The notes beneath the pieces are model-generated. The model made no database searches and was not told where the DNA came from. It worked only from the letters and a program-made list of their open reading frames with translations. Below are positions 1-64,000 of a DNA stretch of 64,000 bases, in pieces. The DNA is from Bradyrhizobium manausense (GTDB lineage: Bacteria > Pseudomonadota > Alphaproteobacteria > Rhizobiales > Xanthobacteraceae), in contig NZ_JAFCJI010000001.1 in the NCBI RefSeq assembly GCF_018131105.1, forward strand, positions 2,294,001 through 2,358,000, written 5' to 3'. The translations under genes were made by a program, and so were the position numbers. How positions within the stretch are numbered: position 1 is the first letter of the stretch; each line of letters begins with the position of its first letter.

Positions 1-1
1 C

Positions 2-448
2 TTCGTGCTATGGGAGTCCAATTCGATCATGCGCTATCTCTGCATGGCGCATGGGCGCGGCACGCCGATCTATCCGGAAGCGCCGAAGAGCCGCGCCGGC
101 GTCGACCGCTGGCTCGACTGGACGCTGTCGACCGTGCAGCCGGTCGACCGCCCGGTGTTCTGGGGCATCGTGCGCACGGCGCCCGCCGAGCGCGACATGG
201 TCAAGGTGCAGAAGGATGCCGATACGGCCGCCGAGGTCTGGGCGATCGCCGACCGCCTGCTCGCCACGCGGCCGTTCCTGGAGGGCGACGCGTTCACGCT
301 CGCCGATATCGCAGTCGGCGCCTATGCGCGGCGCTGGCTCGGCGTCGAGGGAATCACCCGGCCGGCGCAACCGAACCTCACGCGGTGGCTCGCCGAGCTC
401 GGCCGGCGGCCCGGATTTGCCCGGCACGTGGCGCCGCCGATGTCGTGA
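2..448 (+). CDS. Glutathione S-transferase, C-terminal part (5' end outside window)
   Basis: The frame is open from the window edge, so the gene begins upstream. The first visible residues (VLWESNSIMRYL) are the end of the thioredoxin-like N domain; the E-S-N-x-I element binds the glutathione gamma-glutamyl group in this family. An all-helical C domain follows, with the typical 'FLEGDAFTLADIAVG' segment whose Asp caps the core helix. GSTs conjugate glutathione to electrophiles in the cytoplasm; the substrate cannot be read from sequence. The protein ends 'RRPGFARHVAPPMS', a normal terminus. Family assignment is secure, subfamily is not. Confidence 0.9.
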   Translation, partial: FVLWESNSIMRYLCMAHGRGTPIYPEAPKSRAGVDRWLDWTLSTVQPVDRPVFWGIVRTAPAERDMVKVQKDADTAAEVWAIADRLLATRPFLEGDAFTLADIAVGAYARRWLGVEGITRPAQPNLTRWLAELGRRPGFARHVAPPMS

Positions 449-523
449 GCCGCTGACGCGGCTTAAGCTGTGGTGACAACGCGCGGAATCGCGCCGGCCG
501 CGCAAATGGCCCGGATCGGCCGG

Positions 524-546
524 CTACTGTGCATGGGGTTGTTTTC
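524..546. repeat. Dispersed 23-bp motif shared with the hairpin near 26.64 kb
   Basis: The motif begins CTACTGTGCATGGGGTTG and runs into a T-rich stretch. Its first 22 bases occur as the reverse complement in one arm of the inverted repeat at 26628-26671. It lies between the convergent ends of the GST gene and the small minus-strand gene, so it could be a terminator remnant. No pairing arm is visible here. Confidence 0.5.
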
Positions 547-565
547 GCGTTTTTGCTTGGGCGGC

Positions 566-733
566 CTAGTGCCAGCCGCGCTCGACCAGCAGGACGACGG
601 CGATCAGCGCCAGCGTGACGACCGCGGTGGCGAGCTTTGCGGTCATGGAGAGCCCGCGGCCGACCCACCACAGCAGCGCGCAATACATCAGCGCGGGAAC
701 GAGCAAATCGAGCCGCAACAGGTCCGGCGACAT
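566..733 (-). CDS. Small two-helix membrane protein (55 aa)
   Basis: This short frame encodes MSPDLLRLDLLVPALMYC..., with two hydrophobic segments at about residues 8-24 and 32-49 and a basic, Trp-containing end (ERGWH). It starts 9 nt after the stop of the minus-strand gene upstream, and GAGGG lies about 8 nt before the ATG, so the two are probably co-transcribed. I do not recognise a family. Topology, spacing and ribosome site support a real gene, but there is no homology evidence. Confidence 0.5.
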   Translation of the reverse strand: MSPDLLRLDLLVPALMYCALLWWVGRGLSMTAKLATAVVTLALIAVVLLVERGWH

Positions 734-742
734 CGGAGGCCC

Positions 743-982
743 TCAGCGCCTTACCGTGGCGTCGATCGAGCCGCCGATCTTCACGCAGGTCCCGGTCGCC
801 TCGACGAAGGTGAAGCCCTGACCATAGGAAGCGCAGCCGTTGGCTTTGGCTGCTCCGGTGGCGCCCCTCAGCGGCAGGGCCTTGCCGGACTGCGGCTGCC
901 CGGTCGGCGGCAGGCGCAAGGTCTCGGCCCCGGCCGCGGAGGTCAGTGCGAAAGAGATCAGGAAGAGGACCGTTGCGCGCAT
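743..982 (-). CDS. Small secreted protein with a porin-like start motif (79 aa)
   Basis: An N-terminal signal peptide (hydrophobic core, then TSAAGA before ET) is followed by a Pro/Gly/Lys-rich linker. The C-terminal piece 'CASYGQGFTFVEATGTCVKIGG' resembles the first mature segment of alphaproteobacterial porins (C..YG.GF...TC.KIGG), including both cysteines. Porins run several hundred residues; this one stops right after the first predicted strand. It is either a domain-sized standalone protein or a cut-down porin. It lies in the same direction as the membrane-protein gene that follows. Confidence 0.65.
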   Translation of the reverse strand: MRATVLFLISFALTSAAGAETLRLPPTGQPQSGKALPLRGATGAAKANGCASYGQGFTFVEATGTCVKIGGSIDATVRR

Positions 983-1026
983 GCGGTCTTGTAACCCGGA
1001 CCCGGGCCAGGCGCTATCCGGCGGCC

Positions 1027-1281
1027 TCAGAGGAACCGGACGCCGGCCGACTTGCCCCGGCGCCAGACCACCTGGCAGCTCCGCCCGGTCCGCGCGTCCC
1101 GCGCAAAGGCCATCCGGATCACGCCCGGGAGCTGGCTCGCATCATCGTCCATAGTGATCCTGGCGCCCGAGGCCGATATGTCCTGAACCAGGCAATGCCG
1201 CGCCGCGAATCCGCCCTCGAGCGTGATCCAGGCATGCTGCGACAGCAATTTGCGGGCTGCGCGCTTCTTGGGCTGCGGCAT
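1027..1281 (-). CDS. PilZ-domain protein (84 aa)
   Basis: A single PilZ fold is suggested by a basic N-terminus (KKRAARK) and the strand pattern 'LVQDISASGARITMDD ... VVWRRGKSAGVRF'. PilZ domains bind cyclic di-GMP through an N-terminal RxxxR and a D/NxSxxG motif. Here D-I-S-A-S-G is present, while the RxxxR element is only loosely matched by the basic start. I chose the ATG at 1281 because the open frame further upstream reads through Gly/Trp-rich sequence lacking family features. It is probably a cytoplasmic c-di-GMP-responsive or PilZ-like protein. Confidence 0.75.
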   Translation of the reverse strand: MPQPKKRAARKLLSQHAWITLEGGFAARHCLVQDISASGARITMDDDASQLPGVIRMAFARDARTGRSCQVVWRRGKSAGVRFL

Positions 1282-1507
1282 CGGCGAAAAAATCTCCAGC
1301 CCCAGCGCTAACCCATGGAACCCTAAAAAACCGTTGAAATGGCCGTCCGAACGATCCCGGACGAGGCTATCCACCGGCCCAAAAGAGCGTTCCGGAACGG
1401 CTTGCCCATGGACGCAAAGGCCACTATACGTTCGCCCGCTGCAAGCCACCGGGCACGACTCGGACGGCCAGCGGGCCTGTCGCCACGTGCTATCAGGCCT
1501 TGCGTTT

Positions 1508-1582
1508 GCTCCCTTCGTCTATCGGTTAGGACGCCACCCTTTCACGGTGGAGAGAGCGGTTCGATTCCGCTAGGGAGCGCCA
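1508..1582 (+). tRNA. tRNA-Glu (anticodon TTC)
   Basis: A complete cloverleaf is visible. The 7-bp acceptor stem GCTCCCT/AGGGAGC is followed by G and an encoded CCA. The anticodon stem is CCACC/GGTGG with loop CTTTCAC (anticodon TTC), and the T arm contains GGTTCGATTCC. The 75 nt include the CCA end. The last 40 bases (1543-1582) are repeated at 3635-3674, so this gene appears to have served as an integration site. Confidence 0.97.
1543..1582 (+). other. Putative attachment site (attL), 3' end of tRNA-Glu
   Basis: This 40-bp segment covers half of the anticodon stem, the T arm and the acceptor 3' strand with CCA. It matches 3635-3674 at 37 of 40 positions. tRNA 3' halves are the usual targets of tyrosine-integrase elements, and the tRNA is intact here. 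Confidence 0.75.
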
Positions 1583-1628
1583 ACAAAATCAATTACTTAG
1601 CGTCCTGCTTTGCCACCATGTCCAACAC

Positions 1629-1805
1629 ATGGCCAATAAACGCGCGTGGACACTTGAGCAGCGGCGACTGCGCGAGTTGGAGCGCATTTGCCTGGAATGG
1701 GCAGATCATGCGGATCTGATCCTGGCGCGAGACGGGCTGATCGCGCTGGCGGCCGGCTCCGGCGCCGCGGCGGACGCGATCGCGAGATCGTCGATGCCCT
1801 GCTGA
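1629..1805 (+). CDS. Hypothetical 58-aa protein at the start of the tRNA island
   Basis: The frame begins ATG GCC AAT AAA and encodes a charged helical N-terminus (WTLEQRRLRELERICLEWADHADLIL) and an Ala/Gly-rich tail. I recognise no family. The composition looks protein-like and the gene would lie just inside the left end of the island. There is no clear ribosome binding site, so it may be a remnant. Confidence 0.35.
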   Translation: MANKRAWTLEQRRLRELERICLEWADHADLILARDGLIALAAGSGAAADAIARSSMPC

Positions 1806-1829
1806 TGCTGCCTCACGTCGCGCGGTGGA

Positions 1830-1865
1830 TTTTGTGTTTCTGTTGCGTTTTGTGTTTCTGTTGCG
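1830..1865. repeat. Two perfect tandem copies of an 18-bp unit
   Basis: The unit TTTTGTGTTTCTGTTGCG occurs twice back to back (1830-1847 and 1848-1865). It is T-rich on the plus strand and contrasts with the GC-rich surroundings. It lies in the non-coding part of the small island. Confidence 0.85.
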
Positions 1866-1916
1866 TGCGGTAAGATGCCCCCCGGTAGCCACTCACAGTT
1901 TGCTCTGGAGTGCATG

Positions 1917-2084
1917 ATGCAGAACTTTGTAACCGGAAGCGTTGTGGTCGCTGTAGGTTTTATGGTCTTGCTTGCCTTCTCCCAAAAGCACCATCAATGC
2001 TGGAATGGGCACGTGCTGCAAGATTTGCACGAGCATGTGCTAACTCACCAGCCTTGCGGATCCCTCAGTAGCGCCTCGATGTAG
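1917..2084 (+). CDS. Small hypothetical protein with one hydrophobic segment (55 aa)
   Basis: From the second of two adjacent ATGs the product is MQNFVTGSVVVAVGFMVLLAFSQ..., a predicted single membrane helix at about residues 5-21, followed by a His/Cys-rich tail (HHQCWNGH...LHEHVLTHQPC). GGAG lies 6 nt upstream of this ATG, which favours it over the ATG at 1914. No family is recognised. The His/Cys-rich tail could bind metal, but that is speculative. Confidence 0.35.
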   Translation: MQNFVTGSVVVAVGFMVLLAFSQKHHQCWNGHVLQDLHEHVLTHQPCGSLSSASM

Positions 2085-2166
2085 GAGCCCGCCGCTCTCT
2101 GGAGCTTTCCACACCGCGCAGTGGGTCGCGTCCGTTCGGAGCCGATCGACGATTTGCGGGGCAGGC

Positions 2167-3366
2167 TTGACGACAAACTACAGCGCTATTCAATTCGCAG
2201 CCATGCCGGATTTGCCGGCAAGCGTGGAGCCCGGTTTGCCCCATGACTCACCAGCCGCGCGCCGTATTTCCGGCGGTGCGCGACTCCCCGAACTCGACGG
2301 TGCGCGCGGACTTGCCGCTCTCAGCGTCGTCATTGCGCATTATTTCGGCGAGGTCGATCACGCTCTGTATGGCTTCGAATTCGGCTGGATGGGCATTGAC
2401 CTGTTCTTCGTACTCTCGGGGTTTCTGATCGGCTCGATCATTATGGAGCGAAAGGATAGTCCGAATTTCCTCGCCGTGTTCTACGCCAAGCGCAGCTTGC
2501 GCATCCTGCCGGTCTACGCGCTGATCCTGACCGCGACGCTCGGGTTCATTCAGCTGAAGGCGCCGGAGCCGTGGATCGCTAACACTCTCCCCGCAGCAAC
2601 TTACGCCACCTTCACGCAGAACATTGCAATGGCTTGGCTCGGCGATCGCGGCTCCCTTTGGCTGCTGCCGACATGGACGCTCGCGGTCGAAGAGCAATTC
2701 TACCTAGCCGTTCCCCTTTTGATGATGCTGATCTCAGCACGCGCGCTGCTGCCGGCGATCCTGGCTGGCATCGGGCTCTGCCTGCTGACGCGCACCGCGC
2801 TCTACCTAGTCGGATCGGACTTTCCCTCGCGGCTGCTGCTCGTTAGCAATGGCCACATCCTTTTGATCGGGGTGCTCGCCGCCTACATCCAGCACCACGA
2901 CGTCAGGATTCCGCAGCTGGTTCTACGCCTCGTTCCGCTGGCGTCGATCGTAGTTTTCGATGCCATCATTTTGATGGCGCAAGTCCATGTGTTCCTGGCG
3001 CTGCTCGCTCCCCTGTTTGCCTCGTACATTCTACTCGCGGCGCGCGGCTGGCCACGGCTCGGCTTCCTACGGGCACGTTGGCTGCGCGCGCTCGGGGCCA
3101 TCTCCTATTGCCTCTATTTGGTTCATCAGCCGATCAGCGGCATGATGCATGGCCTGATCCTCAACGGAGTGCCTGATATCGCGACGATGCCTCAGGTTCT
3201 GGTGACGTTCGGCGCAATAGTCGTTTCGGTCGCCATCGCTACCGTCTCGTATTTTCTATTGGAACGACCATTTGTGCGGTTCGCCAGAACCATCTTCTAT
3301 GCCGATGCGCTCCCGCGCGGCGAAAGGCCAGACCACCAGCCGTTGTCGGCCGACGAGCTGCACTGA
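2167..3366 (+). CDS. Acyltransferase family 3 (OafA/NodX-like) membrane O-acyltransferase
   Basis: Proteins of this family transfer acetyl or other acyl groups onto cell-surface or exported sugars at the inner membrane. The family N-terminus is present at about residues 40-95: 'LPELDGARGLAALSVVIAHY', then 'GWMGIDLFFVLSGFLIG'. About ten hydrophobic segments follow, with a later 'AISYCLYLVHQPI' element and a closing 'YFLLERPFVRF'. Arg47 and His58 correspond to residues usually conserved. The TTG at 2167 has a GGGGCAGG-like site; an ATG at 2203 is an alternative. It is the only substantial gene between the tRNA-Glu gene and its duplicated 3' end, so it is probably acquired cargo that modifies surface polysaccharide. 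Confidence 0.9.
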   Translation: MTTNYSAIQFAAMPDLPASVEPGLPHDSPAARRISGGARLPELDGARGLAALSVVIAHYFGEVDHALYGFEFGWMGIDLFFVLSGFLIGSIIMERKDSPNFLAVFYAKRSLRILPVYALILTATLGFIQLKAPEPWIANTLPAATYATFTQNIAMAWLGDRGSLWLLPTWTLAVEEQFYLAVPLLMMLISARALLPAILAGIGLCLLTRTALYLVGSDFPSRLLLVSNGHILLIGVLAAYIQHHDVRIPQLVLRLVPLASIVVFDAIILMAQVHVFLALLAPLFASYILLAARGWPRLGFLRARWLRALGAISYCLYLVHQPISGMMHGLILNGVPDIATMPQVLVTFGAIVVSVAIATVSYFLLERPFVRFARTIFYADALPRGERPDHQPLSADELH

Positions 3367-3634
3367 TGGGATGTTCGAGCACAGCATATGAGCATTTTTT
3401 CTATCTTCTTGGTGTCGCTAAAGCGGGCGGACCGCCAGCGTGAACCGGCGGGCCGCTCGATCTGCGTTCGGCATCTAATTCCGATCACCCGCCGGCTCGA
3501 ATGCCGCAGGGTAACTGCGCGGGCGGCTTTTCCTCGGTCCAGCCCAGCACTTGGCATGCAAGCGTCGCCATATAGGGCGTCGGCTCGGTGATGCGGGCTA
3601 CGACCTGTCGGTGATCAGGGTATTCCGTCCCAGG

Positions 3635-3674
3635 CACGGTGGAGAGAGCGGTTCAATTCCGCTATGCAGCGCCA
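3635..3674 (+). other. Putative attR: duplicated 3' end of tRNA-Glu
   Basis: This 40-bp segment matches the tRNA-Glu 3' half at 37 of 40 positions. One change is in the T loop and two are in the acceptor strand, which breaks pairing, so it cannot be a functional tRNA. It closes a segment of about 2.1 kb. The rest of the 3367-3690 spacer shows no other gene. No integrase was found between the two copies. Confidence 0.75.
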
Positions 3675-3690
3675 CCTCATCCAGGTCCCT

Positions 3691-5331
3691 TCACCGTTCG
3701 GCCAGGAAGCTGTCGCGCACCTTCGCGCAGGCGAGCCCGACGGTATAGACGTGGACCCCCTCGATCTCGCAATGGTCCAGCTTGAGCGCCAGCAGCCCGA
3801 TCGCATTCTCGGAATCAAGCGCCACCGACGAGCGGACGACGATGCAGGGATAGTCGGTCGCAAGCTTGGCGTAGCTATAGGGGCGAAAGTCGTACTTGAG
3901 GACGTGCGTGTAGATGTTGTGATCCAGCAGCGGCACCGTGAAGTCGCTGGCGTAGGCCGCGGAAAACCTCTCCCGCATCGCCCGGTCGCCCCACAGCTGC
4001 AGCGTCATGTCCCAGCCGTGGTTCATGTCGTTCTCCGGCGCGCGCACGAACATGCCGGAGACGTTGGCGCAGGCGGGGCCGGCCGCGACCACGGCCTTCG
4101 AGAGCCTCGCCCCGATCGCGTTCAGGGCTGACGATTGCAGCGCCGCAGCGCGGGCGTCGATCAGCGTCACCGCACCCGTCACGACGCACAGGCTGCCTGC
4201 GAGCAGGCTCGGCGCAGCCCGCCAAATCGCCGGCACGAGACGCCTGAGCAGCACCACGACCAGCACCAGCACGCCCCCAGTCTGGACCCACGGCACCAGC
4301 ATGTAGTGAAGCGCAAAATGCTTCGACGTCGCCACCAGATGCGTACCGTAGATCAAGACGGCAGCACCGAGCGTCAGGCTGACCGGATCCTGCCGGCTCC
4401 GACTTTTGATGGACCACGCCAGTGCCGTGCTCGCAGCAGCGACGTAGACGCCCGGCACCAGCGGCGCTGATGCCACGATCTCGCGCATGTTGGACCAGAA
4501 CGTCCCGAAATCGATGAACCCTGCCTCGCCCTCGCCGTACTGTCCCTTGTGAGTGGCGATTTGCGCAAGCCATCCGAACCCGCGCGTGATCGTTCCGGGA
4601 TTGAAGATCAGACTGAACGCCACGAAGCCGACCGCGCCGGTGATCATGGAGGCCACCAACGCCCGCCGGTTTCGCAGCAGGCACACGGCAAACAGCGCTT
4701 GCGGGAGATAGAGATATTTGGTCGAGAAACCGAGCGCGAAGATCACCCCGGACACGACACCGAGGCTGGTCGACGGAGCTTGCTCGTCGAGCGCAGCCTT
4801 GACCACCATCGCCATGCCGAACAGCGCGAACGCGGCCATCAGGCCTTCCGGCGCCAGCACCATCTGATAGTGAAATGCATCGGGGTGCACGAACGCACCG
4901 GCCTGAAACAGCATCGCAGCGATCGCGCTCCGCGTCGTCCGCCCGATGATGAGGCCGCCCGCCAGCAACGCGCCCGTCAGCACCAGCGCCTCGCCGGTTC
5001 GCGCCGCCCATGTGATCGCATCATAGTGCTTGAGCCCGAACGCAACGATATCCTCGGCACCGGAGACCAGCGCCCAGCCCCTGACGATCAGCTCGACGAG
5101 CAGCGTCGTCGTCGTTCCCGGGTGGTCGAATTTCAGCGAGCCGTATCCGGCCGCCGCCACCAGTCCATTCATGGTGTAGGCCGATTCCGGATCGACCTGG
5201 ACGCCCCACACCGCCTGCCAGGCAGAATAGAGCAGCGTCGCCGCCAGATACAGCGACGGGACAACAAAGATCAGCAGCGTTCTGATCCTCCCGCTCACGT
5301 GCGTGTCCGGAAAGCAGCAATCGTCTGACAT
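3691..5331 (-). CDS. Polytopic membrane protein, probable GT39/PMT-type glycosyltransferase (546 aa)
   Basis: About ten or more hydrophobic helices span residues 15-400, followed by a roughly 120-residue soluble C-terminal part. An acidic residue pair in the first long loop (VDPESAYTMNG) and the alternating helix/loop pattern recall lipid-linked sugar transferases of the GT-C fold. No diagnostic motif is unambiguous. The protein overlaps nothing and follows the methyltransferase/GT2 gene by 10 nt, implying one operon. GT2 enzymes that charge a lipid carrier are often paired with a GT-C enzyme that uses the product; that pairing is my inference. Confidence 0.65.
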   Translation of the reverse strand: MSDDCCFPDTHVSGRIRTLLIFVVPSLYLAATLLYSAWQAVWGVQVDPESAYTMNGLVAAAGYGSLKFDHPGTTTTLLVELIVRGWALVSGAEDIVAFGLKHYDAITWAARTGEALVLTGALLAGGLIIGRTTRSAIAAMLFQAGAFVHPDAFHYQMVLAPEGLMAAFALFGMAMVVKAALDEQAPSTSLGVVSGVIFALGFSTKYLYLPQALFAVCLLRNRRALVASMITGAVGFVAFSLIFNPGTITRGFGWLAQIATHKGQYGEGEAGFIDFGTFWSNMREIVASAPLVPGVYVAAASTALAWSIKSRSRQDPVSLTLGAAVLIYGTHLVATSKHFALHYMLVPWVQTGGVLVLVVVLLRRLVPAIWRAAPSLLAGSLCVVTGAVTLIDARAAALQSSALNAIGARLSKAVVAAGPACANVSGMFVRAPENDMNHGWDMTLQLWGDRAMRERFSAAYASDFTVPLLDHNIYTHVLKYDFRPYSYAKLATDYPCIVVRSSVALDSENAIGLLALKLDHCEIEGVHVYTVGLACAKVRDSFLAER

Positions 5332-5341
5332 ATATTGCGGC

Positions 5342-6793
5342 CTAGATCGCCTTGATCTTGAAGAAGGCGAACGCCACCATCTTCAGCAGCATCCAGCCAT
5401 GGCGAAACCTGGAGATCTGAGTCTCGCCATAGGTGCGTGCGGCGTAGCGGATCGGCAGATCCACGGATTTCAGATTGAGCTTCGATGCGCCGAAGATCAG
5501 ATCGAAATCGCCGAACGGGTCGAAATCACCGAAATAGGCTTTGCCGGCCTTCAGGCGTTGATAGTCGCTGCGCCGCAGGACCTTGGTGCCGCACAGCGTA
5601 TCCGTGTAGCGCTGATTGAGCAGCCAGGAGAACAGGTAGGAAAAGATCTTGTTGGCGATCAGATTGAGAAAGCGCATCGCGCCGTCGTCCATGGGATAGA
5701 CCAGACGCGATCCGTTGACGAACTCGCCCTTGCCCGACAACAGCGCTTCGGCAAATTTCGGAATCTGCTCCGGCGGCATGGTCAGGTCGGCGTCCAGAAT
5801 GATCAGCACATCACCTCGGGCTACGTCGAATGCGGTGAACACGGCATCGGCTTTGCCCTTGCCGGGCTGGCGCATCACCTTGATGTCCCTGGACGGGTAC
5901 GCCTGCCTGACCCGCTCCATCTCCTCGAAGGTCCCGTCCTGACTATGGCCTTCGATGAAGATGATTTCGATATCGCTGCAAAAGTCTGGAATGCGCTGAA
6001 CCGCAGGCTCGATATTGCCGCACTCGTTGCGCGCAGGCACGACGACAGTAGCCGAGGCGAATGTCTCCCTCGCCCTGCGGTTCGAGCGTGCCACCAGATA
6101 GTGCCGAAGTGCCAGCTGGCGGATCCCCGGCAGAACGCTGACGAAACGATTGAGAAAACGTCCAAGCCCGAACATCCGCACCGGCGAAAGCACGCGTTGC
6201 TCCGACTTCACTGGGTCGAAATCCGCAAGCCTGGCAAGGCCGCGCAAGTCGGACGGCGACAGCACGTTCTGCGCCGGCTGCGGCATTCTGAGGCCGACGA
6301 ACTCGGCGAATTTCAGAACGGGGTACCAGAGGTGCGAGAAGTAACCGATCACCAGCCGCGTATCCCGCGTGCAGAAGGGATGCAGCTGGGCGATGAACTT
6401 CTGGCAATCCTCCAGCGAGCCGATCGTATCGAGGACGAGAATGAAGTCGAACGGACCTTGCAACGCTTCGAGCGTCGCCGGGTCTTCGGCATCGCCTTCG
6501 ACGAAAGTCAGGTCAGGGTGGCGCTGCCGCGCGATTGCGATTTGCTTGTGACAGAAATCGACTCCAACGCCATGTGATGGTGCGAGGCTTGCGAGCGTAT
6601 CGCCAATGCCGCAGCCGATGTCGAGGACGCGACTTCCCGGCGGGATCAGAAACCGGAGATACCGTTCATCCTCGTCGTGGAAAAAGCCGTTCCTTTCGCG
6701 CCACGCCAAACGATCCGCGGCGATACGGTCAGCATGATCGAGAATACCTGCTTTCCGCGGCGCCAGGCAGCCGGACGTCACAGTCATGTCCAT
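5342..6793 (-). CDS. Fusion of SAM-dependent methyltransferase and family 2 glycosyltransferase
   Basis: Two domains share one frame. Residues about 45-155 form a class I methyltransferase with the SAM-binding 'VLDIGCGIGDTL' motif and an acidic strand-2 end. Residues about 250-420 form a GT-A glycosyltransferase: 'TVVVPARNECGNI', the nucleotide-sugar/metal motif 'LIILDADLTMPPEQI', and later 'YTDTLCGTKVLRRSDY' and 'FGDFDLIFGASK', as in dolichol-phosphate-mannose-synthase-like enzymes. It ends with a basic, hydrophobic stretch that may sit on the membrane. It probably charges a polyprenyl lipid and methylates a sugar or lipid intermediate for the membrane protein encoded next. Confidence 0.85.
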   Translation of the reverse strand: MDMTVTSGCLAPRKAGILDHADRIAADRLAWRERNGFFHDEDERYLRFLIPPGSRVLDIGCGIGDTLASLAPSHGVGVDFCHKQIAIARQRHPDLTFVEGDAEDPATLEALQGPFDFILVLDTIGSLEDCQKFIAQLHPFCTRDTRLVIGYFSHLWYPVLKFAEFVGLRMPQPAQNVLSPSDLRGLARLADFDPVKSEQRVLSPVRMFGLGRFLNRFVSVLPGIRQLALRHYLVARSNRRARETFASATVVVPARNECGNIEPAVQRIPDFCSDIEIIFIEGHSQDGTFEEMERVRQAYPSRDIKVMRQPGKGKADAVFTAFDVARGDVLIILDADLTMPPEQIPKFAEALLSGKGEFVNGSRLVYPMDDGAMRFLNLIANKIFSYLFSWLLNQRYTDTLCGTKVLRRSDYQRLKAGKAYFGDFDPFGDFDLIFGASKLNLKSVDLPIRYAARTYGETQISRFRHGWMLLKMVAFAFFKIKAI

Positions 6794-7103
6794 CGGAGGA
6801 CACAGGTCTCGATGAGCCTGCCCGAACTGAAACGAACTGCAAAATCAAACGCGGCTGCGCAAAACGCAGCCATGAAAATAGCCATCAACATGGTCCCCCC
6901 AGACCTGTCCGTACACAAGCGCAACTAGGGCGCGAGATCAACAGAAAGATGGTCGATGAACGATTACGCGATGGATCCGGCATCGATCCCGTGAAAATCC
7001 GCAATGCCGGGATGAACCTCCCCGGCCCTTACGTCCGACCAATGTCCGGAGGAACCGTCTCGCTCGCCGGAACGCCTCACGAATGGAAGGATCTGGATGG
7101 GCC
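6794..7103. other. Intergenic region without supported gene
   Basis: This 310-nt divergent spacer should hold promoters for the glycosylation operon on the minus strand and the membrane-protein gene on the plus strand. Short open frames here lack protein-like composition or ribosome sites. I see no convincing promoter, hairpin or repeat. Confidence 0.5.
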
Positions 7104-7790
7104 ATGGAGCAGCGCAAGTCGATCCCGGAAGGCCAGTCCGGCGCGCCGCTGCCGGCATGGATGCAGCGCACGGCGTCCTACTCGCCGGACCGACGCGCCA
7201 AGATGCTGGAACACATGGCGCGCGCGAGATCGGTGCCGCCGGCCCAAGTCGCTCAGGCCAGACTCGCCAAGGCCCAAGTTGCTAGGGCCCAAGTCGCGGA
7301 AGTAACAGAGCCGTCGCGCATGAGCGGCTGGGACATTCTCCGCGACGCCTACGTCTGCGCCGTCCTGTCAGCGATCATCGCGTTCATTTTCCAATCACGC
7401 GTGCCCTTTTATCTCGGCGCGTTCATGTTCCTGACAGACGGCGAGCGTATCGAAAGCGCGCTCGGCATGGTCGGCATCCGGTTCGAGCCCGAAGCGATCG
7501 GGCCCGACATCGTCAAGGGTTTCATCTCCCTGTTCGGATGGTTCGCGCTGCTCGCGTCATTGCGGAGCTCCGCCCCCTCCTGGCTCGCAACGTGGATGCC
7601 TCCGACCGACCCATCCTGGTCTTTTATCGCCGGAATTGCCCTCGCGTTCGTTATCCTCGAAACGCTCGCGACACGCGCGATGCGACGCGGATTGCCGTGG
7701 TTCGGTTGGGACAACCTGACCTGGAAGATCGGCAAGCTCGCCCTGGCCATTGGCGCACTGGCTCTGCTGGTACTGCTCAGGGCTCTCTGA
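7104..7790 (+). CDS. Hypothetical membrane protein with an AQVA-type repeat (228 aa)
   Basis: The N-terminal ~75 residues are basic and soluble and contain a short heptad-like repeat (AQVAQARLAKAQVARAQVAE) encoded by near-identical GCCCAAGT units. Three or four hydrophobic helices follow at about 85-110, 140-160, 175-195 and 205-228. I recognise no enzyme family. I prefer the ATG at 7104 (MEQRKSIPEG...); an in-frame ATG at 7083 is an alternative. The repeat could form a short coiled coil. Confidence 0.7.
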   Translation: MEQRKSIPEGQSGAPLPAWMQRTASYSPDRRAKMLEHMARARSVPPAQVAQARLAKAQVARAQVAEVTEPSRMSGWDILRDAYVCAVLSAIIAFIFQSRVPFYLGAFMFLTDGERIESALGMVGIRFEPEAIGPDIVKGFISLFGWFALLASLRSSAPSWLATWMPPTDPSWSFIAGIALAFVILETLATRAMRRGLPWFGWDNLTWKIGKLALAIGALALLVLLRAL

Positions 7791-7917
7791 ACGCGACCGC
7801 TCCGGGTGGACCAAAAGCCCCGCGTCAGGTCTCCGTAAGCCCATACAGCTAATTTGACAGCGCCCGATTCCGGGCCCCCAACCTCCAGCAGCAGATGGCG
7901 TTGCCGCGCGGTGAGAC

Positions 7918-8118
7918 ATGAGCTCCTTGGAGCCGCAGAAGCTCCGACAGATCGCGATCGTATCGCGCGCGCTGGCACGTCGGGACGGGATCGACTATCG
8001 GCAGACATCGCGGCACGAACGGCATCGATATCGTCGCGAGGCGATCATCACACTCCTCGGCAACTGGACCCTCGACGACATGCGCCTGGTCGACGGCAGT
8101 AAATGCCGGAGCGGCTGA
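7918..8118 (+). CDS. Hypothetical 66-aa protein
   Basis: MSSLEPQKLRQIAIVSRALARRDGIDYRQTSRHERHRYRREAIITLLGNWTLDDMRLVDGS... (shown in parts) has a charged helical composition like a real soluble protein. GGTGAG lies 3-4 nt before the ATG. Long frames on the opposite strand lack such features. No family is recognised. It sits alone in a 570-nt gap between two larger genes. Confidence 0.4.
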   Translation: MSSLEPQKLRQIAIVSRALARRDGIDYRQTSRHERHRYRREAIITLLGNWTLDDMRLVDGSKCRSG

Positions 8119-8361
8119 CGCAGCGAGACTCCCGATTACTCCGCATCGCTCCGCCCTTCGATCCTTGGCGGCCAGTCGCAATGACGTGGTTGTGAACCTA
8201 CGCGCCCCACGACTGGGTCGTTTTGCCGCCATACCCGGCACATTTCCGCGCCGGCCATTTACCGGAAATTTACCCCTGCTCCTGAGCCGCGGTATCATTT
8301 GCTTAGAATTTGATCGCTACCGTGGAATTACGGAAACAATCCGAAACACAATCTGGCACCC

Positions 8362-8988
8362 ATGTCCGTCGCAGAATTCCTCAGGCAGCGAGCAGTGGAA
8401 GTGAGCGTGAGCGGCAACTATTCGCTGCATCGCTGGTACGATTGCGAGGGTAAACTGCGAAACTTCGCCTGCCGTACCAAGCGCGTCTCGCCGTTCCGCA
8501 TGATCGTGGACGTGCCGGTCGTCGGCAAGATCGGCGAGCGCGTGACCTCTTACTTCCAGGATTTCGGCGAATTCCAATGCACGATCAGCGCGACGCTGAA
8601 GTCGGGCTTTCTGATGGAGCTCGACATGACGCGGGCACGTCGCGCCTGGATGTCGGAAAAGCTGACCTGGCTCGAAAAGAAGCAGAAGGACGACAGCATC
8701 CTGGAGCTGCGGCGCGACGCGCGCTTCGTTCCGCAGTCCTCGCACACGGCCCTGACGCTTGCCGACGGCAGCACTCATTCCTGCTTCATCATCGACGTCT
8801 CCACGGCCGGCGTCGCGATCTCCTGCGAGTACGATCCGCCGGTCGGAACTCCGCTCGCAATCGGCGCCTGTGTCGGGCGCGTCATTCGCAAGTTCCAGAA
8901 CGGCTTTGCGGTGCAGTTCGCCGAGAAGCAGCAGCAGGACGACCTCGTCCGCCTGATCGTACGCCAATCGGTGCCGCAGCCTGTCTGA
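8362..8988 (+). CDS. Tandem PilZ-domain protein (208 aa)
   Basis: Residues about 10-110 form a divergent PilZ-like or YcgR-N-like domain and about 118-205 a second PilZ domain. The second carries 'RRDARF' (RxxxR-type) and 'IIDVSTAGVAISCEY' (DxSxxG), the two c-di-GMP-binding elements, followed by 'GRVIRKFQNGFAVQFAE'. It is probably a cytoplasmic c-di-GMP effector affecting motility or polysaccharide. No flagellar or cellulose genes are nearby, so the output is unknown. The start at 8362 gives a full N-domain. Confidence 0.85.
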   Translation: MSVAEFLRQRAVEVSVSGNYSLHRWYDCEGKLRNFACRTKRVSPFRMIVDVPVVGKIGERVTSYFQDFGEFQCTISATLKSGFLMELDMTRARRAWMSEKLTWLEKKQKDDSILELRRDARFVPQSSHTALTLADGSTHSCFIIDVSTAGVAISCEYDPPVGTPLAIGACVGRVIRKFQNGFAVQFAEKQQQDDLVRLIVRQSVPQPV

Positions 8989-9104
8989 AGCCGGCCAGAT
9001 CAATCCGCATCGCTGCCCTATCACGGCCCCATTGCGGGATCAGCTTCTGGCAGGTCGAAGCCTTGGGCCGGACGTCAATGGCGGACTTGCGATCGGGGGA
9101 CCGG

Positions 9105-9347
9105 ATGGCAGTCAACAAGATTACCTGGGACAGGGTCGGCCGGGTCAGTGAGCCCGGACGCTACATGTATACGTTCGGCTGGCTCACCATCACGGCCGGC
9201 GACCTCGATATCTGGAAGCAATATCCGCAGGCCGCATTCACGCTGCTCGCGCACCATTCCGAGCCCGACGAGACCATCGGCGAAGAATTCAGTCTCGGCG
9301 CTTTCGACATCGCTCCCAACACCCCGCCGCCTTTCACCACTCACTGA
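9105..9347 (+). CDS. Hypothetical 80-aa protein
   Basis: MAVNKITWDRVGRVSEPGRYMYTFGWLTITAGDLDIW... is a compact soluble protein rich in aromatic residues, with an acidic C-terminal half. GGGGGA lies about 6 nt before the ATG at 9105; an in-frame ATG at 9078 is weaker. I recall similar short conserved proteins from Bradyrhizobium genomes but know no function. Confidence 0.65.
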   Translation: MAVNKITWDRVGRVSEPGRYMYTFGWLTITAGDLDIWKQYPQAAFTLLAHHSEPDETIGEEFSLGAFDIAPNTPPPFTTH

Positions 9348-9421
9348 GGACGGCAAGCGGGAACGCTCATGGCCCGGCGGGGCAACGTCACGGCGCGCCA
9401 GCCAAGCCCATTCAGGAACAC

Positions 9422-9604
9422 ATGGCATGGGCGTTGCTTATTCAACGCATGACCCAGATTCCTCCTGCCGACCAGGCCTTCCTGTTGCTGCTCATCGTCT
9501 CCTGCCTTGGCACGTGCCTCATACGCGCGCTTTGGGAGCTCGAGCAGATGCGAGGCCGCCGGATTGCGTCACGCGCCCGCGGGCGCCAAACCAAGCCTGA
9601 CTAG
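9422..9604 (+). CDS. Hypothetical small membrane protein (60 aa)
   Basis: A single hydrophobic helix (residues about 17-35, FLLLLIVSCLGTCLI) is followed by a basic tail (RGRRIASRARGRQTK), which predicts an N-out/C-in single-pass protein. The gene follows the 80-aa gene by 74 nt on the same strand. There is no recognised family and only weak ribosome-site evidence. Confidence 0.4.
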   Translation: MAWALLIQRMTQIPPADQAFLLLLIVSCLGTCLIRALWELEQMRGRRIASRARGRQTKPD

Positions 9605-9930
9605 GCCAAGCAGCTGGCCGCGCGTCGTCCAAACGAGGTTCATCCTGCCTCTGGACTCGCCGCGGGCGTACGTGCATCGTGAATCGAAGAAACCTGCACA
9701 TTGCCTTGATCCGACTTATCAATCGCAATCCGGTGACGCCCGCGAACCCGTTACCGTCGCCGATGACGGGGTGGTTCTGTCATGCAATTGATTGCGCTCA
9801 TGTTCTACACCTTGCGGTCCTGATGAACGCCATCTGTCGCGCCTGTTAAGCAACGCGACAGCAAACGAATGACAGATGGTCGCATCGGGAGACGTGGATA
9901 AGCGGACCGAGGGAACCTATTTTCGCGCCG
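9605..9930. other. Intergenic region with a nested inverted repeat
   Basis: No supported gene is seen. The notable structure is at 9830-9879: outer arms CCATCTGTC/GACAGATGG (9830-9838 and 9871-9879) enclosing inner arms CTGTCGCG/CGCGACAG (9834-9841 and 9854-9861). The two arm pairs overlap and are mutually exclusive, about 50 nt before the PrsW-like gene. Confidence 0.6.
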
Positions 9931-10971
9931 ATGTACCTGATTGAATCGCTCCCCACCGTCATCGGAACGGCCGCCATCGCCCCGGCGCTGCTGATGCTCT
10001 GGCTTGTCATTGCCGCCGAAGAACGCCCCGGACCGCCGGCCCAGGTCTGGACCGCCTTCCTGTTAGGAGCGGCCAGTATCTCGCTGCTGGGTCTCGCCCG
10101 GGCCCCGTTCGCCAAAATGGTTGCGGCGCCCGACAATCCCTGGGCGGCGCTCGTCATGCATTCGGTCTTCGGCGTCGCGCTGCCCGAGGAGGCTGTGAAG
10201 GTGATCGCGATCGTGCTGGTGTCCTCGACCAAGCGGCGAACCTTCGCCAACCCGATGGACACCGTGGTCTATGGCGCGGCCGTTGGCCTCGGCTTCGCGG
10301 CCTACGAAAACCTCGCTTATCTGGTTCAGCATGCCGAGATGTGGCGGTCGCTGGCGGCCCTTCGCAGCGTCCTGACCGTGCCATTCCACGGCGCGCTCGG
10401 CATCATCGCCGGCGCCTATTTGACGCTCGCGCGTGCCGGTACGGCGCTCGGCGCGAACCGCCATCATCGCGACTGGGCCCGCCTCTCCAGCCGCCTGCTG
10501 ATCTTCGCCGGCCCGCTGGCGCTGCATTCGGCCTTCGACTTTCCGCTGCTCACGCTCCAGCGCATGCCGGACCTCGATCCCAACTTGCGAATGTGGCTGG
10601 GCGGCGCGAGCCTGCTGATCGGCTTCAGCTCGATCGCCTTCGCCATTCGCCTGGTCCGCCGCGTCGCGCGCCATCACGTGCCCCGCACCGACATCGCGCG
10701 GGAACGGCTGAGCCAGTTGCGGCGGATGTGGGCGCTGCTGCTCGCCGGAGGCGGTGTCGGCTTCCTTGGTCTCGCCTTCGTGCTGACCTCGATCCACCAT
10801 TGGCTCGTCAACCCCGAGCGCAATCTGACGCTGGCATTGATCCCCATCGGCTTCGTCTCGATCCTGCTCGGCCTTGCGCTCCTGATCGTCACGACCGCGA
10901 TCTACATTCTCGGCCGCAATCGCATCCGCACCAGCGGCGAGGGTTTTTCGTCAGCGCACGGCGGCGGTTGA
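9931..10971 (+). CDS. PrsW-family intramembrane metalloprotease
   Basis: This integral membrane protein of 346 aa has about eight or nine helices. The family's catalytic signature is present: Glu86-Glu87 in 'LPEEAVKV', Glu126 in 'GFAAYENLAY', His153 in 'PFHGALG' and His199 in 'LHSAFDF'. In Bacillus, PrsW cleaves the anti-sigma factor RsiW at site 1. Here no sigma/anti-sigma pair is adjacent, so the substrate is unknown. The C-terminal third holds extra helices beyond the protease core. Confidence 0.88.
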   Translation: MYLIESLPTVIGTAAIAPALLMLWLVIAAEERPGPPAQVWTAFLLGAASISLLGLARAPFAKMVAAPDNPWAALVMHSVFGVALPEEAVKVIAIVLVSSTKRRTFANPMDTVVYGAAVGLGFAAYENLAYLVQHAEMWRSLAALRSVLTVPFHGALGIIAGAYLTLARAGTALGANRHHRDWARLSSRLLIFAGPLALHSAFDFPLLTLQRMPDLDPNLRMWLGGASLLIGFSSIAFAIRLVRRVARHHVPRTDIARERLSQLRRMWALLLAGGGVGFLGLAFVLTSIHHWLVNPERNLTLALIPIGFVSILLGLALLIVTTAIYILGRNRIRTSGEGFSSAHGGG

Positions 10972-11040
10972 CCCGCGGGATGGCAAGCGTGGTGTGTGCG
11001 TATTAGATTGTGTGCACATCTATCGATCCGGAGCTTGCCG

Positions 11041-11619
11041 ATGACATCGCCTGAGGATTTTTCACGGCTGCAATCCGCGATGAGCCGGGCGGTGAAGGCG
11101 CATTGGAAAGCGTTTCTGTTCGAAGGCATCTTGCTCACCATCCTCGGCATTGCCGCGCTGATCCTGCCGCCGCTCGCAAGCCTGGCCATCACGATCTTCC
11201 TCGGCTGGATGTTCATGGTCAGCGGGGTCGGCGGATTGATCGCGACCTATTGGGCGCGCGCCACGCCGGGCTTCTGGTGGTCGTTGATCTCGGCGGCGCT
11301 GGCCGTACTTGCCGGCATGCTGCTGCTGGCCCGCCCGATGCAGGCCGTGCTGACGTTGACCATCGTGCTCGGCGCCTACTTCCTCGCTGAGGGCGTCACC
11401 ACCATCATGTACGCGCTGGAGCATCGCCGCGAGCTGAGCGGCCGCTGGTCGTGGCTGCTGATCTCGGGTTTCGTCGACATTGCGATCGCGTTCATGGTGA
11501 TCACGGGACTGCCGAGCACGGCGGAATGGGCCATTGGGGTGCTGGTCGGCATCAACCTGCTGTTCGGCGGCGCGACCCTGATCGGCATGGCGCTGGCGGC
11601 GCGCAAAAGCAACAGTTGA
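11041..11619 (+). CDS. HdeD-family (DUF308) membrane protein
   Basis: This protein of 192 aa has six hydrophobic helices arranged as repeated pairs ('GILLTILGIAALILPPLASLAI', 'LISAALAVLAGMLLLARP', 'LLISGFVDIAIAFMVI'). The architecture matches the HdeD acid-resistance family, whose biochemical role is unclear. I chose the ATG at 11041, which has GGAG 8 nt upstream, over an earlier in-frame start at 10996. It is followed by the aroG leader region, and nothing suggests a functional link. Confidence 0.85.
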   Translation: MTSPEDFSRLQSAMSRAVKAHWKAFLFEGILLTILGIAALILPPLASLAITIFLGWMFMVSGVGGLIATYWARATPGFWWSLISAALAVLAGMLLLARPMQAVLTLTIVLGAYFLAEGVTTIMYALEHRRELSGRWSWLLISGFVDIAIAFMVITGLPSTAEWAIGVLVGINLLFGGATLIGMALAARKSNS

Positions 11620-11652
11620 GGCGCCTCGAAGCCCCGCCTTCCCAATTGGGGG

Positions 11653-11681
11653 GTGACAAGGCGCCAGTGGCACGCTATATG
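11653..11681 (+). promoter_or_regulatory. Candidate promoter of the aroG leader transcript
   Basis: GTGACA (11653-11658) and TATATG (11676-11681) are 17 nt apart, close to a housekeeping -35/-10 pair. The predicted start falls at about 11688-11689, on the A of the leader-peptide ATG. No ribosome binding site precedes that ATG, consistent with a leaderless mRNA. Confidence 0.5.
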
Positions 11682-11688
11682 GCGATCC

Positions 11689-11769
11689 ATGATCACCGTC
11701 GCCACCAGCTATTTTTGGTACTTTAGCTACGACAGCTTGCTGGCGGCAGGAGGATCGCGCTCAATCTAG
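11689..11769 (+). CDS. Aromatic-rich leader peptide of aroG (26 aa)
   Basis: The frame reads MITVATSYFWYFSYDSLLAA followed by GGSRSI and TAG. Six of residues 8-14 are aromatic (Tyr-Phe-Trp-Tyr-Phe-Ser-Tyr), all three end products of the pathway started by the enzyme downstream. This is the hallmark of a transcription-attenuation leader: ribosome stalling at these codons senses charged tRNA-Tyr, tRNA-Phe and tRNA-Trp. The ATG lacks a Shine-Dalgarno sequence and lies at the predicted transcript start, as reported for rhizobial trpL. The terminator hairpin starts 23 nt after the stop. Confidence 0.88.
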   Translation: MITVATSYFWYFSYDSLLAAGGSRSI

Positions 11770-11820
11770 AATATTGAAGCAAACGTCCGAACAGCCGCCA
11801 GACCTGGCGGCTTTTTTATT
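11701..11820 (+). promoter_or_regulatory. aroG attenuator (alternative RNA hairpins)
   Basis: Four segments can pair in the classical way. Segment 1 GCCACCAGC (11701-11709) lies just before the aromatic codons and pairs with segment 2 GCTGGCGGC (11739-11747) with one mismatch. Segment 2 pairs perfectly (CTGGCGGC/GCCGCCAG) with segment 3 (11794-11801). Segment 3 pairs with segment 4 CTGGCGGC (11804-11811), giving the terminator. Stalling at the control codons would cover segment 1 and favour 2:3 (read-through); completing the peptide would cover segment 2 and favour 3:4 (termination). Confidence 0.85.
11793..11817 (+). terminator. Rho-independent terminator of the attenuator
   Basis: AGCCGCCA (11793-11800), loop GACC, TGGCGGCT (11805-11812), then a run of six T. 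The 8-bp GC-rich stem and U tract form a textbook intrinsic terminator placed 37 nt before the aroG start codon. Confidence 0.9.
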
Positions 11821-11853
11821 GGCCGGCAGGTTCTCAACAGACAGGAGCCCGCC

Positions 11854-12939
11854 GTGCTGAGCACGACTGACGATCTTCGTATCCGCGAACTGAAAGAGCT
11901 GAGCACGCCCGAGGAGGTGATGCGGGAAGTCCCGCGCACCCTCACGGCTACCCGCGTGGTGATGGCGGCGCGCAACGCCATCCACGCCATCCTCAATGGC
12001 CAGGACGACCGGCTCCTGGTTGTCGTCGGCCCCTGCTCGGTGCACGATCCCAGGGCCGCGCTCGAATATGCAGAACGGCTTGCGGCCTTGCGCGAAGAAC
12101 TCGCCGACCAGCTCGAGATCGTGATGCGGGTCTATTTCGAGAAGCCGCGCACCACGGTCGGCTGGAAGGGCCTGATCAACGATCCCGATCTCGACGGCAG
12201 CTTCGACATCAACAAGGGCTTGCGGCTGGCGCGCAACGTGCTGTCGGCGATCAACAACCTCGGTCTGCCCGCCGGCGCCGAATTCCTCGACATGACGACG
12301 CCGCAATACATCGCCGACCTCGTGTCGTGGGCGGCGATCGGCGCGCGCACGACCGAGAGCCAGATCCATCGCGAGCTGGCCTCGGGGCTGTCATGCCCGG
12401 TCGGGTTCAAGAACGGCACCGACGGCAATGTCCGCATTGCGGCCGATGCGGTGAAGTCGGCTTCGCATCCGCATCATTTCATGGCGGTGACCAAGCTCGG
12501 CCGTTCGGCGATCGCCTCGACCGCGGGCAATGAAGACTGCCACATCATCCTGCGCGGCGGCAGCAAGCCGAACTACGATGCGGCAAGCGTCGCGTCGGCT
12601 TGCAACGATCTGGCGAAATCCGGTGTCGCGCCGCTGGTGATGGTGGATGCGAGCCACGCCAATTCGAGCAAGAAGCCGGACAACCAGCCTCTGGTCACGG
12701 CCGACATCGCCGGCCAGATCTCGGGCGGCGAGAACCGCATCATGGGCGTGATGATCGAGAGCAATCTCGTCGCGGGTCGTCAGGACGTGGTGCCCGGCAA
12801 GCCGCTGACTTACGGCCAGAGCATCACGGACGGATGCATAGATTGGGCGACCACGGCCACCGTGCTGGAGCAGCTCGCTGATGCGGTCGAGATCCGCCGC
12901 AACGCCGCGCGCGCCGGACTGCACGAGCGCTCCGCGTAG
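11854..12939 (+). CDS. aroG: 3-deoxy-7-phosphoheptulonate (DAHP) synthase, class I (AroG/F/H type)
   Basis: It catalyses the first step of the shikimate pathway, joining phosphoenolpyruvate and erythrose 4-phosphate. The 361-aa length fits the E. coli AroG/F/H type. Visible motifs are 'VVVGPCSVHDP' (with the metal-binding Cys), 'VYFEKPRTTVGWKGL', 'AGAEFLDMTTPQY', 'GFKNGTDGN' with the PEP-binding Lys, and 'MVDASHANSSKKP' with the metal-binding His/Asp set. The start is GTG at 11854, with ACAGGAG 5-10 nt upstream. Expression should be set by the attenuator directly upstream. Feedback specificity (Phe, Tyr or Trp) cannot be read with confidence. Confidence 0.96.
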   Translation: MLSTTDDLRIRELKELSTPEEVMREVPRTLTATRVVMAARNAIHAILNGQDDRLLVVVGPCSVHDPRAALEYAERLAALREELADQLEIVMRVYFEKPRTTVGWKGLINDPDLDGSFDINKGLRLARNVLSAINNLGLPAGAEFLDMTTPQYIADLVSWAAIGARTTESQIHRELASGLSCPVGFKNGTDGNVRIAADAVKSASHPHHFMAVTKLGRSAIASTAGNEDCHIILRGGSKPNYDAASVASACNDLAKSGVAPLVMVDASHANSSKKPDNQPLVTADIAGQISGGENRIMGVMIESNLVAGRQDVVPGKPLTYGQSITDGCIDWATTATVLEQLADAVEIRRNAARAGLHERSA

Positions 12940-13002
12940 TCAGGGCCAAAGGCGGGCGGGGCGATGCTGTTCGCGCCCTGCCCGTCACTTCGCAGGTGCG
13001 GT

Positions 13003-13257
13003 CTAACAGCCGCGGCAGATGCTCTTGATCTTCTTGTCGAGCAGAGCGTCTTCCTTGTTCACGGGATTGTTCGGATCGTTCAAGCTCTTCTCGCTCGGCA
13101 CGTCGCCGGCACGCGGCTGGCGGTGACCGATGGGCGCCTGCGGCACCGTTCCCGACGTGGCGCCGCCCGACGTCGACGATCCTTTTGCGCCGCTCTGCGC
13201 AATCGCCGTGCCGCCCAGCAAGACCACGAGCGATGCTGCCACGATGATCTTCTTCAT
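13003..13257 (-). CDS. Small secreted hypothetical protein (84 aa)
   Basis: A signal peptide (MKKIIVAASLVVLLGGTAIAQ) precedes a Ser/Gly-rich linker and a polar segment ending 'KEDALLDKKIKSICRGC' with two cysteines near the end. GGAGGA lies 8 nt before the ATG, so the start is firm. I recognise no family. It is downstream of epmB on the same strand (44 nt gap) and converges with aroG. Confidence 0.7.
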   Translation of the reverse strand: MKKIIVAASLVVLLGGTAIAQSGAKGSSTSGGATSGTVPQAPIGHRQPRAGDVPSEKSLNDPNNPVNKEDALLDKKIKSICRGC

Positions 13258-13301
13258 GTCCGATCCTCCATTCCTCAACCCGGCGTCTCCTCCGTCACCG
13301 C

Positions 13302-14396
13302 TCAGGTTTCGGGCGGATAGAGATGAACGTCGCCGCAATAGTCCACGATACGATAGCGCGTTTCCGTCCCCGCAGCATCCGCATCTGGTGCGGTATTTTG
13401 CGCCGCCAACACATAATTCGGTCCGACCGGCGACTTGCCGGCCCCACCGGGAATGTCGATCACATATTCCGGCTGACACAGCCCCGACACCCGCCCGCGC
13501 AGCTCGCGCATCAAGTCCTGCCCATGCGCCAGCGTCGTGCGCAGATGCGCCGTGCCAGGCGCGAGATCGCCGTGATGCAGGTAATACGGCTTGATCCGGC
13601 ACTCGACGAAAGCCCGCATCAGATCCGACAGAGCGACGACATTGTCATTGACGCCGCGCAGCAGCACGGACTGGCTCACCATGGGAATCCCGGCATCGAC
13701 CAGCCGCGCACAGGCGGCTCGGGCCGTGTCCGTCAGCTCGCGCGCATGGTTGGCATGCAGAGCGACCCACGTGGTTGCGCCTTCAACCTTCAGCGCAGCG
13801 ACCATGTCGTCGCTGATCCGCGCAGGATCGGCCACGGGCACACGGGTGTGAAGACGGATAATCCTGACGTGATCGATCGCGGCGAGGTCGGCCATGATCT
13901 CGCTCATTCGCCTCGGCGACAGCATCAAGGGATCGCCGCCGGTCAGGATCACCTCCCAGATCTCGCTGCGCGAGCGGATGTAATCGATCGCGGCGCGGTA
14001 GGCGGCCTCCGAGAGTGCGTTCTCCTTGCCTGGTCCGACCATCTCGCGGCGGAAGCAGAAACGGCAATAGACCGCGCAGACGTGAACCAGCTTGAACAGC
14101 ACGCGATCGGGATAGCGGTGCACGATCCCCGGCACCGGTGAGTGCGGATGATCGCCGATCGGATCGACGTTCTCGCCCGGCTGCATCTCAAGCTCAGCGG
14201 CGGTCGGAACGAACTGGCGGGCGATCGGGTCGTCGGGATCGGATGTGTCGATGAGTTCGACCAACGCCGGCGTGATCGCGACCGCATAACGCGCGGCAAC
14301 GCGCTCGAGCGCCGGCAGCGCCGTGGCAGGCGCGAGGTCCGCAGCTACGAGTTCGGCTGGTTCGCGCAAAGTCCGTGCAAGGTTGCTTTTGGTCAT
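13302..14396 (-). CDS. epmB: EF-P-(R)-beta-lysylation radical SAM aminomutase EpmB
   Basis: This lysine 2,3-aminomutase-like radical SAM enzyme (364 aa) makes (R)-beta-lysine, which EpmA attaches to elongation factor P. The 4Fe-4S cluster ligands are Cys107, Cys111 and Cys114 (CAVYCRFC). A PLP-binding Lys is expected in the C-terminal region (GGAGKSP). The gene starts inside the epmA stop codon (ATGA overlap), which fixes the start and implies coupling. The divergent efp gene supports EpmB over a free-lysine aminomutase, since those are usually longer and carry extra C-terminal oligomerisation sequence. Confidence 0.92.
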   Translation of the reverse strand: MTKSNLARTLREPAELVAADLAPATALPALERVAARYAVAITPALVELIDTSDPDDPIARQFVPTAAELEMQPGENVDPIGDHPHSPVPGIVHRYPDRVLFKLVHVCAVYCRFCFRREMVGPGKENALSEAAYRAAIDYIRSRSEIWEVILTGGDPLMLSPRRMSEIMADLAAIDHVRIIRLHTRVPVADPARISDDMVAALKVEGATTWVALHANHARELTDTARAACARLVDAGIPMVSQSVLLRGVNDNVVALSDLMRAFVECRIKPYYLHHGDLAPGTAHLRTTLAHGQDLMRELRGRVSGLCQPEYVIDIPGGAGKSPVGPNYVLAAQNTAPDADAAGTETRYRIVDYCGDVHLYPPET

Positions 14397-15457
14397 CTCT
14401 CGTTCAACGTCTCTTCTGCAGGCGGTGTCCACACCACCTGATCAATCCGTGTTGCGCCGCTCGCCAGCATCACCAGCCGGTCGAACCCGAGCGCGACACC
14501 GCTCGCCTCCGGCATCGCCGCAACTGCGGCCAAAAAGTCATCGTCCAGGGGATAGGCCTCGCCATAGCGGCGCTGCTTCTCCGCCATCGACTCGGTGAAG
14601 CGCTTGCGCTGTTCATCGGCGTCGGTGAGTTCGCCAAAACCGTTGGCGAGTTCGACGCCACAGGCATAGACCTCGAACCGCTCGGCGACCCTGGGATCGC
14701 TGGCCTTCACCCGCGCCAGCGCAGCCTCTGGAGATGGGTATTCGAACAGGATGGTCAAACGCCCCTGCCCCAGATGCGGCTCGACATGCTCAACCAGGAC
14801 CTTGCTGAAGATGTCCGACCAGGTGTCGTCCTCGGCGACCCGGACCTTGCCGGCGGCGGCTTGAGCGAGCGCGGCACGGTTACCCTCATTGCCCGAGATT
14901 GTCGACAGCAGGTCGAGCCCGGCAAACCGTTCGAAGGCGCCCGCAACGGTCAGCAACTCCGGCTCGGCGAAGGGGTCGGCCATCCGGCCCCGGAAGGCAA
15001 AGGTCCCGATCCCCGTCGCCTGCGCGGCCTGGGCTATGACAACCACCGTGTCGGCCATGATGGCGTCGTAGGGGGCGCCCGCCCGGTACCATTCCAGCAT
15101 GGTGAATTCGGGCAGATGCAGGTCGCCGCGCTCGCGGTCGCGGAACACCCGGGCGAACTCGAAAATCCGCTCCTCCCCGGCCGCCAGCAGCTTCTTGCAG
15201 GCGAATTCGGGCGAAGTCCGCAAGTATCGGCTGGCCCGGCTGCCATCAGGCCGGATGATCTCGGTCCGGGGGGCGTGCAGATGGGTCTCATTGCCTGGGG
15301 AGACCTGGAGGACAGAGGTTTCGACCTCGACAAAGCCCTGCTCGGTGAAGAAGCCCCTGACAGCCCCGGTGATGGCTCCCCTGGCCTGGAGGAACGGCCG
15401 CCGGTCGAGGTGCCGCGAAGGGGTCCAGAACGGCGAAATCAGCTTGTCCCCAGCCAT
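14393..15457 (-). CDS. epmA: Elongation factor P--(R)-beta-lysine ligase EpmA (PoxA/GenX)
   Basis: It is a lysyl-tRNA synthetase paralogue lacking the anticodon-binding domain (354 aa) and ligates beta-lysine to EF-P. Class II synthetase elements are clear: motif 2 'FEFARVFRDRERGDLHLPEFTMLEW' (split by a loop) and motif 3 'GVALGFDRLVML', with 'YACGVELANGFGELTD' in the amino-acid pocket. The start at 15457 (MAGDKLISPF) leaves the usual short N-terminus; the frame continues upstream only as antisense to efp. It is divergent from efp, 162 nt away, and overlaps epmB by 4 nt. Confidence 0.94.
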   Translation of the reverse strand: MAGDKLISPFWTPSRHLDRRPFLQARGAITGAVRGFFTEQGFVEVETSVLQVSPGNETHLHAPRTEIIRPDGSRASRYLRTSPEFACKKLLAAGEERIFEFARVFRDRERGDLHLPEFTMLEWYRAGAPYDAIMADTVVVIAQAAQATGIGTFAFRGRMADPFAEPELLTVAGAFERFAGLDLLSTISGNEGNRAALAQAAAGKVRVAEDDTWSDIFSKVLVEHVEPHLGQGRLTILFEYPSPEAALARVKASDPRVAERFEVYACGVELANGFGELTDADEQRKRFTESMAEKQRRYGEAYPLDDDFLAAVAAMPEASGVALGFDRLVMLASGATRIDQVVWTPPAEETLNER

Positions 15458-15619
15458 TAACCGACTGCCCCCTGAGCCAGCAAAGTGCTGGCATCCAACG
15501 GCAAAATCAGTATGTTGCGGCCCGAAACGGGCGCCGAGGTCTGATTTGAGGCCCCAAGTCCCCCATCGAATTGACCACGTCCTGGCCTGAGCCGGGCCAA
15601 GCAAGCAGGAAATATAGCT

Positions 15620-16186
15620 TTGAGAGTCATCGCCAGTTCTATTCGCAAGGGCAACGTGATCGAGCAAGACGGCAAGCTGTATGTCGTCGTCAGCGCCGAA
15701 AACATCCATCCCGGCAAGGGCACCCCGGTCAGCCAGATCGAAATGCGCCGAATCTCGGACGGGGTAAAGATCTCCGAACGCTACAAGACCACCGATCAGG
15801 TCGAAAAGGCCACCATCGAAGAGCGCAACTACACCTTCCTGTATGAAGATGGCGACGGCTACCACTTCATGAACCCCGAGACCTACGATCAGGTCCAGGT
15901 CTCCAAGGATGTTGTCGGCGAAGCCGCCGCCTATCTTCAGCCGGAGATGATGGTCAAGCTTTCGACCCACGACGTCAACGTGGTCTCGCTGGCGCTGCCG
16001 CAGCGCGTGACGCTGGAAGTGGTCGAGACCGAGCCGGTCACCAAGGGCCAGACTGCCTCGTCGTCTTACAAGCCGGCGGTGCTTTCCAACGGCATCCGCA
16101 CCACCGTGCCGCCGCATATCGCCGTCGGCACCCGCATCGTGGTAATGACCGAAGACGGCTCCTACTCCGAGCGCGCCAAGGACTAA
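15620..16186 (+). CDS. efp: Elongation factor P
   Basis: EF-P relieves ribosomes stalled at polyproline. The three domains of the usual 188-aa protein are present: a KOW-like N-domain, two OB-fold domains, and the C-terminal '[16 protein letters not shown]'. The modified residue is Lys33 in the tip loop 'NIHPGKGTP', as expected for an EpmA/EpmB substrate. The start codon is TTG (15620), confirmed by the conserved [12 protein letters not shown] start. The modification genes are divergent just upstream, an arrangement that could allow joint control. Confidence 0.97.
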
Positions 16187-16222
16187 GCGAGATCAGGACA
16201 GGTGCCGCCGGGGGGCGAGACA

Positions 16223-17824
16223 GTGGTTGGGAAGAGTTTCCGCTTCGTCTCGCTGTTTCTGGCGTCGCTCTCGCTCCTCACCGCCACGCCGGTCGCTGCG
16301 GACGAGATCCGCAGCCCGTCCCTCACGGCTTTGCGCGTCGACTGGCGCGCAGCGCTCGACCAGCTCCGCACCGAGATCAACAGCCACCCGCAGATCGCGG
16401 GTGATTTCATCTTCATGCCGCGTCGTTCGGTACCGCGCTTCGATCCGCGCGCGATGCCGGCGCTGGTGCAACTCAACGCGGTCTCCTCGCAATTCTTCAC
16501 CGGCATCGCCCGCAGCCCCGTTCCCGTGCTGTTGCCGTTCGATGCCGCCGCCTATCTCGAAGCGCAACGCAGCGGTGCCCAGACCCCACTGGCACTGTCG
16601 CGCTACCAGGCCGACTTTAATCCCGTCGACATGTTCGACGCCGGCCCCGCCGGCTACAGCGCGAGTTTTTCGCTAGAGCCCGGCGCCGGTGACGGCATGC
16701 CGACACGTGCCTTCGCGAGGCCGGTGGAGATTCAGATCACGGGATCCGCGCTCGTGTACGACATCGCCGATCCCGCCGGCGGCAAGGGCGAGCAGTTCAA
16801 ACCGCTTGCGACCATCTACCCGGACCTGCGCAGATTCATCCGCGAAGGCTATGTGCGTTACGCCTTCACACGCTTCGGCGCCGCCTATGTGGTGTCGGTC
16901 CAGTGCCTCGACAGCGTCGCAAAGCCGCGGCGGCTCGCCTGCAAGGAAGCCTATCCCGTTGCCGAGCGCTTCCTGAAGGCGCTGCACGTCGCCGGTGGCC
17001 AGCGTATGCGGCCACTGATGGATGTTGCCTCGTACGTGATCGATCGCCCCGCCGCGCGTTCGGCGGATTTCAGCTACCGGCCGAGCGGCGACATCATCCC
17101 CAATACCGGCTATCGCAAACAGGGCGGCCATCCCGATCCGATGGCCTATGCACAGATCCGTTTCCCACTTGAGAAGGCGCCGGCCTTTGTGCATTCGCAA
17201 TCCTATGCCAAACGCGACAAGGACGAGGGCCCGAGGGCTTATCCCTGGCGCGACAATTTCTGCGAGTCTCGCAGCTTCGAGGTCTGGCAATGCGGCAGCG
17301 GCTACGGCCACCAGGGAGAGGACATCCGCGCCGCCGACTGCGCCTCGCCAAGCGATGCCCGTGAGCCCTGCGATCCCAAGCAGCGCGGCGTCGTTGCCGT
17401 GCGCGACGCCATGGTGATCCGAGCTTCCAAGGACCAGGCCGCGACGCTCGAGGTCAACACGCGCACGGAGCACATCCGCTTCCGCTATATGCACATGAAC
17501 CCGCAGGCGTTGAACGCCGATGGGGTGCTGAATGGCCGCATCGTCGCGGAAGGCGAGAAGATCGGCGTGATCTCGAACTATCTCGACCATCCCGCGGGCA
17601 CGTCGATGCACCTGCATTTCGACGTCCAGGTGTTCACGCGCGATGGCTGGATCTGGGTCAGCCCCTACGTCACGCTGGTCTCGGCCTACGAACGCCTGAT
17701 CCACGCGCGCGGGCGCGAAATCGGCCCGGAGATCGCGAGCACCCCGCAGCCGGTCGCGCACGCGCTACCGGAAGATGTAATCAAGCCTGATCTGCGTGAG
17801 GGATCGAGCAGCGAAGAGAATTGA
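16223..17824 (+). CDS. Secreted M23-family (LytM-like) peptidase
   Basis: A signal peptide (VGKSFRFVSLFLASLSLLTA ending PVAADE) precedes a long domain of about 330 residues unlike known peptidases, then a C-terminal M23 domain. Zinc ligands are visible as 'GHQGEDIRA' (HxxxD), 'RYMHMN' and 'HLHFDVQ' (HxH). Several Cys near the active site ('CESRSFEVWQCGSGYG', 'ADCASP', 'PCDPK') suggest disulfides, consistent with the periplasm. It likely cleaves peptidoglycan cross-links or is a regulator of amidases. I chose GTG 16223 because GGGGGCGAG precedes it; GTG 16202 is an alternative start. Confidence 0.85.
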   Translation: MVGKSFRFVSLFLASLSLLTATPVAADEIRSPSLTALRVDWRAALDQLRTEINSHPQIAGDFIFMPRRSVPRFDPRAMPALVQLNAVSSQFFTGIARSPVPVLLPFDAAAYLEAQRSGAQTPLALSRYQADFNPVDMFDAGPAGYSASFSLEPGAGDGMPTRAFARPVEIQITGSALVYDIADPAGGKGEQFKPLATIYPDLRRFIREGYVRYAFTRFGAAYVVSVQCLDSVAKPRRLACKEAYPVAERFLKALHVAGGQRMRPLMDVASYVIDRPAARSADFSYRPSGDIIPNTGYRKQGGHPDPMAYAQIRFPLEKAPAFVHSQSYAKRDKDEGPRAYPWRDNFCESRSFEVWQCGSGYGHQGEDIRAADCASPSDAREPCDPKQRGVVAVRDAMVIRASKDQAATLEVNTRTEHIRFRYMHMNPQALNADGVLNGRIVAEGEKIGVISNYLDHPAGTSMHLHFDVQVFTRDGWIWVSPYVTLVSAYERLIHARGREIGPEIASTPQPVAHALPEDVIKPDLREGSSSEEN

Positions 17825-17885
17825 GCGCGAAGACCTCGATCGGATCCCGGACGAGCGAAGCCTCATCCGGGATCCGATCGGCTCG

Positions 17886-18389
17886 CTAGTCCAGATACGT
17901 CGTGAGCTGGGCGCCCTCATCAGCCACGAATACGGCGATCAGTTCGGCGGGTTCGGTGGTGCTGGCATTGGCGGAAACCAGATGCGTGGCGCCCGGCGGC
18001 TCGAAGAAAGACTGGCCGACGCCGAATGTCTCAACCGGACCACCACCCAGTTGGGAGCGGATCTCGCCCTTGGTAATGTAAGCGGTCACCGAGCCAGCAT
18101 GCCGGTGCGGTCGTGAAAATCCACCTGGACCGTAGAACACGCGCACGATGGTCACGCGCTTTCCCGGAACGTTGGGCAGCGCGTAGGACCCGATCGGCTC
18201 GACCTTGTCGAGCGGCGAACTTTCGGCAGCGGTGGCGCAGAGTGGCGCGAGCGCACCCGATACGGTGTCCATCGTCGCCGGAAGCACCTTGCCGATCGCA
18301 AGCGCGCAGACAAGCCCGCCGACGACGGCCAGCGCCATCGAGCGCAATGGCACAGGTCCCTGCATGGTGGCCAAACTCATTGCAGTCAT
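17886..18389 (-). CDS. Membrane-anchored or secreted cupin-domain protein
   Basis: An N-terminal hydrophobic segment (residues about 18-40) may be a signal anchor. A single cupin barrel follows, with motif 1 'PHRHAGSVTAYITKGE' supplying His-His-Glu metal ligands and motif 2 around 'FGVGQSFFEPPGATHLVSA'. The reaction is unknown. It lies 20 nt after the AhpD-like gene on the same strand, facing a MarR regulator, so a role in stress or small-molecule detoxification is inferred. Confidence 0.82.
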   Translation of the reverse strand: MTAMSLATMQGPVPLRSMALAVVGGLVCALAIGKVLPATMDTVSGALAPLCATAAESSPLDKVEPIGSYALPNVPGKRVTIVRVFYGPGGFSRPHRHAGSVTAYITKGEIRSQLGGGPVETFGVGQSFFEPPGATHLVSANASTTEPAELIAVFVADEGAQLTTYLD

Positions 18390-18409
18390 GACAACCTCCC
18401 TCGTTGCGA

Positions 18410-18889
18410 TCAGGATGCCGCGGCATTCGCCGCGACCGGCCGCTTCGCCGGTGTCCAGCGATAGGCCGCACCGAAACGATTCCAGACATTGATCGAAGCA
18501 ATGGCCGACGTCAGGTACATCAGTTCGGTCTCGGAAAATTCGCGGGACGCCTCAGCATAGACCTCATCGCTAACGCCGTCAGGCAGGAAAGTCAGCGCTT
18601 CGGTCCACGCCAGCGCGGCGCGCTCTCGGGCCGAAAAGATCGGCGCCTCGCGCCAGACCGCTACCAGATTGACCTTGTCGACCGACACATGGAGCCGCTC
18701 CGAGAACAGAATGTGGTGCTGCACGCAAAAGGCACAGCCGTTGATCTGCGAAGCGCGCAACTTGACGAGTTCAAGGAGCTGCTTGTCGAGGCCGGCCTTG
18801 GCCGCAACCTGGCCCAGCGCAAGCACCAGATCATACGCGTCCGGCGCAATCCTCTTGAAGTCCTCGTATTCGCTGCGGGCGTGTGACAT
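18410..18889 (-). CDS. AhpD-like / carboxymuconolactone decarboxylase family protein
   Basis: The helical AhpD fold (159 aa) carries the redox motif 'NGCAFCVQHH' (CxxC with the following His), typical of alkylhydroperoxidase-like members rather than true decarboxylases. A downstream 'FSETELMYLTSAIASINVWNRFG' completes the family signature. It is probably a cytoplasmic peroxidase or thiol-disulfide protein. It is transcribed away from the MarR gene, with a large palindrome between the two start codons. Confidence 0.9.
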   Translation of the reverse strand: MSHARSEYEDFKRIAPDAYDLVLALGQVAAKAGLDKQLLELVKLRASQINGCAFCVQHHILFSERLHVSVDKVNLVAVWREAPIFSARERAALAWTEALTFLPDGVSDEVYAEASREFSETELMYLTSAIASINVWNRFGAAYRWTPAKRPVAANAAAS

Positions 18890-18911
18890 TGCCGTTTACC
18901 TCGTGATATTG

Positions 18912-18942
18912 TAAGAAGGCTTATATCTTATAAGAGTTCTTA
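18912..18942. promoter_or_regulatory. 31-bp palindrome, probable MarR operator
   Basis: The arms TAAGAAGGCTTATA (18912-18925) and TATAAGAGTTCTTA (18929-18942) match at 12 of 14 positions around a central TCT. The site is AT-rich and ends 1 nt before the MarR ATG, 23 nt from the AhpD start. Position and symmetry fit an autoregulated MarR dimer controlling both directions. Confidence 0.8.
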
Positions 18943-18943
18943 T

Positions 18944-19474
18944 ATGTCACGCAAGACTACCGATATCACAAGATCGCAACCGGAGCGGAAGACGCCCGCC
19001 AGCGCACAGGATAGCCTGGTGCACCTGCCCGCGCCCGGTGAAGGCAAGCGCGGCGAGCAGGGTTATCTCGGCTACCTCCTGCGCCAAGCCCATGCTGCGG
19101 TCCGGCTCAAGATGGAACGGACGCTGGCCGATCTCGGCGTGACCTCGCCCCAATTCGCGGTGCTGACCATGCTGAATGCCTATCCGGGCCTGTCAGGAGC
19201 CGACGTCGCCCGCCTCACCTTCCTGACGCCGCAAACCGTCGGGGTGATCATCCGCAACCTCGACCGTGACGGTGCGATTGTGATGACGCCGCATCCCGTC
19301 CACGGCCGCATCCAGCAATGGACGGTGACACCCCGCGGATCGACGCTCTTGAAGGCCTGCAGGGAGCGCGTGATTGAATTGGAGAAGCGTCTTGCCAGCG
19401 GTCTCGATGCCAAGGCGGAGGCAAACATTCGCCGCTGGCTCGCCAACGTCGCGGCGGGGTTGCAGGAAGGTTAG
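18944..19474 (+). CDS. MarR-family transcriptional regulator
   Basis: The protein (176 aa) has a polar N-terminal extension of about 40 residues, then a winged helix-turn-helix: 'SPQFAVLTMLNAYPGLSGADVARLTF' with recognition helix 'LTPQTVGVIIRNLDRDGAI' and wing 'HPVHGRIQQWTVTPRG'. MarR dimers usually repress and are released by small phenolic or oxidising ligands. It is divergent from the AhpD-cupin pair with a palindrome in between, so those genes are the likely targets. The ATG almost touches the operator. Confidence 0.92.
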   Translation: MSRKTTDITRSQPERKTPASAQDSLVHLPAPGEGKRGEQGYLGYLLRQAHAAVRLKMERTLADLGVTSPQFAVLTMLNAYPGLSGADVARLTFLTPQTVGVIIRNLDRDGAIVMTPHPVHGRIQQWTVTPRGSTLLKACRERVIELEKRLASGLDAKAEANIRRWLANVAAGLQEG

Positions 19475-19480
19475 GCGAGC

Positions 19481-19666
19481 CTAGTCGCCGCCTCCTCCGT
19501 CGCCGCCACCATCGCACCCGCCGAAATCAGCGAAATCACCGCCCGTGCCGCCGTCACCCTGAATGCCGCGGCCAAAGTTCTCGGCGATGATCATGAGGAC
19601 GACGACGAGCAATCCGGCGCCGAACGGCCAGGGATTGGCTCGGATGATGCTGAAAAGCTCGTGCAT
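19481..19666 (-). CDS. Small membrane protein with Gly-rich C-terminus (61 aa)
   Basis: From ATG 19666 the product is MHELFSIIRANPWPFGAGLLVVVLMIIAENF (given in part), with one helix at about residues 14-29. The tail consists of Gly, Asp and one Cys (GGCDGGGDGGGGD). No function is known to me. Similar Gly-rich tails occur on small rhizobial membrane proteins. It converges with the MarR gene. Confidence 0.55.
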   Translation of the reverse strand: MHELFSIIRANPWPFGAGLLVVVLMIIAENFGRGIQGDGGTGGDFADFGGCDGGGDGGGGD

Positions 19667-19751
19667 GCCCGCATTCTGCACAGGCAGAAGCGAACCGAGC
19701 GTAAAGCGACGCGCATAAAAATGGGGATACCCGGCGTGGCGCGAGCGAGCC

Positions 19752-20015
19752 CTAGTCGCCCCTCAACACTTTCTTAACTTGGCCGTCGGTCCAGCTTTCG
19801 CCGGCGGCGCTCACGCGAACGCGGCTTTGGTCCGTGCCATTGACCAGCACATGCGAACTCACCCGGTCACCGCTCGGCTCCAGGTTCGGCTCCAGGTGCA
19901 ACTCGGTTTCAGGTTTCCAACTCAGCGTCGCCGCCAGATCGCCGGGAAAAATCTTCCAGCACGATCCGTCGTCCAGCTGGACCACATGGCTTTCCGTGTG
20001 CGCGCGCATCTTCAT
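19752..20015 (-). CDS. Hypothetical 87-aa protein
   Basis: This soluble protein (MKMRAHTESHVVQLDDGSCW...) alternates hydrophobic and charged residues, suggesting a small beta-barrel. There is no signal peptide or recognised motif. Codon use matches the neighbours, and the frame excludes a better candidate on the other strand. The gene stands alone between two small genes in the same direction. Confidence 0.55.
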   Translation of the reverse strand: MKMRAHTESHVVQLDDGSCWKIFPGDLAATLSWKPETELHLEPNLEPSGDRVSSHVLVNGTDQSRVRVSAAGESWTDGQVKKVLRGD

Positions 20016-20078
20016 TCCACCCCGAAGTCTCGCTCCTGACGAAGGCGGGCCCCGGCGTGCGGCCGGGGCCCTGCTCCG

Positions 20079-20327
20079 TCAATCGTTGTCGTGATGAATC
20101 ACGGTCTTGCTGCGATTGCCGAATCCATCTTCCTTCTTGATGACAGTGGTGCGGTCGGCGGGCGCCCGCTCCTTGATCACGGTGGTCCGATCGCGGTCGC
20201 GATACGCATGAGATTCGCCGACCGTCACGCCGGCCCCGACCGGACCAACGTGAACACCAACCTCGTCCGCGAACGCCGGAGCTGCAATGGCGGTGACCAT
20301 CGCAGCTGCAAACAGATATTTCCGCAT
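20079..20327 (-). CDS. Small secreted protein with TTVIK repeats (82 aa)
   Basis: A signal peptide (MRKYLFAAAMVTAIAAPAFA) precedes a short Gly/Val segment and two copies of 'DRTTVIK' plus a related 'SKTVIHHD'. GAGGAGGA lies just upstream of the ATG at 20327. I recall comparable short exported proteins in rhizobia but no function. A possible EcfG-type promoter (20356-20381) would make it a general-stress gene; this is inference. Confidence 0.7.
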   Translation of the reverse strand: MRKYLFAAAMVTAIAAPAFADEVGVHVGPVGAGVTVGESHAYRDRDRTTVIKERAPADRTTVIKKEDGFGNRSKTVIHHDND

Positions 20328-20355
20328 CTCGTCCTCCTCAGTGTTGTGCGAAGAG

Positions 20356-20381
20356 AATGCGGACGTGCGACACTTTGTTCC
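20356..20381 (-). promoter_or_regulatory. Possible EcfG (general stress sigma factor) promoter
   Basis: On the minus strand GGAAC (20381-20377) is followed after 17 nt by CATT (20359-20356), against the alphaproteobacterial EcfG consensus GGAAC-N16/17-CGTT. The -10 element has one mismatch. The predicted start lies about 20 nt before the small secreted protein's ATG. Confidence 0.3.
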
Positions 20382-20462
20382 GGACGGAACACAGGCTGAG
20401 GCGTCACTCGTGTTCCAGGAACCGGCCCCCCATAGCGGCGTGATTCCGGCTACAATGCTCCG

Positions 20463-21692
20463 ATGAAACACGATGATTCCACCCATCGCATTAGCCGCCG
20501 CACCCTGCTCCGCTCCACGCTAGGTGCAACCACGCTGCTCGCAGTCCCGACGCGTGTCCTCGCCTCGCCACCCGGCTTCGACGAATGGCGCGAAGGCTTT
20601 CGCGCACGCGCGATGGCGAAAGGCATTTCGGCCGCCACCTGGCAGCGCGCGATGGCGCGGGTCGAACCCGACATGAGCGTGTTCAAGCAGATGCGCAGCC
20701 AGCCCGAATTCCACGAGCAGATCTGGCAATACATCAACCGCCGCGTCTCGGACTGGCGCATCATCAACGGCAAGATCGCGCTGAAGAGCAACGAGGCGCT
20801 GTTTTCGCGGGTCGAGCGCGACTTCGGCGTGGAGCGCGGCACGCTGCTGGCGTTGTGGGGTGTGGAGTCGGCTTACGGCGATCCGCTGGTGCAGCAGAAC
20901 CACATGACGCCGGTGTTTCCGTCGCTCGCCGCACTCGCCTGGAACGAGCCTCGCCGCAAAGCCTATTGGGAGACCGAGTTGATCAATGCGCTGCGCATCG
21001 TCGACAAGGGCTGGAGCACGCCCGACGAGATGCGCGGCTCGTGGGCGGGTGCGATGGGCCACTCGCAATGGATGCCTGAGGTCTGGCTCAATGTCGGCAT
21101 CGACTATAACGGCGACGGCAAGGTCTCGCCGTTCGGCAAGCCCGACGACGCGCTGGGATCGACGGCAAAATATCTGGTCAATCGCGGCAAATGGCACCGT
21201 GGCGAGCATTGGGGTTACGAGGTGCGCGCGTCCAGCCAGATGAGCGGCAGCCGCACCTACGCGGCGTGGCAGGCGGCCGGCGTCGCCCGCGCCGACGGCC
21301 AGCCATTTCCGCAGCCAAATGCATCAGCGCAGATGTGGACGCCGGTTGCAGGCGGACCAACGTTCCTGCTCGGGCCGAACTTCTATTCGGTGAAGAGCTA
21401 CAATCCATCGATGAACTATGCGCTGGCGATCTGCCATCTCGGCGATCGCTGCCTCGGCGCGCCACCCTTCATCCAACCCTTCCCTGGCTCCGAGCGCGTG
21501 CTGACGCTGGCCGAGGTGCAGGAGATGCAGACGCGGCTGACCAAGGCTGGTTTCGATACCGGCGGCACCGACGGCCGCGTCGGCAACGACACGATGAAAG
21601 CGGTCAAGGATTTTCAGCAACGCGCCGGCATCACGCCCGCCGACGGATATGGCGGGCTGAAGGTGCTGGCGAAGCTGCGGCAGGGATCGTAG
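20463..21692 (+). CDS. Lytic murein transglycosylase, MltB family, with peptidoglycan-binding domain
   Basis: A twin-arginine-like signal (SRRTLLRSTLGATTLL) suggests export through Tat. The SLT domain at about residues 38-330 contains the catalytic Glu135 in 'LWGVESAYGDP' and the family motif 'GSWAGAMGHSQWMP'. A PG_binding_1 domain occupies about 345-405 ('VQEMQTRLTKAGFDTGGTDG'). The enzyme cleaves glycan strands to 1,6-anhydromuropeptides in the periplasm. No lipobox is present, so it is soluble rather than a lipoprotein like E. coli MltB. Confidence 0.93.
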   Translation: MKHDDSTHRISRRTLLRSTLGATTLLAVPTRVLASPPGFDEWREGFRARAMAKGISAATWQRAMARVEPDMSVFKQMRSQPEFHEQIWQYINRRVSDWRIINGKIALKSNEALFSRVERDFGVERGTLLALWGVESAYGDPLVQQNHMTPVFPSLAALAWNEPRRKAYWETELINALRIVDKGWSTPDEMRGSWAGAMGHSQWMPEVWLNVGIDYNGDGKVSPFGKPDDALGSTAKYLVNRGKWHRGEHWGYEVRASSQMSGSRTYAAWQAAGVARADGQPFPQPNASAQMWTPVAGGPTFLLGPNFYSVKSYNPSMNYALAICHLGDRCLGAPPFIQPFPGSERVLTLAEVQEMQTRLTKAGFDTGGTDGRVGNDTMKAVKDFQQRAGITPADGYGGLKVLAKLRQGS

Positions 21693-21698
21693 CCGACC

Positions 21699-22490
21699 TT
21701 AGTGCCGGTACTGCGGTTCCTCAGCATCGAGCTGTCTACGGATCGCGGCGAGATGCAGCCGGGCGGATTCGGAATCGCCTTCGCGCATCTGCTTGTAGGT
21801 TTCAGCGGCTATCGCCGGATCGACCGGCTGCACCTTTCGTCCCGTCGACATCGCCAGCACCTGCACCTCGGCAGCGCGTTCGAGATAGTAGAGATCGTCC
21901 CAAGCCTCCGCGATGGTCGGGGCCAGGACCATCACGCCGTGATGCTTCATGAAGACGATGTCGGCGTCGCCCACTGCGGAAGCGATGCGGGCGCCCTCGC
22001 GGTTGTCGAGCGCAAGGCCGTTGTAATCGCGGTCCACTGCCGTGCGACCGTAGAATTTCAGCGCGGTCTGACCGGCCCAGATCAAGGGATCGCCCTCGAT
22101 CATCGACAGCGCCGTGGCGTAGGGCATGTGGGTGTGGAAGGCGACCTTCGCGCGCGGCAAGCGCTTGTGCATCTCGGCGTGGATGTAGAACGCCGTCGCC
22201 TCGGGCTCACCCTCGCCGTCCAGCACGTGACCGTGGAAATCGCAGATCAGAAGCTTCGACGCTGTCAGCTCACGAAAGGCGTATCCATAGGGGTTGACCA
22301 GAAAGAGATCATCATGCCCGGGCACGACGGCCGAGAAGTGATTGCAGATGCCTTCCTCAAAACCGTTGCGCGCGGCCATGCGGAAGCAGGCGGCGAGATC
22401 CTCGCGCGCGGTGCGGATCGCATCGGTCGCGAGGTCCGGCCGGTTCGAGCGAACGGCTGCGGGTGAGGAGGCATGAAGGCTGTGCGCCAT
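21699..22490 (-). CDS. Class II aldolase/adducin family protein
   Basis: The 263-aa protein has the class II aldolase fold with zinc-binding histidines in 'VAFHTHMPYAT' and 'KHHGVMVLAP', and the N-terminal 'NHFSAVVPG' phosphate/substrate loop. Enzymes of this family include fuculose-phosphate aldolase and ribulose-phosphate 4-epimerase. The loop 'EEGICNHFSA' differs from those, so the substrate is open. It is upstream of nothing obvious on its strand and may be co-transcribed with the SDR gene 96 nt before it. Confidence 0.88.
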   Translation of the reverse strand: MAHSLHASSPAAVRSNRPDLATDAIRTAREDLAACFRMAARNGFEEGICNHFSAVVPGHDDLFLVNPYGYAFRELTASKLLICDFHGHVLDGEGEPEATAFYIHAEMHKRLPRAKVAFHTHMPYATALSMIEGDPLIWAGQTALKFYGRTAVDRDYNGLALDNREGARIASAVGDADIVFMKHHGVMVLAPTIAEAWDDLYYLERAAEVQVLAMSTGRKVQPVDPAIAAETYKQMREGDSESARLHLAAIRRQLDAEEPQYRH

Positions 22491-22586
22491 GGCGAAGGAA
22501 ACCTCTTTCGGGCGGGAGACGGCTGCGTTTTACAGGGCCGGCGACTGCGCGTCAGCCCCTGCGGCCGCCACCCTGCCCTGCGCGTC

Positions 22587-23396
22587 TCAGGCCCGCCGCG
22601 GCACCCCGCCGGCGTTCATGCCTCCGTCGATGACGAGTTCGCTACCGGTGACGTAGCGCGAGGCATCTGACGCCAGATACAGCACGCCCGAGGCAATCTC
22701 TGCAGCCTGGCCTGCGCGAGCGAGCGGGGTTGCGACCTTGGCGCGCTCCTCCGGATCAATCGGCGCGTTCTGGCCCGCGCCATTCGCGCCGGTGGGGATC
22801 TTGCCCCAGATCGGCGTGTCGATAATCCCGGGGTGGACCGAATTGACGCGAATTCCGTCGCCTGCTGCCGCGCACTCCATGGCGATCGATTTTGCGAAAA
22901 GCCGGACGCCACCTTTGGTCAGCGAATAGGCCGAGAGGCCCGGCGCGCCGCGCAGGCCCGCCAGCGAAGACATCATCACGATCGAACCGCCGCCGGTCTT
23001 GCGCATCAAAGGCAGGCAATGCTTCGCGGAAAGAAACACGCCATCGAGATTGATGGCGTTCTGCTTGCGCCAGTCAGAGAGCGTCATGTCGGTGATCGAG
23101 GGCACGGCGATGCCGATGCCGGCATTGGAGACCATGATGTCGAGCCGGCCGTGACGCTTGGCGATTTCTGCGACGATCTCGACCCAGCGCTCCTCGCTGG
23201 CGACGTCCTGCTCCAGGAAGATGGCCTTGCCGCCGGCTTTTGTCACGCGCTTGGCCAGTTCGGGACCGCGGAGCTCATCGATGTCGGTGATGACGACAGT
23301 CGCGCCTTCGCGCGCAAACAGCTCGACAATGGCCTCGCCAATTCCGGACGCGCCGCCTGTGACCAGCGCAACCTTGCCTTCAACCTGCCCTGCCAT
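22587..23396 (-). CDS. SDR-family NAD(P)-dependent oxidoreductase
   Basis: A classical short-chain dehydrogenase (269 aa). The cofactor motif is 'VTGGASGIGEAI', the NAG-type motif is 'VSNAGIG', and the catalytic set includes Ser in 'MMSSLAGLRG' and 'YSLTKGG' (YxxxK). An Asp at the end of beta-2 ('VITDIDE') favours NAD. The ATG at 23396 has GGGAG 6 nt upstream; a GTG at 23402 is the alternative start. Its substrate, probably a secondary alcohol or ketone, is not evident. Confidence 0.92.
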   Translation of the reverse strand: MAGQVEGKVALVTGGASGIGEAIVELFAREGATVVITDIDELRGPELAKRVTKAGGKAIFLEQDVASEERWVEIVAEIAKRHGRLDIMVSNAGIGIAVPSITDMTLSDWRKQNAINLDGVFLSAKHCLPLMRKTGGGSIVMMSSLAGLRGAPGLSAYSLTKGGVRLFAKSIAMECAAAGDGIRVNSVHPGIIDTPIWGKIPTGANGAGQNAPIDPEERAKVATPLARAGQAAEIASGVLYLASDASRYVTGSELVIDGGMNAGGVPRRA

Positions 23397-23426
23397 GCTC
23401 ACTCCCTTTTTTGTTGTTTGAAGTCG

Positions 23427-25268
23427 CTACCTGATCACGGATGGTCCTTGGTCCGGTAGTGCGACGTCGATGACGCGGAACTGCACCCGCTCGGCACCCT
23501 GGTAGCGATCGACCGACAACGAGCCCGCGACATGCAATTGCTGGCCGCGGTTGGCGAGCAGTGCATTGCCAAGCTTTTGCCCGACCGAACGGAACGCGAT
23601 GCCGTTGACGATGGCGCCGTCGCCCGACTTGAAGCGCAGCCGCAGATGCGCTTGTCCGACCTCATCGGCAAAGACGAGCTGATGCGCCGGCAGCGCAAGC
23701 ACCGGCTCCGGATTGCCGCTACCGAAGGGCCCTGCGCGATTGAGCGTGGTCGCAAGCTCCGTCGTCACCGCCCGCGCCGAGATCGCGCCGTCGATGTAGA
23801 GCTCGTTGACGTGACGCGCTTCAGCGACGTCCTGCGCCAGCGCGTTTTCGAGATAGGCACGGAATTCGGCGAGTTTCTCTTTCCGCAGCGTGACGCCCGC
23901 GGCCATCGCGTGGCCACCGCCCTTGAGCAGAATACCGTCGGCGACCGCCTGCCGGACCACCTTGCCGAGATCGACGCCGGTGATCGAGCGGCCGGAGCCG
24001 GTGCCGATGCCGCCGGGCTCAAGCGCAATCGCGAAAGCCGGCCGCGAAAACTTCTCTTTCAATCGCGAAGCGACGAGGCCCACCACGCCGGGATGCCAGC
24101 CTTCGGACGCGGTGACGATGACGCCGAGCTTGTCCTCCAGCCCGATCGAGGCAAGCGCCTCGGCTTCGGCCTGCGCTTCGGCGGCCTGCTCGATGACGCG
24201 GCGCTCGCTGTTGAGGCGGTCGAGCTCGGCGGCGATCCGTGCGGCCTCCACGCTGTCGCCTTCCAGCAAGAGCCGCACGCCGAGATCGGCGCGGCCGATG
24301 CGGCCGCCGGCGTTGACGCGCGGGCCCAGCATGAAACCGAGATGCCAGGCCTCCGGCGGACCGTTGAGCCGCGCCACGTCCATTAGCGCGGTGTGGCCGA
24401 TATGGTCGCGACGCCGCATCGCGATCAGCCCTTTTGCAACGAAGGCGCGGTTCAGGCCGATCAACGGGGCGACGTCGGCGACGGTGCCGAGCGCGACGTG
24501 ATGCAGCATGCCGAGCAGATCGGGCTCGGGCATCTCCGCGTTCCAGAAGCCGCGCTGCCGCAGCTCGCGATTGACGGCCACCAGCGTCACCAGCACGAGG
24601 CCGACGGCGGCGAGGTGGCCGAGGCCGGAGAGATCGTCGAGCCGGTTCGGGTTGACCAGCGCGTCAACCTCCGGAAGCTCCGTGCCAGCCTGGTGATGAT
24701 CGATCACGACGACGGACATGCCGAGCCGCTTGGCTTCGGCCAGCGGCTCGATGCTGGTGGTGCCGCAATCGACGGTCACGAGCAGCGTGGCGCCCTTGGC
24801 AGCCAATCCACGCACCGCTTCCACGTTGGGGCCATAGCCCTCGAAAATGCGGTCGGGAATGTGGATCAGCGGATCGAGCCCGCAATGACGCAGATGCCAG
24901 GCGAGCAGCGCCGCCGAGGTCGCACCGTCAACGTCGTAGTCGCCGAAGATCGCGACGGTCTCGTTCCCGGCGGCAGCATCGGCGATGCGCTTTGCGGCGA
25001 CCTCCATCTCCGTCACGGTGAACGGATCGGGCATCAGTTTGCGGATGGTCGGGTCGAGGAAGTCGGGCACAGCGTCGATCTCGACACCGCGGCCGGCCAG
25101 CACCCGCGCCAGCAATTCCGGCAACTGGTGACGCTGCACGATGGCGAGCGCCGTTGCCGCCCCCCGCGCATCCAGCCGCGTGCGCCAGAGCTTGTCGGTG
25201 AGCGAGCGGGCGACGCCCAGGAAAGCCTGGGGCATTTCGACGGGCAAGGCGGTGGCGGGCGGCGTCAT
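23427..25268 (-). CDS. recJ: Single-stranded-DNA-specific exonuclease RecJ
   Basis: RecJ degrades single strands 5'-3' in recombination and mismatch repair. The DHH phosphoesterase motifs are clear: 'AIFGDYDVDGATS' (DYD), 'VTVDCGT' and 'VVIDHHQAG' (DHH). The DHHA1 part has 'GGGHAMAAGVTLRKEKL', and a C-terminal OB domain follows. ATG at 25268 gives 613 aa, close to the usual length; the frame is open to a GTG at 25331. The downstream gene is the SDR (30 nt). Confidence 0.96.
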   Translation of the reverse strand: MTPPATALPVEMPQAFLGVARSLTDKLWRTRLDARGAATALAIVQRHQLPELLARVLAGRGVEIDAVPDFLDPTIRKLMPDPFTVTEMEVAAKRIADAAAGNETVAIFGDYDVDGATSAALLAWHLRHCGLDPLIHIPDRIFEGYGPNVEAVRGLAAKGATLLVTVDCGTTSIEPLAEAKRLGMSVVVIDHHQAGTELPEVDALVNPNRLDDLSGLGHLAAVGLVLVTLVAVNRELRQRGFWNAEMPEPDLLGMLHHVALGTVADVAPLIGLNRAFVAKGLIAMRRRDHIGHTALMDVARLNGPPEAWHLGFMLGPRVNAGGRIGRADLGVRLLLEGDSVEAARIAAELDRLNSERRVIEQAAEAQAEAEALASIGLEDKLGVIVTASEGWHPGVVGLVASRLKEKFSRPAFAIALEPGGIGTGSGRSITGVDLGKVVRQAVADGILLKGGGHAMAAGVTLRKEKLAEFRAYLENALAQDVAEARHVNELYIDGAISARAVTTELATTLNRAGPFGSGNPEPVLALPAHQLVFADEVGQAHLRLRFKSGDGAIVNGIAFRSVGQKLGNALLANRGQQLHVAGSLSVDRYQGAERVQFRVIDVALPDQGPSVIR

Positions 25269-25538
25269 GATTCGTGGTTCAGGTCGTCGGGGAGTTACGC
25301 AACGGCGCGGTGGCCGGTCTGAAGGATTCACCGGGAATCCTCCGCCAATTGCAATGTCAGCGCCTCACAAAGCGGTGGATTGCCGAAATGCTGAGCGAGT
25401 TGACTACCATTTGAGCAGCGGCGCGGACAGCAAATTAAGTGGGCGTTAGCGGGAATCTTCGAAAACCGCGCTTATTCGATCTGTGATTGTTGTTCCCGGT
25501 TCATTGCAGATCAGACCTCATTGCCAAGGGAAGTCCCG

Positions 25539-26612
25539 ATGTCTGCTGCGCTGGGTCTGAAAACCAAGCCTGTTGCCACTGAGCCCACCGACGATTCCGA
25601 TATCTCCGCGCTGATCAATCGCCTGACCGCGGAGGTCAACCAGATCGCGGTCGACAAGACCAAGTCGATCCAGCAGATCACCAACCAGATGAAGATGCTG
25701 GCGCTGAACGCACTGATCGAGAGTTCGCGTGCCGGCGCGCAAGGCGCGGGCTTCGCCGTGGTGGCTCAGGAGGTGCGCGGCGTCGGCCAGCAGGTCGAGA
25801 CCATCGCCCGCGAGCTCGAGACGCAGCTGACCAAGCGCACCGGCGATCTCGTCGCCTCGATCGAGCGCATGAGCCAGCGCTCGCGCGGCGAGCGGATGAT
25901 GGATCTGTCCTTGAACGCGGTCGAGCTGATCGACCGCAACCTCTATGAGCGTACCTGCGACGTACGCTGGTGGGCGACCGACTCCGCCGTGGTCGATTGC
26001 GCGGCCTCGCCGGCGCCTGCGGCGGTCAGCCATGCTTCGCAGCGCCTCGGCGTCATCCTTGGCGCCTACACCGTCTATCTCGACCTCTGGCTCTGCGACC
26101 TCGACGGCAACGTCGTCGCCAATGGGCGCGCGGATCGTTTTCGTGTCGTCGGCCAGAACGTCGCCCACACCAAATGGTTTCGCGAGGCGAAGACCTTGCG
26201 CTCCGGCGACGACTATGTCGCGGGCGACATCGAGAACCAGCCGCTGCTCGGCAACGCAGAGGTCGCGACCTACTGCGCCAGCGTCCGCGCCGGTGGCCAG
26301 GCCAGCGGCGCGCCGATCGGCGTGCTCGCCATCCATTTCGACTGGCAGCCGCAGGCGCGCGCGATCGTGCAAGGCGTGCGCGTCGGCGACGCCGACAAGG
26401 CGCGCGTGCTGCTGGTCGACTCGCATTTCCGCGTCATCGCCGCCTCCGACGGCCAGGGCATTTTGAGCGAGCGCATCTCGCTCTCCCTCAACGGCCAGCG
26501 CTCCGGCGTCTACCACGACCGGTCAGGCGCGATGATCGCCTTCCACGCAACGCCGGGCTACGAGACCTATCGCGGGCTCGGCTGGTACGGCGTAATCGTC
26601 TGCGCGGCGTAA
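25539..26612 (+). CDS. Soluble methyl-accepting chemotaxis-like protein with C-terminal Cache-like sensor
   Basis: Residues about 20-105 form a shortened receptor signalling hairpin ('NQIAVDKTKSIQQITNQMKMLALNALIESSRAG' in two pieces, then 'GFAVVAQEVRGVGQQVE'). The E-x-x-Q/N-rich tip resembles the CheA/CheW-contact region. Residues about 125-355 resemble a Cache/PAS-type sensor ('VYLDLWLCDLDGNVVANGR', 'VLLVDSHFRVIAASDG'). No transmembrane helix is seen, so both parts are cytoplasmic, with signalling domain first and sensor last, the reverse of normal receptors. The ATG at 25539 has AAGGGA upstream. The gene stands alone. Confidence 0.82.
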   Translation: MSAALGLKTKPVATEPTDDSDISALINRLTAEVNQIAVDKTKSIQQITNQMKMLALNALIESSRAGAQGAGFAVVAQEVRGVGQQVETIARELETQLTKRTGDLVASIERMSQRSRGERMMDLSLNAVELIDRNLYERTCDVRWWATDSAVVDCAASPAPAAVSHASQRLGVILGAYTVYLDLWLCDLDGNVVANGRADRFRVVGQNVAHTKWFREAKTLRSGDDYVAGDIENQPLLGNAEVATYCASVRAGGQASGAPIGVLAIHFDWQPQARAIVQGVRVGDADKARVLLVDSHFRVIAASDGQGILSERISLSLNGQRSGVYHDRSGAMIAFHATPGYETYRGLGWYGVIVCAA

Positions 26613-26627
26613 GGCTCGATCTCAAAC

Positions 26628-26671
26628 CGTGAAACAACCCCATGCACAGTAGCGATGGGGTTGTTTTCACG
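26628..26671 (+). terminator. Long hairpin after the chemoreceptor-like gene
   Basis: Arms 26628-26643 (CGTGAAACAACCCCAT) and 26655-26671 pair with a single bulged base around an 11-nt loop. The 3' arm is followed by no long T run. It is probably a terminator that also belongs to a dispersed repeat family, since part of it recurs at 524-546. Confidence 0.65.
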
Positions 26672-26689
26672 ACGGTTTCTGGTCTGCCA

Positions 26690-26729
26690 TTTGACGCGTC
26701 GGGCAAAGTGGTTTGACACGTCGGGCAAA
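26690..26729. repeat. Direct repeat of an 18-bp unit, period 22
   Basis: TTTGACGCGTCGGGCAAA (26690-26707) and its copy with one change (26712-26729) are separated by GTGG. The unit is recognisable to me as part of a short repeat that is frequent in Bradyrhizobium intergenic regions. Confidence 0.75.
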
Positions 26730-26783
26730 ACACCGGCATGATGCGATGATGGCGCCGTTGGCAGCCGAGGCTGTTTGCGTCAG

Positions 26784-27266
26784 ATGACCAAGCCCCCTAT
26801 TTCAGATCCTGTCGCCCGCGCGACCTCCGACAGCACGGGCAGCGCACCACGTGACGGCTTTGCTGATCTCGTGCCCGAGCTCAGCGTTTCGAACATCCAG
26901 GCCAGCCTGTCGTTCTGGTGTGACCTGCTCGGGTTCGATATCGCTTATGACCGTCCTGAGGCGCGATTTGCTTACCTCGTCAGGGGGCGCTTGCAGGTGA
27001 TGCTATGCGAGTTGAACGGCCGTTGGGAGACGGCAGAGATGCAGCGCCCGTTCGGGCGCGGCGCCAATTTCCAGATGGTCGTTGATCGCATCGATCCCAT
27101 GCTGAGGGCACTCGACCACGCGAAATGGCCGCTCTACGAGCCACCGAATGAGGCCTGGTACCGGGTCGGCGAGCAGGAGGTCGGGCAGCGTGAGTTTCTC
27201 GTTCAGGATCCCGATGGTTATCTCGTGCGCTTCGTTGAACGCCTGGGAACGCGCGCCCCCTTGTGA
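26784..27266 (+). CDS. VOC-superfamily (glyoxalase/bleomycin-resistance) protein
   Basis: A single VOC module of 160 aa: 'LVPELSVSNIQASLSFWCDLLGF' forms the first beta-alpha-beta unit and 'QREFLVQDPDGYLVRFVERLG' the last, with the C-terminal Glu metal ligand in 'FVE'. Members bind metal and either open rings, isomerise or simply sequester drugs. The length and the 'REFLVQDPDGYL' end are typical of bleomycin-resistance-like proteins. A decayed second copy of this C-terminus lies after the next gene. Confidence 0.88.
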   Translation: MTKPPISDPVARATSDSTGSAPRDGFADLVPELSVSNIQASLSFWCDLLGFDIAYDRPEARFAYLVRGRLQVMLCELNGRWETAEMQRPFGRGANFQMVVDRIDPMLRALDHAKWPLYEPPNEAWYRVGEQEVGQREFLVQDPDGYLVRFVERLGTRAPL

Positions 27267-27460
27267 GGCAGAGCGTCTTCGTGACTCGGCTCCAAGCGCA
27301 ACGAGCCGTCAAGCCATATTCCGATAAAGCAGGTCTGTTCCTACAAGAGCGCGCCGCCTTACTCTGGTAAGCTGCATCTGGCATCACGCCTGGCGGCGTA
27401 ACGTGGTGGCTGAAAGTCTTGACCGCGTCGCGTTCGCCACATGCTGAGGAGACTTTTGTC

Positions 27461-28204
27461 ATGAAGATCGTCGTGATTGGCGGAACCGGGTTGATCGGGT
27501 CCAAGCTCGTGGCGCAACTGAGGCAGCAGGGCCACGACGCCGTGGCTGCCTCCCCCAGATCGGGAGTGAACGCCGTGACCGGTGAAGGCCTCGCTGCGGC
27601 ACTGGCCGGCGCGGACGTCGTCGTCGACGTCGCCAACGCACCGTCCTGGGAGCCTGCCGCCGTGCTCGAATTCTTCGAGCGTTCGAGCAAGAATCTCATC
27701 GCGACCGAGGCCGCGGCGGGCGTCAAACATCACGTCGCGCTGTCGATCGTGGGGACCGATCGCTCGCCCGGCATCGCCTATTTTCGCGCCAAGCTGGCGC
27801 AGGAGACCATCATCAAGGCAGGTTCGGTCCCCTACTCGATCGTCCGCGCCACCCAATTCCTCGAATTCCTCGGCGCAATCGGCGAAGCCGGCGTCGCCGG
27901 AGACAGGATCGTCGTCCCATCGGCGTCGTTTCAGCCGATCGCCTCCGACGACGTGGCCGATTGTCTCGCGGATATCGCGACGGGAGCGCCGCTGAATGGC
28001 ACGATTGATCTCGCGGGCCCTGAGAAGGCTCCCTTCAACGAATTCGTAGCGCGCCGGCTGAAGGCGGCCGGTGACACGCGTTCCGTGGTGGGAGACCCGA
28101 AGGCGCACTATTACGGCGCCACCATCGACGACACGACGCTGGTCCCGCTTGGCGAGGCCCGGCTCGGAAAGACGTCGCTCGCGACATGGCTCGCCGGCCT
28201 CTGA
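27461..28204 (+). CDS. Atypical SDR / NmrA-like NAD(P)-binding oxidoreductase
   Basis: The N-terminal dinucleotide motif 'IVVIGGTGLIGSKL' and the absence of the YxxxK pair place this 247-aa protein with the NAD(P)H-binding NmrA-like group. 'VALSIVGTDRSPGIAYFRAKLAQE' and 'YSIVRATQFLEF' are family features. These proteins act on quinones or serve as redox sensors. GAGGAGAC lies 8 nt before ATG 27461. It is flanked by the VOC gene and by a VOC gene fragment. Confidence 0.88.
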   Translation: MKIVVIGGTGLIGSKLVAQLRQQGHDAVAASPRSGVNAVTGEGLAAALAGADVVVDVANAPSWEPAAVLEFFERSSKNLIATEAAAGVKHHVALSIVGTDRSPGIAYFRAKLAQETIIKAGSVPYSIVRATQFLEFLGAIGEAGVAGDRIVVPSASFQPIASDDVADCLADIATGAPLNGTIDLAGPEKAPFNEFVARRLKAAGDTRSVVGDPKAHYYGATIDDTTLVPLGEARLGKTSLATWLAGL

Positions 28205-28220
28205 CGGACTCCGCCTTCGT

Positions 28221-28313
28221 GACGGGACGTCGCATCGCGAATTTCTGGTCCAGGATCGCCATGGCTATTTGATCCGCCTCGTCGAACGCCCAGGCAGGCG
28301 CGCGCCGCAGTAA
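28221..28313 (+). pseudogene. Remnant of a VOC-family gene (C-terminal 30 codons)
   Basis: The frame DGTSHREFLVQDRHGYLIRL... ends with a stop codon and closely copies the last ~30 residues of the VOC protein at 26784-27266 (REFLVQDPDGYLVRFVERLG). No start or N-terminal part precedes it; it begins right after the SDR stop. It looks like the tail of a duplicated VOC gene whose 5' part was lost when the SDR segment arrived or through a deletion. Confidence 0.75.
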
Positions 28314-28325
28314 GCTGCGGCGGCG

Positions 28326-29312
28326 CTAGGCCCTGCCGACGCCGTCCGCTTCCGACTGCCATGTCGTAACGCCGAGCGTCTGCGACGGGCGCTCTCCGAA
28401 CATCGCGAGGTAATACTGCGCGAAGCGGCCGAGCTCGTAAAAACCCTGATCCATCGCCACGGCCGCCACGGTGGTCGAGCCGGGCGCGCTCTCACGCAGG
28501 ATGGAATGCACCGCGCAGAGCCGCTTGTGCCGGAGGAAGCTGACCGGGCCGAGACCGAACACTTCCTGGAAGGCACGGTGCAGGGTCCGGCGGGACACGC
28601 TCATGGCGGCACAGATTTCCGACACATGCACCGGGCGCGTGCCGGTTGCGTCGAGATAATCCTCGACGCGGCGGATCAGCCGGCGCGCCGAAGGCAGCCA
28701 GCCGCTATCGTCTGGAGGTAGCGACGACATGACGTTGACCGCCATGCACTCAGCGATCGCTCGCCGCCAATATTCGGCGGTCGATGGCGTCAGGCCCAGC
28801 TTGTTGGTGCGCAAATGCGACATGATCGCGACAAGACGGCGCGTGGCGATGGCGCCGTTCGCCGCGTCGGCCCTGAAATGACCGCGGCTACGCCAATTGT
28901 CGGGATCGCTGAGTTTCGCCTCGCCGCCGAACAGGGACGCGACCTCGCTGAGATCGAGGCGCATCGCCGCGTATGCGGACGCGCCGTGAAACACTCCGTC
29001 ATGCTCGAGCAGGGGCGGAATGACGAGCACATCGTTCAGCTGCATGTCGAACGACCAATGGGCGACGCGGTCCTCCGCCGCCAGGAGCATTCCGATGATC
29101 AGCTTGTCATCGCTGGAGACACGCTGCGTGCGCATACCGACATTGAAAGTGCCGATGCTGAGCGAGAAGTCGCCGATCCCGATGTGAGACAACGTCCCGC
29201 GCAAGCGCCCGCGGCCGAGCTGCATGACGTCGACATGCGATCCGTGGACGGCCTGATGAAGACCTTCAAAGCCATCCAGCTTTTTCGAATCAACCAGAAG
29301 AAATTGCCCCAT
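28326..29312 (-). CDS. AraC-family transcriptional regulator
   Basis: The 328-aa protein has a sensor N-domain (about 1-210) and a C-terminal double helix-turn-helix (about 225-320): 'VHVSEICAAMSVSRRTLHRAFQEVFGLGPVSFLRHKRL' in two stretches, then 'STTVAAVAMDQGFYELGRFAQYYLAMFGERPSQTL'. The order and the GERPS motif are typical. It is divergent from the formylglycine-enzyme/sulfatase cluster and is a candidate regulator of it. A FixK-type box lies about 100 nt upstream. Confidence 0.9.
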   Translation of the reverse strand: MGQFLLVDSKKLDGFEGLHQAVHGSHVDVMQLGRGRLRGTLSHIGIGDFSLSIGTFNVGMRTQRVSSDDKLIIGMLLAAEDRVAHWSFDMQLNDVLVIPPLLEHDGVFHGASAYAAMRLDLSEVASLFGGEAKLSDPDNWRSRGHFRADAANGAIATRRLVAIMSHLRTNKLGLTPSTAEYWRRAIAECMAVNVMSSLPPDDSGWLPSARRLIRRVEDYLDATGTRPVHVSEICAAMSVSRRTLHRAFQEVFGLGPVSFLRHKRLCAVHSILRESAPGSTTVAAVAMDQGFYELGRFAQYYLAMFGERPSQTLGVTTWQSEADGVGRA

Positions 29313-29800
29313 GGCCCTACCCTGTTACTGAAGCGCGACAATTCTGGGGCAGATAGCAGCATAATACTACCATAGCGCGAGGCCTTGCGGCAAAGTGATC
29401 TCGCGTTTTGATCTAAATCAATGCCGAATTTGACGCGAGGTAAGTGCCGGATCGCGCTGCAGATTGAGCGATTTTCGACATGGGTCATTAAGTCTCACCT
29501 GCCGCCTGCACGTACTGGCACAATTTGCACATCACAGCCGTCCAATCTTCGGATACCGTTTGCAACCTTAGCGATACAGAACGACAGCGCTCTGCGGATG
29601 GCCGAGTGCACGTGGTGATTATTTGCCGCGTGCTGGAATGCGCGCGCAAAGGAAAGAGATGTTGACGCAATGGCGCGTCTTCATCCCGCGCGCCAAAATG
29701 AGGGGACCAGGCAATGCGTCCAACGTACCGGGAAACGTGCCGTCGCCTGCCGATGCGTGCGCCATAGCGTCAGTGGAATACGCGTATCGGAGTTTCCACC
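29313..29800. other. Divergent regulatory region between the AraC gene and the sulfatase cluster
   Basis: This 488-nt region is visibly more AT-rich than its flanks. It contains one perfect FixK/FNR-type box (29408-29421) and a minus-strand TATTAT (29366-29361) that could be a -10 element for the AraC gene. Short frames in it have no ribosome site or protein-like composition. It presumably carries the promoter of the ten-gene cluster. Confidence 0.6.
29408..29421. promoter_or_regulatory. Perfect FixK/FNR-type box upstream of the AraC gene
   Basis: TTGATCTAAATCAA is the exact TTGAT-N4-ATCAA palindrome bound by FNR/FixK proteins under low oxygen. Its centre is about 102 nt from the AraC start codon and about 386 nt from the formylglycine-enzyme start, so the AraC gene is the nearer target. 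Confidence 0.7.
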
Positions 29801-30814
29801 ATGCTGCGGGCAGACCTGGACCACTGCGAGTGGTTGCCGGATGATGTGAAGACAGGCGAGATGGTCTTCATTCCTGGCGGGACCTTTCGCATGGGGTCCG
29901 ACCATCATTATCCCGAGGAGGCGCCGAGCCACCGCGTCTCCGTCGACGGCTTCTGGATCGATCGGACGCCGGTCACAAACCGGCAATTCAAGCAATTCGT
30001 CAACGCGACCGGCCATGTCACTGAAGCGCAGATCGTTCCCGATGCGAAGGACTATCCCGGCGCGGTGAAGGAGATGCTCTTCGCCGGATCGCTGGTGTTC
30101 TCGCCGCTGCCGCGCATCACCGACCTTACCGACTGGAGCCAGTGGTGGTCCTTCATGCGCGGTGCCAACTGGCGCCATCCTTACGGCCCAGGCAGCAACA
30201 TCAAAGGCCTCGACGACCATCCGGTGGTGCACATCTCCTATAGCGATGCCGAAGCCTATGCGCGCTGGGCCGGCAAGGACCTGCCGACCGAAGCGGAATG
30301 GGAGTTTGCCGCCCGCGGCGGCCTCGAGGCCGAAGAGTTCGCCTGGGGCGATGCACTCATGCCCGGCGGCAAGCACGTGGCCAACATCTGGCAGGGCAAC
30401 TTCCCTGTCCAGAATCTCGCCGAGGATGGGTTCGAGCGGACGTCGCCGGTCATGGCCTTCCCGCCCAACGGCTACGGCCTCCACGACATGATCGGCAATG
30501 TCTGGGAATGGACCTCCGACTGGTGGTCAGCCCGGCACGCAGCCGATGCCGCAAAGCCCTGCTGCATCCCGCAAAATCCCCGTGGCGGCGGCGAGGCTGC
30601 AAGCTACGACCCTCGCCTCCCCGACATCAGAATTCCCCGCAAGGTCCTGAAGGGCGGCTCGCATCTCTGCGCCCCCAATTACTGCCGCCGCTACCGCCCG
30701 GCCGCGCGCCACGCCGAGCCGGTCGACACTTCGACCAGCCATGTCGGCTTCCGCTGCGTCGCGCGGTCGCCGCTCACCATTCACCGCGAACACGAAGGAT
30801 CTGCTGCAACATAG
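29801..30814 (+). CDS. Formylglycine-generating enzyme (SUMF1/FGE family), sulfatase activator
   Basis: FGE oxidises a cysteine of sulfatases to C-alpha-formylglycine using copper and oxygen. The 337-aa protein has the family start '[14 protein letters not shown]', '[11 protein letters not shown]', 'WRHPYGPGS', '[31 protein letters not shown]' (in two parts), and '[11 protein letters not shown]'. The catalytic pair is Cys290 and Cys295 in '[16 protein letters not shown]', so it should be active. It is cytoplasmic (no signal). The sulfatase gene starts 10 nt downstream, and its Cys117 is the obvious substrate. Confidence 0.95.
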   Translation: [337 protein letters not shown]

Positions 30815-30824
30815 GGAGTGAAGC

Positions 30825-32657
30825 ATGAGCAGCGAGTCGAAGAACAATAACAACCAGTCCGGGGCTGACCAATGCAAGCCTGACCAGCCGATCAATCGCC
30901 GAAACCTCCTGTTGGGCACATCCTCAATCGTCGCCGCGGCGACGCTGACCTCAGAAGCGCTGGCGCAAGCGCAGAAGGCGGCGCCGGCTGCCGCGCCGGC
31001 AGCAACCGCGCCTGCGGGCAGCAAGCCGAACATCCTCATCATCTGGGGCGACGATATCGGCATCACCGACATCAGCGCCTATTCAAGCGGGCTGATGGGC
31101 TTCGAGACGCCCAACATCGACCGCATCGCTCGCGAAGGCCTGAAGATGCAGCATTACTACGGCGAGCAATCCTGCACCGCTGGCCGCGCGGCTTTCCTTA
31201 CCGGTCAGCACGGCATCCGCACCGGCCTCACCAAGGTGGGCTATCCTGGCGCGCCGATGGGCGTCAGCCAACTCGATCCGACCGTCGGCGGCCTGATGAA
31301 GAACCTTGGCTACGCCACCGGCCAGTTCGGCAAGAACCATGTCGGCGACCGCAACGAGAACCTGCCGACGGTGAACGGATTCGACGAATTCTTCGGCAAT
31401 CTCTACCACCTCAATGCCGAGGAAGAGCCGGAGTTGCCGGACTATCCCAAGGATCCCGCGTACCGCGCAAAATTCGGCCCGCGCGGCGTGCTCCGTTGCA
31501 AGGCGACCGACCGCGACGATCCAACCGAAGACCCGCGCTTCGGCAAGATCGGCAAGCAGACCATCGAGGACACGGGCCCGCTCACCAAGAAGCGGATGGA
31601 GACGGTCGACGACGAGACCTCGGCCGCCGCGATCGACTTCATGAAGCGACAGCAAGGCGCCGGCAAACCGTTCTTCTGCTGGTTCAACGCCACGCGCATG
31701 CATCTGCGCACCCATGTGCGACAAGACCATCGCGGCCGCTACGGCCACGGAGATAGCGAATACATCGACGGAATGATGGAGCACGACGACATCGTCGGAA
31801 ATCTGCTGAAGGCGCTCGACGACATGGGGATCGCTAACAACACCATCGTTGTCTACTCCACCGACAACGGGCCCCACATGAACACATGGCCGGATGCGGC
31901 CATGACCTGGTTCCGCTCGGAGAAGAATACCAATTGGGAAGGCGCGTTCCGCGTCCCGTGCGTCGTGCGCTGGCCCGGCAACATCAAGCCCGGCACGGTC
32001 AGCAACGAGCTGATGAGCCACAACGACTGGATCCCGACACTGTGTGCGATCGCGGGCGAGCCCGACATCGTCAACAAGCTGAAGGCCGGATACACCGCGA
32101 ACGGCAACTCCTACAAGGTGCACCTCGACGGCTACGACCAGTCGGCCTTCCTGCGCAATGTGAGCGGGTCTGCCGCCAACAACAACGGCACCAAGAGCGC
32201 GCGCAACACATTCTTCTATTCAGATGATGACGGCATGCTCGTGGCTATCCGGCAGGGTGACTACAAATACACATTCGCCGAACAGCGCCTGCAGGGCACG
32301 ATGGGTGTCTGGGCCGAGCCTTTCACCACGCTGCGCATGCAGAAGATCTACAATCTGTTCCAGGATCCCTTCGAGCGCGCGGACATCACCTCGAACACCT
32401 ACTGGGACTGGCTGATCAACCACGTCGGCACGGTCTACGGCGTCATCGATGAAGTTGCGGTCTTCGCCGTAAGCCTGAAGGAATTTCCACCGCGCTCGTT
32501 CCCACCGAGCTTCAACCCTACAACGATCGTGGAGGAGATCACCGACGGCATCAAGGACGAACGAAGCCGCGCGGCAGGGAGAGCACAGAGCATCGACAGG
32601 ATCCGCTCCAATCTCAGGCAGATGATCGACCAGCAGATCCAGCAGCGCGGGCGATAG
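30825..32657 (+). CDS. Tat-exported arylsulfatase-type sulfatase (Cys type)
   Basis: A 610-aa sulfatase that hydrolyses sulfate esters. The Tat signal 'INRRNLLLGTSSIVAAATL' (residues 23-41) is followed by an Ala/Pro linker. The metal ligands are in 'IIWGDDIG', and the formylglycine site is Cys117 in 'QSCTAGRAAFLTGQ' (CxAxR, a common variant of CxPxR). 'VVYSTDNGPH' supplies the second Asp-Asn pair. It would be folded and formylglycine-modified in the cytoplasm by the upstream FGE, then exported. A long charged C-terminal tail follows the catalytic core. The substrate is unknown. Confidence 0.95.
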   Translation: MSSESKNNNNQSGADQCKPDQPINRRNLLLGTSSIVAAATLTSEALAQAQKAAPAAAPAATAPAGSKPNILIIWGDDIGITDISAYSSGLMGFETPNIDRIAREGLKMQHYYGEQSCTAGRAAFLTGQHGIRTGLTKVGYPGAPMGVSQLDPTVGGLMKNLGYATGQFGKNHVGDRNENLPTVNGFDEFFGNLYHLNAEEEPELPDYPKDPAYRAKFGPRGVLRCKATDRDDPTEDPRFGKIGKQTIEDTGPLTKKRMETVDDETSAAAIDFMKRQQGAGKPFFCWFNATRMHLRTHVRQDHRGRYGHGDSEYIDGMMEHDDIVGNLLKALDDMGIANNTIVVYSTDNGPHMNTWPDAAMTWFRSEKNTNWEGAFRVPCVVRWPGNIKPGTVSNELMSHNDWIPTLCAIAGEPDIVNKLKAGYTANGNSYKVHLDGYDQSAFLRNVSGSAANNNGTKSARNTFFYSDDDGMLVAIRQGDYKYTFAEQRLQGTMGVWAEPFTTLRMQKIYNLFQDPFERADITSNTYWDWLINHVGTVYGVIDEVAVFAVSLKEFPPRSFPPSFNPTTIVEEITDGIKDERSRAAGRAQSIDRIRSNLRQMIDQQIQQRGR

Positions 32658-32689
32658 CGATCCCGGAATGTGATGAAAGGGGATCGGAT

Positions 32690-33706
32690 ATGATCCGCCG
32701 CGGATTGGTGATTGGCTTGGCGATGCTCGGTGCGGCGAGCATCGGGCAAGTCTTTGCCCAGTCCGATCCCCTGCCGTCCTGGAACGACGGCGCGACGAAG
32801 ACCTCGATCGCGGCCTTCGTCGCGCGGGTGACCAAAGACGGCGGGCCGGACTTCGTCCCGCCCGCCGAACGCATCGCCGTGTTCGACAATGACGGCACGC
32901 TGTGGTGCGAACAGCCCATCTATTTCCAGCTCGCCTTTGGTCTCGACAGCGTCAAGGCCATGGCGGCCACGCATCCCGAATGGAAGCAGCAGCAACCGTT
33001 CAAGGCATTCCTCGCCGGCGACAAGGATGCCCTCGCCGCGCAAGGCGAGAAGGGCCTGCTGACATTGGTCGCCGCTGCCCATAGCGGCATGACGACGGAC
33101 ACCTTCGCGGCATCGGTCGCCGACTGGCTCGGCCGGGCCAGACATCCGCGCTTTCATCGCCCGTACAACGATCTCGTCTACCAACCCATGGTAGAGCTGC
33201 TCGCTTATCTCCGCGGCAACGGCTTCAAGACCTTCATCGTCTCCGGCGGCGGGGTGGAATTCATGCGGGTGTGGGCCGAGAAAGCCTACGGCATTCCGCC
33301 GGAGCAGATGATCGGCTCCTCCGGGGTCACGCAGTTCAAGCTTGGCGCCGATGGCCGGCCGGTCCTGCTGAAGCTGCCGAAAGTCGAGTTCATCGATGAC
33401 GGCCCCGGCAAGCCGTCCGGCATCAATCGCTTCATCGGTCGCCGCCCGATACTCGCCTTCGGCAACTCCGACGGCGACCACCAGATGCTGCAATGGACCG
33501 CGGCCGGATCGGGCGCGCGCTTCCTCGGCATCGTCCATCACACCGATGCCGCCCGCGAATACGCCTACGACCGGCAGTCCAGGATCGGAAAGCTCGACAA
33601 GGCCTGGGACGAGGCCATGCAGCGCGGCTGGACGGTCGTCGACATGGCGAAGGACTGGAAGACGGTGTTCGCATTCGAGCGTGGCGGCACGGGAGCTTCG
33701 CAATGA
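32690..33706 (+). CDS. Exported HAD-superfamily phosphatase
   Basis: The signal peptide (MIRRGLVIGLAMLGAASIGQVFAQ) is followed by a phosphoserine-phosphatase-like HAD domain. Motif I is 'IAVFDNDGTLW' (nucleophile and acid Asp), motif II 'FIVSGGG' and motif IV 'AFGNSDGDHQM'. It presumably removes phosphate from a small molecule in the periplasm. It follows the sulfatase by 32 nt, so both could strip charged groups from the same external compound; that is inference. Confidence 0.9.
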   Translation: MIRRGLVIGLAMLGAASIGQVFAQSDPLPSWNDGATKTSIAAFVARVTKDGGPDFVPPAERIAVFDNDGTLWCEQPIYFQLAFGLDSVKAMAATHPEWKQQQPFKAFLAGDKDALAAQGEKGLLTLVAAAHSGMTTDTFAASVADWLGRARHPRFHRPYNDLVYQPMVELLAYLRGNGFKTFIVSGGGVEFMRVWAEKAYGIPPEQMIGSSGVTQFKLGADGRPVLLKLPKVEFIDDGPGKPSGINRFIGRRPILAFGNSDGDHQMLQWTAAGSGARFLGIVHHTDAAREYAYDRQSRIGKLDKAWDEAMQRGWTVVDMAKDWKTVFAFERGGTGASQ

Positions 33707-33761
33707 CGAGGCGCCGCGGGTGAAACGAAGGACTGAAGAGAAGAAAAAGAAAGGTACAACG

Positions 33762-34271
33762 ATGTCTGATCATGCGCACATGACACGACTGGCAGGCTGC
33801 GTTCTGGTGCTGGCGGCCACCATATCGATGTCACCGGCCACGGTATCGGCCGCCCCCCTTCATCCGGCTGCGATCGAGCGTGACGCCGCGCCTGCACCCG
33901 ACCTGATCGAGGTCCGAGCCGCCGGCCGCCATGGCGGAGCCGTGGTCGGTCCGCGGGGCGGCGCGGTGGTCCATCGCGGCGGCGCGGTCGTTGGCCCGCG
34001 CGGCGCGGCCTATCGCGGACGAACGGTGGCTGTCGGACCTCGCGGCAATGTCGCGGTTCGCAGCACCACGGCGGTGGTGGGACGCGGAGGCTGGGCACGA
34101 CCGGGCTGGTACGGATGGCCGCGCGGCGGTGCGATCGCCGCAGGGGCAGCGATCGGCGTCGTGGCAGCGGCAACGGCCGTGGCGTGGGCCGGCGCTCCGC
34201 CCGCGCCGGGCATGTGCTGGTATTACACCGATCCTTCGCGGACCCAGGGCTTCTGGGACTATTGCCAGTGA
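33762..34271 (+). CDS. Secreted Gly/Arg/Val-rich repeat protein (169 aa)
   Basis: After a signal peptide (about residues 8-31, ending VSAAP) come imperfect repeats of 'GGAVVGPRG' (residues about 56-110), then an Ala-rich hydrophobic stretch (about 124-147) and a short end with two Cys ('MCWYYTDPSRTQGFWDYCQ'). The C-terminus looks like a small disulfide-bonded tag found in other rhizobial exported proteins. Function is unknown. It is fourth in the cluster, with 55 nt after the phosphatase gene. Confidence 0.72.
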   Translation: MSDHAHMTRLAGCVLVLAATISMSPATVSAAPLHPAAIERDAAPAPDLIEVRAAGRHGGAVVGPRGGAVVHRGGAVVGPRGAAYRGRTVAVGPRGNVAVRSTTAVVGRGGWARPGWYGWPRGGAIAAGAAIGVVAAATAVAWAGAPPAPGMCWYYTDPSRTQGFWDYCQ

Positions 34272-34304
34272 CGGCGGCACACCAATGAAAGCGGGGCGTC
34301 CGTC

Positions 34305-34544
34305 ATGAGCGGATACGACATCTTCGCCTGGATCGTGCTGGTGATCCTGCTCGCCAGCGCCATCGGGGTGATCTGCATTGCCGGCTGGCTGCCCGGCCAC
34401 ATCGCCAAGTCGCGCAACCATCCCTATGCGCAGGCCGTCACCGTCGCCGGCTGGATCACGCTGATCTTCGGCTTCGCGCTCTGGCCCCTCGCCTTCATCT
34501 GGGCCTATGTCGATGTGCCCGCGCGCAACGCTGGAGAGGCGTGA
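34305..34544 (+). CDS. DUF3302 (YiaW-like) inner-membrane protein
   Basis: This 79-aa protein has two helices (about 7-30 and 46-68), and the 'AWIVLVILLASAIGVI ... LPGHIAKSRNHPYAQAVTVAGW' pattern matches YiaW. In E. coli yiaW sits beside yiaV, which encodes an HlyD-like protein. The same pairing occurs here, with the stop codon overlapping the next start by 1 nt, so the two probably form one membrane complex. Confidence 0.85.
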   Translation: MSGYDIFAWIVLVILLASAIGVICIAGWLPGHIAKSRNHPYAQAVTVAGWITLIFGFALWPLAFIWAYVDVPARNAGEA

Positions 34545-35485
34545 TGGGCGTCGCGATCTTCAACACCTACCTTGTGCTGCTGTTCTTGCTGGTGCACTTC
34601 GGAATCGTGCGCTTCAACCTGTTCTGGAAGGCCTCTCCCGTCATCGTCATGGTGCTGCTGCTGTTCGGGCTCCTGATCCCGATGGGCTGGGGCGCGCCGC
34701 AAGGCAATGCGCTGGTCGTGCGTAACGCGGTCGCGATCGTTCCTGATGTCGCAGGCGAAGTGACCGACGTCCCCGTTGTCGCCAACGTGCCGCTGCGATC
34801 CGGCGACGTGCTGTTCAAGATCGATCCGACGCCTTATGCCGCGCAGGTCAAGGCGATCGACGCCCAGTTCAAGCTTGCCAGGACGCGGCTCGGCCAGATG
34901 ACGGAGCTGTTCCAGCGCGACGCCGGCCGCGGCTTCGACGTCGAACAGCGCCAGTCCGAGGCCGACCAGCTCTCCGGCCAGCTCGAGGCCGCGCAGTGGA
35001 ATCTCGACAAGACCGTGGTGCGGGCGCCGGCCGACGGATACGTCACCAACCTCGCGCTGCGCAAGGGCGCGCGCGTCGCCAATCTGCCGCTGTCGCCGGT
35101 GATGGCGTTCATCGACACCTCCAGCACCATCATCGGCGTCGAGATCAACCAGATCGATGCGCGCTATGTCGCGCCTGGACAGGAGGTCGAGGCCACCTTC
35201 AAATTCGCGCCCGGGCAGATTTTGACCGGCAAGGTCGAAAGCGTGCTGCAGGCAATCGCGACCGGGCAGACGCAAACCTCAGGTCGGGCCGTCATGCCGA
35301 ACACGATCGAGGCCGCGCCCTTCATCGTCCGCGTCAGGCTCGACGATGCGGAGTTCGCAAGGCGCCTGCCCGCCGGCAGCGCCGGCACGGCCGCAATCTA
35401 CACCGATCACGTCGCGCCGACCCACGTCGTCCGCCGGGTTATCCTACGCCAGCTCGCGATCCTGAACTACGTCAATCCGTTCTGA
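34544..35485 (+). CDS. HlyD-family periplasmic adaptor (YiaV-like)
   Basis: Two N-terminal helices (about 5-20 and 30-48) anchor the protein. The lipoyl/barrel-sandwich half-motifs 'VAIVPDVAGEVTDVPVVANVPLRSGDVLFKID' (in parts) and 'KTVVRAPADGYVTNLALRKGARV' flank a short alpha-hairpin, followed by a beta-barrel. It is a membrane-fusion protein of about 313 aa without an adjacent RND or ABC pump. The overlap with the DUF3302 gene (TGATG) fixes ATG 34544, which has GGAGAGG upstream. Confidence 0.88.
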   Translation: MGVAIFNTYLVLLFLLVHFGIVRFNLFWKASPVIVMVLLLFGLLIPMGWGAPQGNALVVRNAVAIVPDVAGEVTDVPVVANVPLRSGDVLFKIDPTPYAAQVKAIDAQFKLARTRLGQMTELFQRDAGRGFDVEQRQSEADQLSGQLEAAQWNLDKTVVRAPADGYVTNLALRKGARVANLPLSPVMAFIDTSSTIIGVEINQIDARYVAPGQEVEATFKFAPGQILTGKVESVLQAIATGQTQTSGRAVMPNTIEAAPFIVRVRLDDAEFARRLPAGSAGTAAIYTDHVAPTHVVRRVILRQLAILNYVNPF

Positions 35486-35498
35486 ACGAGAGAAAGCA

Positions 35499-36530
35499 AT
35501 GAAAAGAACCACGCTGATCGCCCCGATCCTCCTCGTGACCACCGCCCTCGCCCATGCGCAGACCATTCCGGTGACAGTCGACAATTTCGTGCGCGCCGAG
35601 TCCGACAGCTACATGGGGACTCTTGCCAAACAGGCTGGAGCACTTGGCAAGATCTTCCACCATCGCGAGCCGGCTCCGATCGACGACCAATCCATCATCA
35701 GACTCAATCGCGACACGCTGTACAGCTTTGCCGTCGTCGATCTCGACGCCGGACCGGTCACGGTGACGCTGCCGGATGCAGGCGGTCGCTTCATGTCGCT
35801 GATGTCGGTCAGCCAGGACCACTACGCGACCACCGTGTACGGCAAGGGCGAGCATGTCTTCAGCCGCGACAAGATCGGCACGCGCTACGCGCTGATCGGC
35901 GTTCGCACCTTTGCCGATCCGAACGATCCGGCGGACGTCGAAAAAGTCCATGCGCTCCAGGACAAGATCAAGCTGGCGCAGAAGGAGACCGGCAAGCTGG
36001 ATCTGCCGAGCTGGGATAAGGCCAGCCAGAAGAAGGTTCACGATGCCCTGCTCGTGCTCGGCTCGACCATCACCAGCTTCGACCACGCGTTCGGCACCAA
36101 ATCGGAGGTCGATCCCATCCGTCATCTGATCGGCGCCGCCGCAGGCTGGGGCGGAAATCCCGACCGGGATGCCAAGTACCTCAACATCATGCCGGCGAAG
36201 AACGACGGCACGACGGTCTACCAGCTCAAGGTCAAGAACGTGCCGGTGGACGCGTTCTGGTCGGTCAGCGTCTACAATGCCGACGGCTTCTACACGAAGA
36301 ATCCGTACAACGCCTATTCGCTCAACAGCGTCACCGCGAAGAAGGACAGCGACGGCACTGTCGCCATCCAGTTCGGCGGCTGTGATGGCAAGATTCCGAA
36401 CTGCCTCCCCATCGTGAAGGACTGGAACTGCACCGTCAGGCTCTATCGGCCGCGCCAGGACATCCTGAGCGGCAAATGGAAATTCCCGGAGCCGCAGCCG
36501 GTGAACACGGTGGGAAGCGCAACGAAGTAA
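35499..36530 (+). CDS. Exported DUF1254/DUF1214 domain protein
   Basis: The signal peptide (MKRTTLIAPILLVTTALAHAQ) is followed by a DUF1254 domain ('IIRLNRDTLYSFAVVDLDAGPVTVTLP' in part, 'MSLMSVSQDHY') and a DUF1214 domain at the C-terminus ('VDAFWSVSVYNADGFYTKNPYNAYSLN' in part). The function of these domains is unknown. They occur in exported proteins of soil bacteria. The gene is 13 nt after the HlyD gene in the cluster. Confidence 0.88.
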   Translation: MKRTTLIAPILLVTTALAHAQTIPVTVDNFVRAESDSYMGTLAKQAGALGKIFHHREPAPIDDQSIIRLNRDTLYSFAVVDLDAGPVTVTLPDAGGRFMSLMSVSQDHYATTVYGKGEHVFSRDKIGTRYALIGVRTFADPNDPADVEKVHALQDKIKLAQKETGKLDLPSWDKASQKKVHDALLVLGSTITSFDHAFGTKSEVDPIRHLIGAAAGWGGNPDRDAKYLNIMPAKNDGTTVYQLKVKNVPVDAFWSVSVYNADGFYTKNPYNAYSLNSVTAKKDSDGTVAIQFGGCDGKIPNCLPIVKDWNCTVRLYRPRQDILSGKWKFPEPQPVNTVGSATK

Positions 36531-36576
36531 GCGCAGGTCGCCATGCGCGAGCTGTTGGGATGGAAGGACACACGAC

Positions 36577-37593
36577 ATGACGGGACATTTTCGCAAGGCC
36601 ACGCTCGCGACCGCATTGGCCATGGCGGGCTTCGGCACACAACCGGCCCTCGCTGACGCCGGTGGCGTCAGCTTCTGGCTGCCGGGCTTGATGGGCAGCC
36701 TTGCTGCGACACCGGCGGTGCCGGGCTGGGCCTATTCGACCATCTATATCCATCTCCAGGACAATGCCGGAAAGGGCCAGAGCTTCATTACGCCCGGCGG
36801 CGGCACCGGCGCGGTGACCGCCGGCCTCAACGCGCATGCCGACGTGCTTGTGCAGGGCCTCACCTACACATCGCCGCTGTCGGTGTTCGGCGGCCAGGCA
36901 GCCTTCACCGTGCTCGCCGCGCCCGGCAACATCGGCGTCGGGATCGATGCGACCCTGACGGGGCCGAGGGGCAACACCATCTCCGGGAGCGCGTCCGACA
37001 ATCGCACGACCATGACCGACGTGTTCTACCAGGGCACGCTGAAATGGAATCAAGGTGTGCACAACGAGATGGTCTACATCACCGGCAACATCCCGAGCGG
37101 CACCTATGATTCGAGCCGTCTTGCCAATCTCAGTTTTGGCTTTCCAGCGGTCGATGCGGGCGCCGGATACACCTATCTCGACCCCAAAAGCGGCCATGAA
37201 TTCTCGGTCGTCAGCGGCCTCACCTACAATTTCATGAACGGCGCGCTGCAATACCAGAACGGCATCGACTTCCACGTCGACTGGGCCGCTTCGCAATTCA
37301 TCACCAAGACCATCCATGTCGGACTTGCCGGCTATTACTTCCAGCAGCTCACGGACGACAGCGGACCGGGCGCCAAGCTCGGCGGCTTCCGCGGCATGTC
37401 GGTCGGAATCGGTCCGCAGATCGGCTTTATCATTCCGATGAACAACGGCTACCAGGGCTATCTCAACCTCAGGGGCTACAAGGACCTCGAAGTCGAGAAC
37501 CGTCCCAAGAGCTGGACCGGCTGGGTTACCTTTTCGCTCTCGCCGGCGGCGCCGGAGCCGGCGGTGACAAAACCCATCGTTCGAAAATACTGA
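36577..37593 (+). CDS. Outer-membrane transporter-like protein (phenol meta-pathway MetA family)
   Basis: After a signal peptide (about 1-26) the 338-aa protein consists of amphipathic strands rich in Gly and aromatics, starting 'GGVSFWLPGLMGSLAATP' and ending 'GWVTFSLSP', typical of the 'protein involved in meta-pathway of phenol degradation' family. These are thought to be outer-membrane channels for hydrophobic compounds. In this cluster it would admit the substrate of the periplasmic hydrolases. Confidence 0.85.
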   Translation: MTGHFRKATLATALAMAGFGTQPALADAGGVSFWLPGLMGSLAATPAVPGWAYSTIYIHLQDNAGKGQSFITPGGGTGAVTAGLNAHADVLVQGLTYTSPLSVFGGQAAFTVLAAPGNIGVGIDATLTGPRGNTISGSASDNRTTMTDVFYQGTLKWNQGVHNEMVYITGNIPSGTYDSSRLANLSFGFPAVDAGAGYTYLDPKSGHEFSVVSGLTYNFMNGALQYQNGIDFHVDWAASQFITKTIHVGLAGYYFQQLTDDSGPGAKLGGFRGMSVGIGPQIGFIIPMNNGYQGYLNLRGYKDLEVENRPKSWTGWVTFSLSPAAPEPAVTKPIVRKY

Positions 37594-37615
37594 CGGAGGC
37601 GTCAGCGCAGCTCCG

Positions 37616-39718
37616 ATGACCGGGGAGAAGACCAGGCGCGTCATTCGCATCGGCTTCCAGACATCGATCATCACGGTGTTCGTGGGCGTCGTGCTGCTCG
37701 TCGGCCTGACGCTGGTCTATCTCAGCTTCGCGCGGGTGACGTCGATCACGCGGACGGCCGCAAGCGGCTTCATCGAGAAGGTGGCGCAGCTGGGGGCCGA
37801 TCACGTCGACGAGCAGTTCAAGAACGTGCGCGACAGTCTCGACATCCTGTCGGGCCTGCCGCCGATCCAGGAAGCGGACATTGCGGACAATTCACGGCTC
37901 TACAGCCTGATGGCCGCGATGCTGCGCAACAATCCGCAGCTGTTCAATCTCTATGTCGGTTACGAGGACGGCTCGTTCATCGAGATGGACGTGATCGACC
38001 GCGCCAAGCCGGCGTTCAGGGCGGGTCTCAAGGTGGATCAGGACGCGGCGTTCCGGCTGGTCGTGATCACCCGCACGGCGGGAGCCGCACCGGTCACGCA
38101 ATATCTGTCGGAAAACCTGATCCAGGTTGCGGAGGTGCCCGGCCCCACCGGCTACGACCCGCGGCAGCGGCCATGGTACGTCGAGGCGTTCAAGAACGAC
38201 AAGACGCTGCTGACCGGGCCTTACGTTTTCTACGCCACCGGCGAGCCCGGCTACACGCTGCGGACGCCGCTGAAGGAGGGACGCCGCGGCGTCGTCGCCG
38301 GCGACGTGCTGTTGAACCGGTTCGAGGACATGCTGGCGGAGCAGAAGCTCGGCCAGTCCGGCCAAGCCTTCCTGTTCAACGATGCCGAACGCATCGTCGG
38401 CCATCCCGGGATGAACCGCCTGATGGCCGAGATGCCGGGGCGACAGGACGAGCTGCCGCAAATCGGCGCGCTGAAGCTGCCCGCGCTGGTCCCAATCATC
38501 CGGTCCTGGCGCGACGGCGGACCGGCGCAGCAGTTCTTCGACGATGCCGCCGGCCGGACCTATGTCGCGGCGGTCCACCGGCTCGATACCACCGGCTCGG
38601 CCAATGTCCGGCTCGCGCTGGTCGCGCCGCTTGACGAATTCTACGCCCGGATCATCAACGAGCGCCGCACGCTGTTCGCGCTGGCGCTCGCCTTCGTCGG
38701 CGCCACGATCCCCTTCGCGTTCTGGCTGGGATCACGGATGGCGCGGCCGCTGCGCAAGCTGGTCGAAGAGACCGACGCGATCCAGCGCTTCGACATCGCC
38801 GAGCGGCCGCGCATCCATTCCGCCATCGCCGAGATCGAGGAACTCGGCCGCTCGGTCTTCACCATGCGCAGCGTGGTCAGCAGTTTTGCGAGCTTCATAC
38901 CGCGCCCGATCGTGCAGCAGCTGATCGAGACCGGCTCATCGCTGCGCCTCGGCGGTTCAAGGCGCGAGGTTACGGTGCTGTTCACTGATGTCGCCGACTT
39001 CACCGCCAAGACCGAGCAGGCCGATCCAACGCAGGTGATGATCTATACCTCGCGCTATTTCGCAGCGCTTTCTGACAAGATCATGCGATGTCACGGCACA
39101 GTCGACAAATATATCGGCGACGCCGTGATGGCGCTGTGGAATGCACCTGCGGATGATCCCGATCACACCGTCAACGCCTGCCGCGCCGTCCTTGCCTGCC
39201 TCTCGGCAAACGACGCGCTCAACAGGGAGTTCCGGCGCGAGGGTTGGCCGCCATACGAGACGCGTTACGGCCTGCATGTCGGCGACGCCGTGGTCGGCAA
39301 TGTCGGCTCCAGCGACCGCATGAACTACACCGCGCTTGGCGCCACCGTGAACCTGGCCTCGCGGCTCGAAGGCCTCAACAAGAACTACGGCACGCGCGTG
39401 CTGGTCAGCGCCGCCGTCCGTGCGCGCGTGGGCCATGCGTTCCTGTTCCGCAGCGTCGACAGCATCACCCCGAAGGGATTTGCCGAGCCGATCGAGGTGA
39501 GCGAGTTGCGGGGCGAGCTAGCGCAGACCAAAGAGGCCGAGATGACCATGTGCCGGCGCTGGGACGAGGTGTTCGCGTCGATCGCGCAGGATGGCGCGAC
39601 GGACACGACCCTGGTCCGCCTGTCCGGCTTCCTGCTCGACTATCCCAAGGACGGTATCGCGGAGTTCCACGCCCGGCGTTTTCGGGCCGCGGTCGGGAAT
39701 GTGGGAACAGCAGCATGA
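37616..39718 (+). CDS. Membrane adenylate/guanylate cyclase with periplasmic Cache-type sensor
   Basis: The 700-aa protein has TM1 (about 15-40), a large dCache-like periplasmic domain (about 45-335, with 'GYDPRQRPWYVEAFKN'), TM2 (about 345-367), a HAMP-like linker and a class III cyclase domain (about 440-640). Cyclase motifs are 'VTVLFTDVADFTAK' (first metal Asp), 'KYIGDAVMALWNAP' (second Asp) and 'MNYTALGATVNLASRLEG' with the transition-state Asn/Arg. It makes cAMP, or possibly cGMP, when the sensor binds a ligand. The binding-protein gene overlaps its stop codon. Confidence 0.94.
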   Translation: MTGEKTRRVIRIGFQTSIITVFVGVVLLVGLTLVYLSFARVTSITRTAASGFIEKVAQLGADHVDEQFKNVRDSLDILSGLPPIQEADIADNSRLYSLMAAMLRNNPQLFNLYVGYEDGSFIEMDVIDRAKPAFRAGLKVDQDAAFRLVVITRTAGAAPVTQYLSENLIQVAEVPGPTGYDPRQRPWYVEAFKNDKTLLTGPYVFYATGEPGYTLRTPLKEGRRGVVAGDVLLNRFEDMLAEQKLGQSGQAFLFNDAERIVGHPGMNRLMAEMPGRQDELPQIGALKLPALVPIIRSWRDGGPAQQFFDDAAGRTYVAAVHRLDTTGSANVRLALVAPLDEFYARIINERRTLFALALAFVGATIPFAFWLGSRMARPLRKLVEETDAIQRFDIAERPRIHSAIAEIEELGRSVFTMRSVVSSFASFIPRPIVQQLIETGSSLRLGGSRREVTVLFTDVADFTAKTEQADPTQVMIYTSRYFAALSDKIMRCHGTVDKYIGDAVMALWNAPADDPDHTVNACRAVLACLSANDALNREFRREGWPPYETRYGLHVGDAVVGNVGSSDRMNYTALGATVNLASRLEGLNKNYGTRVLVSAAVRARVGHAFLFRSVDSITPKGFAEPIEVSELRGELAQTKEAEMTMCRRWDEVFASIAQDGATDTTLVRLSGFLLDYPKDGIAEFHARRFRAAVGNVGTAA

Positions 39719-40719
39719 GCGCCCGCCTCGTCAATCGTCGGCGACTTCTAGGCGGTGGCGCGGCGCTGGCAGCCGCCACGGTCCTCGGCGCGCCGACCAT
39801 CGCGCAGGCGCGCACAAGAGTCCGGCTCGGCTATCTCCATGTGGTCGCCGTGGACGGGCACATCTGGACCGGCCTCGATCGCGGCTCGTTCGAGCGTGAA
39901 GGTATCGACTTCGATCTGCACGAATTCGACACGGGCCCCGAGGTGTTCGAGGCGATGATGCGAGGCGAGCTCGACGTCGCCTCGGCCGGCGGCGTCATCT
40001 CCAATTACCTGGCGCTCGACCGCGGCCGGGGCTTTCTCATCAACGACATCGAGGTCGCGACGGCACAGCTCTGGGTCCGGCCGGCGCTTGGCGTGAAGGC
40101 AATCGCCGACCTCAGGGGCAAGCGGATCGCGACGACGATGAAGACGACGGCGCACATCTTTCTCGACCGGGCCTTGCGGGCCAACAACATCAAGCCGTCC
40201 GAGGTCGAAATCGTCAGCGCCAGCATGCCGGACGCGGTCAGGACATTCATCGCCGGCGACGTTCCAGCCGTCGCACTCTGGGTACCATTCAATGTCGCCG
40301 TACGTGAGGCACTGCCGGATGCCGTGAAGCTGGTGGACGCTTCGGCGTTCTATCCCCAATCCGCCGTGCTCGGCGGTTGGGCGGCTCGGAAGGACTATTT
40401 CGACGGCAACAGCGAGGTCCTGAGCCGGATCATCCGTGGCTGGATCGATGCCAACGACCACATGGTGCGCAACTCCGCCGCGACCGCGGATGCGCTCCAG
40501 GCGCACTACAAGTCGTCGCGCCCCGCCGATATCACCGAGGCGTTCAAGGCGCAAAAGCTCTACTCCGCACGCGAATGGCGACGGCTCTACGCGGACGGCA
40601 CGGTCGCCAAATGGCTGCAGCAGGTCAGCGACTTCTTCATGGCGGACGCCGGCGTTACCGGCGCGCTGCGCGCGTCGGATTATTTCGATACGCAGCTTTA
40701 CCTGGCGGCGGTCGGATAA
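39715..40719 (+). CDS. ABC-type substrate-binding protein (NMT1/SsuA-like), Tat signal
   Basis: The signal 'NRRRLLGGGAALAAATVLGA' has a twin-arginine motif. The mature 300-residue part is of the NMT1/nitrate-taurine type ('RVRLGYLHVVAVDGHIWTGL', 'ADLRGKRIATTMKTTAH', 'FIAGDVPAVALWVPF'). No permease or ATPase gene is adjacent. Its ATG overlaps the cyclase stop (ATGA), so production is coupled with the cyclase. A ligand-presenting role for the cyclase sensor is plausible but unproven. Confidence 0.9.
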   Translation: MSARLVNRRRLLGGGAALAAATVLGAPTIAQARTRVRLGYLHVVAVDGHIWTGLDRGSFEREGIDFDLHEFDTGPEVFEAMMRGELDVASAGGVISNYLALDRGRGFLINDIEVATAQLWVRPALGVKAIADLRGKRIATTMKTTAHIFLDRALRANNIKPSEVEIVSASMPDAVRTFIAGDVPAVALWVPFNVAVREALPDAVKLVDASAFYPQSAVLGGWAARKDYFDGNSEVLSRIIRGWIDANDHMVRNSAATADALQAHYKSSRPADITEAFKAQKLYSAREWRRLYADGTVAKWLQQVSDFFMADAGVTGALRASDYFDTQLYLAAVG

Positions 40720-40762
40720 GGGCGATCCGGGCCGCCCCCTTCCGGCCTCCGATCGCATCCTC

Positions 40763-40776
40763 TTGATGCAAATCAA
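40763..40776. promoter_or_regulatory. Perfect FixK/FNR-type box upstream of the TAXI-family gene
   Basis: TTGATGCAAATCAA fits TTGAT-N4-ATCAA exactly. The centre is about 58 nt before the start codon at 40828, leaving room for activation at -41.5 with a short 5' leader. This suggests low-oxygen control of the gene separate from the preceding cluster. Confidence 0.72.
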
Positions 40777-40827
40777 CACCAGAAGGTCGTCGGGGCCGCG
40801 ATCCTGCTCGTAGCGGACGATTCCGGG

Positions 40828-42171
40828 ATGAGCGGCGCAATGGATGATCTCTCGAAATTTGGCATCGATGCCGGCCGGCTGCCAGCCTGGCTTCGTATCG
40901 TCCTGGTCGCGGCATTCGTCGCGCTCGTCAGCGGCGCCGGCCTGTTTGCCTATCGCTGGTACGTACAACCGGTCACATTGTCGATCGCGGTTGGATCGCT
41001 CGATGGCGACGCCCCGAAGATCGTCTCGGCGCTTGCGAGCCGGCTTACCGTGAACAATGCGCAGGTGCGGCTGAGGGTGGTCGAAACCGGTGGTCCGCGC
41101 GAGTCCGCAGCCTCGCTCTCATCTGACAAGACCGATCTCGCCGTCGTCCGCGGCGACGTCGGCGACCTCTCGCAGGCTCAGGCCATCGTCGTGCTCGCCG
41201 AGGCCGTCGCCATGCTCGTGGCTCCGCCCGGGTCGACCATCGCCGATCTCGCGGATCTGAAGCGTGCAACTGTGGGCGTCGTTGCCGGTGACACCAATCA
41301 GAAGATCACCAGCATCCTGACCAGCTCGTACAATCTCGACCGTGCCAATGTCATCTTCAGGAACCTTGCTCTCGACGAGGTCCGCGGCGCGTTCGACAGC
41401 AAGCAGATCCGCGCGGCGCTCTTCGTCATGCCGCTCAGCGAGAAATACCTGTCACTGGTCCGGGGGCTGTTTCCGCAAAACGCCAAGACCGCGCCCGTGC
41501 TGATCGCCATCGAGAATGCAGGAGCTATCGCGGAGAAAGAGCACGCCTACGAGAGTTTTGACATTCCCAAGGGAACGTTGCGTGGATCACCGCCCGTCCC
41601 CGACGACGACGTAACCACCCTGCGCGTGCCCTACTACATCGTCGGCAAGAAAAGCCTAGACAACGACGTGATCGCCAACCTGACCAAGGCCCTCACGGCC
41701 GCGCGCAGGGACATCTTGCCGGAATGGCCGATCGTCGCACAGTTCAAGGCGCCCGATACCGACGCGGGCGCCTATCTTCCCGTTCATGCCGGTGCCGCGG
41801 AGTACTACAACGGCACTCAGCTGAGCTTCCTGGACAAATGGGGCAATGCCATCTTCCTTGCACCAATGGTCCTGGGTCTGCTGGCCTCGGTCGGCGCAGC
41901 GCTGTGGCGATTTCTCCGGTCCGGCGAACGCAAGCCGAAACAGCCGGCGCTCGACGCGCTCTACGCACTGGGACGCAGGATACGTCAGGCGAACAGCGAC
42001 GCCGAGCTTACGGAGATCGAAAATCAGATCGATGATGTGCTACGCGCCCAACGCTCCGGTACCGATGAGGACGAAAACACGCTCGATGCGGCGACACTCA
42101 ATGTGGCGGCGCACCGGCTGGAAAACCTCATTCATGACCGCAAGATCGCGCTGAACGCGACCCATTCCTAG
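40828..42171 (+). CDS. Membrane-anchored TAXI-family (TRAP-type) solute-binding protein
   Basis: TM1 (about 22-43) is followed by a periplasmic TAXI/NMT1-like domain (about 50-330: 'VTLSIAVGSLDGDAPKIVSALASRL' in part, 'LKRATVGVVAGDTNQKITS'). TM2 lies at about 337-360, then an 87-residue cytoplasmic tail with helical, acidic sequence. Normal TAXI proteins are secreted or lipid-anchored and work with a fused DctQM permease, which is absent here. The cytoplasmic tail suggests a sensor or scaffold rather than a transporter subunit. Confidence 0.85.
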   Translation: MSGAMDDLSKFGIDAGRLPAWLRIVLVAAFVALVSGAGLFAYRWYVQPVTLSIAVGSLDGDAPKIVSALASRLTVNNAQVRLRVVETGGPRESAASLSSDKTDLAVVRGDVGDLSQAQAIVVLAEAVAMLVAPPGSTIADLADLKRATVGVVAGDTNQKITSILTSSYNLDRANVIFRNLALDEVRGAFDSKQIRAALFVMPLSEKYLSLVRGLFPQNAKTAPVLIAIENAGAIAEKEHAYESFDIPKGTLRGSPPVPDDDVTTLRVPYYIVGKKSLDNDVIANLTKALTAARRDILPEWPIVAQFKAPDTDAGAYLPVHAGAAEYYNGTQLSFLDKWGNAIFLAPMVLGLLASVGAALWRFLRSGERKPKQPALDALYALGRRIRQANSDAELTEIENQIDDVLRAQRSGTDEDENTLDAATLNVAAHRLENLIHDRKIALNATHS

Positions 42172-42198
42172 CGAACGCCGTCAGCAAGGCGCCTCGCA

Positions 42199-43206
42199 TC
42201 AACCCGAGCCCTCGACGAACGCGACCGGCGTCCCCTTCGCGACGCTGGATGCGACCCGTTCCGCATCCCAATTCGTCAGGCGCACGCAACCATGCGACTG
42301 CCCCTTGGAGATGTTTTGCGGCGACGGGGTGCCATGAATGCCGTAGCCGTCGGCGGACAGGTTGATCCACACGATTCCGACCGGATTGTTCGGACCCGGC
42401 CTGATCTTGAAGGGCTTTTGGGAATGCACACCCTTGAAGTGATAAGCGGGGTTATAGCGATAGGTCGGATTTTGATCGATCTCGGTGACCTTCAGCGTGC
42501 CGGAAGGTGACGGCTTCTCCTCACTTCCGACGCTCGCCGGATAGAAGCCGATCAGTGCATTCGACTTGTCGAACAGCTTGACGGTTTGCCTGGCCTTGTC
42601 GATCTCGACCCTGTCGGCCTTGGCAGGAGTTGCACTCCCGCTGTCCCCTGTGTCGACGACGGCGATCGTCTCTCCGGCCCGGTCGAAGTGGCGGCCAGGA
42701 TTGAGCGCCGCCAGCAGTTGCTCGCTCATGTGAAACTTCTCGGCTAGCTCCTCCCGCGGGCTGGTGTAGCCGAGATGCGGGATATCCTTCATGTCCTCCA
42801 TCTTCGACGGAAGCTTGTGCAGGAATGGGCCCGCAACGTCCTTGTCGGTGATGGTGTAGGTCGTCGTCAGTTGCCGGTCGTCCGTCTGGAGCGCTTTCCA
42901 GACGTCATCCGTCAGCTGATCCGAGTTCGGCAATTGCCACGCCTCTGCAAAAGCGCGAAGCGCCTTCCTGGCGTTCTCGCCGAACTTGCCGTCGATTTCG
43001 CCGGGCGAGAAGTGGGCCCGATCCAGCAAGACCTGCAGACGCACGCCCGCCGGGGTCGGCTTCTCACGCGAGAGGCTCTTCTTGGAAGGTTCGGCGGAAG
43101 CGATGGATGCCGCATCCATCCCGGCGGCGAGCGCGGGCGCGGCCGCGAGACCGAAGAGCGCAACAGCGAGCGCCATAGCTGCCGCGCGTGGCACCTGCAC
43201 GGTCAT
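42199..43206 (-). CDS. L,D-transpeptidase (ErfK/YbiS/YkuD family)
   Basis: A signal peptide (about 1-27) precedes a PG-binding-like segment (about 50-110) and the YkuD domain (about 200-330). The catalytic core is '[12 protein letters not shown]' and '[13 protein letters not shown]' (SHGCVR with nucleophile Cys). The enzyme forms 3-3 cross-links or attaches proteins to peptidoglycan. ATG 43206 is used because the sequence before it is not signal-like. It converges with the TAXI gene, leaving 27 nt. Confidence 0.93.
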
Positions 43207-43294
43207 GTTCCAGCTCCGACATGGATAGGTTCGTCGGATCGGCAACGCGCTCAGCCGCGGAAGTTTCCAGTTTTTCCCGTCAGCGCCGGCCCGG

Positions 43295-44299
43295 TCAGCC
43301 CGCCCGACGCCCAGCCATCTCGGCTGCCAGCAGCACCGCGGCGCGGCTGGCGCCGGTCGATGCAATGCCCTGCCCCGCGATGTCGTAGGCGGTACCGTGC
43401 GCGGGCGTGCAGATCGGGAACGGGAAGCCACCGAGCAAGGTAACGCCGCGGTCGAACCCCATCAGCTTCATCGCGATCTGGCCCTGGTCGTGATACATCG
43501 TCAGCACCGCATCGAAGGCGCCTGCCTTGGCACGCAGGAACACGGTGTCGGCGGGAAACGGCCCCTCGACGGCAATGCCGGCGCGCTGGCCCGCGTCCAC
43601 CACGGGTGCGATGACATCGATCTCCTCGCGGCCGAAATTGCCGCCATCGCCGGCGTGCGGGTTGAGGCCCGCCACCGCGATACGCGGCCGCGCAAAGCCG
43701 GCGTTGCGCATGCAGCTATCGGTCAGTTTGAGCGCGCGCTGGATGCGCTCACCGGAAAGTTTTGAAGCCACGTCCTTGAGGGGAATGTGCGAGGTCACCC
43801 GCGCGTTCCAGAGCTCACCCAGCACGTTGAATTCGCTCGCCGGGGTCTTGAGGCCGGCCACCTCCGCCGAGAACGCGATCTCGTCGTCGTAGTCGGCGCG
43901 GGCGTACCGCATCGCCTGCTTGTTGAACGGCGTGAAACAGACGGCATCGACACGGCCGTCGCGGGCGAATTCGAGCGCATGGCGATAGTTCGTCAGCGCG
44001 AATTTGCCGCCGGCCAGGGTCGCGGTCTTCGGTTCGACTTCTGCGGGATCAAGATGGCCGAGATCGACGAACAGCGCATCGCCCTTCGTCGCGCGAAAAT
44101 CACTCCCCTGCTCCGCCCTCGTCAGCTCCGGCGTGACACCGGCGACCCGCGCCCCCTCGTCGAAGATGCGGCGGTCGCCGATCACCACGAGGCGGGCACG
44201 ACTGCGGATCTCGTCCAGTGCCACGAGCCTGGCGGTCAGCTCCGGACTGATGCCGGCGGGATCTCCCATTGCCAGCGCGACAAGCGGCTTTACGGTCAT
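43295..44299 (-). CDS. pdxA: PdxA-family 4-phosphoerythronate/threonine dehydrogenase
   Basis: The 334-aa protein has PdxA motifs: '[14 protein letters not shown]', metal ligands in '[14 protein letters not shown]' and '[17 protein letters not shown]', and '[16 protein letters not shown]'. PdxA makes the pyridoxal precursor 3-amino-2-oxopropyl phosphate, but homologues near tricarboxylate transporter genes often act in sugar-acid catabolism (PdxA2 type). The start overlaps the tctA stop (ATGA), and the transporter context favours the catabolic type. Whether it supports vitamin B6 synthesis cannot be decided here. Confidence 0.85.
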
Positions 44300-45834
44300 A
44301 TGATCACCTTTTCCTGGGCGGTCGTCTCGGTGGTGGGCGCGGCGGGCTTGCGAAACAGACGGGCGAGCTGCAGCACGAGCGGAAGCAGCAGCAGCGCGAT
44401 TCCGCCCACGACCAGGCACGTCACCAGCTTGTTGGCAAAGAAGATGCCGAGGGATCCCTTGGACATCAGCATCGACTGCCGGAATGCATCCTCGGCCTTG
44501 TCGCCGATCACGATCGCGAGCACCAGCGGCGCCAGCGGATAGTACAACTTCTTGAAGAGATAGCCGACCACGCCGAAGCCGAGCATCATCACCACGTCGA
44601 GATAGGAATTCGACACCGAATAGGCGCCGACGACGCAGATGATGACGATCAGCGGTGCGATGATCACGAAGGGAATGCGCATCAGGGCGGCAAACACCGG
44701 CACGGTGAGCAGGACCAGCGCGACCGCGACGATATTGCCGACATACATCGAGGCGATCAGGCCCCAGACGAAATCCTTCTGGTCGACGAACAGCATCGGC
44801 CCCGGATTGAGCCCCCAGATCATCAACCCGCCCATCATGACGGCGGCGGTCGCAGAGCCGGGAATGCCGAGCGAGAGCATCGGCAGCAGCGCACTGGTGC
44901 CGGCGGCGTGATCGGCGGTCTCCGGTGAGATGATGCCTTCGACCTCGCCGGTGCCAAAGTAGCGGCCTCGGCGCGAGAAGCGGCGGGCGATGCCGTAGCT
45001 CATGAAGGATGCCGCAGTCGGGCCACCCGGCGTGATCCCCATCCAGCAACCGATCGCGGCACTCCGCAGCAGCGCAACGCCGTGGCGCGGCAGGCGACCG
45101 ACGGCGCGAAACACCTCGCGCCATTCGATCTTCGACGAGACGGCGCGGGCATGAAACTCCTCCTCGACCGCAACCAGCAGCTCACCGATGCCGAACAGGC
45201 CCATCACCGCGACGACGAAATTCACGCCCTTGACCAGCTCGTCGATGCCCATGGTGAGGCGGACGCTGCCGGAGACGGTGTCGATGCCGATCGCGGCGAT
45301 CGCAAAGCCGATCGCAAGCGCCACTACCGTCTTGATCGGAGCCGCGCCGCCCATGCCGACGAAGCTCGCAAACGCCAGGAAATAGACCGCGAAATACTCC
45401 GCAGGCCCGAACGCAAGCGCGACCTGCGCCACCCATGACGCCAGGAAGGTGATCAGGATGACACCCATCAACGCGCCAAACGCCGCCGAGCCGAAGGCGG
45501 TGGCAAGCGCGGTGGTCGGCCGGCCGTCGCGCGCCATCGGATAGCCGTCGAAGGTGGTTGCGACCGAGGACGGCTCGCCGGGGATGTTGAACAGGATCGA
45601 GGTGACGGAGCCCCCGAACAGCGCGCCCCAATACATGCTGGAGAGCAGGATGATCGCCGAGACCGGCTGCATGCCGAAGGTCAACGGCAGCAGCAGCGAC
45701 ACGCCGTTCGGCGCGCCCAGCCCCGGCAGCACGCCGACGAGAATGCCGAGCAGCACACCGATGGCCATCAAGGCCAGATGCGGCACGGTGACCGCGATGG
45801 TGAAACCGTGGAGGAGCTCTGAGAGATTGTCCAC
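44296..45834 (-). CDS. tctA: Tripartite tricarboxylate transporter large permease TctA
   Basis: The 512-aa protein has about twelve helices. The family signature 'GVLPGLGAPNGVSLLLPLTFGMQP' (in part) near residue 33 and the related second-half 'LSLGIPGSATAAVMMGGLMIWGL' (in part) reflect the internal duplication. It uses the cation gradient to import carboxylates delivered by a TctC protein. tctB is 11 nt upstream on the same strand, and pdxA overlaps its stop. Confidence 0.95.
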   Translation of the reverse strand: MDNLSELLHGFTIAVTVPHLALMAIGVLLGILVGVLPGLGAPNGVSLLLPLTFGMQPVSAIILLSSMYWGALFGGSVTSILFNIPGEPSSVATTFDGYPMARDGRPTTALATAFGSAAFGALMGVILITFLASWVAQVALAFGPAEYFAVYFLAFASFVGMGGAAPIKTVVALAIGFAIAAIGIDTVSGSVRLTMGIDELVKGVNFVVAVMGLFGIGELLVAVEEEFHARAVSSKIEWREVFRAVGRLPRHGVALLRSAAIGCWMGITPGGPTAASFMSYGIARRFSRRGRYFGTGEVEGIISPETADHAAGTSALLPMLSLGIPGSATAAVMMGGLMIWGLNPGPMLFVDQKDFVWGLIASMYVGNIVAVALVLLTVPVFAALMRIPFVIIAPLIVIICVVGAYSVSNSYLDVVMMLGFGVVGYLFKKLYYPLAPLVLAIVIGDKAEDAFRQSMLMSKGSLGIFFANKLVTCLVVGGIALLLLPLVLQLARLFRKPAAPTTETTAQEKVII

Positions 45835-45845
45835 CGCCCTCTCCT

Positions 45846-46328
45846 TCAGAACCCGAGCGCCGCGGCGAGCACGCCGTGCGGCAGGCTCACCTGGAACATG
45901 CGCTCGAACACGACATAGAGCGCCAGCGCCGTTGCCGCCGCCGTGACCGCCGAACGCAGAAGCGATTGATGCCGGGGGATCGCGAGCACAGCGAAGATGT
46001 AAGCCGCCGAGGCGATGTACATCCCGAGCAGCGGGATCGCGGCAACGAAGATCGCGGCCGGCACGAACAAGCCCGCGAGCCGCCGCAGCTCAATCGACGT
46101 GATCGCGATGGGGACGCTTGCCAGCGAAACAACCGGCACGACCCCGCGCCCCAGATTGTAGAGGCTGCCGGCGATGATGATGATGCCGGTCAGGAACGGA
46201 AACGTGCCGGAATCGACACCCGCGCTCGACCAGCCGATGCCGTTATCCAGGCTCTGGACCACCACCGCAACACCGAAACTGCCGGTGAGGATGGCGGTCG
46301 CAAGTTCGAGAGCGCGGCGTGAGATCAT
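45846..46328 (-). CDS. tctB: Tripartite tricarboxylate transporter small subunit TctB
   Basis: The protein (160 aa) has four hydrophobic helices, starting 'LATAILTGSFGVAVVVQS', with the 'SGTFPFLTGIIIIAGSLY' element typical of TctB. The substrate specificity is set mainly by the Bug-type binding protein. It sits between tctA (11 nt) and a 232-nt spacer with an inverted repeat that separates it from the binding-protein gene. Confidence 0.9.
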   Translation of the reverse strand: MISRRALELATAILTGSFGVAVVVQSLDNGIGWSSAGVDSGTFPFLTGIIIIAGSLYNLGRGVVPVVSLASVPIAITSIELRRLAGLFVPAAIFVAAIPLLGMYIASAAYIFAVLAIPRHQSLLRSAVTAAATALALYVVFERMFQVSLPHGVLAAALGF

Positions 46329-46398
46329 GGGAGACTCCGGTCAAGCGTCGCACTGGGGCCGGTTATGCATCGCCACCGCGCTTTCCCCGGCATCCGGT

Positions 46399-46535
46399 GT
46401 CGTCCCGGCGAAGGCCGGGACCCGTGACCCCAGGGAGACGTTTGACGAAGGCCAGACGTGCAACGTTCCACGGTACGACGAGTGCCGCTCAAAGATAGAT
46501 CACGCGGTATGGGTCCCGGCATTCGCCGGGACGAC
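46399..46535. repeat. Inverted-repeat element in the tctB-tctC spacer
   Basis: Arms GTCGTCCCGGCGAA (46399-46412) and TTCGCCGGGACGAC (46522-46535) are exact reverse complements of 14 bp, each extended by a further GGGTCCCGG/CCGGGACCC segment. This matches a short palindromic repeat type I recall from many Bradyrhizobium spacers. It may act as an mRNA hairpin that tunes tctC over tctBA. Confidence 0.75.
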
Positions 46536-46560
46536 AACGGAGCGTGAGGCGAGCCCTGGC

Positions 46561-47553
46561 TCACTTAACCAGCCAGCCCTGCTCGCTCGCGACCTGCTTG
46601 ACGTGCTCGAGGTCCTCCTTGATGAACTTGTCGAACTCGGCTCCCGTGAGGAACGTGTCGATCTGCGAGCTCTTCTCGATGTAGTCCTTCCATTCCGGCG
46701 TGGCCTGCACCTTCTTCATGAGGTCGACATAGTAGGCGGCCTGCTCCGGCGTGACCTTGCCGGGCAGCCAGACCGTGCGCGGCTGCTCGTATTGCTTGAT
46801 ATCGAGCCCCTGCTCGACGCAGGTCGGAACGTCACTCCAGCCCTCGGTGGCCGTGATCTTGGGGCCTGCCGGAAGCCGCTTCGGGCTGAAGGCGCACAAC
46901 GGACGCTGCGTGCCGCCGCGCCATTGCCCGAGGCTTTCGCTGGGGTTGTTGACGTGGGAATCGATGTGTCCGCCGGCGAGCTGCACCGCGGCCTCGGCGC
47001 CGCTCTTGAAGGGAATGTAGGTCAACTTCACATGGCCGGTCTTCTCGATCATGCGGGTCAGCACCTCGTCGGTGTCCTTAGACTGCGCGCCGCCCATCTT
47101 GAACTCGCCAGATGCGGCCGCCTTCAGATAGTCGCCCGCAGTCTTGTAGGGCGCATCCTGCTTGACCCAGAGCAGGAACTCGTCCTGCGCCATCGCCGCG
47201 ATCGGCGTGAGGTCCGTGTAGTTGAAGGCCACCTTGGAGACGAGCGGCTGCTGCCATGCATTCGAGGTCCCGAAGATCACCTTGTAGGGATCACCGGCGG
47301 AGGCCTTGCCGTAGACGTAGCCTTCGGCGCCGCTGCCGCCGCCCTTGTTGACGACGACGATCGGCTGATCCGTCAGCTTGTACTTGGTGATGATGTTCTG
47401 CACCGCGCGGGCGATGTTGTCGGTTCCACCGCCCGGACCTGCGGTCGCCACGAACTCGATCGGCTTCTGCGGCTGCCAGGCCGCAAACGCCGGCGCGCTG
47501 CCTGCGAGCACGGCCGCACTGACGGACAACAGGAGTAAAGACGTCCCACGCAT
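46561..47553 (-). CDS. Bug-family tripartite tricarboxylate transporter binding protein (TctC type)
   Basis: A signal peptide (MRGTSLLLLSVSAAVLAGSAPAFA in part) precedes the Bug fold: 'KPIEFVATAGPGGGTDNIARA' in part, 'VVVNKGGGSGAEGYVYG', 'IPFKSGAEAAVQLAGGHID', 'LPGKVTPEQAAYYVDLMKKV'. The 330-residue length is usual. It captures a carboxylate in the periplasm for TctAB. ATG 47553 has GGAGGA just upstream. It follows the CoA-transferase gene in transcription order (54 nt after its stop). Confidence 0.93.
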   Translation of the reverse strand: MRGTSLLLLSVSAAVLAGSAPAFAAWQPQKPIEFVATAGPGGGTDNIARAVQNIITKYKLTDQPIVVVNKGGGSGAEGYVYGKASAGDPYKVIFGTSNAWQQPLVSKVAFNYTDLTPIAAMAQDEFLLWVKQDAPYKTAGDYLKAAASGEFKMGGAQSKDTDEVLTRMIEKTGHVKLTYIPFKSGAEAAVQLAGGHIDSHVNNPSESLGQWRGGTQRPLCAFSPKRLPAGPKITATEGWSDVPTCVEQGLDIKQYEQPRTVWLPGKVTPEQAAYYVDLMKKVQATPEWKDYIEKSSQIDTFLTGAEFDKFIKEDLEHVKQVASEQGWLVK

Positions 47554-47607
47554 GATTTCCTCCAACTGATTTTTCTGTTTTGTTAGATCAGCCGTCTCGA
47601 CGTCCGT

Positions 47608-48867
47608 TCAGGCGACGCGTTCTTCGCGCTCCCTGGAAGCCGAGACGATTGCGCCTTCCTTCTCGAGCGCTTCGATTTGTGTCTGGTCGAATCCATGTTC
47701 GGCCAGCACCTCGCGCGTATGTTCGCCGTAGACCGGCGCACCGGACACGACCTTGCCCGGGGTCTCCGAGAACTTGACGGGCAGACCGATCGTCTTGACC
47801 GGGCCGAGCGTGGAATGCTCGACCTCGACGACCATCTCGCGCGCCAGCGTCTGCGGATCGCTCAGCGCCTCCAGCATGTCATGCACGGGGCCGCACGGCA
47901 CGCCCTTCTCATCCAGCGCCGCGAGCCAGTGCGCGCGCGTCCGGGTGCGGAAGCGTTCGCTCAAGACGGCTTCCAGCTCCTTCAAATTCGCCATACGGTC
48001 GGCGCCATTCACGAAGCGCGGATCGGCAGCGAGTTCGCTTGCGCCGAGCGCTTCCAGCATCAACAGCCAGTGCTTCTTGTTGGCGCCGCCAACCACCAGC
48101 CAGCCGTCCGAGGCCTCAAAGGCCTGATACGGCGCGTTGAGCGGATGCGCCGAGCCCATCGCGCGCGGCGCCGTGCCGGCTGCGAGCGCGATGGTCGACT
48201 GCCAATAGGTCTGCACCAGCGCGGCCTCATAGAGCGAGGTTTCGACCCATTGCCCCTCGCCGGTCTTGAGGCGATGCGTGTAGGCCGCAAGGATACCCAT
48301 GCTCGCGAGCAGGCCCGCGGTGATGTCCGAGAGCGGGGGTCCGCACTTCACCGGCGGACCATCGGGCCGCTCGCCGGTAAAGCTCATGATGCCGCTCATG
48401 GCCTGTGCGACCAGATCAAAGCCGCGACGGTGCTTGTAAGGGCCGGTGCGACCAAAACCCGACAGCGAGCAATAGATCAGCGCCGGGAACTTGTCGTGCA
48501 ATTCTTCGTAGCCGAAGCCCAGACGTTCCATTGCGCCCGGCGCAAAGTTCTCGACCAGCACGTCGGCATCCGCGATCAGCCGCCGCAATACCTCCTTGCC
48601 GCCGTCGGTCTTCAGATCCAGCACGATGCCGCGCTTGTTGCGGTTCATCATCAGGAACGACGCGGCTTCGTCACCGATCTTCGGCGGCACCGAGTGACGC
48701 GTATCGTCGCCGTTCGGCCATTTCTCGATCTTGATGACGTCGGCGCCCATGTCGGCGAGCATCAGGGTGCAGGTCGGCCCCGCCATGACATGGGTAAGAT
48801 CGATAACCCTGAGGCCGGCGAGCGGCCCGGAACGGCGTGAAGTGGATTGCGATCGATCGCTTTGCAT
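47608..48867 (-). CDS. CaiB/BaiF-type (family III) CoA-transferase
   Basis: The 419-aa protein begins 'GPLAGLRVIDLTHVMAGPTCTLMLADMGADVIKIE' (quoted in part), the family signature. The catalytic Asp is expected near 'FGRTGPYKHRRGFDLVAQAMSG'. It moves CoA between an acyl-CoA and a carboxylic acid, which fits activation of the acid imported by the Tct system. It lies 13 nt after the enoyl-CoA hydratase gene in the same operon. Confidence 0.93.
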   Translation of the reverse strand: MQSDRSQSTSRRSGPLAGLRVIDLTHVMAGPTCTLMLADMGADVIKIEKWPNGDDTRHSVPPKIGDEAASFLMMNRNKRGIVLDLKTDGGKEVLRRLIADADVLVENFAPGAMERLGFGYEELHDKFPALIYCSLSGFGRTGPYKHRRGFDLVAQAMSGIMSFTGERPDGPPVKCGPPLSDITAGLLASMGILAAYTHRLKTGEGQWVETSLYEAALVQTYWQSTIALAAGTAPRAMGSAHPLNAPYQAFEASDGWLVVGGANKKHWLLMLEALGASELAADPRFVNGADRMANLKELEAVLSERFRTRTRAHWLAALDEKGVPCGPVHDMLEALSDPQTLAREMVVEVEHSTLGPVKTIGLPVKFSETPGKVVSGAPVYGEHTREVLAEHGFDQTQIEALEKEGAIVSASREREERVA

Positions 48868-48880
48868 CGGGGCGTCCTGT

Positions 48881-49675
48881 TTATTGACCGCGCCACTGCG
48901 GGGCGCGCTTGCTGAGGAAAGCATCGAGCCCTTCGCGAAAATCCTGGCTCGTGTAGCACATCAGGATGAGGTCTTCGCCCTCGTCCCGCGTCAGCCGCTT
49001 TTGCAGGCGGGCCACCGCCTGCTTGGTCGCATTGAGCGTCAGCGGCGCGTTGCCGGCAATGAGGTGCGCAACCTCGTCGGCGCGCTTCTCGAGTGCCGCA
49101 AGGTCCTCGACGACCTCGCCGAGCAGCCCGACAGAAGCGGCTTCCGCAGCATCCACAAGGCGCGCAGTGAAGATGAGGTCCTTGACCCTCGCGGCGCCAA
49201 TGAGCGCCGTGAGACGGCTGACATTGGACATCGAGAGGCAATTGCCGAGGGTTCGAGCGATGGGAAATCCGATTTTTGTGCTGCGGGTGCCGATGCGCAG
49301 GTCGCAGGCCGCGGCGATGCCCGCCCCGCCGCCGGTGCAGAAGCCGTTGATCGCCGCGATGGTCGGCACCCGGCATTGCTCGAGGGTCGAGAGCACCCGG
49401 TCGATCCGGTTCTCGTAGTCGATGGAATCCTGCGGCGTTTTGAACTCGCGGAACTGATTGATGTCGGTACCCGAGGCAAAGGCCTTGTCGCCGGCCCCGC
49501 GCAGCACCAGCACCTTGATGGACCTGTCGTCATTGGCCTGCTCGCAGATGGCGGCGAGCCGCTCGTACATCGCGAAAGTGAAGGCGTTGCGCGCCTGAGG
49601 GCGGTTGAAAGTGATCCGCCCAATCCCGTCCTTGCATTCAAAAACGAGGTCGTCCGCCTCCACGGCCTGATCCAT
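48881..49675 (-). CDS. Enoyl-CoA hydratase/isomerase family protein
   Basis: The crotonase fold (264 aa) is marked by 'RITFNRPQARNAFTFAMYERL' in part, the oxyanion-hole loops 'KAFASGTDINQF' and 'AAINGFCTGGGAGIAAACDLRI' in part. The usual Glu pair of hydratases is not clearly present (GGGAG, then RTLGNC), so it may be an isomerase or hydrolase of the family. It is the first gene of the operon, directly downstream of a palindromic operator. Confidence 0.92.
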   Translation of the reverse strand: MDQAVEADDLVFECKDGIGRITFNRPQARNAFTFAMYERLAAICEQANDDRSIKVLVLRGAGDKAFASGTDINQFREFKTPQDSIDYENRIDRVLSTLEQCRVPTIAAINGFCTGGGAGIAAACDLRIGTRSTKIGFPIARTLGNCLSMSNVSRLTALIGAARVKDLIFTARLVDAAEAASVGLLGEVVEDLAALEKRADEVAHLIAGNAPLTLNATKQAVARLQKRLTRDEGEDLILMCYTSQDFREGLDAFLSKRAPQWRGQ

Positions 49676-49694
49676 TTCCTCAATCCCTCATGTT

Positions 49695-49716
49695 TTTTGC
49701 ATTTTTGAATGCAAAA
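49695..49716. promoter_or_regulatory. Palindromic operator upstream of the enoyl-CoA hydratase operon
   Basis: TTTTGCATT (49695-49703) and AATGCAAAA (49708-49716) are exact inverted arms around TTTG. The 14-bp half TTTTGAATGCAAAA (49703-49716) recurs in opposite orientation at 49765-49778. The site ends 20 nt before the operon's start codon, a good position for repression by the divergent GntR protein. Confidence 0.78.
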
Positions 49717-49764
49717 CTTGGGAATATCAAGATATAATTACCTGACTTTCGTCTATTGGATCAT

Positions 49765-49778
49765 TTTTGCATTCAAAA
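49765..49778. promoter_or_regulatory. Second GntR operator, upstream of the gntR-type gene
   Basis: TTTTGCATTCAAAA is the exact reverse complement of the half-site at 49703-49716, 62 bp away (about six helical turns). It lies 13 nt before the GntR start codon, as expected for autoregulation, and the two sites could be bridged by DNA looping. Confidence 0.75.
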
Positions 49779-49791
49779 TAGGGATTATCCC

Positions 49792-50457
49792 ATGCTGCAT
49801 GAGGAGGTCGTCGGCCGCATCCGCGACATTCTGCTCGACGGCGAGATTCCACCGGGCGCGCGAATCCCCGAGCGCGAACTGTGCGAGCGGCTCGAGATTT
49901 CGCGCACACCGCTGCGTGAAGCGCTCAAGGTTCTTGCAGCCGAGGGCCTCGTGCAGCTCCTGCCCCATCGCGGCTCGCGCGCGGCAAAGTTGACCGACAA
50001 GGACATGCGCGACCTCTTCGAGGTCTGCCAGGGTCTCGAAGCATTGGCCGGCGAGCTTGCCTGCGAGCGCATCACCGATCGCGAGATCGCGGAGATTGCC
50101 GCGGCTCACGCAGCGATGGTGCAGCATTATCGCGAGGACGATCTGCTCCAGTATTATCGCGGCAACCGCGCCATTCACGAGGGAATTGTCAACGCCGCCG
50201 GCAACCCCGTGCTTTCGGGGCTCTACGCGTCAGTAACCGCGCGCATCCGCCGCGCCCGCTACGTCACGCCGATGACGCCGCAGCGCTGGGCCTTTGCCGT
50301 CAGCGAGCACGAGGCCATCCTGAACGCGCTGCAGCGCCGCGATGGCGCCGGCCTCTCCCACATCCTGCGTGCCCATCTGCGGCACAAGCGTGAAGAGGTC
50401 CTGCAGGCGGGCTTTGCAGAGACGGAGACGAGCGAGCTCGCGCTGAAGATCGCGTGA
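49792..50457 (+). CDS. GntR-family (FadR/FCD type) transcriptional regulator
   Basis: The N-terminal winged helix is 'EEVVGRIRDILLDGEIPPGARIPERELCERLEISRTPLREALKVLAAEGLV' (in parts), with the recognition helix 'SRTPLREALKVL'. The C-terminal FCD domain (about 80-215) has Asp/His ligands around 'NRAIHEGIVNAAGNPV' and 'VSEHEAILNALQRRD'. It probably represses the divergent operon until a carboxylate or acyl-CoA binds. ATG 49792 is preferred; an upstream TTG start would overlap the operator. Confidence 0.93.
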   Translation: MLHEEVVGRIRDILLDGEIPPGARIPERELCERLEISRTPLREALKVLAAEGLVQLLPHRGSRAAKLTDKDMRDLFEVCQGLEALAGELACERITDREIAEIAAAHAAMVQHYREDDLLQYYRGNRAIHEGIVNAAGNPVLSGLYASVTARIRRARYVTPMTPQRWAFAVSEHEAILNALQRRDGAGLSHILRAHLRHKREEVLQAGFAETETSELALKIA

Positions 50458-50476
50458 GGCACCTCACCTCTCTTTC

Positions 50477-51403
50477 CTAGGCGCGATTGCCGAACAGATC
50501 GAGCGTGATCGACCGCAGCCAACGATGGGCGGGATCGCGATGGTAGCGCTCGTGCCAATATTGCGCGATCTCGATCCGCGGCAACACAACCGGCGTCTTG
50601 AACACCGTCATTCCGAGCGGTTCGGCGATGATGGCGGCGAGATTGGCGGGCAAGGTCGCGATACCATCGGTTTGCGAGGCCACAATCGCGCCGGCGATGA
50701 AGCTCGGCACCTGCAACAGGATATTCGTGCGCGCGATCGCGCGCGCCAGCACGCGTCGCGTTTCGCGATGGGCCGCATGCCCGGTCTCGGACGCCGTGAT
50801 CAGGATATGCTTCTCATCCAGAAATCCCCGGCGCGTGCGCGCCTCCGCCGGTCTCGGATGGCCCCGCCGCACGACGCTTGCATAGCCGTCCGAATAGAGC
50901 CGCTGCGAGCGAAGATGCCCGGCCGCGCGCGGCAAGGCGCCGAGCGCAAGATCTGCCTCGCCGGACTCGAGCTTGACCGCGAAATGCCGGGAGTCGAGCG
51001 GGATTGCGCGCAACTGAACGCGCGGTGCGAGCTCTGACAGGCGCGCGACCAGCGGCGGCAGGAACCGCACCATGCCGACGTCGGTCAAAAGCAGGCTGAA
51101 AGTCTTCTCCGATTTTGCGGGATCGAACGGCAGCCGCTCCTGCCACAGCCGGTCGGCCATTTCGAGCAAGGCGCGGATCTGGTCCGCCATCTCGACCGCG
51201 CGCGCCGTCGGCTGCACGCCGCTGCCACGTCGCACGAACAGTGGATCGTCAAAGCGCAGCCGCAACCGCGCCAGCAACTTGCTGATCGCCGGCTGCGTGG
51301 TCTCGAGGCTGACGGCCGCGCGCGTGATGCTGCCCTCTCGGATCAGCGCGTCGAGCACGCGCAGATCGCGAAAGTCGATCCCGGAAGATTCCATTTTGGA
51401 CAT
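50477..51403 (-). CDS. LysR-family transcriptional regulator
   Basis: The winged HTH 'LRVLDALIREGSITRAAVSLETTQPAISKLLARLRLRFDDPLFVR' (in parts) is followed by the LysR substrate-binding domain (about 90-300). It is divergent from a binding-protein-like gene 97 nt away, a typical arrangement for control of that gene. The nearest GGGA favours ATG 51403; ATG 51412 is 9 nt further upstream. The co-inducer is unknown. Confidence 0.92.
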   Translation of the reverse strand: MSKMESSGIDFRDLRVLDALIREGSITRAAVSLETTQPAISKLLARLRLRFDDPLFVRRGSGVQPTARAVEMADQIRALLEMADRLWQERLPFDPAKSEKTFSLLLTDVGMVRFLPPLVARLSELAPRVQLRAIPLDSRHFAVKLESGEADLALGALPRAAGHLRSQRLYSDGYASVVRRGHPRPAEARTRRGFLDEKHILITASETGHAAHRETRRVLARAIARTNILLQVPSFIAGAIVASQTDGIATLPANLAAIIAEPLGMTVFKTPVVLPRIEIAQYWHERYHRDPAHRWLRSITLDLFGNRA

Positions 51404-51500
51404 GCGAAACATTCCCTTGCAGCCATGGACCGAGCTTCGCCCTTTGCTATCCTGCAGTCAATCGAACGGCCGAAGGGCCGCAGCAGACCCGGAGGACGCC

Positions 51501-52376
51501 ATGACCAAATTCGTGATCGAGTCTCATTTCCGCCTGCAGGAATGGGTGGCCGAGGAGAAGGGCTACTTCCGCGACGAAGGGCTCGACTACGAGTTTCGCG
51601 AACTGATCCGCTCGACCGAGGGCCAGCACCACAACAAGGTCAATGAAGGCGCCTTCCAGAGCATCGAGAAGGGCCGCAAGGCCGACGTCAGCTGCGCCTG
51701 CCACTGGACCGTCAATGTCGCCGCATCGACCGGCCACGCCAAGCTCTACGCCGACGTCTATTCGGTCGCGCCGTCGGGCATCTTCGTTCCCCAGGATTCG
51801 AAGATCCGTACGCCTGCCGATCTCGCCGGCGTGCCGATCTCGGTCGGCTTCCAGTCGGGTAGCCATTACTCGACGATCCAGGCGCTCGAGCCTTATTTGG
51901 CGCCCGAACAGATCAATCTCACCTTCGAGGACGGCATGCTGTTCCGCCGGATGGAGCTGCTGTTCGAAGGCAAGAGCGAGGCAGCCTCGCTGTTCAACGG
52001 CCCCTATTATTTCGCCGAGCAGCTCGGCTATCGCAAGATCATCGACACCACGTTCATGATCGCGTCCATGATCAATGGCGATCCGGCGCCCGAGGACATC
52101 AAGCGCTACTTCCGCGCGCTGAAGAAAGCCCAGCGCGATATCGACCTGCGCCCGGAGCTGTTCACGCACTACTACAAGAACGAATTTCCGGATCGCTTTC
52201 ACGCCGTCATGGACACCAGGCGCTGGGGGCCCGGCGAGCGGATCGTGTTCGAACCCTATTCGCGCGAGATCTACGAGCAGTCGTTCGACTGGATCGAGAA
52301 GCACGGCATCTTCGAAGCCGGCACGATGGGTGACGGCGCCTACGACAAGGCGACGGTGGCGTTCGGCAGGATATGA
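51501..52376 (+). CDS. Substrate-binding-protein-like protein without signal peptide
   Basis: This 291-aa protein has the NMT1/ABC binding-protein fold ('FVIESHFRLQEWVAEEKGYFRDEGLDYEF' in part, 'TPADLAGVPISVGFQSGSHYSTI' in part) but begins MTKFVIESH with no hydrophobic leader, so it should stay in the cytoplasm. The start is firm (GGAGGA 6 nt upstream). Cytoplasmic members of this fold include enzymes and sensors. It is divergent from LysR and convergent with the dehalogenase gene. Confidence 0.82.
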   Translation: MTKFVIESHFRLQEWVAEEKGYFRDEGLDYEFRELIRSTEGQHHNKVNEGAFQSIEKGRKADVSCACHWTVNVAASTGHAKLYADVYSVAPSGIFVPQDSKIRTPADLAGVPISVGFQSGSHYSTIQALEPYLAPEQINLTFEDGMLFRRMELLFEGKSEAASLFNGPYYFAEQLGYRKIIDTTFMIASMINGDPAPEDIKRYFRALKKAQRDIDLRPELFTHYYKNEFPDRFHAVMDTRRWGPGERIVFEPYSREIYEQSFDWIEKHGIFEAGTMGDGAYDKATVAFGRI

Positions 52377-52395
52377 GCGTCGGCGGAGCCGCGCG

Positions 52396-53115
52396 CTAGC
52401 AGCCGAGTTTGTCGGCGACGCCGCCAAAATCCCTGGCGACGATGTCCCAGGCGCCGGTGGCGTCGAAATCGACCTTCTGCAACGGGCCGTACTCGGTCGG
52501 CCGCGCCACGAAAGCCGTCTTCAGTCCGTACTTCTGGGCGGCGGCAAGATCGCCGTTGTGGGCGGCGACCATCATGACCTGCTCGGGCTTGAGACAGAGC
52601 AGCTTTGCGGCGCCGAGATAGGCTTCGGGATCCGGCTTGTAATGCTGGAACAGCTCGGCCGACATCACGAGGTCCCACGGCAGGCCGGCATGCTTCGCCA
52701 TGTTGGTGAGCAGCGCGACGTTGCCGTTCGACAGCGGCGAGATTACGAATTTGGTCTTCAGCCGCGTCAGGCCGGCGACGCTGTCCGGCCAGGGATTGAG
52801 GCGATGCCAGCCCTTGGTGAGATGATCGAGATCGGCCTCGGTGAGGCCCTTGATGGCGAATTTCTCGACCAGCTTCTCCAGCGAACGCCGATGCAGATCG
52901 TCGAGCATGACATAGCCGCGCTCGGGATGCTCACGCACGTCCTGCATGGAGGCGACATACATGCCGCGCCAGCCGTCGACCAGCGCGGTCCAGTCGGCGC
53001 TGATGCCGCGCCCCTTTCCCCACCACATGAAGTCGGTGATCAAGCTGGTGCGCCAGTCGACGACGGTGCCGAACACGTCGAACACCAGGGCTTTGACGGC
53101 GGAGAGATCGGACAT
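52396..53115 (-). CDS. Haloacid dehalogenase type II (HAD superfamily)
   Basis: A 239-aa protein with the L-2-haloacid dehalogenase pattern: nucleophile Asp13 in 'ALVFDVFGTVVDWR', 'SPLSNGNVALL' (motif II with Ser/Asn), 'YKPDPEAYLGAAKLL' (Lys of motif III) and 'MMVAAHNGDLAAAQKYG' (motif IV with Asn/Asp). It hydrolyses C-halogen bonds of small acids, although many annotated members have other substrates. It stands alone, next to a repeat element before glpX. Confidence 0.9.
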   Translation of the reverse strand: MSDLSAVKALVFDVFGTVVDWRTSLITDFMWWGKGRGISADWTALVDGWRGMYVASMQDVREHPERGYVMLDDLHRRSLEKLVEKFAIKGLTEADLDHLTKGWHRLNPWPDSVAGLTRLKTKFVISPLSNGNVALLTNMAKHAGLPWDLVMSAELFQHYKPDPEAYLGAAKLLCLKPEQVMMVAAHNGDLAAAQKYGLKTAFVARPTEYGPLQKVDFDATGAWDIVARDFGGVADKLGC

Positions 53116-53140
53116 GGCGCTTCCTTGTTATTTTTATCGT

Positions 53141-53245
53141 TGTCATTCCGGGGCGATGCGCAGCATCGAGTCCGGAATCCATTTCACCTCTGTCTCTGCT
53201 GCCCGATGGATTCCGGGCACTCGCTTCGCGAGACCCGGAATGACA
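53141..53245. repeat. Inverted-repeat element downstream of the dehalogenase/glpX junction
   Basis: TGTCATTCCGGG (53141-53152) and CCCGGAATGACA (53234-53245) are exact reverse complements, with internal inverted pieces (AGTCCGGAATCCAT/ATGGATTCCGGGCAC). It is a typical short mobile-repeat-like palindrome in the spacer upstream of the dehalogenase gene and downstream of glpX. Confidence 0.78.
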
Positions 53246-53250
53246 GGCTC

Positions 53251-54252
53251 TTAATCCAGGTGGAACTTCGCGAGCTCGCGGTGCTCGGCCTTGATGTAAC
53301 GCACGGTGCCGGTCACGGAGCGCATCACCACCGTCTCGGTCTCGATCACGCCGTCCTTGCGGAACTTGACGCCCGACAGCAGCGAACCCGTGGTCACGCC
53401 GGTGGCGGCGAACAGGCAGTCGCCGCGCGCCATGTCCTCGATGCCGTAGATCATCTTGGGATCGTTGACGCCCATCTTGGCGGCGCGCTCGATCTTCTCG
53501 CCGGAATCCAGGATCAGGCGGCACTGCATCTGGCCGCCGATGCAGCGCAGCGCGACGGCCGCAAGCACGCCTTCCGGCGCGCCGCCGGTGCCGAGATACA
53601 TGTCGACGCCGGTGTTATCGGGATCAGCGCAGTGGATCACGCCGGCAACGTCGCCGTCTGTGATCAGGCGCACGGCAGCGCCCGTCGAGCGCACGCTCTC
53701 GATGATGCTGGCGTGACGCGGACGGTCGAGCACGAGGACGGTGATGCCGTCAGGCTTGACGCCCTTGGCCTTGGCGAGGCGGCGAACGTTGTCGGCCGGG
53801 CTCGCGTCGAGATCGACGACACCCTTGTCGTAGCCGGGTCCGATCGCGAGCTTCTGCATGTAGACGTCGGGTGCGTGCAGCAGCGTGCCGCCGTCGGCCA
53901 TCGCCATGGTGGCGATCGAGCCCGGCATGTTCTTGGCGCACAGCGTGGTGCCTTCGAGCGGGTCGACCGCGATGTCGACTTCCGGACCCGTGTTCATGCC
54001 GACCTTCTCGCCGATGAAGAGCATCGGCGCCTCGTCGCGCTCGCCCTCGCCGATCACGATGGTGCCCTGGATCGGCAGCTTGTTGAGCTCGCGGCGCATG
54101 GCATCGACCGCGGCCTGGTCGGCCGGCTTCTCCTGCCCATGTCCGCGCAGCCGCGCCGACGACACCGCTGCCCGTTCCGTCACGCGCACGATCTCCAGCG
54201 TGAGAATACGCTCGAGCAAGGCGTGCGGGGGGACTTCAATATGGGTCGACAT
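53251..54252 (-). CDS. glpX: Class II fructose-1,6-bisphosphatase GlpX
   Basis: The enzyme (333 aa) dephosphorylates fructose 1,6-bisphosphate for gluconeogenesis. The metal-site motifs 'VIGEGERDEAPML' and 'VDIAVDPLEGTTLCAKN' are present, plus 'MYLGTGGAPEGVLAAVALRCIGGQMQ' (in part) and 'GIEDMARGDCLFAATGVTTG' (in part). It is 81 nt downstream of hom, on the same strand. Confidence 0.97.
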   Translation of the reverse strand: MSTHIEVPPHALLERILTLEIVRVTERAAVSSARLRGHGQEKPADQAAVDAMRRELNKLPIQGTIVIGEGERDEAPMLFIGEKVGMNTGPEVDIAVDPLEGTTLCAKNMPGSIATMAMADGGTLLHAPDVYMQKLAIGPGYDKGVVDLDASPADNVRRLAKAKGVKPDGITVLVLDRPRHASIIESVRSTGAAVRLITDGDVAGVIHCADPDNTGVDMYLGTGGAPEGVLAAVALRCIGGQMQCRLILDSGEKIERAAKMGVNDPKMIYGIEDMARGDCLFAATGVTTGSLLSGVKFRKDGVIETETVVMRSVTGTVRYIKAEHRELAKFHLD

Positions 54253-54333
54253 CGGCTAACTCCTTCGAAACCGTTTTGGGCGGGCATCTGCGCCCACATC
54301 AACTCGTAACACCCACAGTTCGTTCGAACCGTG

Positions 54334-55650
54334 TCAGTTCTTCTCAATCCTGATGACCTGCGGCCGACCGCTGATCACCTTGTCCTTCTGCACGGCCGCG
54401 AGCGCGCGGCGAACCGCGTCTTCATGCGTCGCATAGGTGATCAGGATGACAGGCACAGGCACGGCCTTGCCATTTGCCGGTGCGGCGCCGCCATTGGGAT
54501 GGCGCTGCACGATCGACTCGATCGAAATCTTCTGCTCCGCGAGCCGGGTCGCGATCGCGGCCGCAGTGCCCGGGAAATCGCGCGCCAGCAGGCGGATGTA
54601 ATAGCCGCCCTCGTGCCGCTCCATCGGGGCTTTCTTGGTATCGCGTAGTTGCGCGATCGGCCGGCCGAACGGATTGGCGCGGATGCCGCGCGCGACGTCG
54701 GCGATATCGGCGACGACGGCCGATGCGGTCGCGGCACCGCCGGCGCCGGGGCCGACCAGCGTGATTGGCGGAATGCCCTCGCCATCGATCGTGACCGCAT
54801 TGGTGACCCCCATCACCTGCGCAATCGACGAGGATTTCGGAACCATGGTCGGATGCACGCGCTGCTCGATGCCCTTGGCCGTGCGAACGGCAACGCCGAG
54901 CAGCTTGACGCGGTAGCCGAGATCAGCGGCCGCACGTAGATCTTCCGGCGCGATGGAGGAGATGCCTTCGACATACACGGCGCTTTGAGCAACCTTTGTG
55001 CCGAAAGCGAGGCTGGCGAGGATCGCGAGCTTTTGCGCGGTGTCGTGGCCGTCGACGTCGAAGGACGGATTGGCCTCGGCATAGCCGAGCCGCTGCGCAT
55101 CCTTGAGGCATTCGGCGAAGGACAGGCCCTCCTGCTCCATCCGGGTCAGGATGTAATTGCAGGTGCCGTTGAGGATGCCGTAGACGCGGTTGATGCCGGT
55201 TCCCGCAAGACCTTCGCGCAGCGTCTTGATGACGGGGATCGCGGCGCCGACCGCTGCCTCGTAGTTCAGCGCACCGCCATGTTTTTCGGCGGCTTTTGCC
55301 AGCTTCAGACCGTGCTTGGCGAGCAGTGCCTTGTTGGCGGTGACGACGGACTTGCCGGCGGTCAGCGCGGCCTCGACCGCAGAGAGCGCGGGATCGCCGG
55401 CGCCGCCCATCAATTCGACGAAACAGTCGATGCCGGGATGCGTGGCGAGGGCAAGCGGATCCTTCACCCACTCGACGCCGCGCAGATCGACGCTGCGCTT
55501 CTTGGCTTTCGAACGCGCGGTGACGGCGACGACGCGAATGCCGCGGCCGCTGCGGCCCGCGAGCACGCGCGCCTGCGTTTCAATCAAACGGACAACTTCG
55601 GCGCCCACGGTGCCGAGCCCCGCTATGCCCACTTTCAGGGGTGCAACCAT
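54334..55650 (-). CDS. hom: Homoserine dehydrogenase
   Basis: It reduces aspartate semialdehyde to homoserine for threonine and methionine synthesis. The 438-aa protein has the Rossmann motif 'VGIAGLGTVGAEVV', the catalytic-domain segment 'NGTCNYILTRMEQEGLSFAECLKDAQRLGYAE' (in parts) with 'DVDGHDTAQKLAIL', and a C-terminal ACT domain ('YIRLLARDFPGTAAAIATRL') for feedback control. It follows the aminotransferase gene by 28 nt and precedes glpX, so co-transcription is likely. Confidence 0.97.
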   Translation of the reverse strand: MVAPLKVGIAGLGTVGAEVVRLIETQARVLAGRSGRGIRVVAVTARSKAKKRSVDLRGVEWVKDPLALATHPGIDCFVELMGGAGDPALSAVEAALTAGKSVVTANKALLAKHGLKLAKAAEKHGGALNYEAAVGAAIPVIKTLREGLAGTGINRVYGILNGTCNYILTRMEQEGLSFAECLKDAQRLGYAEANPSFDVDGHDTAQKLAILASLAFGTKVAQSAVYVEGISSIAPEDLRAAADLGYRVKLLGVAVRTAKGIEQRVHPTMVPKSSSIAQVMGVTNAVTIDGEGIPPITLVGPGAGGAATASAVVADIADVARGIRANPFGRPIAQLRDTKKAPMERHEGGYYIRLLARDFPGTAAAIATRLAEQKISIESIVQRHPNGGAAPANGKAVPVPVILITYATHEDAVRRALAAVQKDKVISGRPQVIRIEKN

Positions 55651-55678
55651 GATGCTTTAGTGAACCTGCAGAAGAGAA

Positions 55679-56899
55679 TTAGCGCCTGTTGGCGAGTGGA
55701 ACGACGTTGTGCAACGTTTCGATGCCGCTTTCAAGGAAGCGGCGCACGCCGCGCGCGGCCTGCCTGATCCGTTGCTCGTTTTCCACCATGGCGATGCGGA
55801 CATATCCTTCGCCATGCTCGCCGAAGCCGACGCCGGGCGAGACCGCGACGCCTGACTTCTCCACCATCAGGGTCGCGAACTGCATGCTGCCGACACTACG
55901 GAAGGCTTCCGGCAGCGGCACCCAGGCGAACATCGAGGCTTCCGGCGGCGGAATCTCCCAGCCGGCGCGGCCGAACGATTCCACCAGCGCGTCGCGACGT
56001 TTGCGATAGGTATCGCGCATCTCCTTGATGCAATCGTCAGGACCGTTCAGCGCGGCGGTCGCGGCCACCTGCACCGGCGTGAACGCGCCGTAATCGAGAT
56101 AGGATTTGACGCGGGCGAGTGCTGCGATCACGCGCTCATTGCCGACCGCAAAGCCCATGCGCCAGCCGGCCATCGAATAGGTCTTCGACATCGAGGTGAA
56201 CTCGACGGTGACGTCGATCGCACCCGGCACCTGCAGCACCGAGGGCGGCGGATTGTTCTCGTCGAAATAGACCTCGGCATAAGCAAGGTCCGACAGGATC
56301 AGGATCTCGTGCTTCTTCGCGAAGGCGACGAGATCCTTGTAGAAATCGAGGCTCGCGACGTAGGCCGTCGGGTTCGAGGGATAGCAGACGACGAGCGCGA
56401 GCGGCTTCGGGATCGAATGCACGATCGCACGCTCCACCGCCTCGAAGAATTGCGGCGTCGGCTCCGACGGCACAGAGCGGATCACACCGCCCGCCATCAG
56501 GAAGCCGAAGGCGTGAATCGGGTAACTCGGGTTCGGACAGAGGATGACGTCGCCGGGCGCGGTGATCGCCTGCGCCACATTGGCAAAGCCCTCCTTCGAG
56601 CCCAGCGTCGCCACCACCTGGGTATCGGGATTGAGCTTCACACCGAAGCGGCGGGCGTAGTAGCCGGCCTGGGCCCGGCGCAGGCCGGGGATGCCGCGGG
56701 ACGCCGAGTAGCGGTCGGTGCGCGGTTTGCCGAGCGTTTCCTTGAGCTTCTCCAGCACATGCGGGGGCGCCGGCAGATCCGGGTTGCCCATGCCGAGATC
56801 GATGATGTCGGCGCCGGCATTCCGCGCGGCCGCCTTGGCCCGGTTGACCTGCTCGAACACGTAAGGCGGAAGGCGGCGAATGCGGTAAAAATCGTCCAT
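55679..56899 (-). CDS. PLP-dependent class I/II aminotransferase (AlaC/LL-DAP aminotransferase-like)
   Basis: The fold-type I aminotransferase (406 aa) carries 'IIDLGMGNPDLPAPPHVL', 'CYPSNPTAY', 'LSDLAYAEVYFDE' and the PLP Lys in 'FTSMSKTYSMAGWRMGF', and ends with 'GEGYVRIAMVENEQRI'. Its sequence is close to alanine transaminase AlaC and DapL-type enzymes. Placement with hom suggests a role in aspartate-family or alanine metabolism; the amino donor cannot be read. ATG 56899 is well placed. Confidence 0.9.
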   Translation of the reverse strand: MDDFYRIRRLPPYVFEQVNRAKAAARNAGADIIDLGMGNPDLPAPPHVLEKLKETLGKPRTDRYSASRGIPGLRRAQAGYYARRFGVKLNPDTQVVATLGSKEGFANVAQAITAPGDVILCPNPSYPIHAFGFLMAGGVIRSVPSEPTPQFFEAVERAIVHSIPKPLALVVCYPSNPTAYVASLDFYKDLVAFAKKHEILILSDLAYAEVYFDENNPPPSVLQVPGAIDVTVEFTSMSKTYSMAGWRMGFAVGNERVIAALARVKSYLDYGAFTPVQVAATAALNGPDDCIKEMRDTYRKRRDALVESFGRAGWEIPPPEASMFAWVPLPEAFRSVGSMQFATLMVEKSGVAVSPGVGFGEHGEGYVRIAMVENEQRIRQAARGVRRFLESGIETLHNVVPLANRR

Positions 56900-56939
56900 G
56901 GCTCTCTGGGCTCCGGGCCATTGGTCAGGACAGAATCGA

Positions 56940-56956
56940 GGGGCAATGATTGCCCC
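56940..56956. promoter_or_regulatory. 17-bp palindrome upstream of the aminotransferase-hom operon
   Basis: GGGGCAAT-G-ATTGCCCC (56940-56956) is a perfect inverted repeat. Adding the flanking TCGA arms makes a longer near-perfect stem with one bulge. It lies about 41 nt before the start codon, suited to an operator or mRNA hairpin. No matching regulator is nearby. Confidence 0.5.
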
Positions 56957-57145
56957 ATCGAGGAGACATCGCCTGACACACGAAAATCGTCCACAATCAA
57001 CTACTTGGAGCGATCTTCGGCGACAAGGACTGAACTCCTTCGCCCTGACTCTCGGCTGAATTGAAGTCTTTTTAGCACGGAGTGGCGGGCGTGCCAGCGA
57101 TTACCTTGCGGGCCGCGACGGTCCTCCCGCCCGTGTTTGGCGCTG

Positions 57146-57421
57146 CTATTTGGCGTCCTTGGCGGCGACAGCCTGGCGGTCGCGGGCGGCCGCAAGCTCG
57201 GCTTCGATCTTGGCGCGCTGGTCGGGTGGGATGATCGCCTGATCGCGGTCCGGCGGCAAATCGTGGACGGGCAGATAGGCACCAGGCTCTCTAGGATGAG
57301 CCGGCGCGTCGGCGGCCGTCATGTCGGCAAGCTGACTCGAGCAGCCCCCCAACGCGAACGTCGCCATCAGCAGCGCGCAGCACGCAAGCCGCGTCTTTTG
57401 CAGGTCCCACAACGCCAACAC
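57146..57421 (-). CDS. Small lipoprotein (91 aa)
   Basis: After a hydrophobic leader (LACCALLMATFALGGCSS) the lipobox is 'ALGGC' with the lipidated Cys at about 27. The mature part is short and rich in Ala, Pro and Asp and ends in a charged helix ('AKIEAELAAARDRQAVAAKDAK' in part). It presumably sits in a membrane facing the periplasm. It is divergent from phaC and I see no functional link. Confidence 0.72.
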   Translation of the reverse strand: MLALWDLQKTRLACCALLMATFALGGCSSQLADMTAADAPAHPREPGAYLPVHDLPPDRDQAIIPPDQRAKIEAELAAARDRQAVAAKDAK

Positions 57422-57674
57422 TTGGGAAATCCCCTACTCGTCCCAATGCAAGGCTGTCGGAAGCTTAACCAACAACCTGCCCAAGCTCAAACCATTGCTG
57501 CCCACAAATGGCACGAGCGAGAAATCATCCAAGGCCCACGGCACTAGAGGTGCACGCCGATTGTGACAAAAGCAAGAAGGCTTGTCGCAGTGCAGCACAT
57601 CTTCGCGTCTGTTTAACGCGAAACCAGCGAGCTTCGCGGTGACGAATACGGAATGAATCGTTACTGTCGCCTTC

Positions 57675-59489
57675 ATGAGTACCGCCACGACCGACACGCC
57701 CAAGTCAAAGCCCGAAACGAAGTTCGATGCCGAGGCCTTCGCGATGAATGTCGCGCGGGCGATGGAGAGCGGCGGCAAGGCACTCGCCGCCTATCTGAAG
57801 CCGCGTGAAAGCGGCGAAGTGCAGGACCGTCCGCCGGCCGAGCTCACCGAAATGGTCAAGACCTTCTCGTCGGTCGCCGAATACTGGCTCTCGGATCAAT
57901 CGCGATCGTCCAGTCTCCAGACCAAGCTCGCCAAGGATTATCTCGATCTCTGGGGCTCGGCGGCGCGACGGATGGCCGGCCAGGACGCTCAGCCCGCGAT
58001 CGCACCCTCGCCGCGCGACAAGCGCTTTGCCGATCCGGAATGGAAATCGAACCAGTTCTTCGATTTCATGATGCAGCTCTATCTGCTCACGACCAAATGG
58101 GCGCAGGCGCTGGTGCATGACGCCGAAGGGCTCGATCCGCAGACGCGGCGCAAGGCCGAGTTCTACATGCAGCAGGTCACCAACGCGATCTCGCCGTCGA
58201 ACTTCGTGCTGACCAATCCGGAGGTGCTGCGCGAGACAGTTGCAAGCAGCGGCGAGAACCTCGCACGCGGCCTGACCATGCTCGCGGAGGACATCGCCGC
58301 CGGCAAGGGCATGCTGAAGATCCGCCAATCCAACCCGGACAACCTCGTCGTCGGCGTCAACATGGCAACGACACCGGGCAAGGTGATCTACCAGAACGAA
58401 ATGATGCAGCTGATCCAGTATTCTCCGACCACGGAGAAGGTGCTGCGCACGCCGCTGCTGATCGTGCCGCCCTGGATCAACAAGTTCTACATCCTCGATC
58501 TCAAGCCGGAGAAATCCTACATCAAGTGGTGCGTCGACCAGGGCATCACCGTGTTCGTGATCTCATGGGTCAACCCCGACAAGCGGCTCGGTGCCAAGAG
58601 CTGGGAAGACTACATGAAGGAAGGCCCGCTCACGGCGATGGACGTGATCGAGAAGGTGACCGGCGAACTGAAGGTGCACACGGCCGGCTATTGCGTCGGC
58701 GGCACCATGCTGGCGACCACACTCGCCTGGCTTGCCGAGAAGCGACGCCAGCGCGTGACCTCGGCGACGTTCTTCGCTGCGCAAGTCGACTTCACCCATG
58801 CCGGCGATCTCCTCGTCTTCGTCGACGAGGACCAGATCGCGGCGCTCGAGCAGGACATGAAGGCCTCCGGCGTACTCGAAGGCTCCAAGATGGCGATGGC
58901 CTTCAACATGCTGCGCTCGAACGATCTGATCTGGTCCTACGTGGTCAGCAACTACCTGAAGGGCCAGCAGCCGAGCGCGTTCGACCTCCTGCACTGGAAT
59001 TCCGACGCGACGCGGATGACCCAGGCGAACCATTCCTACTATTTGCGCAACTGCTACCTGGAGAACCGGCTGTCGACGGGCACGATGGTGCTCGACAACA
59101 CGCTGCTCGATCTCTCCAAGGTGAAGGTGCCCGTCTACAACCTCGCCACCCGCGAGGATCACATCGCGCCGGCGGAATCGGTGCTGTACGGCTCGCAGTT
59201 CTTCGGCGGTCCCGTGAAATACGTGCTGTCGGGCTCCGGCCACATCGCCGGCGTCGTCAATCCGCCGGCCTCGAACAAGTATCAGTACTGGACCAACGAC
59301 AACATCAAGGACGTCAACGTCGCCCAGTGGATGAACGGCGCGGTGGAGCACAAGGGTTCGTGGTGGCCGGACTGGCGCGAATGGCTGGGCGGGCTCGATC
59401 CGGAGGAAGTCCCGGCGCGCAGCCCCGGCACGGACGCACTGCCCCCGCTCGAGGATGCCCCCGGCAGCTATGTCAGGGTACGCGCGTAG
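57675..59489 (+). CDS. phaC: Class I polyhydroxyalkanoate synthase PhaC
   Basis: It polymerises (R)-3-hydroxybutyryl-CoA into PHB. The 604-aa length fits class I. Hallmarks are the lipase-like box 'AGYCVGGT' with nucleophile Cys340, 'PPWINKFYILDLKPEKS', and the catalytic Asp and His in 'TREDHIAPAES' and 'GSGHIAGVVNPP'. The N-terminal ~100 residues are variable, as usual. It works in the cytoplasm on the granule surface. No phaAB or phasin gene is adjacent in this window. Confidence 0.97.
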   Translation: MSTATTDTPKSKPETKFDAEAFAMNVARAMESGGKALAAYLKPRESGEVQDRPPAELTEMVKTFSSVAEYWLSDQSRSSSLQTKLAKDYLDLWGSAARRMAGQDAQPAIAPSPRDKRFADPEWKSNQFFDFMMQLYLLTTKWAQALVHDAEGLDPQTRRKAEFYMQQVTNAISPSNFVLTNPEVLRETVASSGENLARGLTMLAEDIAAGKGMLKIRQSNPDNLVVGVNMATTPGKVIYQNEMMQLIQYSPTTEKVLRTPLLIVPPWINKFYILDLKPEKSYIKWCVDQGITVFVISWVNPDKRLGAKSWEDYMKEGPLTAMDVIEKVTGELKVHTAGYCVGGTMLATTLAWLAEKRRQRVTSATFFAAQVDFTHAGDLLVFVDEDQIAALEQDMKASGVLEGSKMAMAFNMLRSNDLIWSYVVSNYLKGQQPSAFDLLHWNSDATRMTQANHSYYLRNCYLENRLSTGTMVLDNTLLDLSKVKVPVYNLATREDHIAPAESVLYGSQFFGGPVKYVLSGSGHIAGVVNPPASNKYQYWTNDNIKDVNVAQWMNGAVEHKGSWWPDWREWLGGLDPEEVPARSPGTDALPPLEDAPGSYVRVRA

Positions 59490-59498
59490 CCGGATTCC

Positions 59499-59515
59499 AT
59501 TGCGCATGGCGCAAT
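59499..59515 (+). terminator. Short hairpin after phaC
   Basis: ATTGCGC (59499-59505) and GCGCAAT (59509-59515) pair around ATG, 10 nt past the phaC stop. There is no T run, so it may stabilise the mRNA end or work as a weak terminator. Confidence 0.4.
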
Positions 59516-59571
59516 CCTGGCCGCTTGTATAAGCTTACTCTCGACACAGCGACGACAGAGGGGACTGGGCT

Positions 59572-59970
59572 ATGACGCGTGAATTGTTCTGGCTGACGTG
59601 CACGGTGATCCTGACGGGAATTCTCTGGATTCCTTACACCATCAACCGCTGTCAGATTCGCGGCCTCGGCGGCGCGATGGCCAACCCCTCGCGTGGTGAC
59701 AAGCCACAGTCGGAGTGGGCAAACCGTCTGATGTTCGCGCACGACAATGCGGTCGAGAACCTCGTGCTGTTCGCACCGCTGGTGCTGATCCTGAACGCGA
59801 TCGACTATTCCTCGAAATGGACCGTGCTCGCCTGCGTCGTCTATTTCTGGTCGCGCGTCGCGCATTTGATCGTCTATGCGCTCGGAGTCCCGGTGTTCCG
59901 CACGCTGGCCTTCAGCGTCGGCTTCCTGGCACAGGCCGTGCTGGTACTGGCGATCTTCAAGGTATTCTGA
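59572..59970 (+). CDS. MAPEG-family membrane protein
   Basis: The 132-aa protein has four helices and the family elements 'RLMFAHDNAVENLVLFAPLVLIL' in part (an N-E helix motif) and 'YFWSRVAHLIVYALGVP' (R-x-x-H). MAPEG proteins (eicosanoid and glutathione metabolism) conjugate glutathione or reduce peroxides at membranes; many bacterial members have unknown substrates. It lies 82 nt after phaC on the same strand and is followed by a repeat. Confidence 0.92.
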   Translation: MTRELFWLTCTVILTGILWIPYTINRCQIRGLGGAMANPSRGDKPQSEWANRLMFAHDNAVENLVLFAPLVLILNAIDYSSKWTVLACVVYFWSRVAHLIVYALGVPVFRTLAFSVGFLAQAVLVLAIFKVF

Positions 59971-59980
59971 TCGCCCTCTC

Positions 59981-60059
59981 CGTCATTGCGAAGCGACGAA
60001 GCGATCCAGGCTATCTCCGCGATGGGATTCTGGATTGCTTCGCTTTGCTCGCAATGACG
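59981..60059. repeat. Inverted-repeat element between the MAPEG and argC genes
   Basis: Arms CGTCATTGCGA (59981-59991) and TCGCAATGACG (60049-60059) are exact reverse complements and enclose GCGATCCAG/CTGGATTGC pieces. This is a short repeat type frequent in Bradyrhizobium spacers, in the convergent gap between the MAPEG and argC genes, where it could act as a bidirectional stop hairpin. Confidence 0.78.
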
Positions 60060-60081
60060 AAGACTGACGGTGCGCTGGCGC

Positions 60082-61065
60082 CTACTCCTCCGGCAAGCCC
60101 AGCATCAGCCGCATATTCTGCACCGCGGCGCCCGAGGCGCCCTTGCCGAGATTGTCCAGCCGCGCGACCAGCACCGCCTGGTGGTACTTGTCACTGGCGA
60201 AGACGTAGAGCTCGAGCATGTTGGTCTCGTTCAGTGCTTCCGGCTCGAGCCGGCCGCCCTTTGACGCCTCGTTCTGAAGCGGCATCGCCGAGACGTATTT
60301 TGAACCCGCATAGCGCTTGGCGAGCGCGGCTTGCAAATCCGCCCCCGTCGGCTTGCCCGGCAGCGTGTCGAGCTGGAGCGGGATCGAGACGAGCATGCCC
60401 TGCCGGTAATTGCCGACCGAGGGAATGAAGATCGGCCGCCGCGTCAGGTTCGAATAGAGCTGCAGCTCGGGCAGGTGCTTGTGCTCGAAGCCGAGACCGT
60501 AGAGCTCGAAGGACGGTGCGCTGCCGTCGTCAAAACTCGCAATCATCGACTTGCCGCCGCCCGAATAGCCGCTCACCGCGTTGACGCTGATGGGATAGTC
60601 GGGCGGCAACAGCCCGGCATCGACGATCGGCCGCAGCAATGCAATGCCGCCGGTCGGATAGCAGCCGGGGTTGGAGACCTTCTTGGCGGCCTTGATCTTG
60701 CCGGCCTGGTCCGGCGCCATCTCAGCAAAGCCGTAAGCCCAATCCGGCGCAACCCGGTAGGCGGTGGAAGCATCCAGCACCTTCGGCCCCGAGGAGCCCA
60801 TGCTGTCGATCAGCGCGACCGTCTCCCTGGCGGCATCATCGGGCAGGCAGAGGATGACGAGATCCACCTCCTCCATCAGCGCCTTCTTGGCCGCGGGATC
60901 CTTGCGCTTGTCGTCGGCGATCGTCTTCACCACGACATCGTTCTGGAGCTTGAGCCGTTCGTTGATGCCGAGCCCGGTCGTGCCGGAACCGCCGTCGACG
61001 AAGACGGTGGCGGGCTTGCTAACGGTGCCCGACTTCGGGGCGCTCTTGGTGTCAACGAGGCTCAT
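60082..61065 (-). CDS. argC: N-acetyl-gamma-glutamyl-phosphate reductase, type 2
   Basis: It catalyses the NADPH-dependent third step of arginine synthesis. The active-site Cys135 is in 'VSNPGCYPTGGIALL', with the NADP loop 'VFVDGGSGTTGLGINERL' and 'GYSGGGKSMI'. The 327-aa length fits the type 2 (AGPR_2) subfamily. Its ATG overlaps the stop of the PaiB-like gene by ATGA, so the two are translated together. Confidence 0.95.
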   Translation of the reverse strand: MSLVDTKSAPKSGTVSKPATVFVDGGSGTTGLGINERLKLQNDVVVKTIADDKRKDPAAKKALMEEVDLVILCLPDDAARETVALIDSMGSSGPKVLDASTAYRVAPDWAYGFAEMAPDQAGKIKAAKKVSNPGCYPTGGIALLRPIVDAGLLPPDYPISVNAVSGYSGGGKSMIASFDDGSAPSFELYGLGFEHKHLPELQLYSNLTRRPIFIPSVGNYRQGMLVSIPLQLDTLPGKPTGADLQAALAKRYAGSKYVSAMPLQNEASKGGRLEPEALNETNMLELYVFASDKYHQAVLVARLDNLGKGASGAAVQNMRLMLGLPEE

Positions 61066-61727
61066 GGCACGCTCCTTTCGAGCTTTTTCGTATCGTCTGC
61101 AAAAACGTGCGGCCTTGCCTGCCGCATCAACTCTGAAATTTGCTTCGCGTCGGCATCGCCTTCGCCAAGCGCATTCGCGATCGCTGCATAGTCGGCGTCC
61201 GACTTGTGCTGGTTGAGCTTGAAGCTGCCTTCGACCTCTTCAACCGTCATCACCAGACCCACGATCGCCTTCTTCAACGTCTCGAACCGGCCTGCCGTCA
61301 TCTTGCCTGATGTCCACGGCGTCTTCGGCAACAGCCAGCTCTCGAAGATGTCGCTGAGCGTGTCGATCTGCACCGCCAGCTCATCGTCCGACAACAGCCG
61401 CACCGGGCCGCTGAGATGCACCGACTGGTAGAGCCAGGTCGGCACCTGATCAGGCGAGACGTACCAGTCAGGCGATACATAGGCATCGGGGCCGTTGACC
61501 GCGAGCAGCCAGGACACCGCGCCATCCGCAAGCGTTACCAGCGGATTGTGACGGGCGACATGAAAGGCAGCCTGTGGCGTGCCGTCGGCCGCATACGTCA
61601 AGTAAAACGGCAACGGCGATGCGACCGGCTTGTGGCCGTCGAAGGCGCACATGGTGCCGAAACCGCGCTCGCCCGCGAATTTCAGGCTTGCGGCGCGATC
61701 CGGCTTGAAAAAGGGTGGCGTGTACAT
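61062..61727 (-). CDS. PaiB-like FMN-binding split-barrel protein
   Basis: The 221-aa protein has 'MYTPPFFKPD', 'SPLPFYLTYAADGTPQAAFHVARHNP' (in part), 'YVSPDWYVSPDQVPTWLYQSVHLSG' (in part) and the C-terminal 'FKLNQHKSDADYAAIANAL', all typical of PaiB/FMN-binding negative regulators. PaiB represses sporulation in Bacillus, but most homologues probably bind FMN or heme without DNA binding. Translational coupling with argC is notable; the reason is not known. Confidence 0.92.
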   Translation of the reverse strand: MYTPPFFKPDRAASLKFAGERGFGTMCAFDGHKPVASPLPFYLTYAADGTPQAAFHVARHNPLVTLADGAVSWLLAVNGPDAYVSPDWYVSPDQVPTWLYQSVHLSGPVRLLSDDELAVQIDTLSDIFESWLLPKTPWTSGKMTAGRFETLKKAIVGLVMTVEEVEGSFKLNQHKSDADYAAIANALGEGDADAKQISELMRQARPHVFADDTKKLERSVP

Positions 61728-61951
61728 CGTGGTCTCCTGCTGGGCCTCCTTGGGGGCCGCCGGATCAGATCGCGCTGACAGGAGAGAGAATGCCGCGGAT
61801 CGGATCCAGCGGCAAAGACGATGATCTCAAACGCGATCGACCGCCCAAACCGCTAAAGAGCGGCGGCGGCGACGGGCGAACAGGATGGTCGCGGCGTTGA
61901 TCATGGCGCGCGGCTATAAGGCGAGATGCGGTTCTCGTCAAGTTTCCGGCG

Positions 61952-62482
61952 TCAGATCACCCGCCAGATCCACTCCATGACCGTCGCGATCACGTCACCG
62001 AACAGCAGAAGCGCGGCCGACCAGACCAGGGCCGAGGTGAAATTGGCGGCCTGGAAGCTCCAGTACGGCATCTCGAAAATGCCTGCGGCGAGCGGCACGG
62101 AGGCGCGCAAGGGGCCGAAGAAACGGCCGATGAAGATGCTAGGCACGCCCCAGCTGCGCACGAACGCCTCGCCCTTGGGCAGGAGTTCCGGATAGCGCGA
62201 AAGCGGCCACATCTGCGCGACCCGCTCCTTGTAGCGATAGCCGAACCAATAGGAGACCCAGTCGCCGAGCGCCGCCCCGATCCCGCCAGCGATCCAGACC
62301 GGATAAAAGCTGATGCCGCTCGCGCCGATCAGTGCGCCGATCGCCACCAGCGCACCCCAGGCCGGGATCAGCAGCGAGATGAAAGCGAGCGACTCCCCAA
62401 ACGCCAACAGGAACACGATCGGAGCAGCCCAGGCCTGGTGAAGGCGCACGAAATCGGCCATTGCGTGCGCGTACTGCTCCAT
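61952..62482 (-). CDS. DedA-family membrane protein
   Basis: The DedA/SNARE-associated family protein (176 aa) has helices around 18-40, 48-70, 130-150 and 155-175. The conserved 'ESLAFISLLIP', 'GDWVSYWFGYRY' and 'FIGRFFGPLRASVPLAAG' with its Arg and Pro residues are present. DedA proteins are lipid scramblases or flippases involved in undecaprenyl and phospholipid recycling. It is divergent from parE. Confidence 0.93.
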   Translation of the reverse strand: MEQYAHAMADFVRLHQAWAAPIVFLLAFGESLAFISLLIPAWGALVAIGALIGASGISFYPVWIAGGIGAALGDWVSYWFGYRYKERVAQMWPLSRYPELLPKGEAFVRSWGVPSIFIGRFFGPLRASVPLAAGIFEMPYWSFQAANFTSALVWSAALLLFGDVIATVMEWIWRVI

Positions 62483-62553
62483 TCCAGATCGCCTTCCCGC
62501 GCCGCCCTGATGAGGTCCTACTCGATGAAAAGCACTGGTAAGCCAGGGACTTG

Positions 62554-62646
62554 TGTGACATCAAGTCACAAAGCCCGGCACCGAGCGGACCGCAGCGTCA
62601 AATTGCCGGGATTGGTTAGTCTGCGGCGTAAAATCGCCGGGATTGG
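62554..62646. promoter_or_regulatory. dedA-parE divergent spacer: palindrome and 31-nt-spaced direct repeats
   Basis: TGTGAC-ATCAA-GTCACA (62554-62570) is a perfect inverted repeat. Two 21-bp direct repeats, GCGTCAAATTGCCGGGATTGG (62595-62615) split here as GCGTCAAATT and GCCGGGATTGG, and a copy at 62626-62646, match at 19 of 21 positions. They are exactly 31 nt apart, about three helical turns, as for a regulator bound on one face. No regulator for them is known to me. Confidence 0.6.
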
Positions 62647-62756
62647 CTCCCAACGACGCCTTGGAGCGGCCCGGCGGTGACCTTTGCCGGCCAGCCGTGG
62701 CATAGTCGCCCTGACCGATTCGCCGCCCGCGCGGCCCTCAAAACCTATCAAGATAT

Positions 62757-64000
62757 ATGTCCAAGCAGTTGAAAACGAAAACAAAAGACGATTTGTTCGC
62801 GGGAAATGAGCCGAAGGGGCGCGCGAGCGCCGCGAAGGCCGCTCCGCGCGCCAGCGGTGGCGAAGCCGATTACACGGCCGCCGATATCGAAGTGCTCGAA
62901 GGCCTGGAACCGGTGCGGCGCCGGCCCGGCATGTATATCGGCGGCACCGACGAAAAGGCGCTGCACCACCTCTTTGCCGAGGTCATCGACAATTCGATGG
63001 ACGAGGCGCTGGCCGGACACGCGACCTTCATCGGCGTGGAACTCACCGCAGACGGCTTCCTCACCGTCACCGACAACGGCCGCGGCATCCCGATCGATCC
63101 GCATCCGAAGTTCCCGAAGAAGTCGGCGCTCGAAGTCATCATGTGCACGCTGCATTCGGGCGGCAAGTTCGACAGCAAGGTCTATGAGACCTCGGGCGGC
63201 CTGCATGGCGTCGGCATCTCCGTCGTGAACGCCCTCTCCTCGCTCCTTGAGGTCGAGGTCGCGCGCAGCCAGAAGCTCTACCGCATGACGTTCGAGCGCG
63301 GCCACCCCAAGGGCAAGCTCGAGGACCTCGGCAAGATCAACAACCGCCGCGGAACGCGTGTGCGCTTCAAGCCCGACACCGACATCTTCGGCGCCAAGGC
63401 CGCGTTCAAGCCGCAGCGCTTGTTCAAGATGACGCGCTCGAAGGCGTATCTGTTCGGCGGCGTCGAGATCCGTTGGAACTGCGCGCCCGAGTTGCTGAAG
63501 GGCGTCGAGGATGTCCCGGCGGAAGCGACCTTCCATTTCCCCGGCGGTCTCAAGGACTATCTGGCGGCGGCGATCCACGCCGACACGCTGGTGCATCCCG
63601 ATATCTTCTCCGGCAAATCGGGCCGCAACGGCGCGCATGGCGCCTGCGAATGGGCCGTCGCCTGGACCGCTGACGCCGACGGCTTCCTGTCGTCCTACAC
63701 CAACACTGTGCCGACGCCCGATGGCGGCACGCATGAATCCGGCCTGCGCAGCGCGCTGCTGCGCGGCCTGAAAGACCACGCCGAGCGCGTCGGCCAGGGC
63801 AAGCGCGCCTCGTCCATCACCTCGGAAGACGTGATGGTGGGCGCAGCCGTGATGCTGTCGGTGTTCGTGCGCGAGCCTGAATTCCAGGGCCAGACCAAGG
63901 ATCGTCTCGCCACTGCCGAGGCGCAGCGCATCGTCGAACAGGCGATGAAGGATCCGTTCGACCATTGGCTGTCGGGCAATCCGAACATGGCCAACCGGCT
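62757..64000 (+). CDS. parE: DNA topoisomerase IV subunit B, ParE (3' end outside window)
   Basis: The ATPase subunit of topoisomerase IV unlinks daughter chromosomes. Only the N-terminal 414 codons are inside. The GHKL ATPase motifs are 'EVIDNSMDEALAGH' (Mg-Asn), 'VTDNGRGIPIDPH', 'GGLHGVGISVVNAL' and 'GTRVRFKPD'. The start is ATG 62757, followed by a lysine-rich stretch (SKQLKTKTKDD), and an N-terminal tail of about 40 residues precedes the ATPase domain. The frame remains open to the window end. 'SKAYLFGGVEIRW' fits ParE rather than GyrB. Confidence 0.95.
   Translation, partial: MSKQLKTKTKDDLFAGNEPKGRASAAKAAPRASGGEADYTAADIEVLEGLEPVRRRPGMYIGGTDEKALHHLFAEVIDNSMDEALAGHATFIGVELTADGFLTVTDNGRGIPIDPHPKFPKKSALEVIMCTLHSGGKFDSKVYETSGGLHGVGISVVNALSSLLEVEVARSQKLYRMTFERGHPKGKLEDLGKINNRRGTRVRFKPDTDIFGAKAAFKPQRLFKMTRSKAYLFGGVEIRWNCAPELLKGVEDVPAEATFHFPGGLKDYLAAAIHADTLVHPDIFSGKSGRNGAHGACEWAVAWTADADGFLSSYTNTVPTPDGGTHESGLRSALLRGLKDHAERVGQGKRASSITSEDVMVGAAVMLSVFVREPEFQGQTKDRLATAEAQRIVEQAMKDPFDHWLSGNPNMANR

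Follow-up and report, generated by a model that had tools for sequence, protein, structure and literature searches.

All coordinates refer to the window, that is, the whole stretch of 64,000 nucleotides that was analysed, and to its plus strand unless stated otherwise. The aroG gene was located at 11854-12939 with a GTG start, and its product was assigned to the class I 3-deoxy-7-phosphoheptulonate (DAHP) synthases by a match to TIGR00034 (E 2.6e-160, over the cut-off). The DAHP synthase named in the initial annotation was thus verified and its class was specified. The nearest named relatives of AroG were Bradyrhizobium proteins, up to 96% identical. This aroG was the only class I DAHP synthase copy found in its own genome, where one class II copy was found elsewhere. 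Further downstream, at 13302-16186, an EF-P gene (15620-16183, plus strand) was observed opposite genes for an EpmA-like lysyl ligase and a lysine-2,3-aminomutase-like protein (TIGR03822). Judging from their sequences, these genes probably form an EF-P modification cluster. The EpmA-like match covered residues 243-563 of a 574-aa frame, the real start of which probably lies well inside.

The aroG gene was preceded by a 26-codon frame at 11689-11769 (ATG at 11689, stop TAG at 11767-11769), which encodes MITVATSYFWYFSYDSLLAAGGSRSI and has similar counterparts in relatives. Direct reading confirmed the run Tyr8-Phe9-Trp10-Tyr11-Phe12-Ser13-Tyr14 that had been reported at codons 8-14 (11710-11730), and these were taken as control codons from the sequence, the alignment and a ribosome-position model. 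Strand 1, GTCGCCA (11698-11704), was able to pair with strand 2 in computed folding and was weakly conserved. Strand 2, CTGGCGGC (11740-11747), spans codons 18-20 and was assigned as the 5' arm of the antiterminator by complementarity and conservation. Its sequence was identical to that of strand 4 (11804-11811), the 3' arm of the terminator, and both were complementary to strand 3, GCCGCCAG (11794-11801). The terminator stem AGCCGCCA/TGGCGGCT at 11793-11812 had 8 pairs, 6 of them GC, with a loop of 4, and was followed by the T run TTTTTT (11812-11817), the first T of which lies inside the stem. Hence, the antiterminator-capable segment, the perfect 8-bp stem and the six T of the initial annotation were all found. 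Two terminator-like sites were present in 11400-12000, the second on the minus strand, compared with a mean of 0.3 in shuffles.

A -35 element GTGACA (11653-11658) and a -10 element CTATAT (11675-11680), separated by a 16-nt spacer, were recognized, the -10 element lying 8 nt before the leader ATG. They followed the pattern NNGACA-16/17-NTANNN, which was present at 53 of 56 alphaproteobacterial leaders with 7-10 nt between the second hexamer and the ATG (7 or 8 nt in 51). This pattern was chosen after viewing the alignment; with a gap of 5-11 nt, the GACA-type pattern was matched by 12 of 2800 shuffles. A stricter generic sigma-70 scan reported no promoter at the aroG leader. From the promoter position it is predicted that the RNA starts at or within ~2 nt of the A of the leader ATG, which would make the leader frame leaderless. 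Such a start, at or next to the ATG, has been described for the leaderless rnTrpL of Sinorhizobium meliloti in the cited passages (PMC7298713, PMC10117765). By eye, many Burkholderiales had a TATA-like box several tens of nucleotides before the ATG; therefore, a leaderless start would not hold there.

The search of related genomes that the initial annotation had proposed was carried out. A class I aroG match was found in 40 of 297 genomes of the order. One match, of 81 residues with E 6.4e-4, was excluded, which left full-length genes in 39 genomes, including that of the window. All 39 had an upstream frame with at least four aromatic residues in seven codons, followed by a terminator. These 39 loci and 80 named loci (the best 80 of at least 591) gave a set of 119. 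A leader was present before 100 aroG genes of the set, a leader with a terminator before 95, and no leader before 19; these counts are not independent, as some loci were near-copies and the two sources overlapped in genera.

Such an arrangement could in principle arise by chance, if a frame that happens to be rich in aromatic codons lay next to an ordinary terminator belonging to the upstream gene. Shuffling alone did yield aromatic frames in 194 of 2340 dinucleotide-shuffled sequences, the leader search itself selecting for aromatic runs. However, leader and terminator together appeared in only 30 of the 2340. Among the 117 real loci with at least 300 bases upstream (L034 and L048 were dropped), 99 had the leader and 94 had both. 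Moreover, the conserved promoter pattern lies between the end of the upstream gene (11619) and the leader. We therefore consider the probability of a chance arrangement to be negligible, and the leader is treated below as a conserved element of aroG.

The distribution of the leader was then compared between groups, the labels of which were our own assignment from record names and kinship. Leaders were found at 56 of 58 loci of Alphaproteobacteria, where the two misses, Rhodopila (L042) and Rhizobium tropici (L060), both had weaker aromatic frames. All loci examined had a leader in Xanthomonadales (8/8) and in Burkholderiales (32/32), and none of the six examined in Enterobacteria/Vibrionaceae plus one other gammaproteobacterium had one. 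Among 15 unplaced loci, four had a leader, and those lacking it included Thauera, Azoarcus, Ferrovum, Methylotenera and Chitinimonas. Leader types were clustered in an AroG tree of 110 rows, from which nine loci with too little of the gene (L112-L120) were left out. The alphaproteobacterial and Xanthomonadales side of a branch with 100/98 support held 57 rows, 55 of them with a Phe-Tyr-Trp leader; the root of this tree was a midpoint root only.

Further, the RNA model R1 was used to search for similar elements away from aroG. In the own genome, where the model was applied to 150 of 2815 first-look candidates, it recovered the aroG site with E 9.9e-29 together with four weak matches, the best of which had E 0.0126 (partial) and E 0.0151 (full length, without an aromatic run). 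By the upstream-frame rule, no aromatic leader was found before the class II DAHP synthase gene or pheA of the same genome. For 199 genomes of the order, stricter filters were applied and 16 candidates were scored in each; six of the matches that lay away from aroG were full length and had E of at most 0.01. Five of these were examined: four (L130-L133) were terminators without such a leader, and the fifth (L129) was a leader of tyrS.

The amino acids encoded by the run were compared across the detected leaders. In Alphaproteobacteria and Xanthomonadales, every one of the 64 leaders had both Phe and Tyr and a single Trp in its eight-codon run. These 64 leaders comprised 54 unique peptides and 34 different runs, and the order of residues varied, as in YFWYFSYD, FWYFSYGS, YWYFRSSL, FFFGWYFS and FYFWYYGF. 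In Burkholderiales, Trp was present in 14 of 32 leaders and absent from 18. Taken together, Phe and Tyr occurred in all 100 detected leaders and Trp in 80.

Codon choice was compared between the leaders and the aroG genes of 91 loci. Phe control codons were 206 TTT to 47 TTC, compared with 68 to 478 in the genes, while Tyr control codons were shifted mildly (110 TAT to 107 TAC, compared with 200 to 320). In Bradyrhizobium, the TTT to TTC ratio for Phe was 29:0 in the leaders and 0:76 in aroG. In the window, TTT control codons are found, for example, at 11713-11715 and 11722-11724. The TTT bias may raise the sensitivity of the Phe control codons or serve the structure of the RNA.

Leaders of other aromatic genes were inspected for their composition. 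Upstream of trpE(G) in the own genome (TIGR01815; G000:C1 near 121 kb, L123), a frame with WW ended in RRWWRTS (MSTAARPSRRWWRTS), and no T-run terminator was detected by the script before this gene. In the tyrS family (f41), 20 loci were examined under a looser leader rule of three aromatic residues in seven; Tyr-rich leaders without Trp and with 0-2 Phe were found, and 17 loci had a terminator. These loci (L135-L154) were the best 20 matches from 41 genomes; a second, more distant copy was present in most of these genomes. The leaders of the tyrS-type tyrosyl-tRNA synthetase genes, at L129:532-652 and L135-L154, read, for example, MSAAFVYFYYVTDIPAAA or VYYY, and such a leader is a candidate tyrosine attenuator of tyrS. 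Since leader composition roughly followed the gene at aroG, trpE(G) and tyrS, functional sensing of all three amino acids at aroG was favored.

The proposal that Tyr, Phe and Trp are read together was thus borne out in one part: all three were kept in every leader detected in Alphaproteobacteria and Xanthomonadales. This is evidence of composition, however, and more than half of the Burkholderiales leaders had no Trp. We infer three-way sensing by the aroG leader from these sequence comparisons. A bolder reading, to which we give about even chances of being right, is that the leader works as a three-input OR gate in which a shortage of Phe, Tyr or Trp would each open the first shikimate step. 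In this reading, class I aroG would have carried the switch with it as an old module through Alphaproteobacteria, Xanthomonadales and Burkholderiales. One Trp codon and several Phe and Tyr codons would give unequal sensitivities, the disfavored TTT would tune the response to Phe, and the Trp input would have been lost in part of Burkholderiales.

The position of the control codons was measured relative to the core of strand 2; the search had required an aromatic run but not its place relative to strand 2. The aromatic codons were located 4-11 codons before the core. Among 89 unique leaders, the aromatic fraction was 0.98-0.99 at 6-7 codons before the core, 0.79-0.87 at 8-9, 0.38-0.65 at 4, 5, 10 and 11, and 0 at 1-2. 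Trp was found 5-8 codons before the core in 70 of 77 cases.

The effect of a ribosome at each codon was then modeled with a footprint from -16 to +12 of the A-site kept unpaired, pairs across the ribosome (sequence before it with sequence behind it) being allowed. For the window leader, the modeled probability of the 2:3 pairing fell from 0.85 at Tyr14 to 0.49 at codon 15 and to 0 at codon 16. Of the 95 leaders, 16 were modeled; in these, the probability was 0.66 or more across no fewer than the first four aromatic codons, and it had dropped to 0.05 or below no later than three codons past the last aromatic codon. At the last aromatic codon itself it was already below 0.5 in 8 of these leaders, as for Tyr14 in L090 and Phe15 in L033. 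Codons upstream of the run were equally permissive for 2:3 in this model.

An attenuator with the same run might in practice answer mainly to Phe, perhaps to Tyr, with the single Trp codon adding little. The regulation of Corynebacterium glutamicum aroR is a precedent, as its Phe-Tyr-Phe leader was reported in the cited passage to answer to Phe only (PMC11802643). The presence of Phe and Tyr in every detected leader but of Trp in four fifths, and the strong TTT bias of Phe codons beside the mild shift of Tyr codons, agree with such a response. On the other hand, exactly one Trp was kept throughout the alphaproteobacterial and Xanthomonadales leaders though its place shifts, and in all 12 modeled leaders with Trp its codon lay in the permissive zone, at a 2:3 probability of at least 0.78. 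We regard a response limited mainly to Phe as a serious, if tentative, possibility.

Stalling could also be a property of the nascent chain, in which case the aromatic peptide would arrest the ribosome alone or together with a free aromatic amino acid, and not via uncharged tRNA. TnaC is the model for nascent-peptide arrest with a free amino acid. The bulky aromatic runs are compatible in sequence with such arrest, but residue order and number varied by lineage to the extent of 34 runs in 64 leaders, and the position of the run relative to strand 2 fits stalling at codons. Arrest by the peptide was thus judged highly improbable, and stalling at codons short of charged tRNA was retained.

The three pairings were investigated by folding and by comparison of relatives. 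Computed folding of sub-regions gave -19.4, -26.5 and -14.5 kcal/mol for 1:2, 2:3 and 3:4, respectively. The region 11689-11818 folded better than its own shuffles, with z -2.55 and an equally good fold in 2 of 200. Across the leaders, the coding-part strand 2 and strand 4 were near copies of each other, and each complemented strand 3. Using a CCGCC/GGCGG core as the anchor, 83 of the 95 leaders with a terminator were aligned (12 were dropped), 81 of them unique, and the core was paired by construction. Outside the core, the 3:4 pair at -1 was GC in 44, AT in 35 and GT in 2 of the 81, and that at +1 was paired in 76 (AT 71, GC 3, TA 2). The 2:3 pairing at -1, +1 and +2 outside the core was possible in 42, 63 and 59 of the 81 leaders.

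In a 33-row alignment, the rows of which were picked from the set, 97.6% of the 3:4 cells were paired with nine two-sided changes, carried by two pairs, and none of 500 shuffles was as high. For 2:3, 87.9% of the cells were paired, compared with 16.7-64.4% when the strands were slid, while its covariation was not above chance in this alignment (two-sided changes in 2 cells, equalled by 234 of 500 shuffles). The support for 2:3 therefore comes from conservation and complementarity, not from covariation. The duplex z of 2:3 had a mean of -2.7 and was below -2 in 63 of 93 leaders. The 1:2 pairing was not column-conserved in the 33 rows: 70.0% of its cells were paired, a level that 485 of 500 shuffles equalled or exceeded. 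Its duplex z had a mean of -1.4 and was best in Bradyrhizobium (-2.2 to -2.4); of twelve groups, four lay between 0 and -1 and one reached +1.7. Some Devosia-like leaders had short or imperfect switches.

Hence, the statement that 1:2, 2:3 and 3:4 can all pair was correct for the window, but 1:2 was not column-conserved in relatives. Loss of the leader and hairpins in related genomes, which had been named as evidence against the attenuator, was not observed for the leader, 2:3 and 3:4; conservation of 1:2 was weak. RNAalifold placed strand 2 in a small hairpin with a conserved stretch just downstream, where the leader frame ends; the hairpin corresponds to A1 columns 59-85, which fall inside window positions 11741-11772. 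As modeled, this is a possible protector hairpin replacing 1:2.

The C-terminal part of the peptide (LAAGGSRSI, PLAEEG) was alike across classes. Together with the predicted leaderless mRNA and the rnTrpL/peTrpL precedent of S. meliloti, given in the cited passages (PMC7298713), this would suit a functional small peptide or a terminated RNA acting in trans, with attenuation being secondary. However, conservation of the C-terminal codons can be explained by their overlap with strand 2 and the adjoining sequence, and the aromatic run tolerates reordering and indels, indels of 3 and 6 nt being present within the leader frames of relatives. It was considered unlikely that a peptide or RNA acting in trans is the main function.

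Because the aromatic run, its spacing, the 2:3/3:4 switch and the promoter were all conserved, we propose that the aroG leader is very probably a classical ribosome-mediated attenuator, opened by a shortage of charged tRNA for Phe, Tyr and most likely Trp. The attenuator claimed in the initial annotation was thereby strongly supported. The start site, translation, stalling and termination in vivo are inferred as follows. RNA polymerase would start at the leader ATG or immediately beside it, with a ribosome trailing the polymerase. If charged tRNA for Phe, Tyr or most likely Trp were short, the ribosome would stall at codons 8-14 and leave strand 2, just ahead, free to pair with the emerging strand 3. 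The 2:3 pairing would block the terminator 3:4, and aroG would be transcribed. If all three were plentiful, the ribosome would run into strand 2 while strand 3 was being made, and with strand 2 covered, 3:4 would form and transcription would stop at ~11817. At equilibrium without a ribosome, before strand 4 is made, 2:3 was preferred over 1:2 (P 0.87 vs 0.01), and with a ribosome at the stop codon 2:3 was possible again (0.61), as it was in several leaders. Termination under plenty must therefore rest on timing.

A profile search of the own genome found no TyrR-type HTH, while the E. coli control was positive. TyrR was over the cut-off in none of 22 leader-bearing and in 4 of 17 leaderless genomes, and the leader-bearing genome of L056 had a match below the cut-off. 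Since no TyrR match was found in 13 of the 17 leaderless genomes searched, TyrR is no one-to-one replacement for the leader. If the proposed attenuation is true, it would account for the way in which bacteria that lack a TyrR-type repressor, this one among them, tune the first step of aromatic synthesis to all three end products by one RNA switch. The leader would be a natural, compact, multi-input aromatic sensor, in which multi-amino-acid sensing by one leader is open to codon-by-codon dissection.

It had been noted that most known attenuators respond to one amino acid only. This needs qualifying, as the ilvGMEDA and thrABC attenuators of E. coli are multivalent, one leader reading several amino acids of a branched pathway. 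They differ from the aroG leader in having branched-chain and Thr/Ile codons and in belonging to other pathways. The nearest Rfam family was Phe_leader (RF01859), which likewise combines an aromatic-codon leader with a terminator switch. Its best match scored 19.7 bits, below the gathering score of 55, and the aroG leader is thus not a member. With Rfam 15, only a tRNA reached gathering within the window, and ten aroG loci gave no matches.

The alphaproteobacterial trpL attenuators of trpE(G) follow the same logic, and in the cited passages the S. meliloti leader mRNA is leaderless (PMC7298713); they differ in having Trp codons only and in preceding another gene. The frame before trpE(G) in the own genome resembles Bradyrhizobium japonicum peTrpL, MSTAVAPARLWWRTS, as given in the same source. 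Attenuation has been proposed for proteobacterial DAHP synthase genes as well: a survey of Shewanella RNAs tabulated aroF, for a Tyr-sensitive DAHP synthase, as 'attenuator sensing tyr-tRNA' (PMC2659441), and attenuators were predicted before DAHP synthase-tyrA operons in two Vibrio species (PMC1173090). These concern other, gammaproteobacterial genes, and the cited passages give no leader sequence and describe no run of three amino acids. The aroR-aroF system of C. glutamicum resembles the aroG leader in having a leader peptide with a mixture of aromatic codons upstream of a DAHP synthase gene and in ribosome-mediated attenuation, a likeness of arrangement only. It is actinobacterial, its leader reads Phe-Tyr-Phe and responds to Phe, not Tyr, and Trp is unmentioned in the cited passages (PMC11802643, citing Neshat et al. 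2014; the leader also appears in PMC4046766).

No description of the proteobacterial aroG leader was found in the open literature, among the matches listed; subscription surveys were outside this scope, and an earlier prediction is possible there. The mechanism is thus of a known kind, and attenuation of DAHP synthase genes is already in print. Within the open literature searched, the aroG leader, its breadth and its three-amino-acid run appear to be new.
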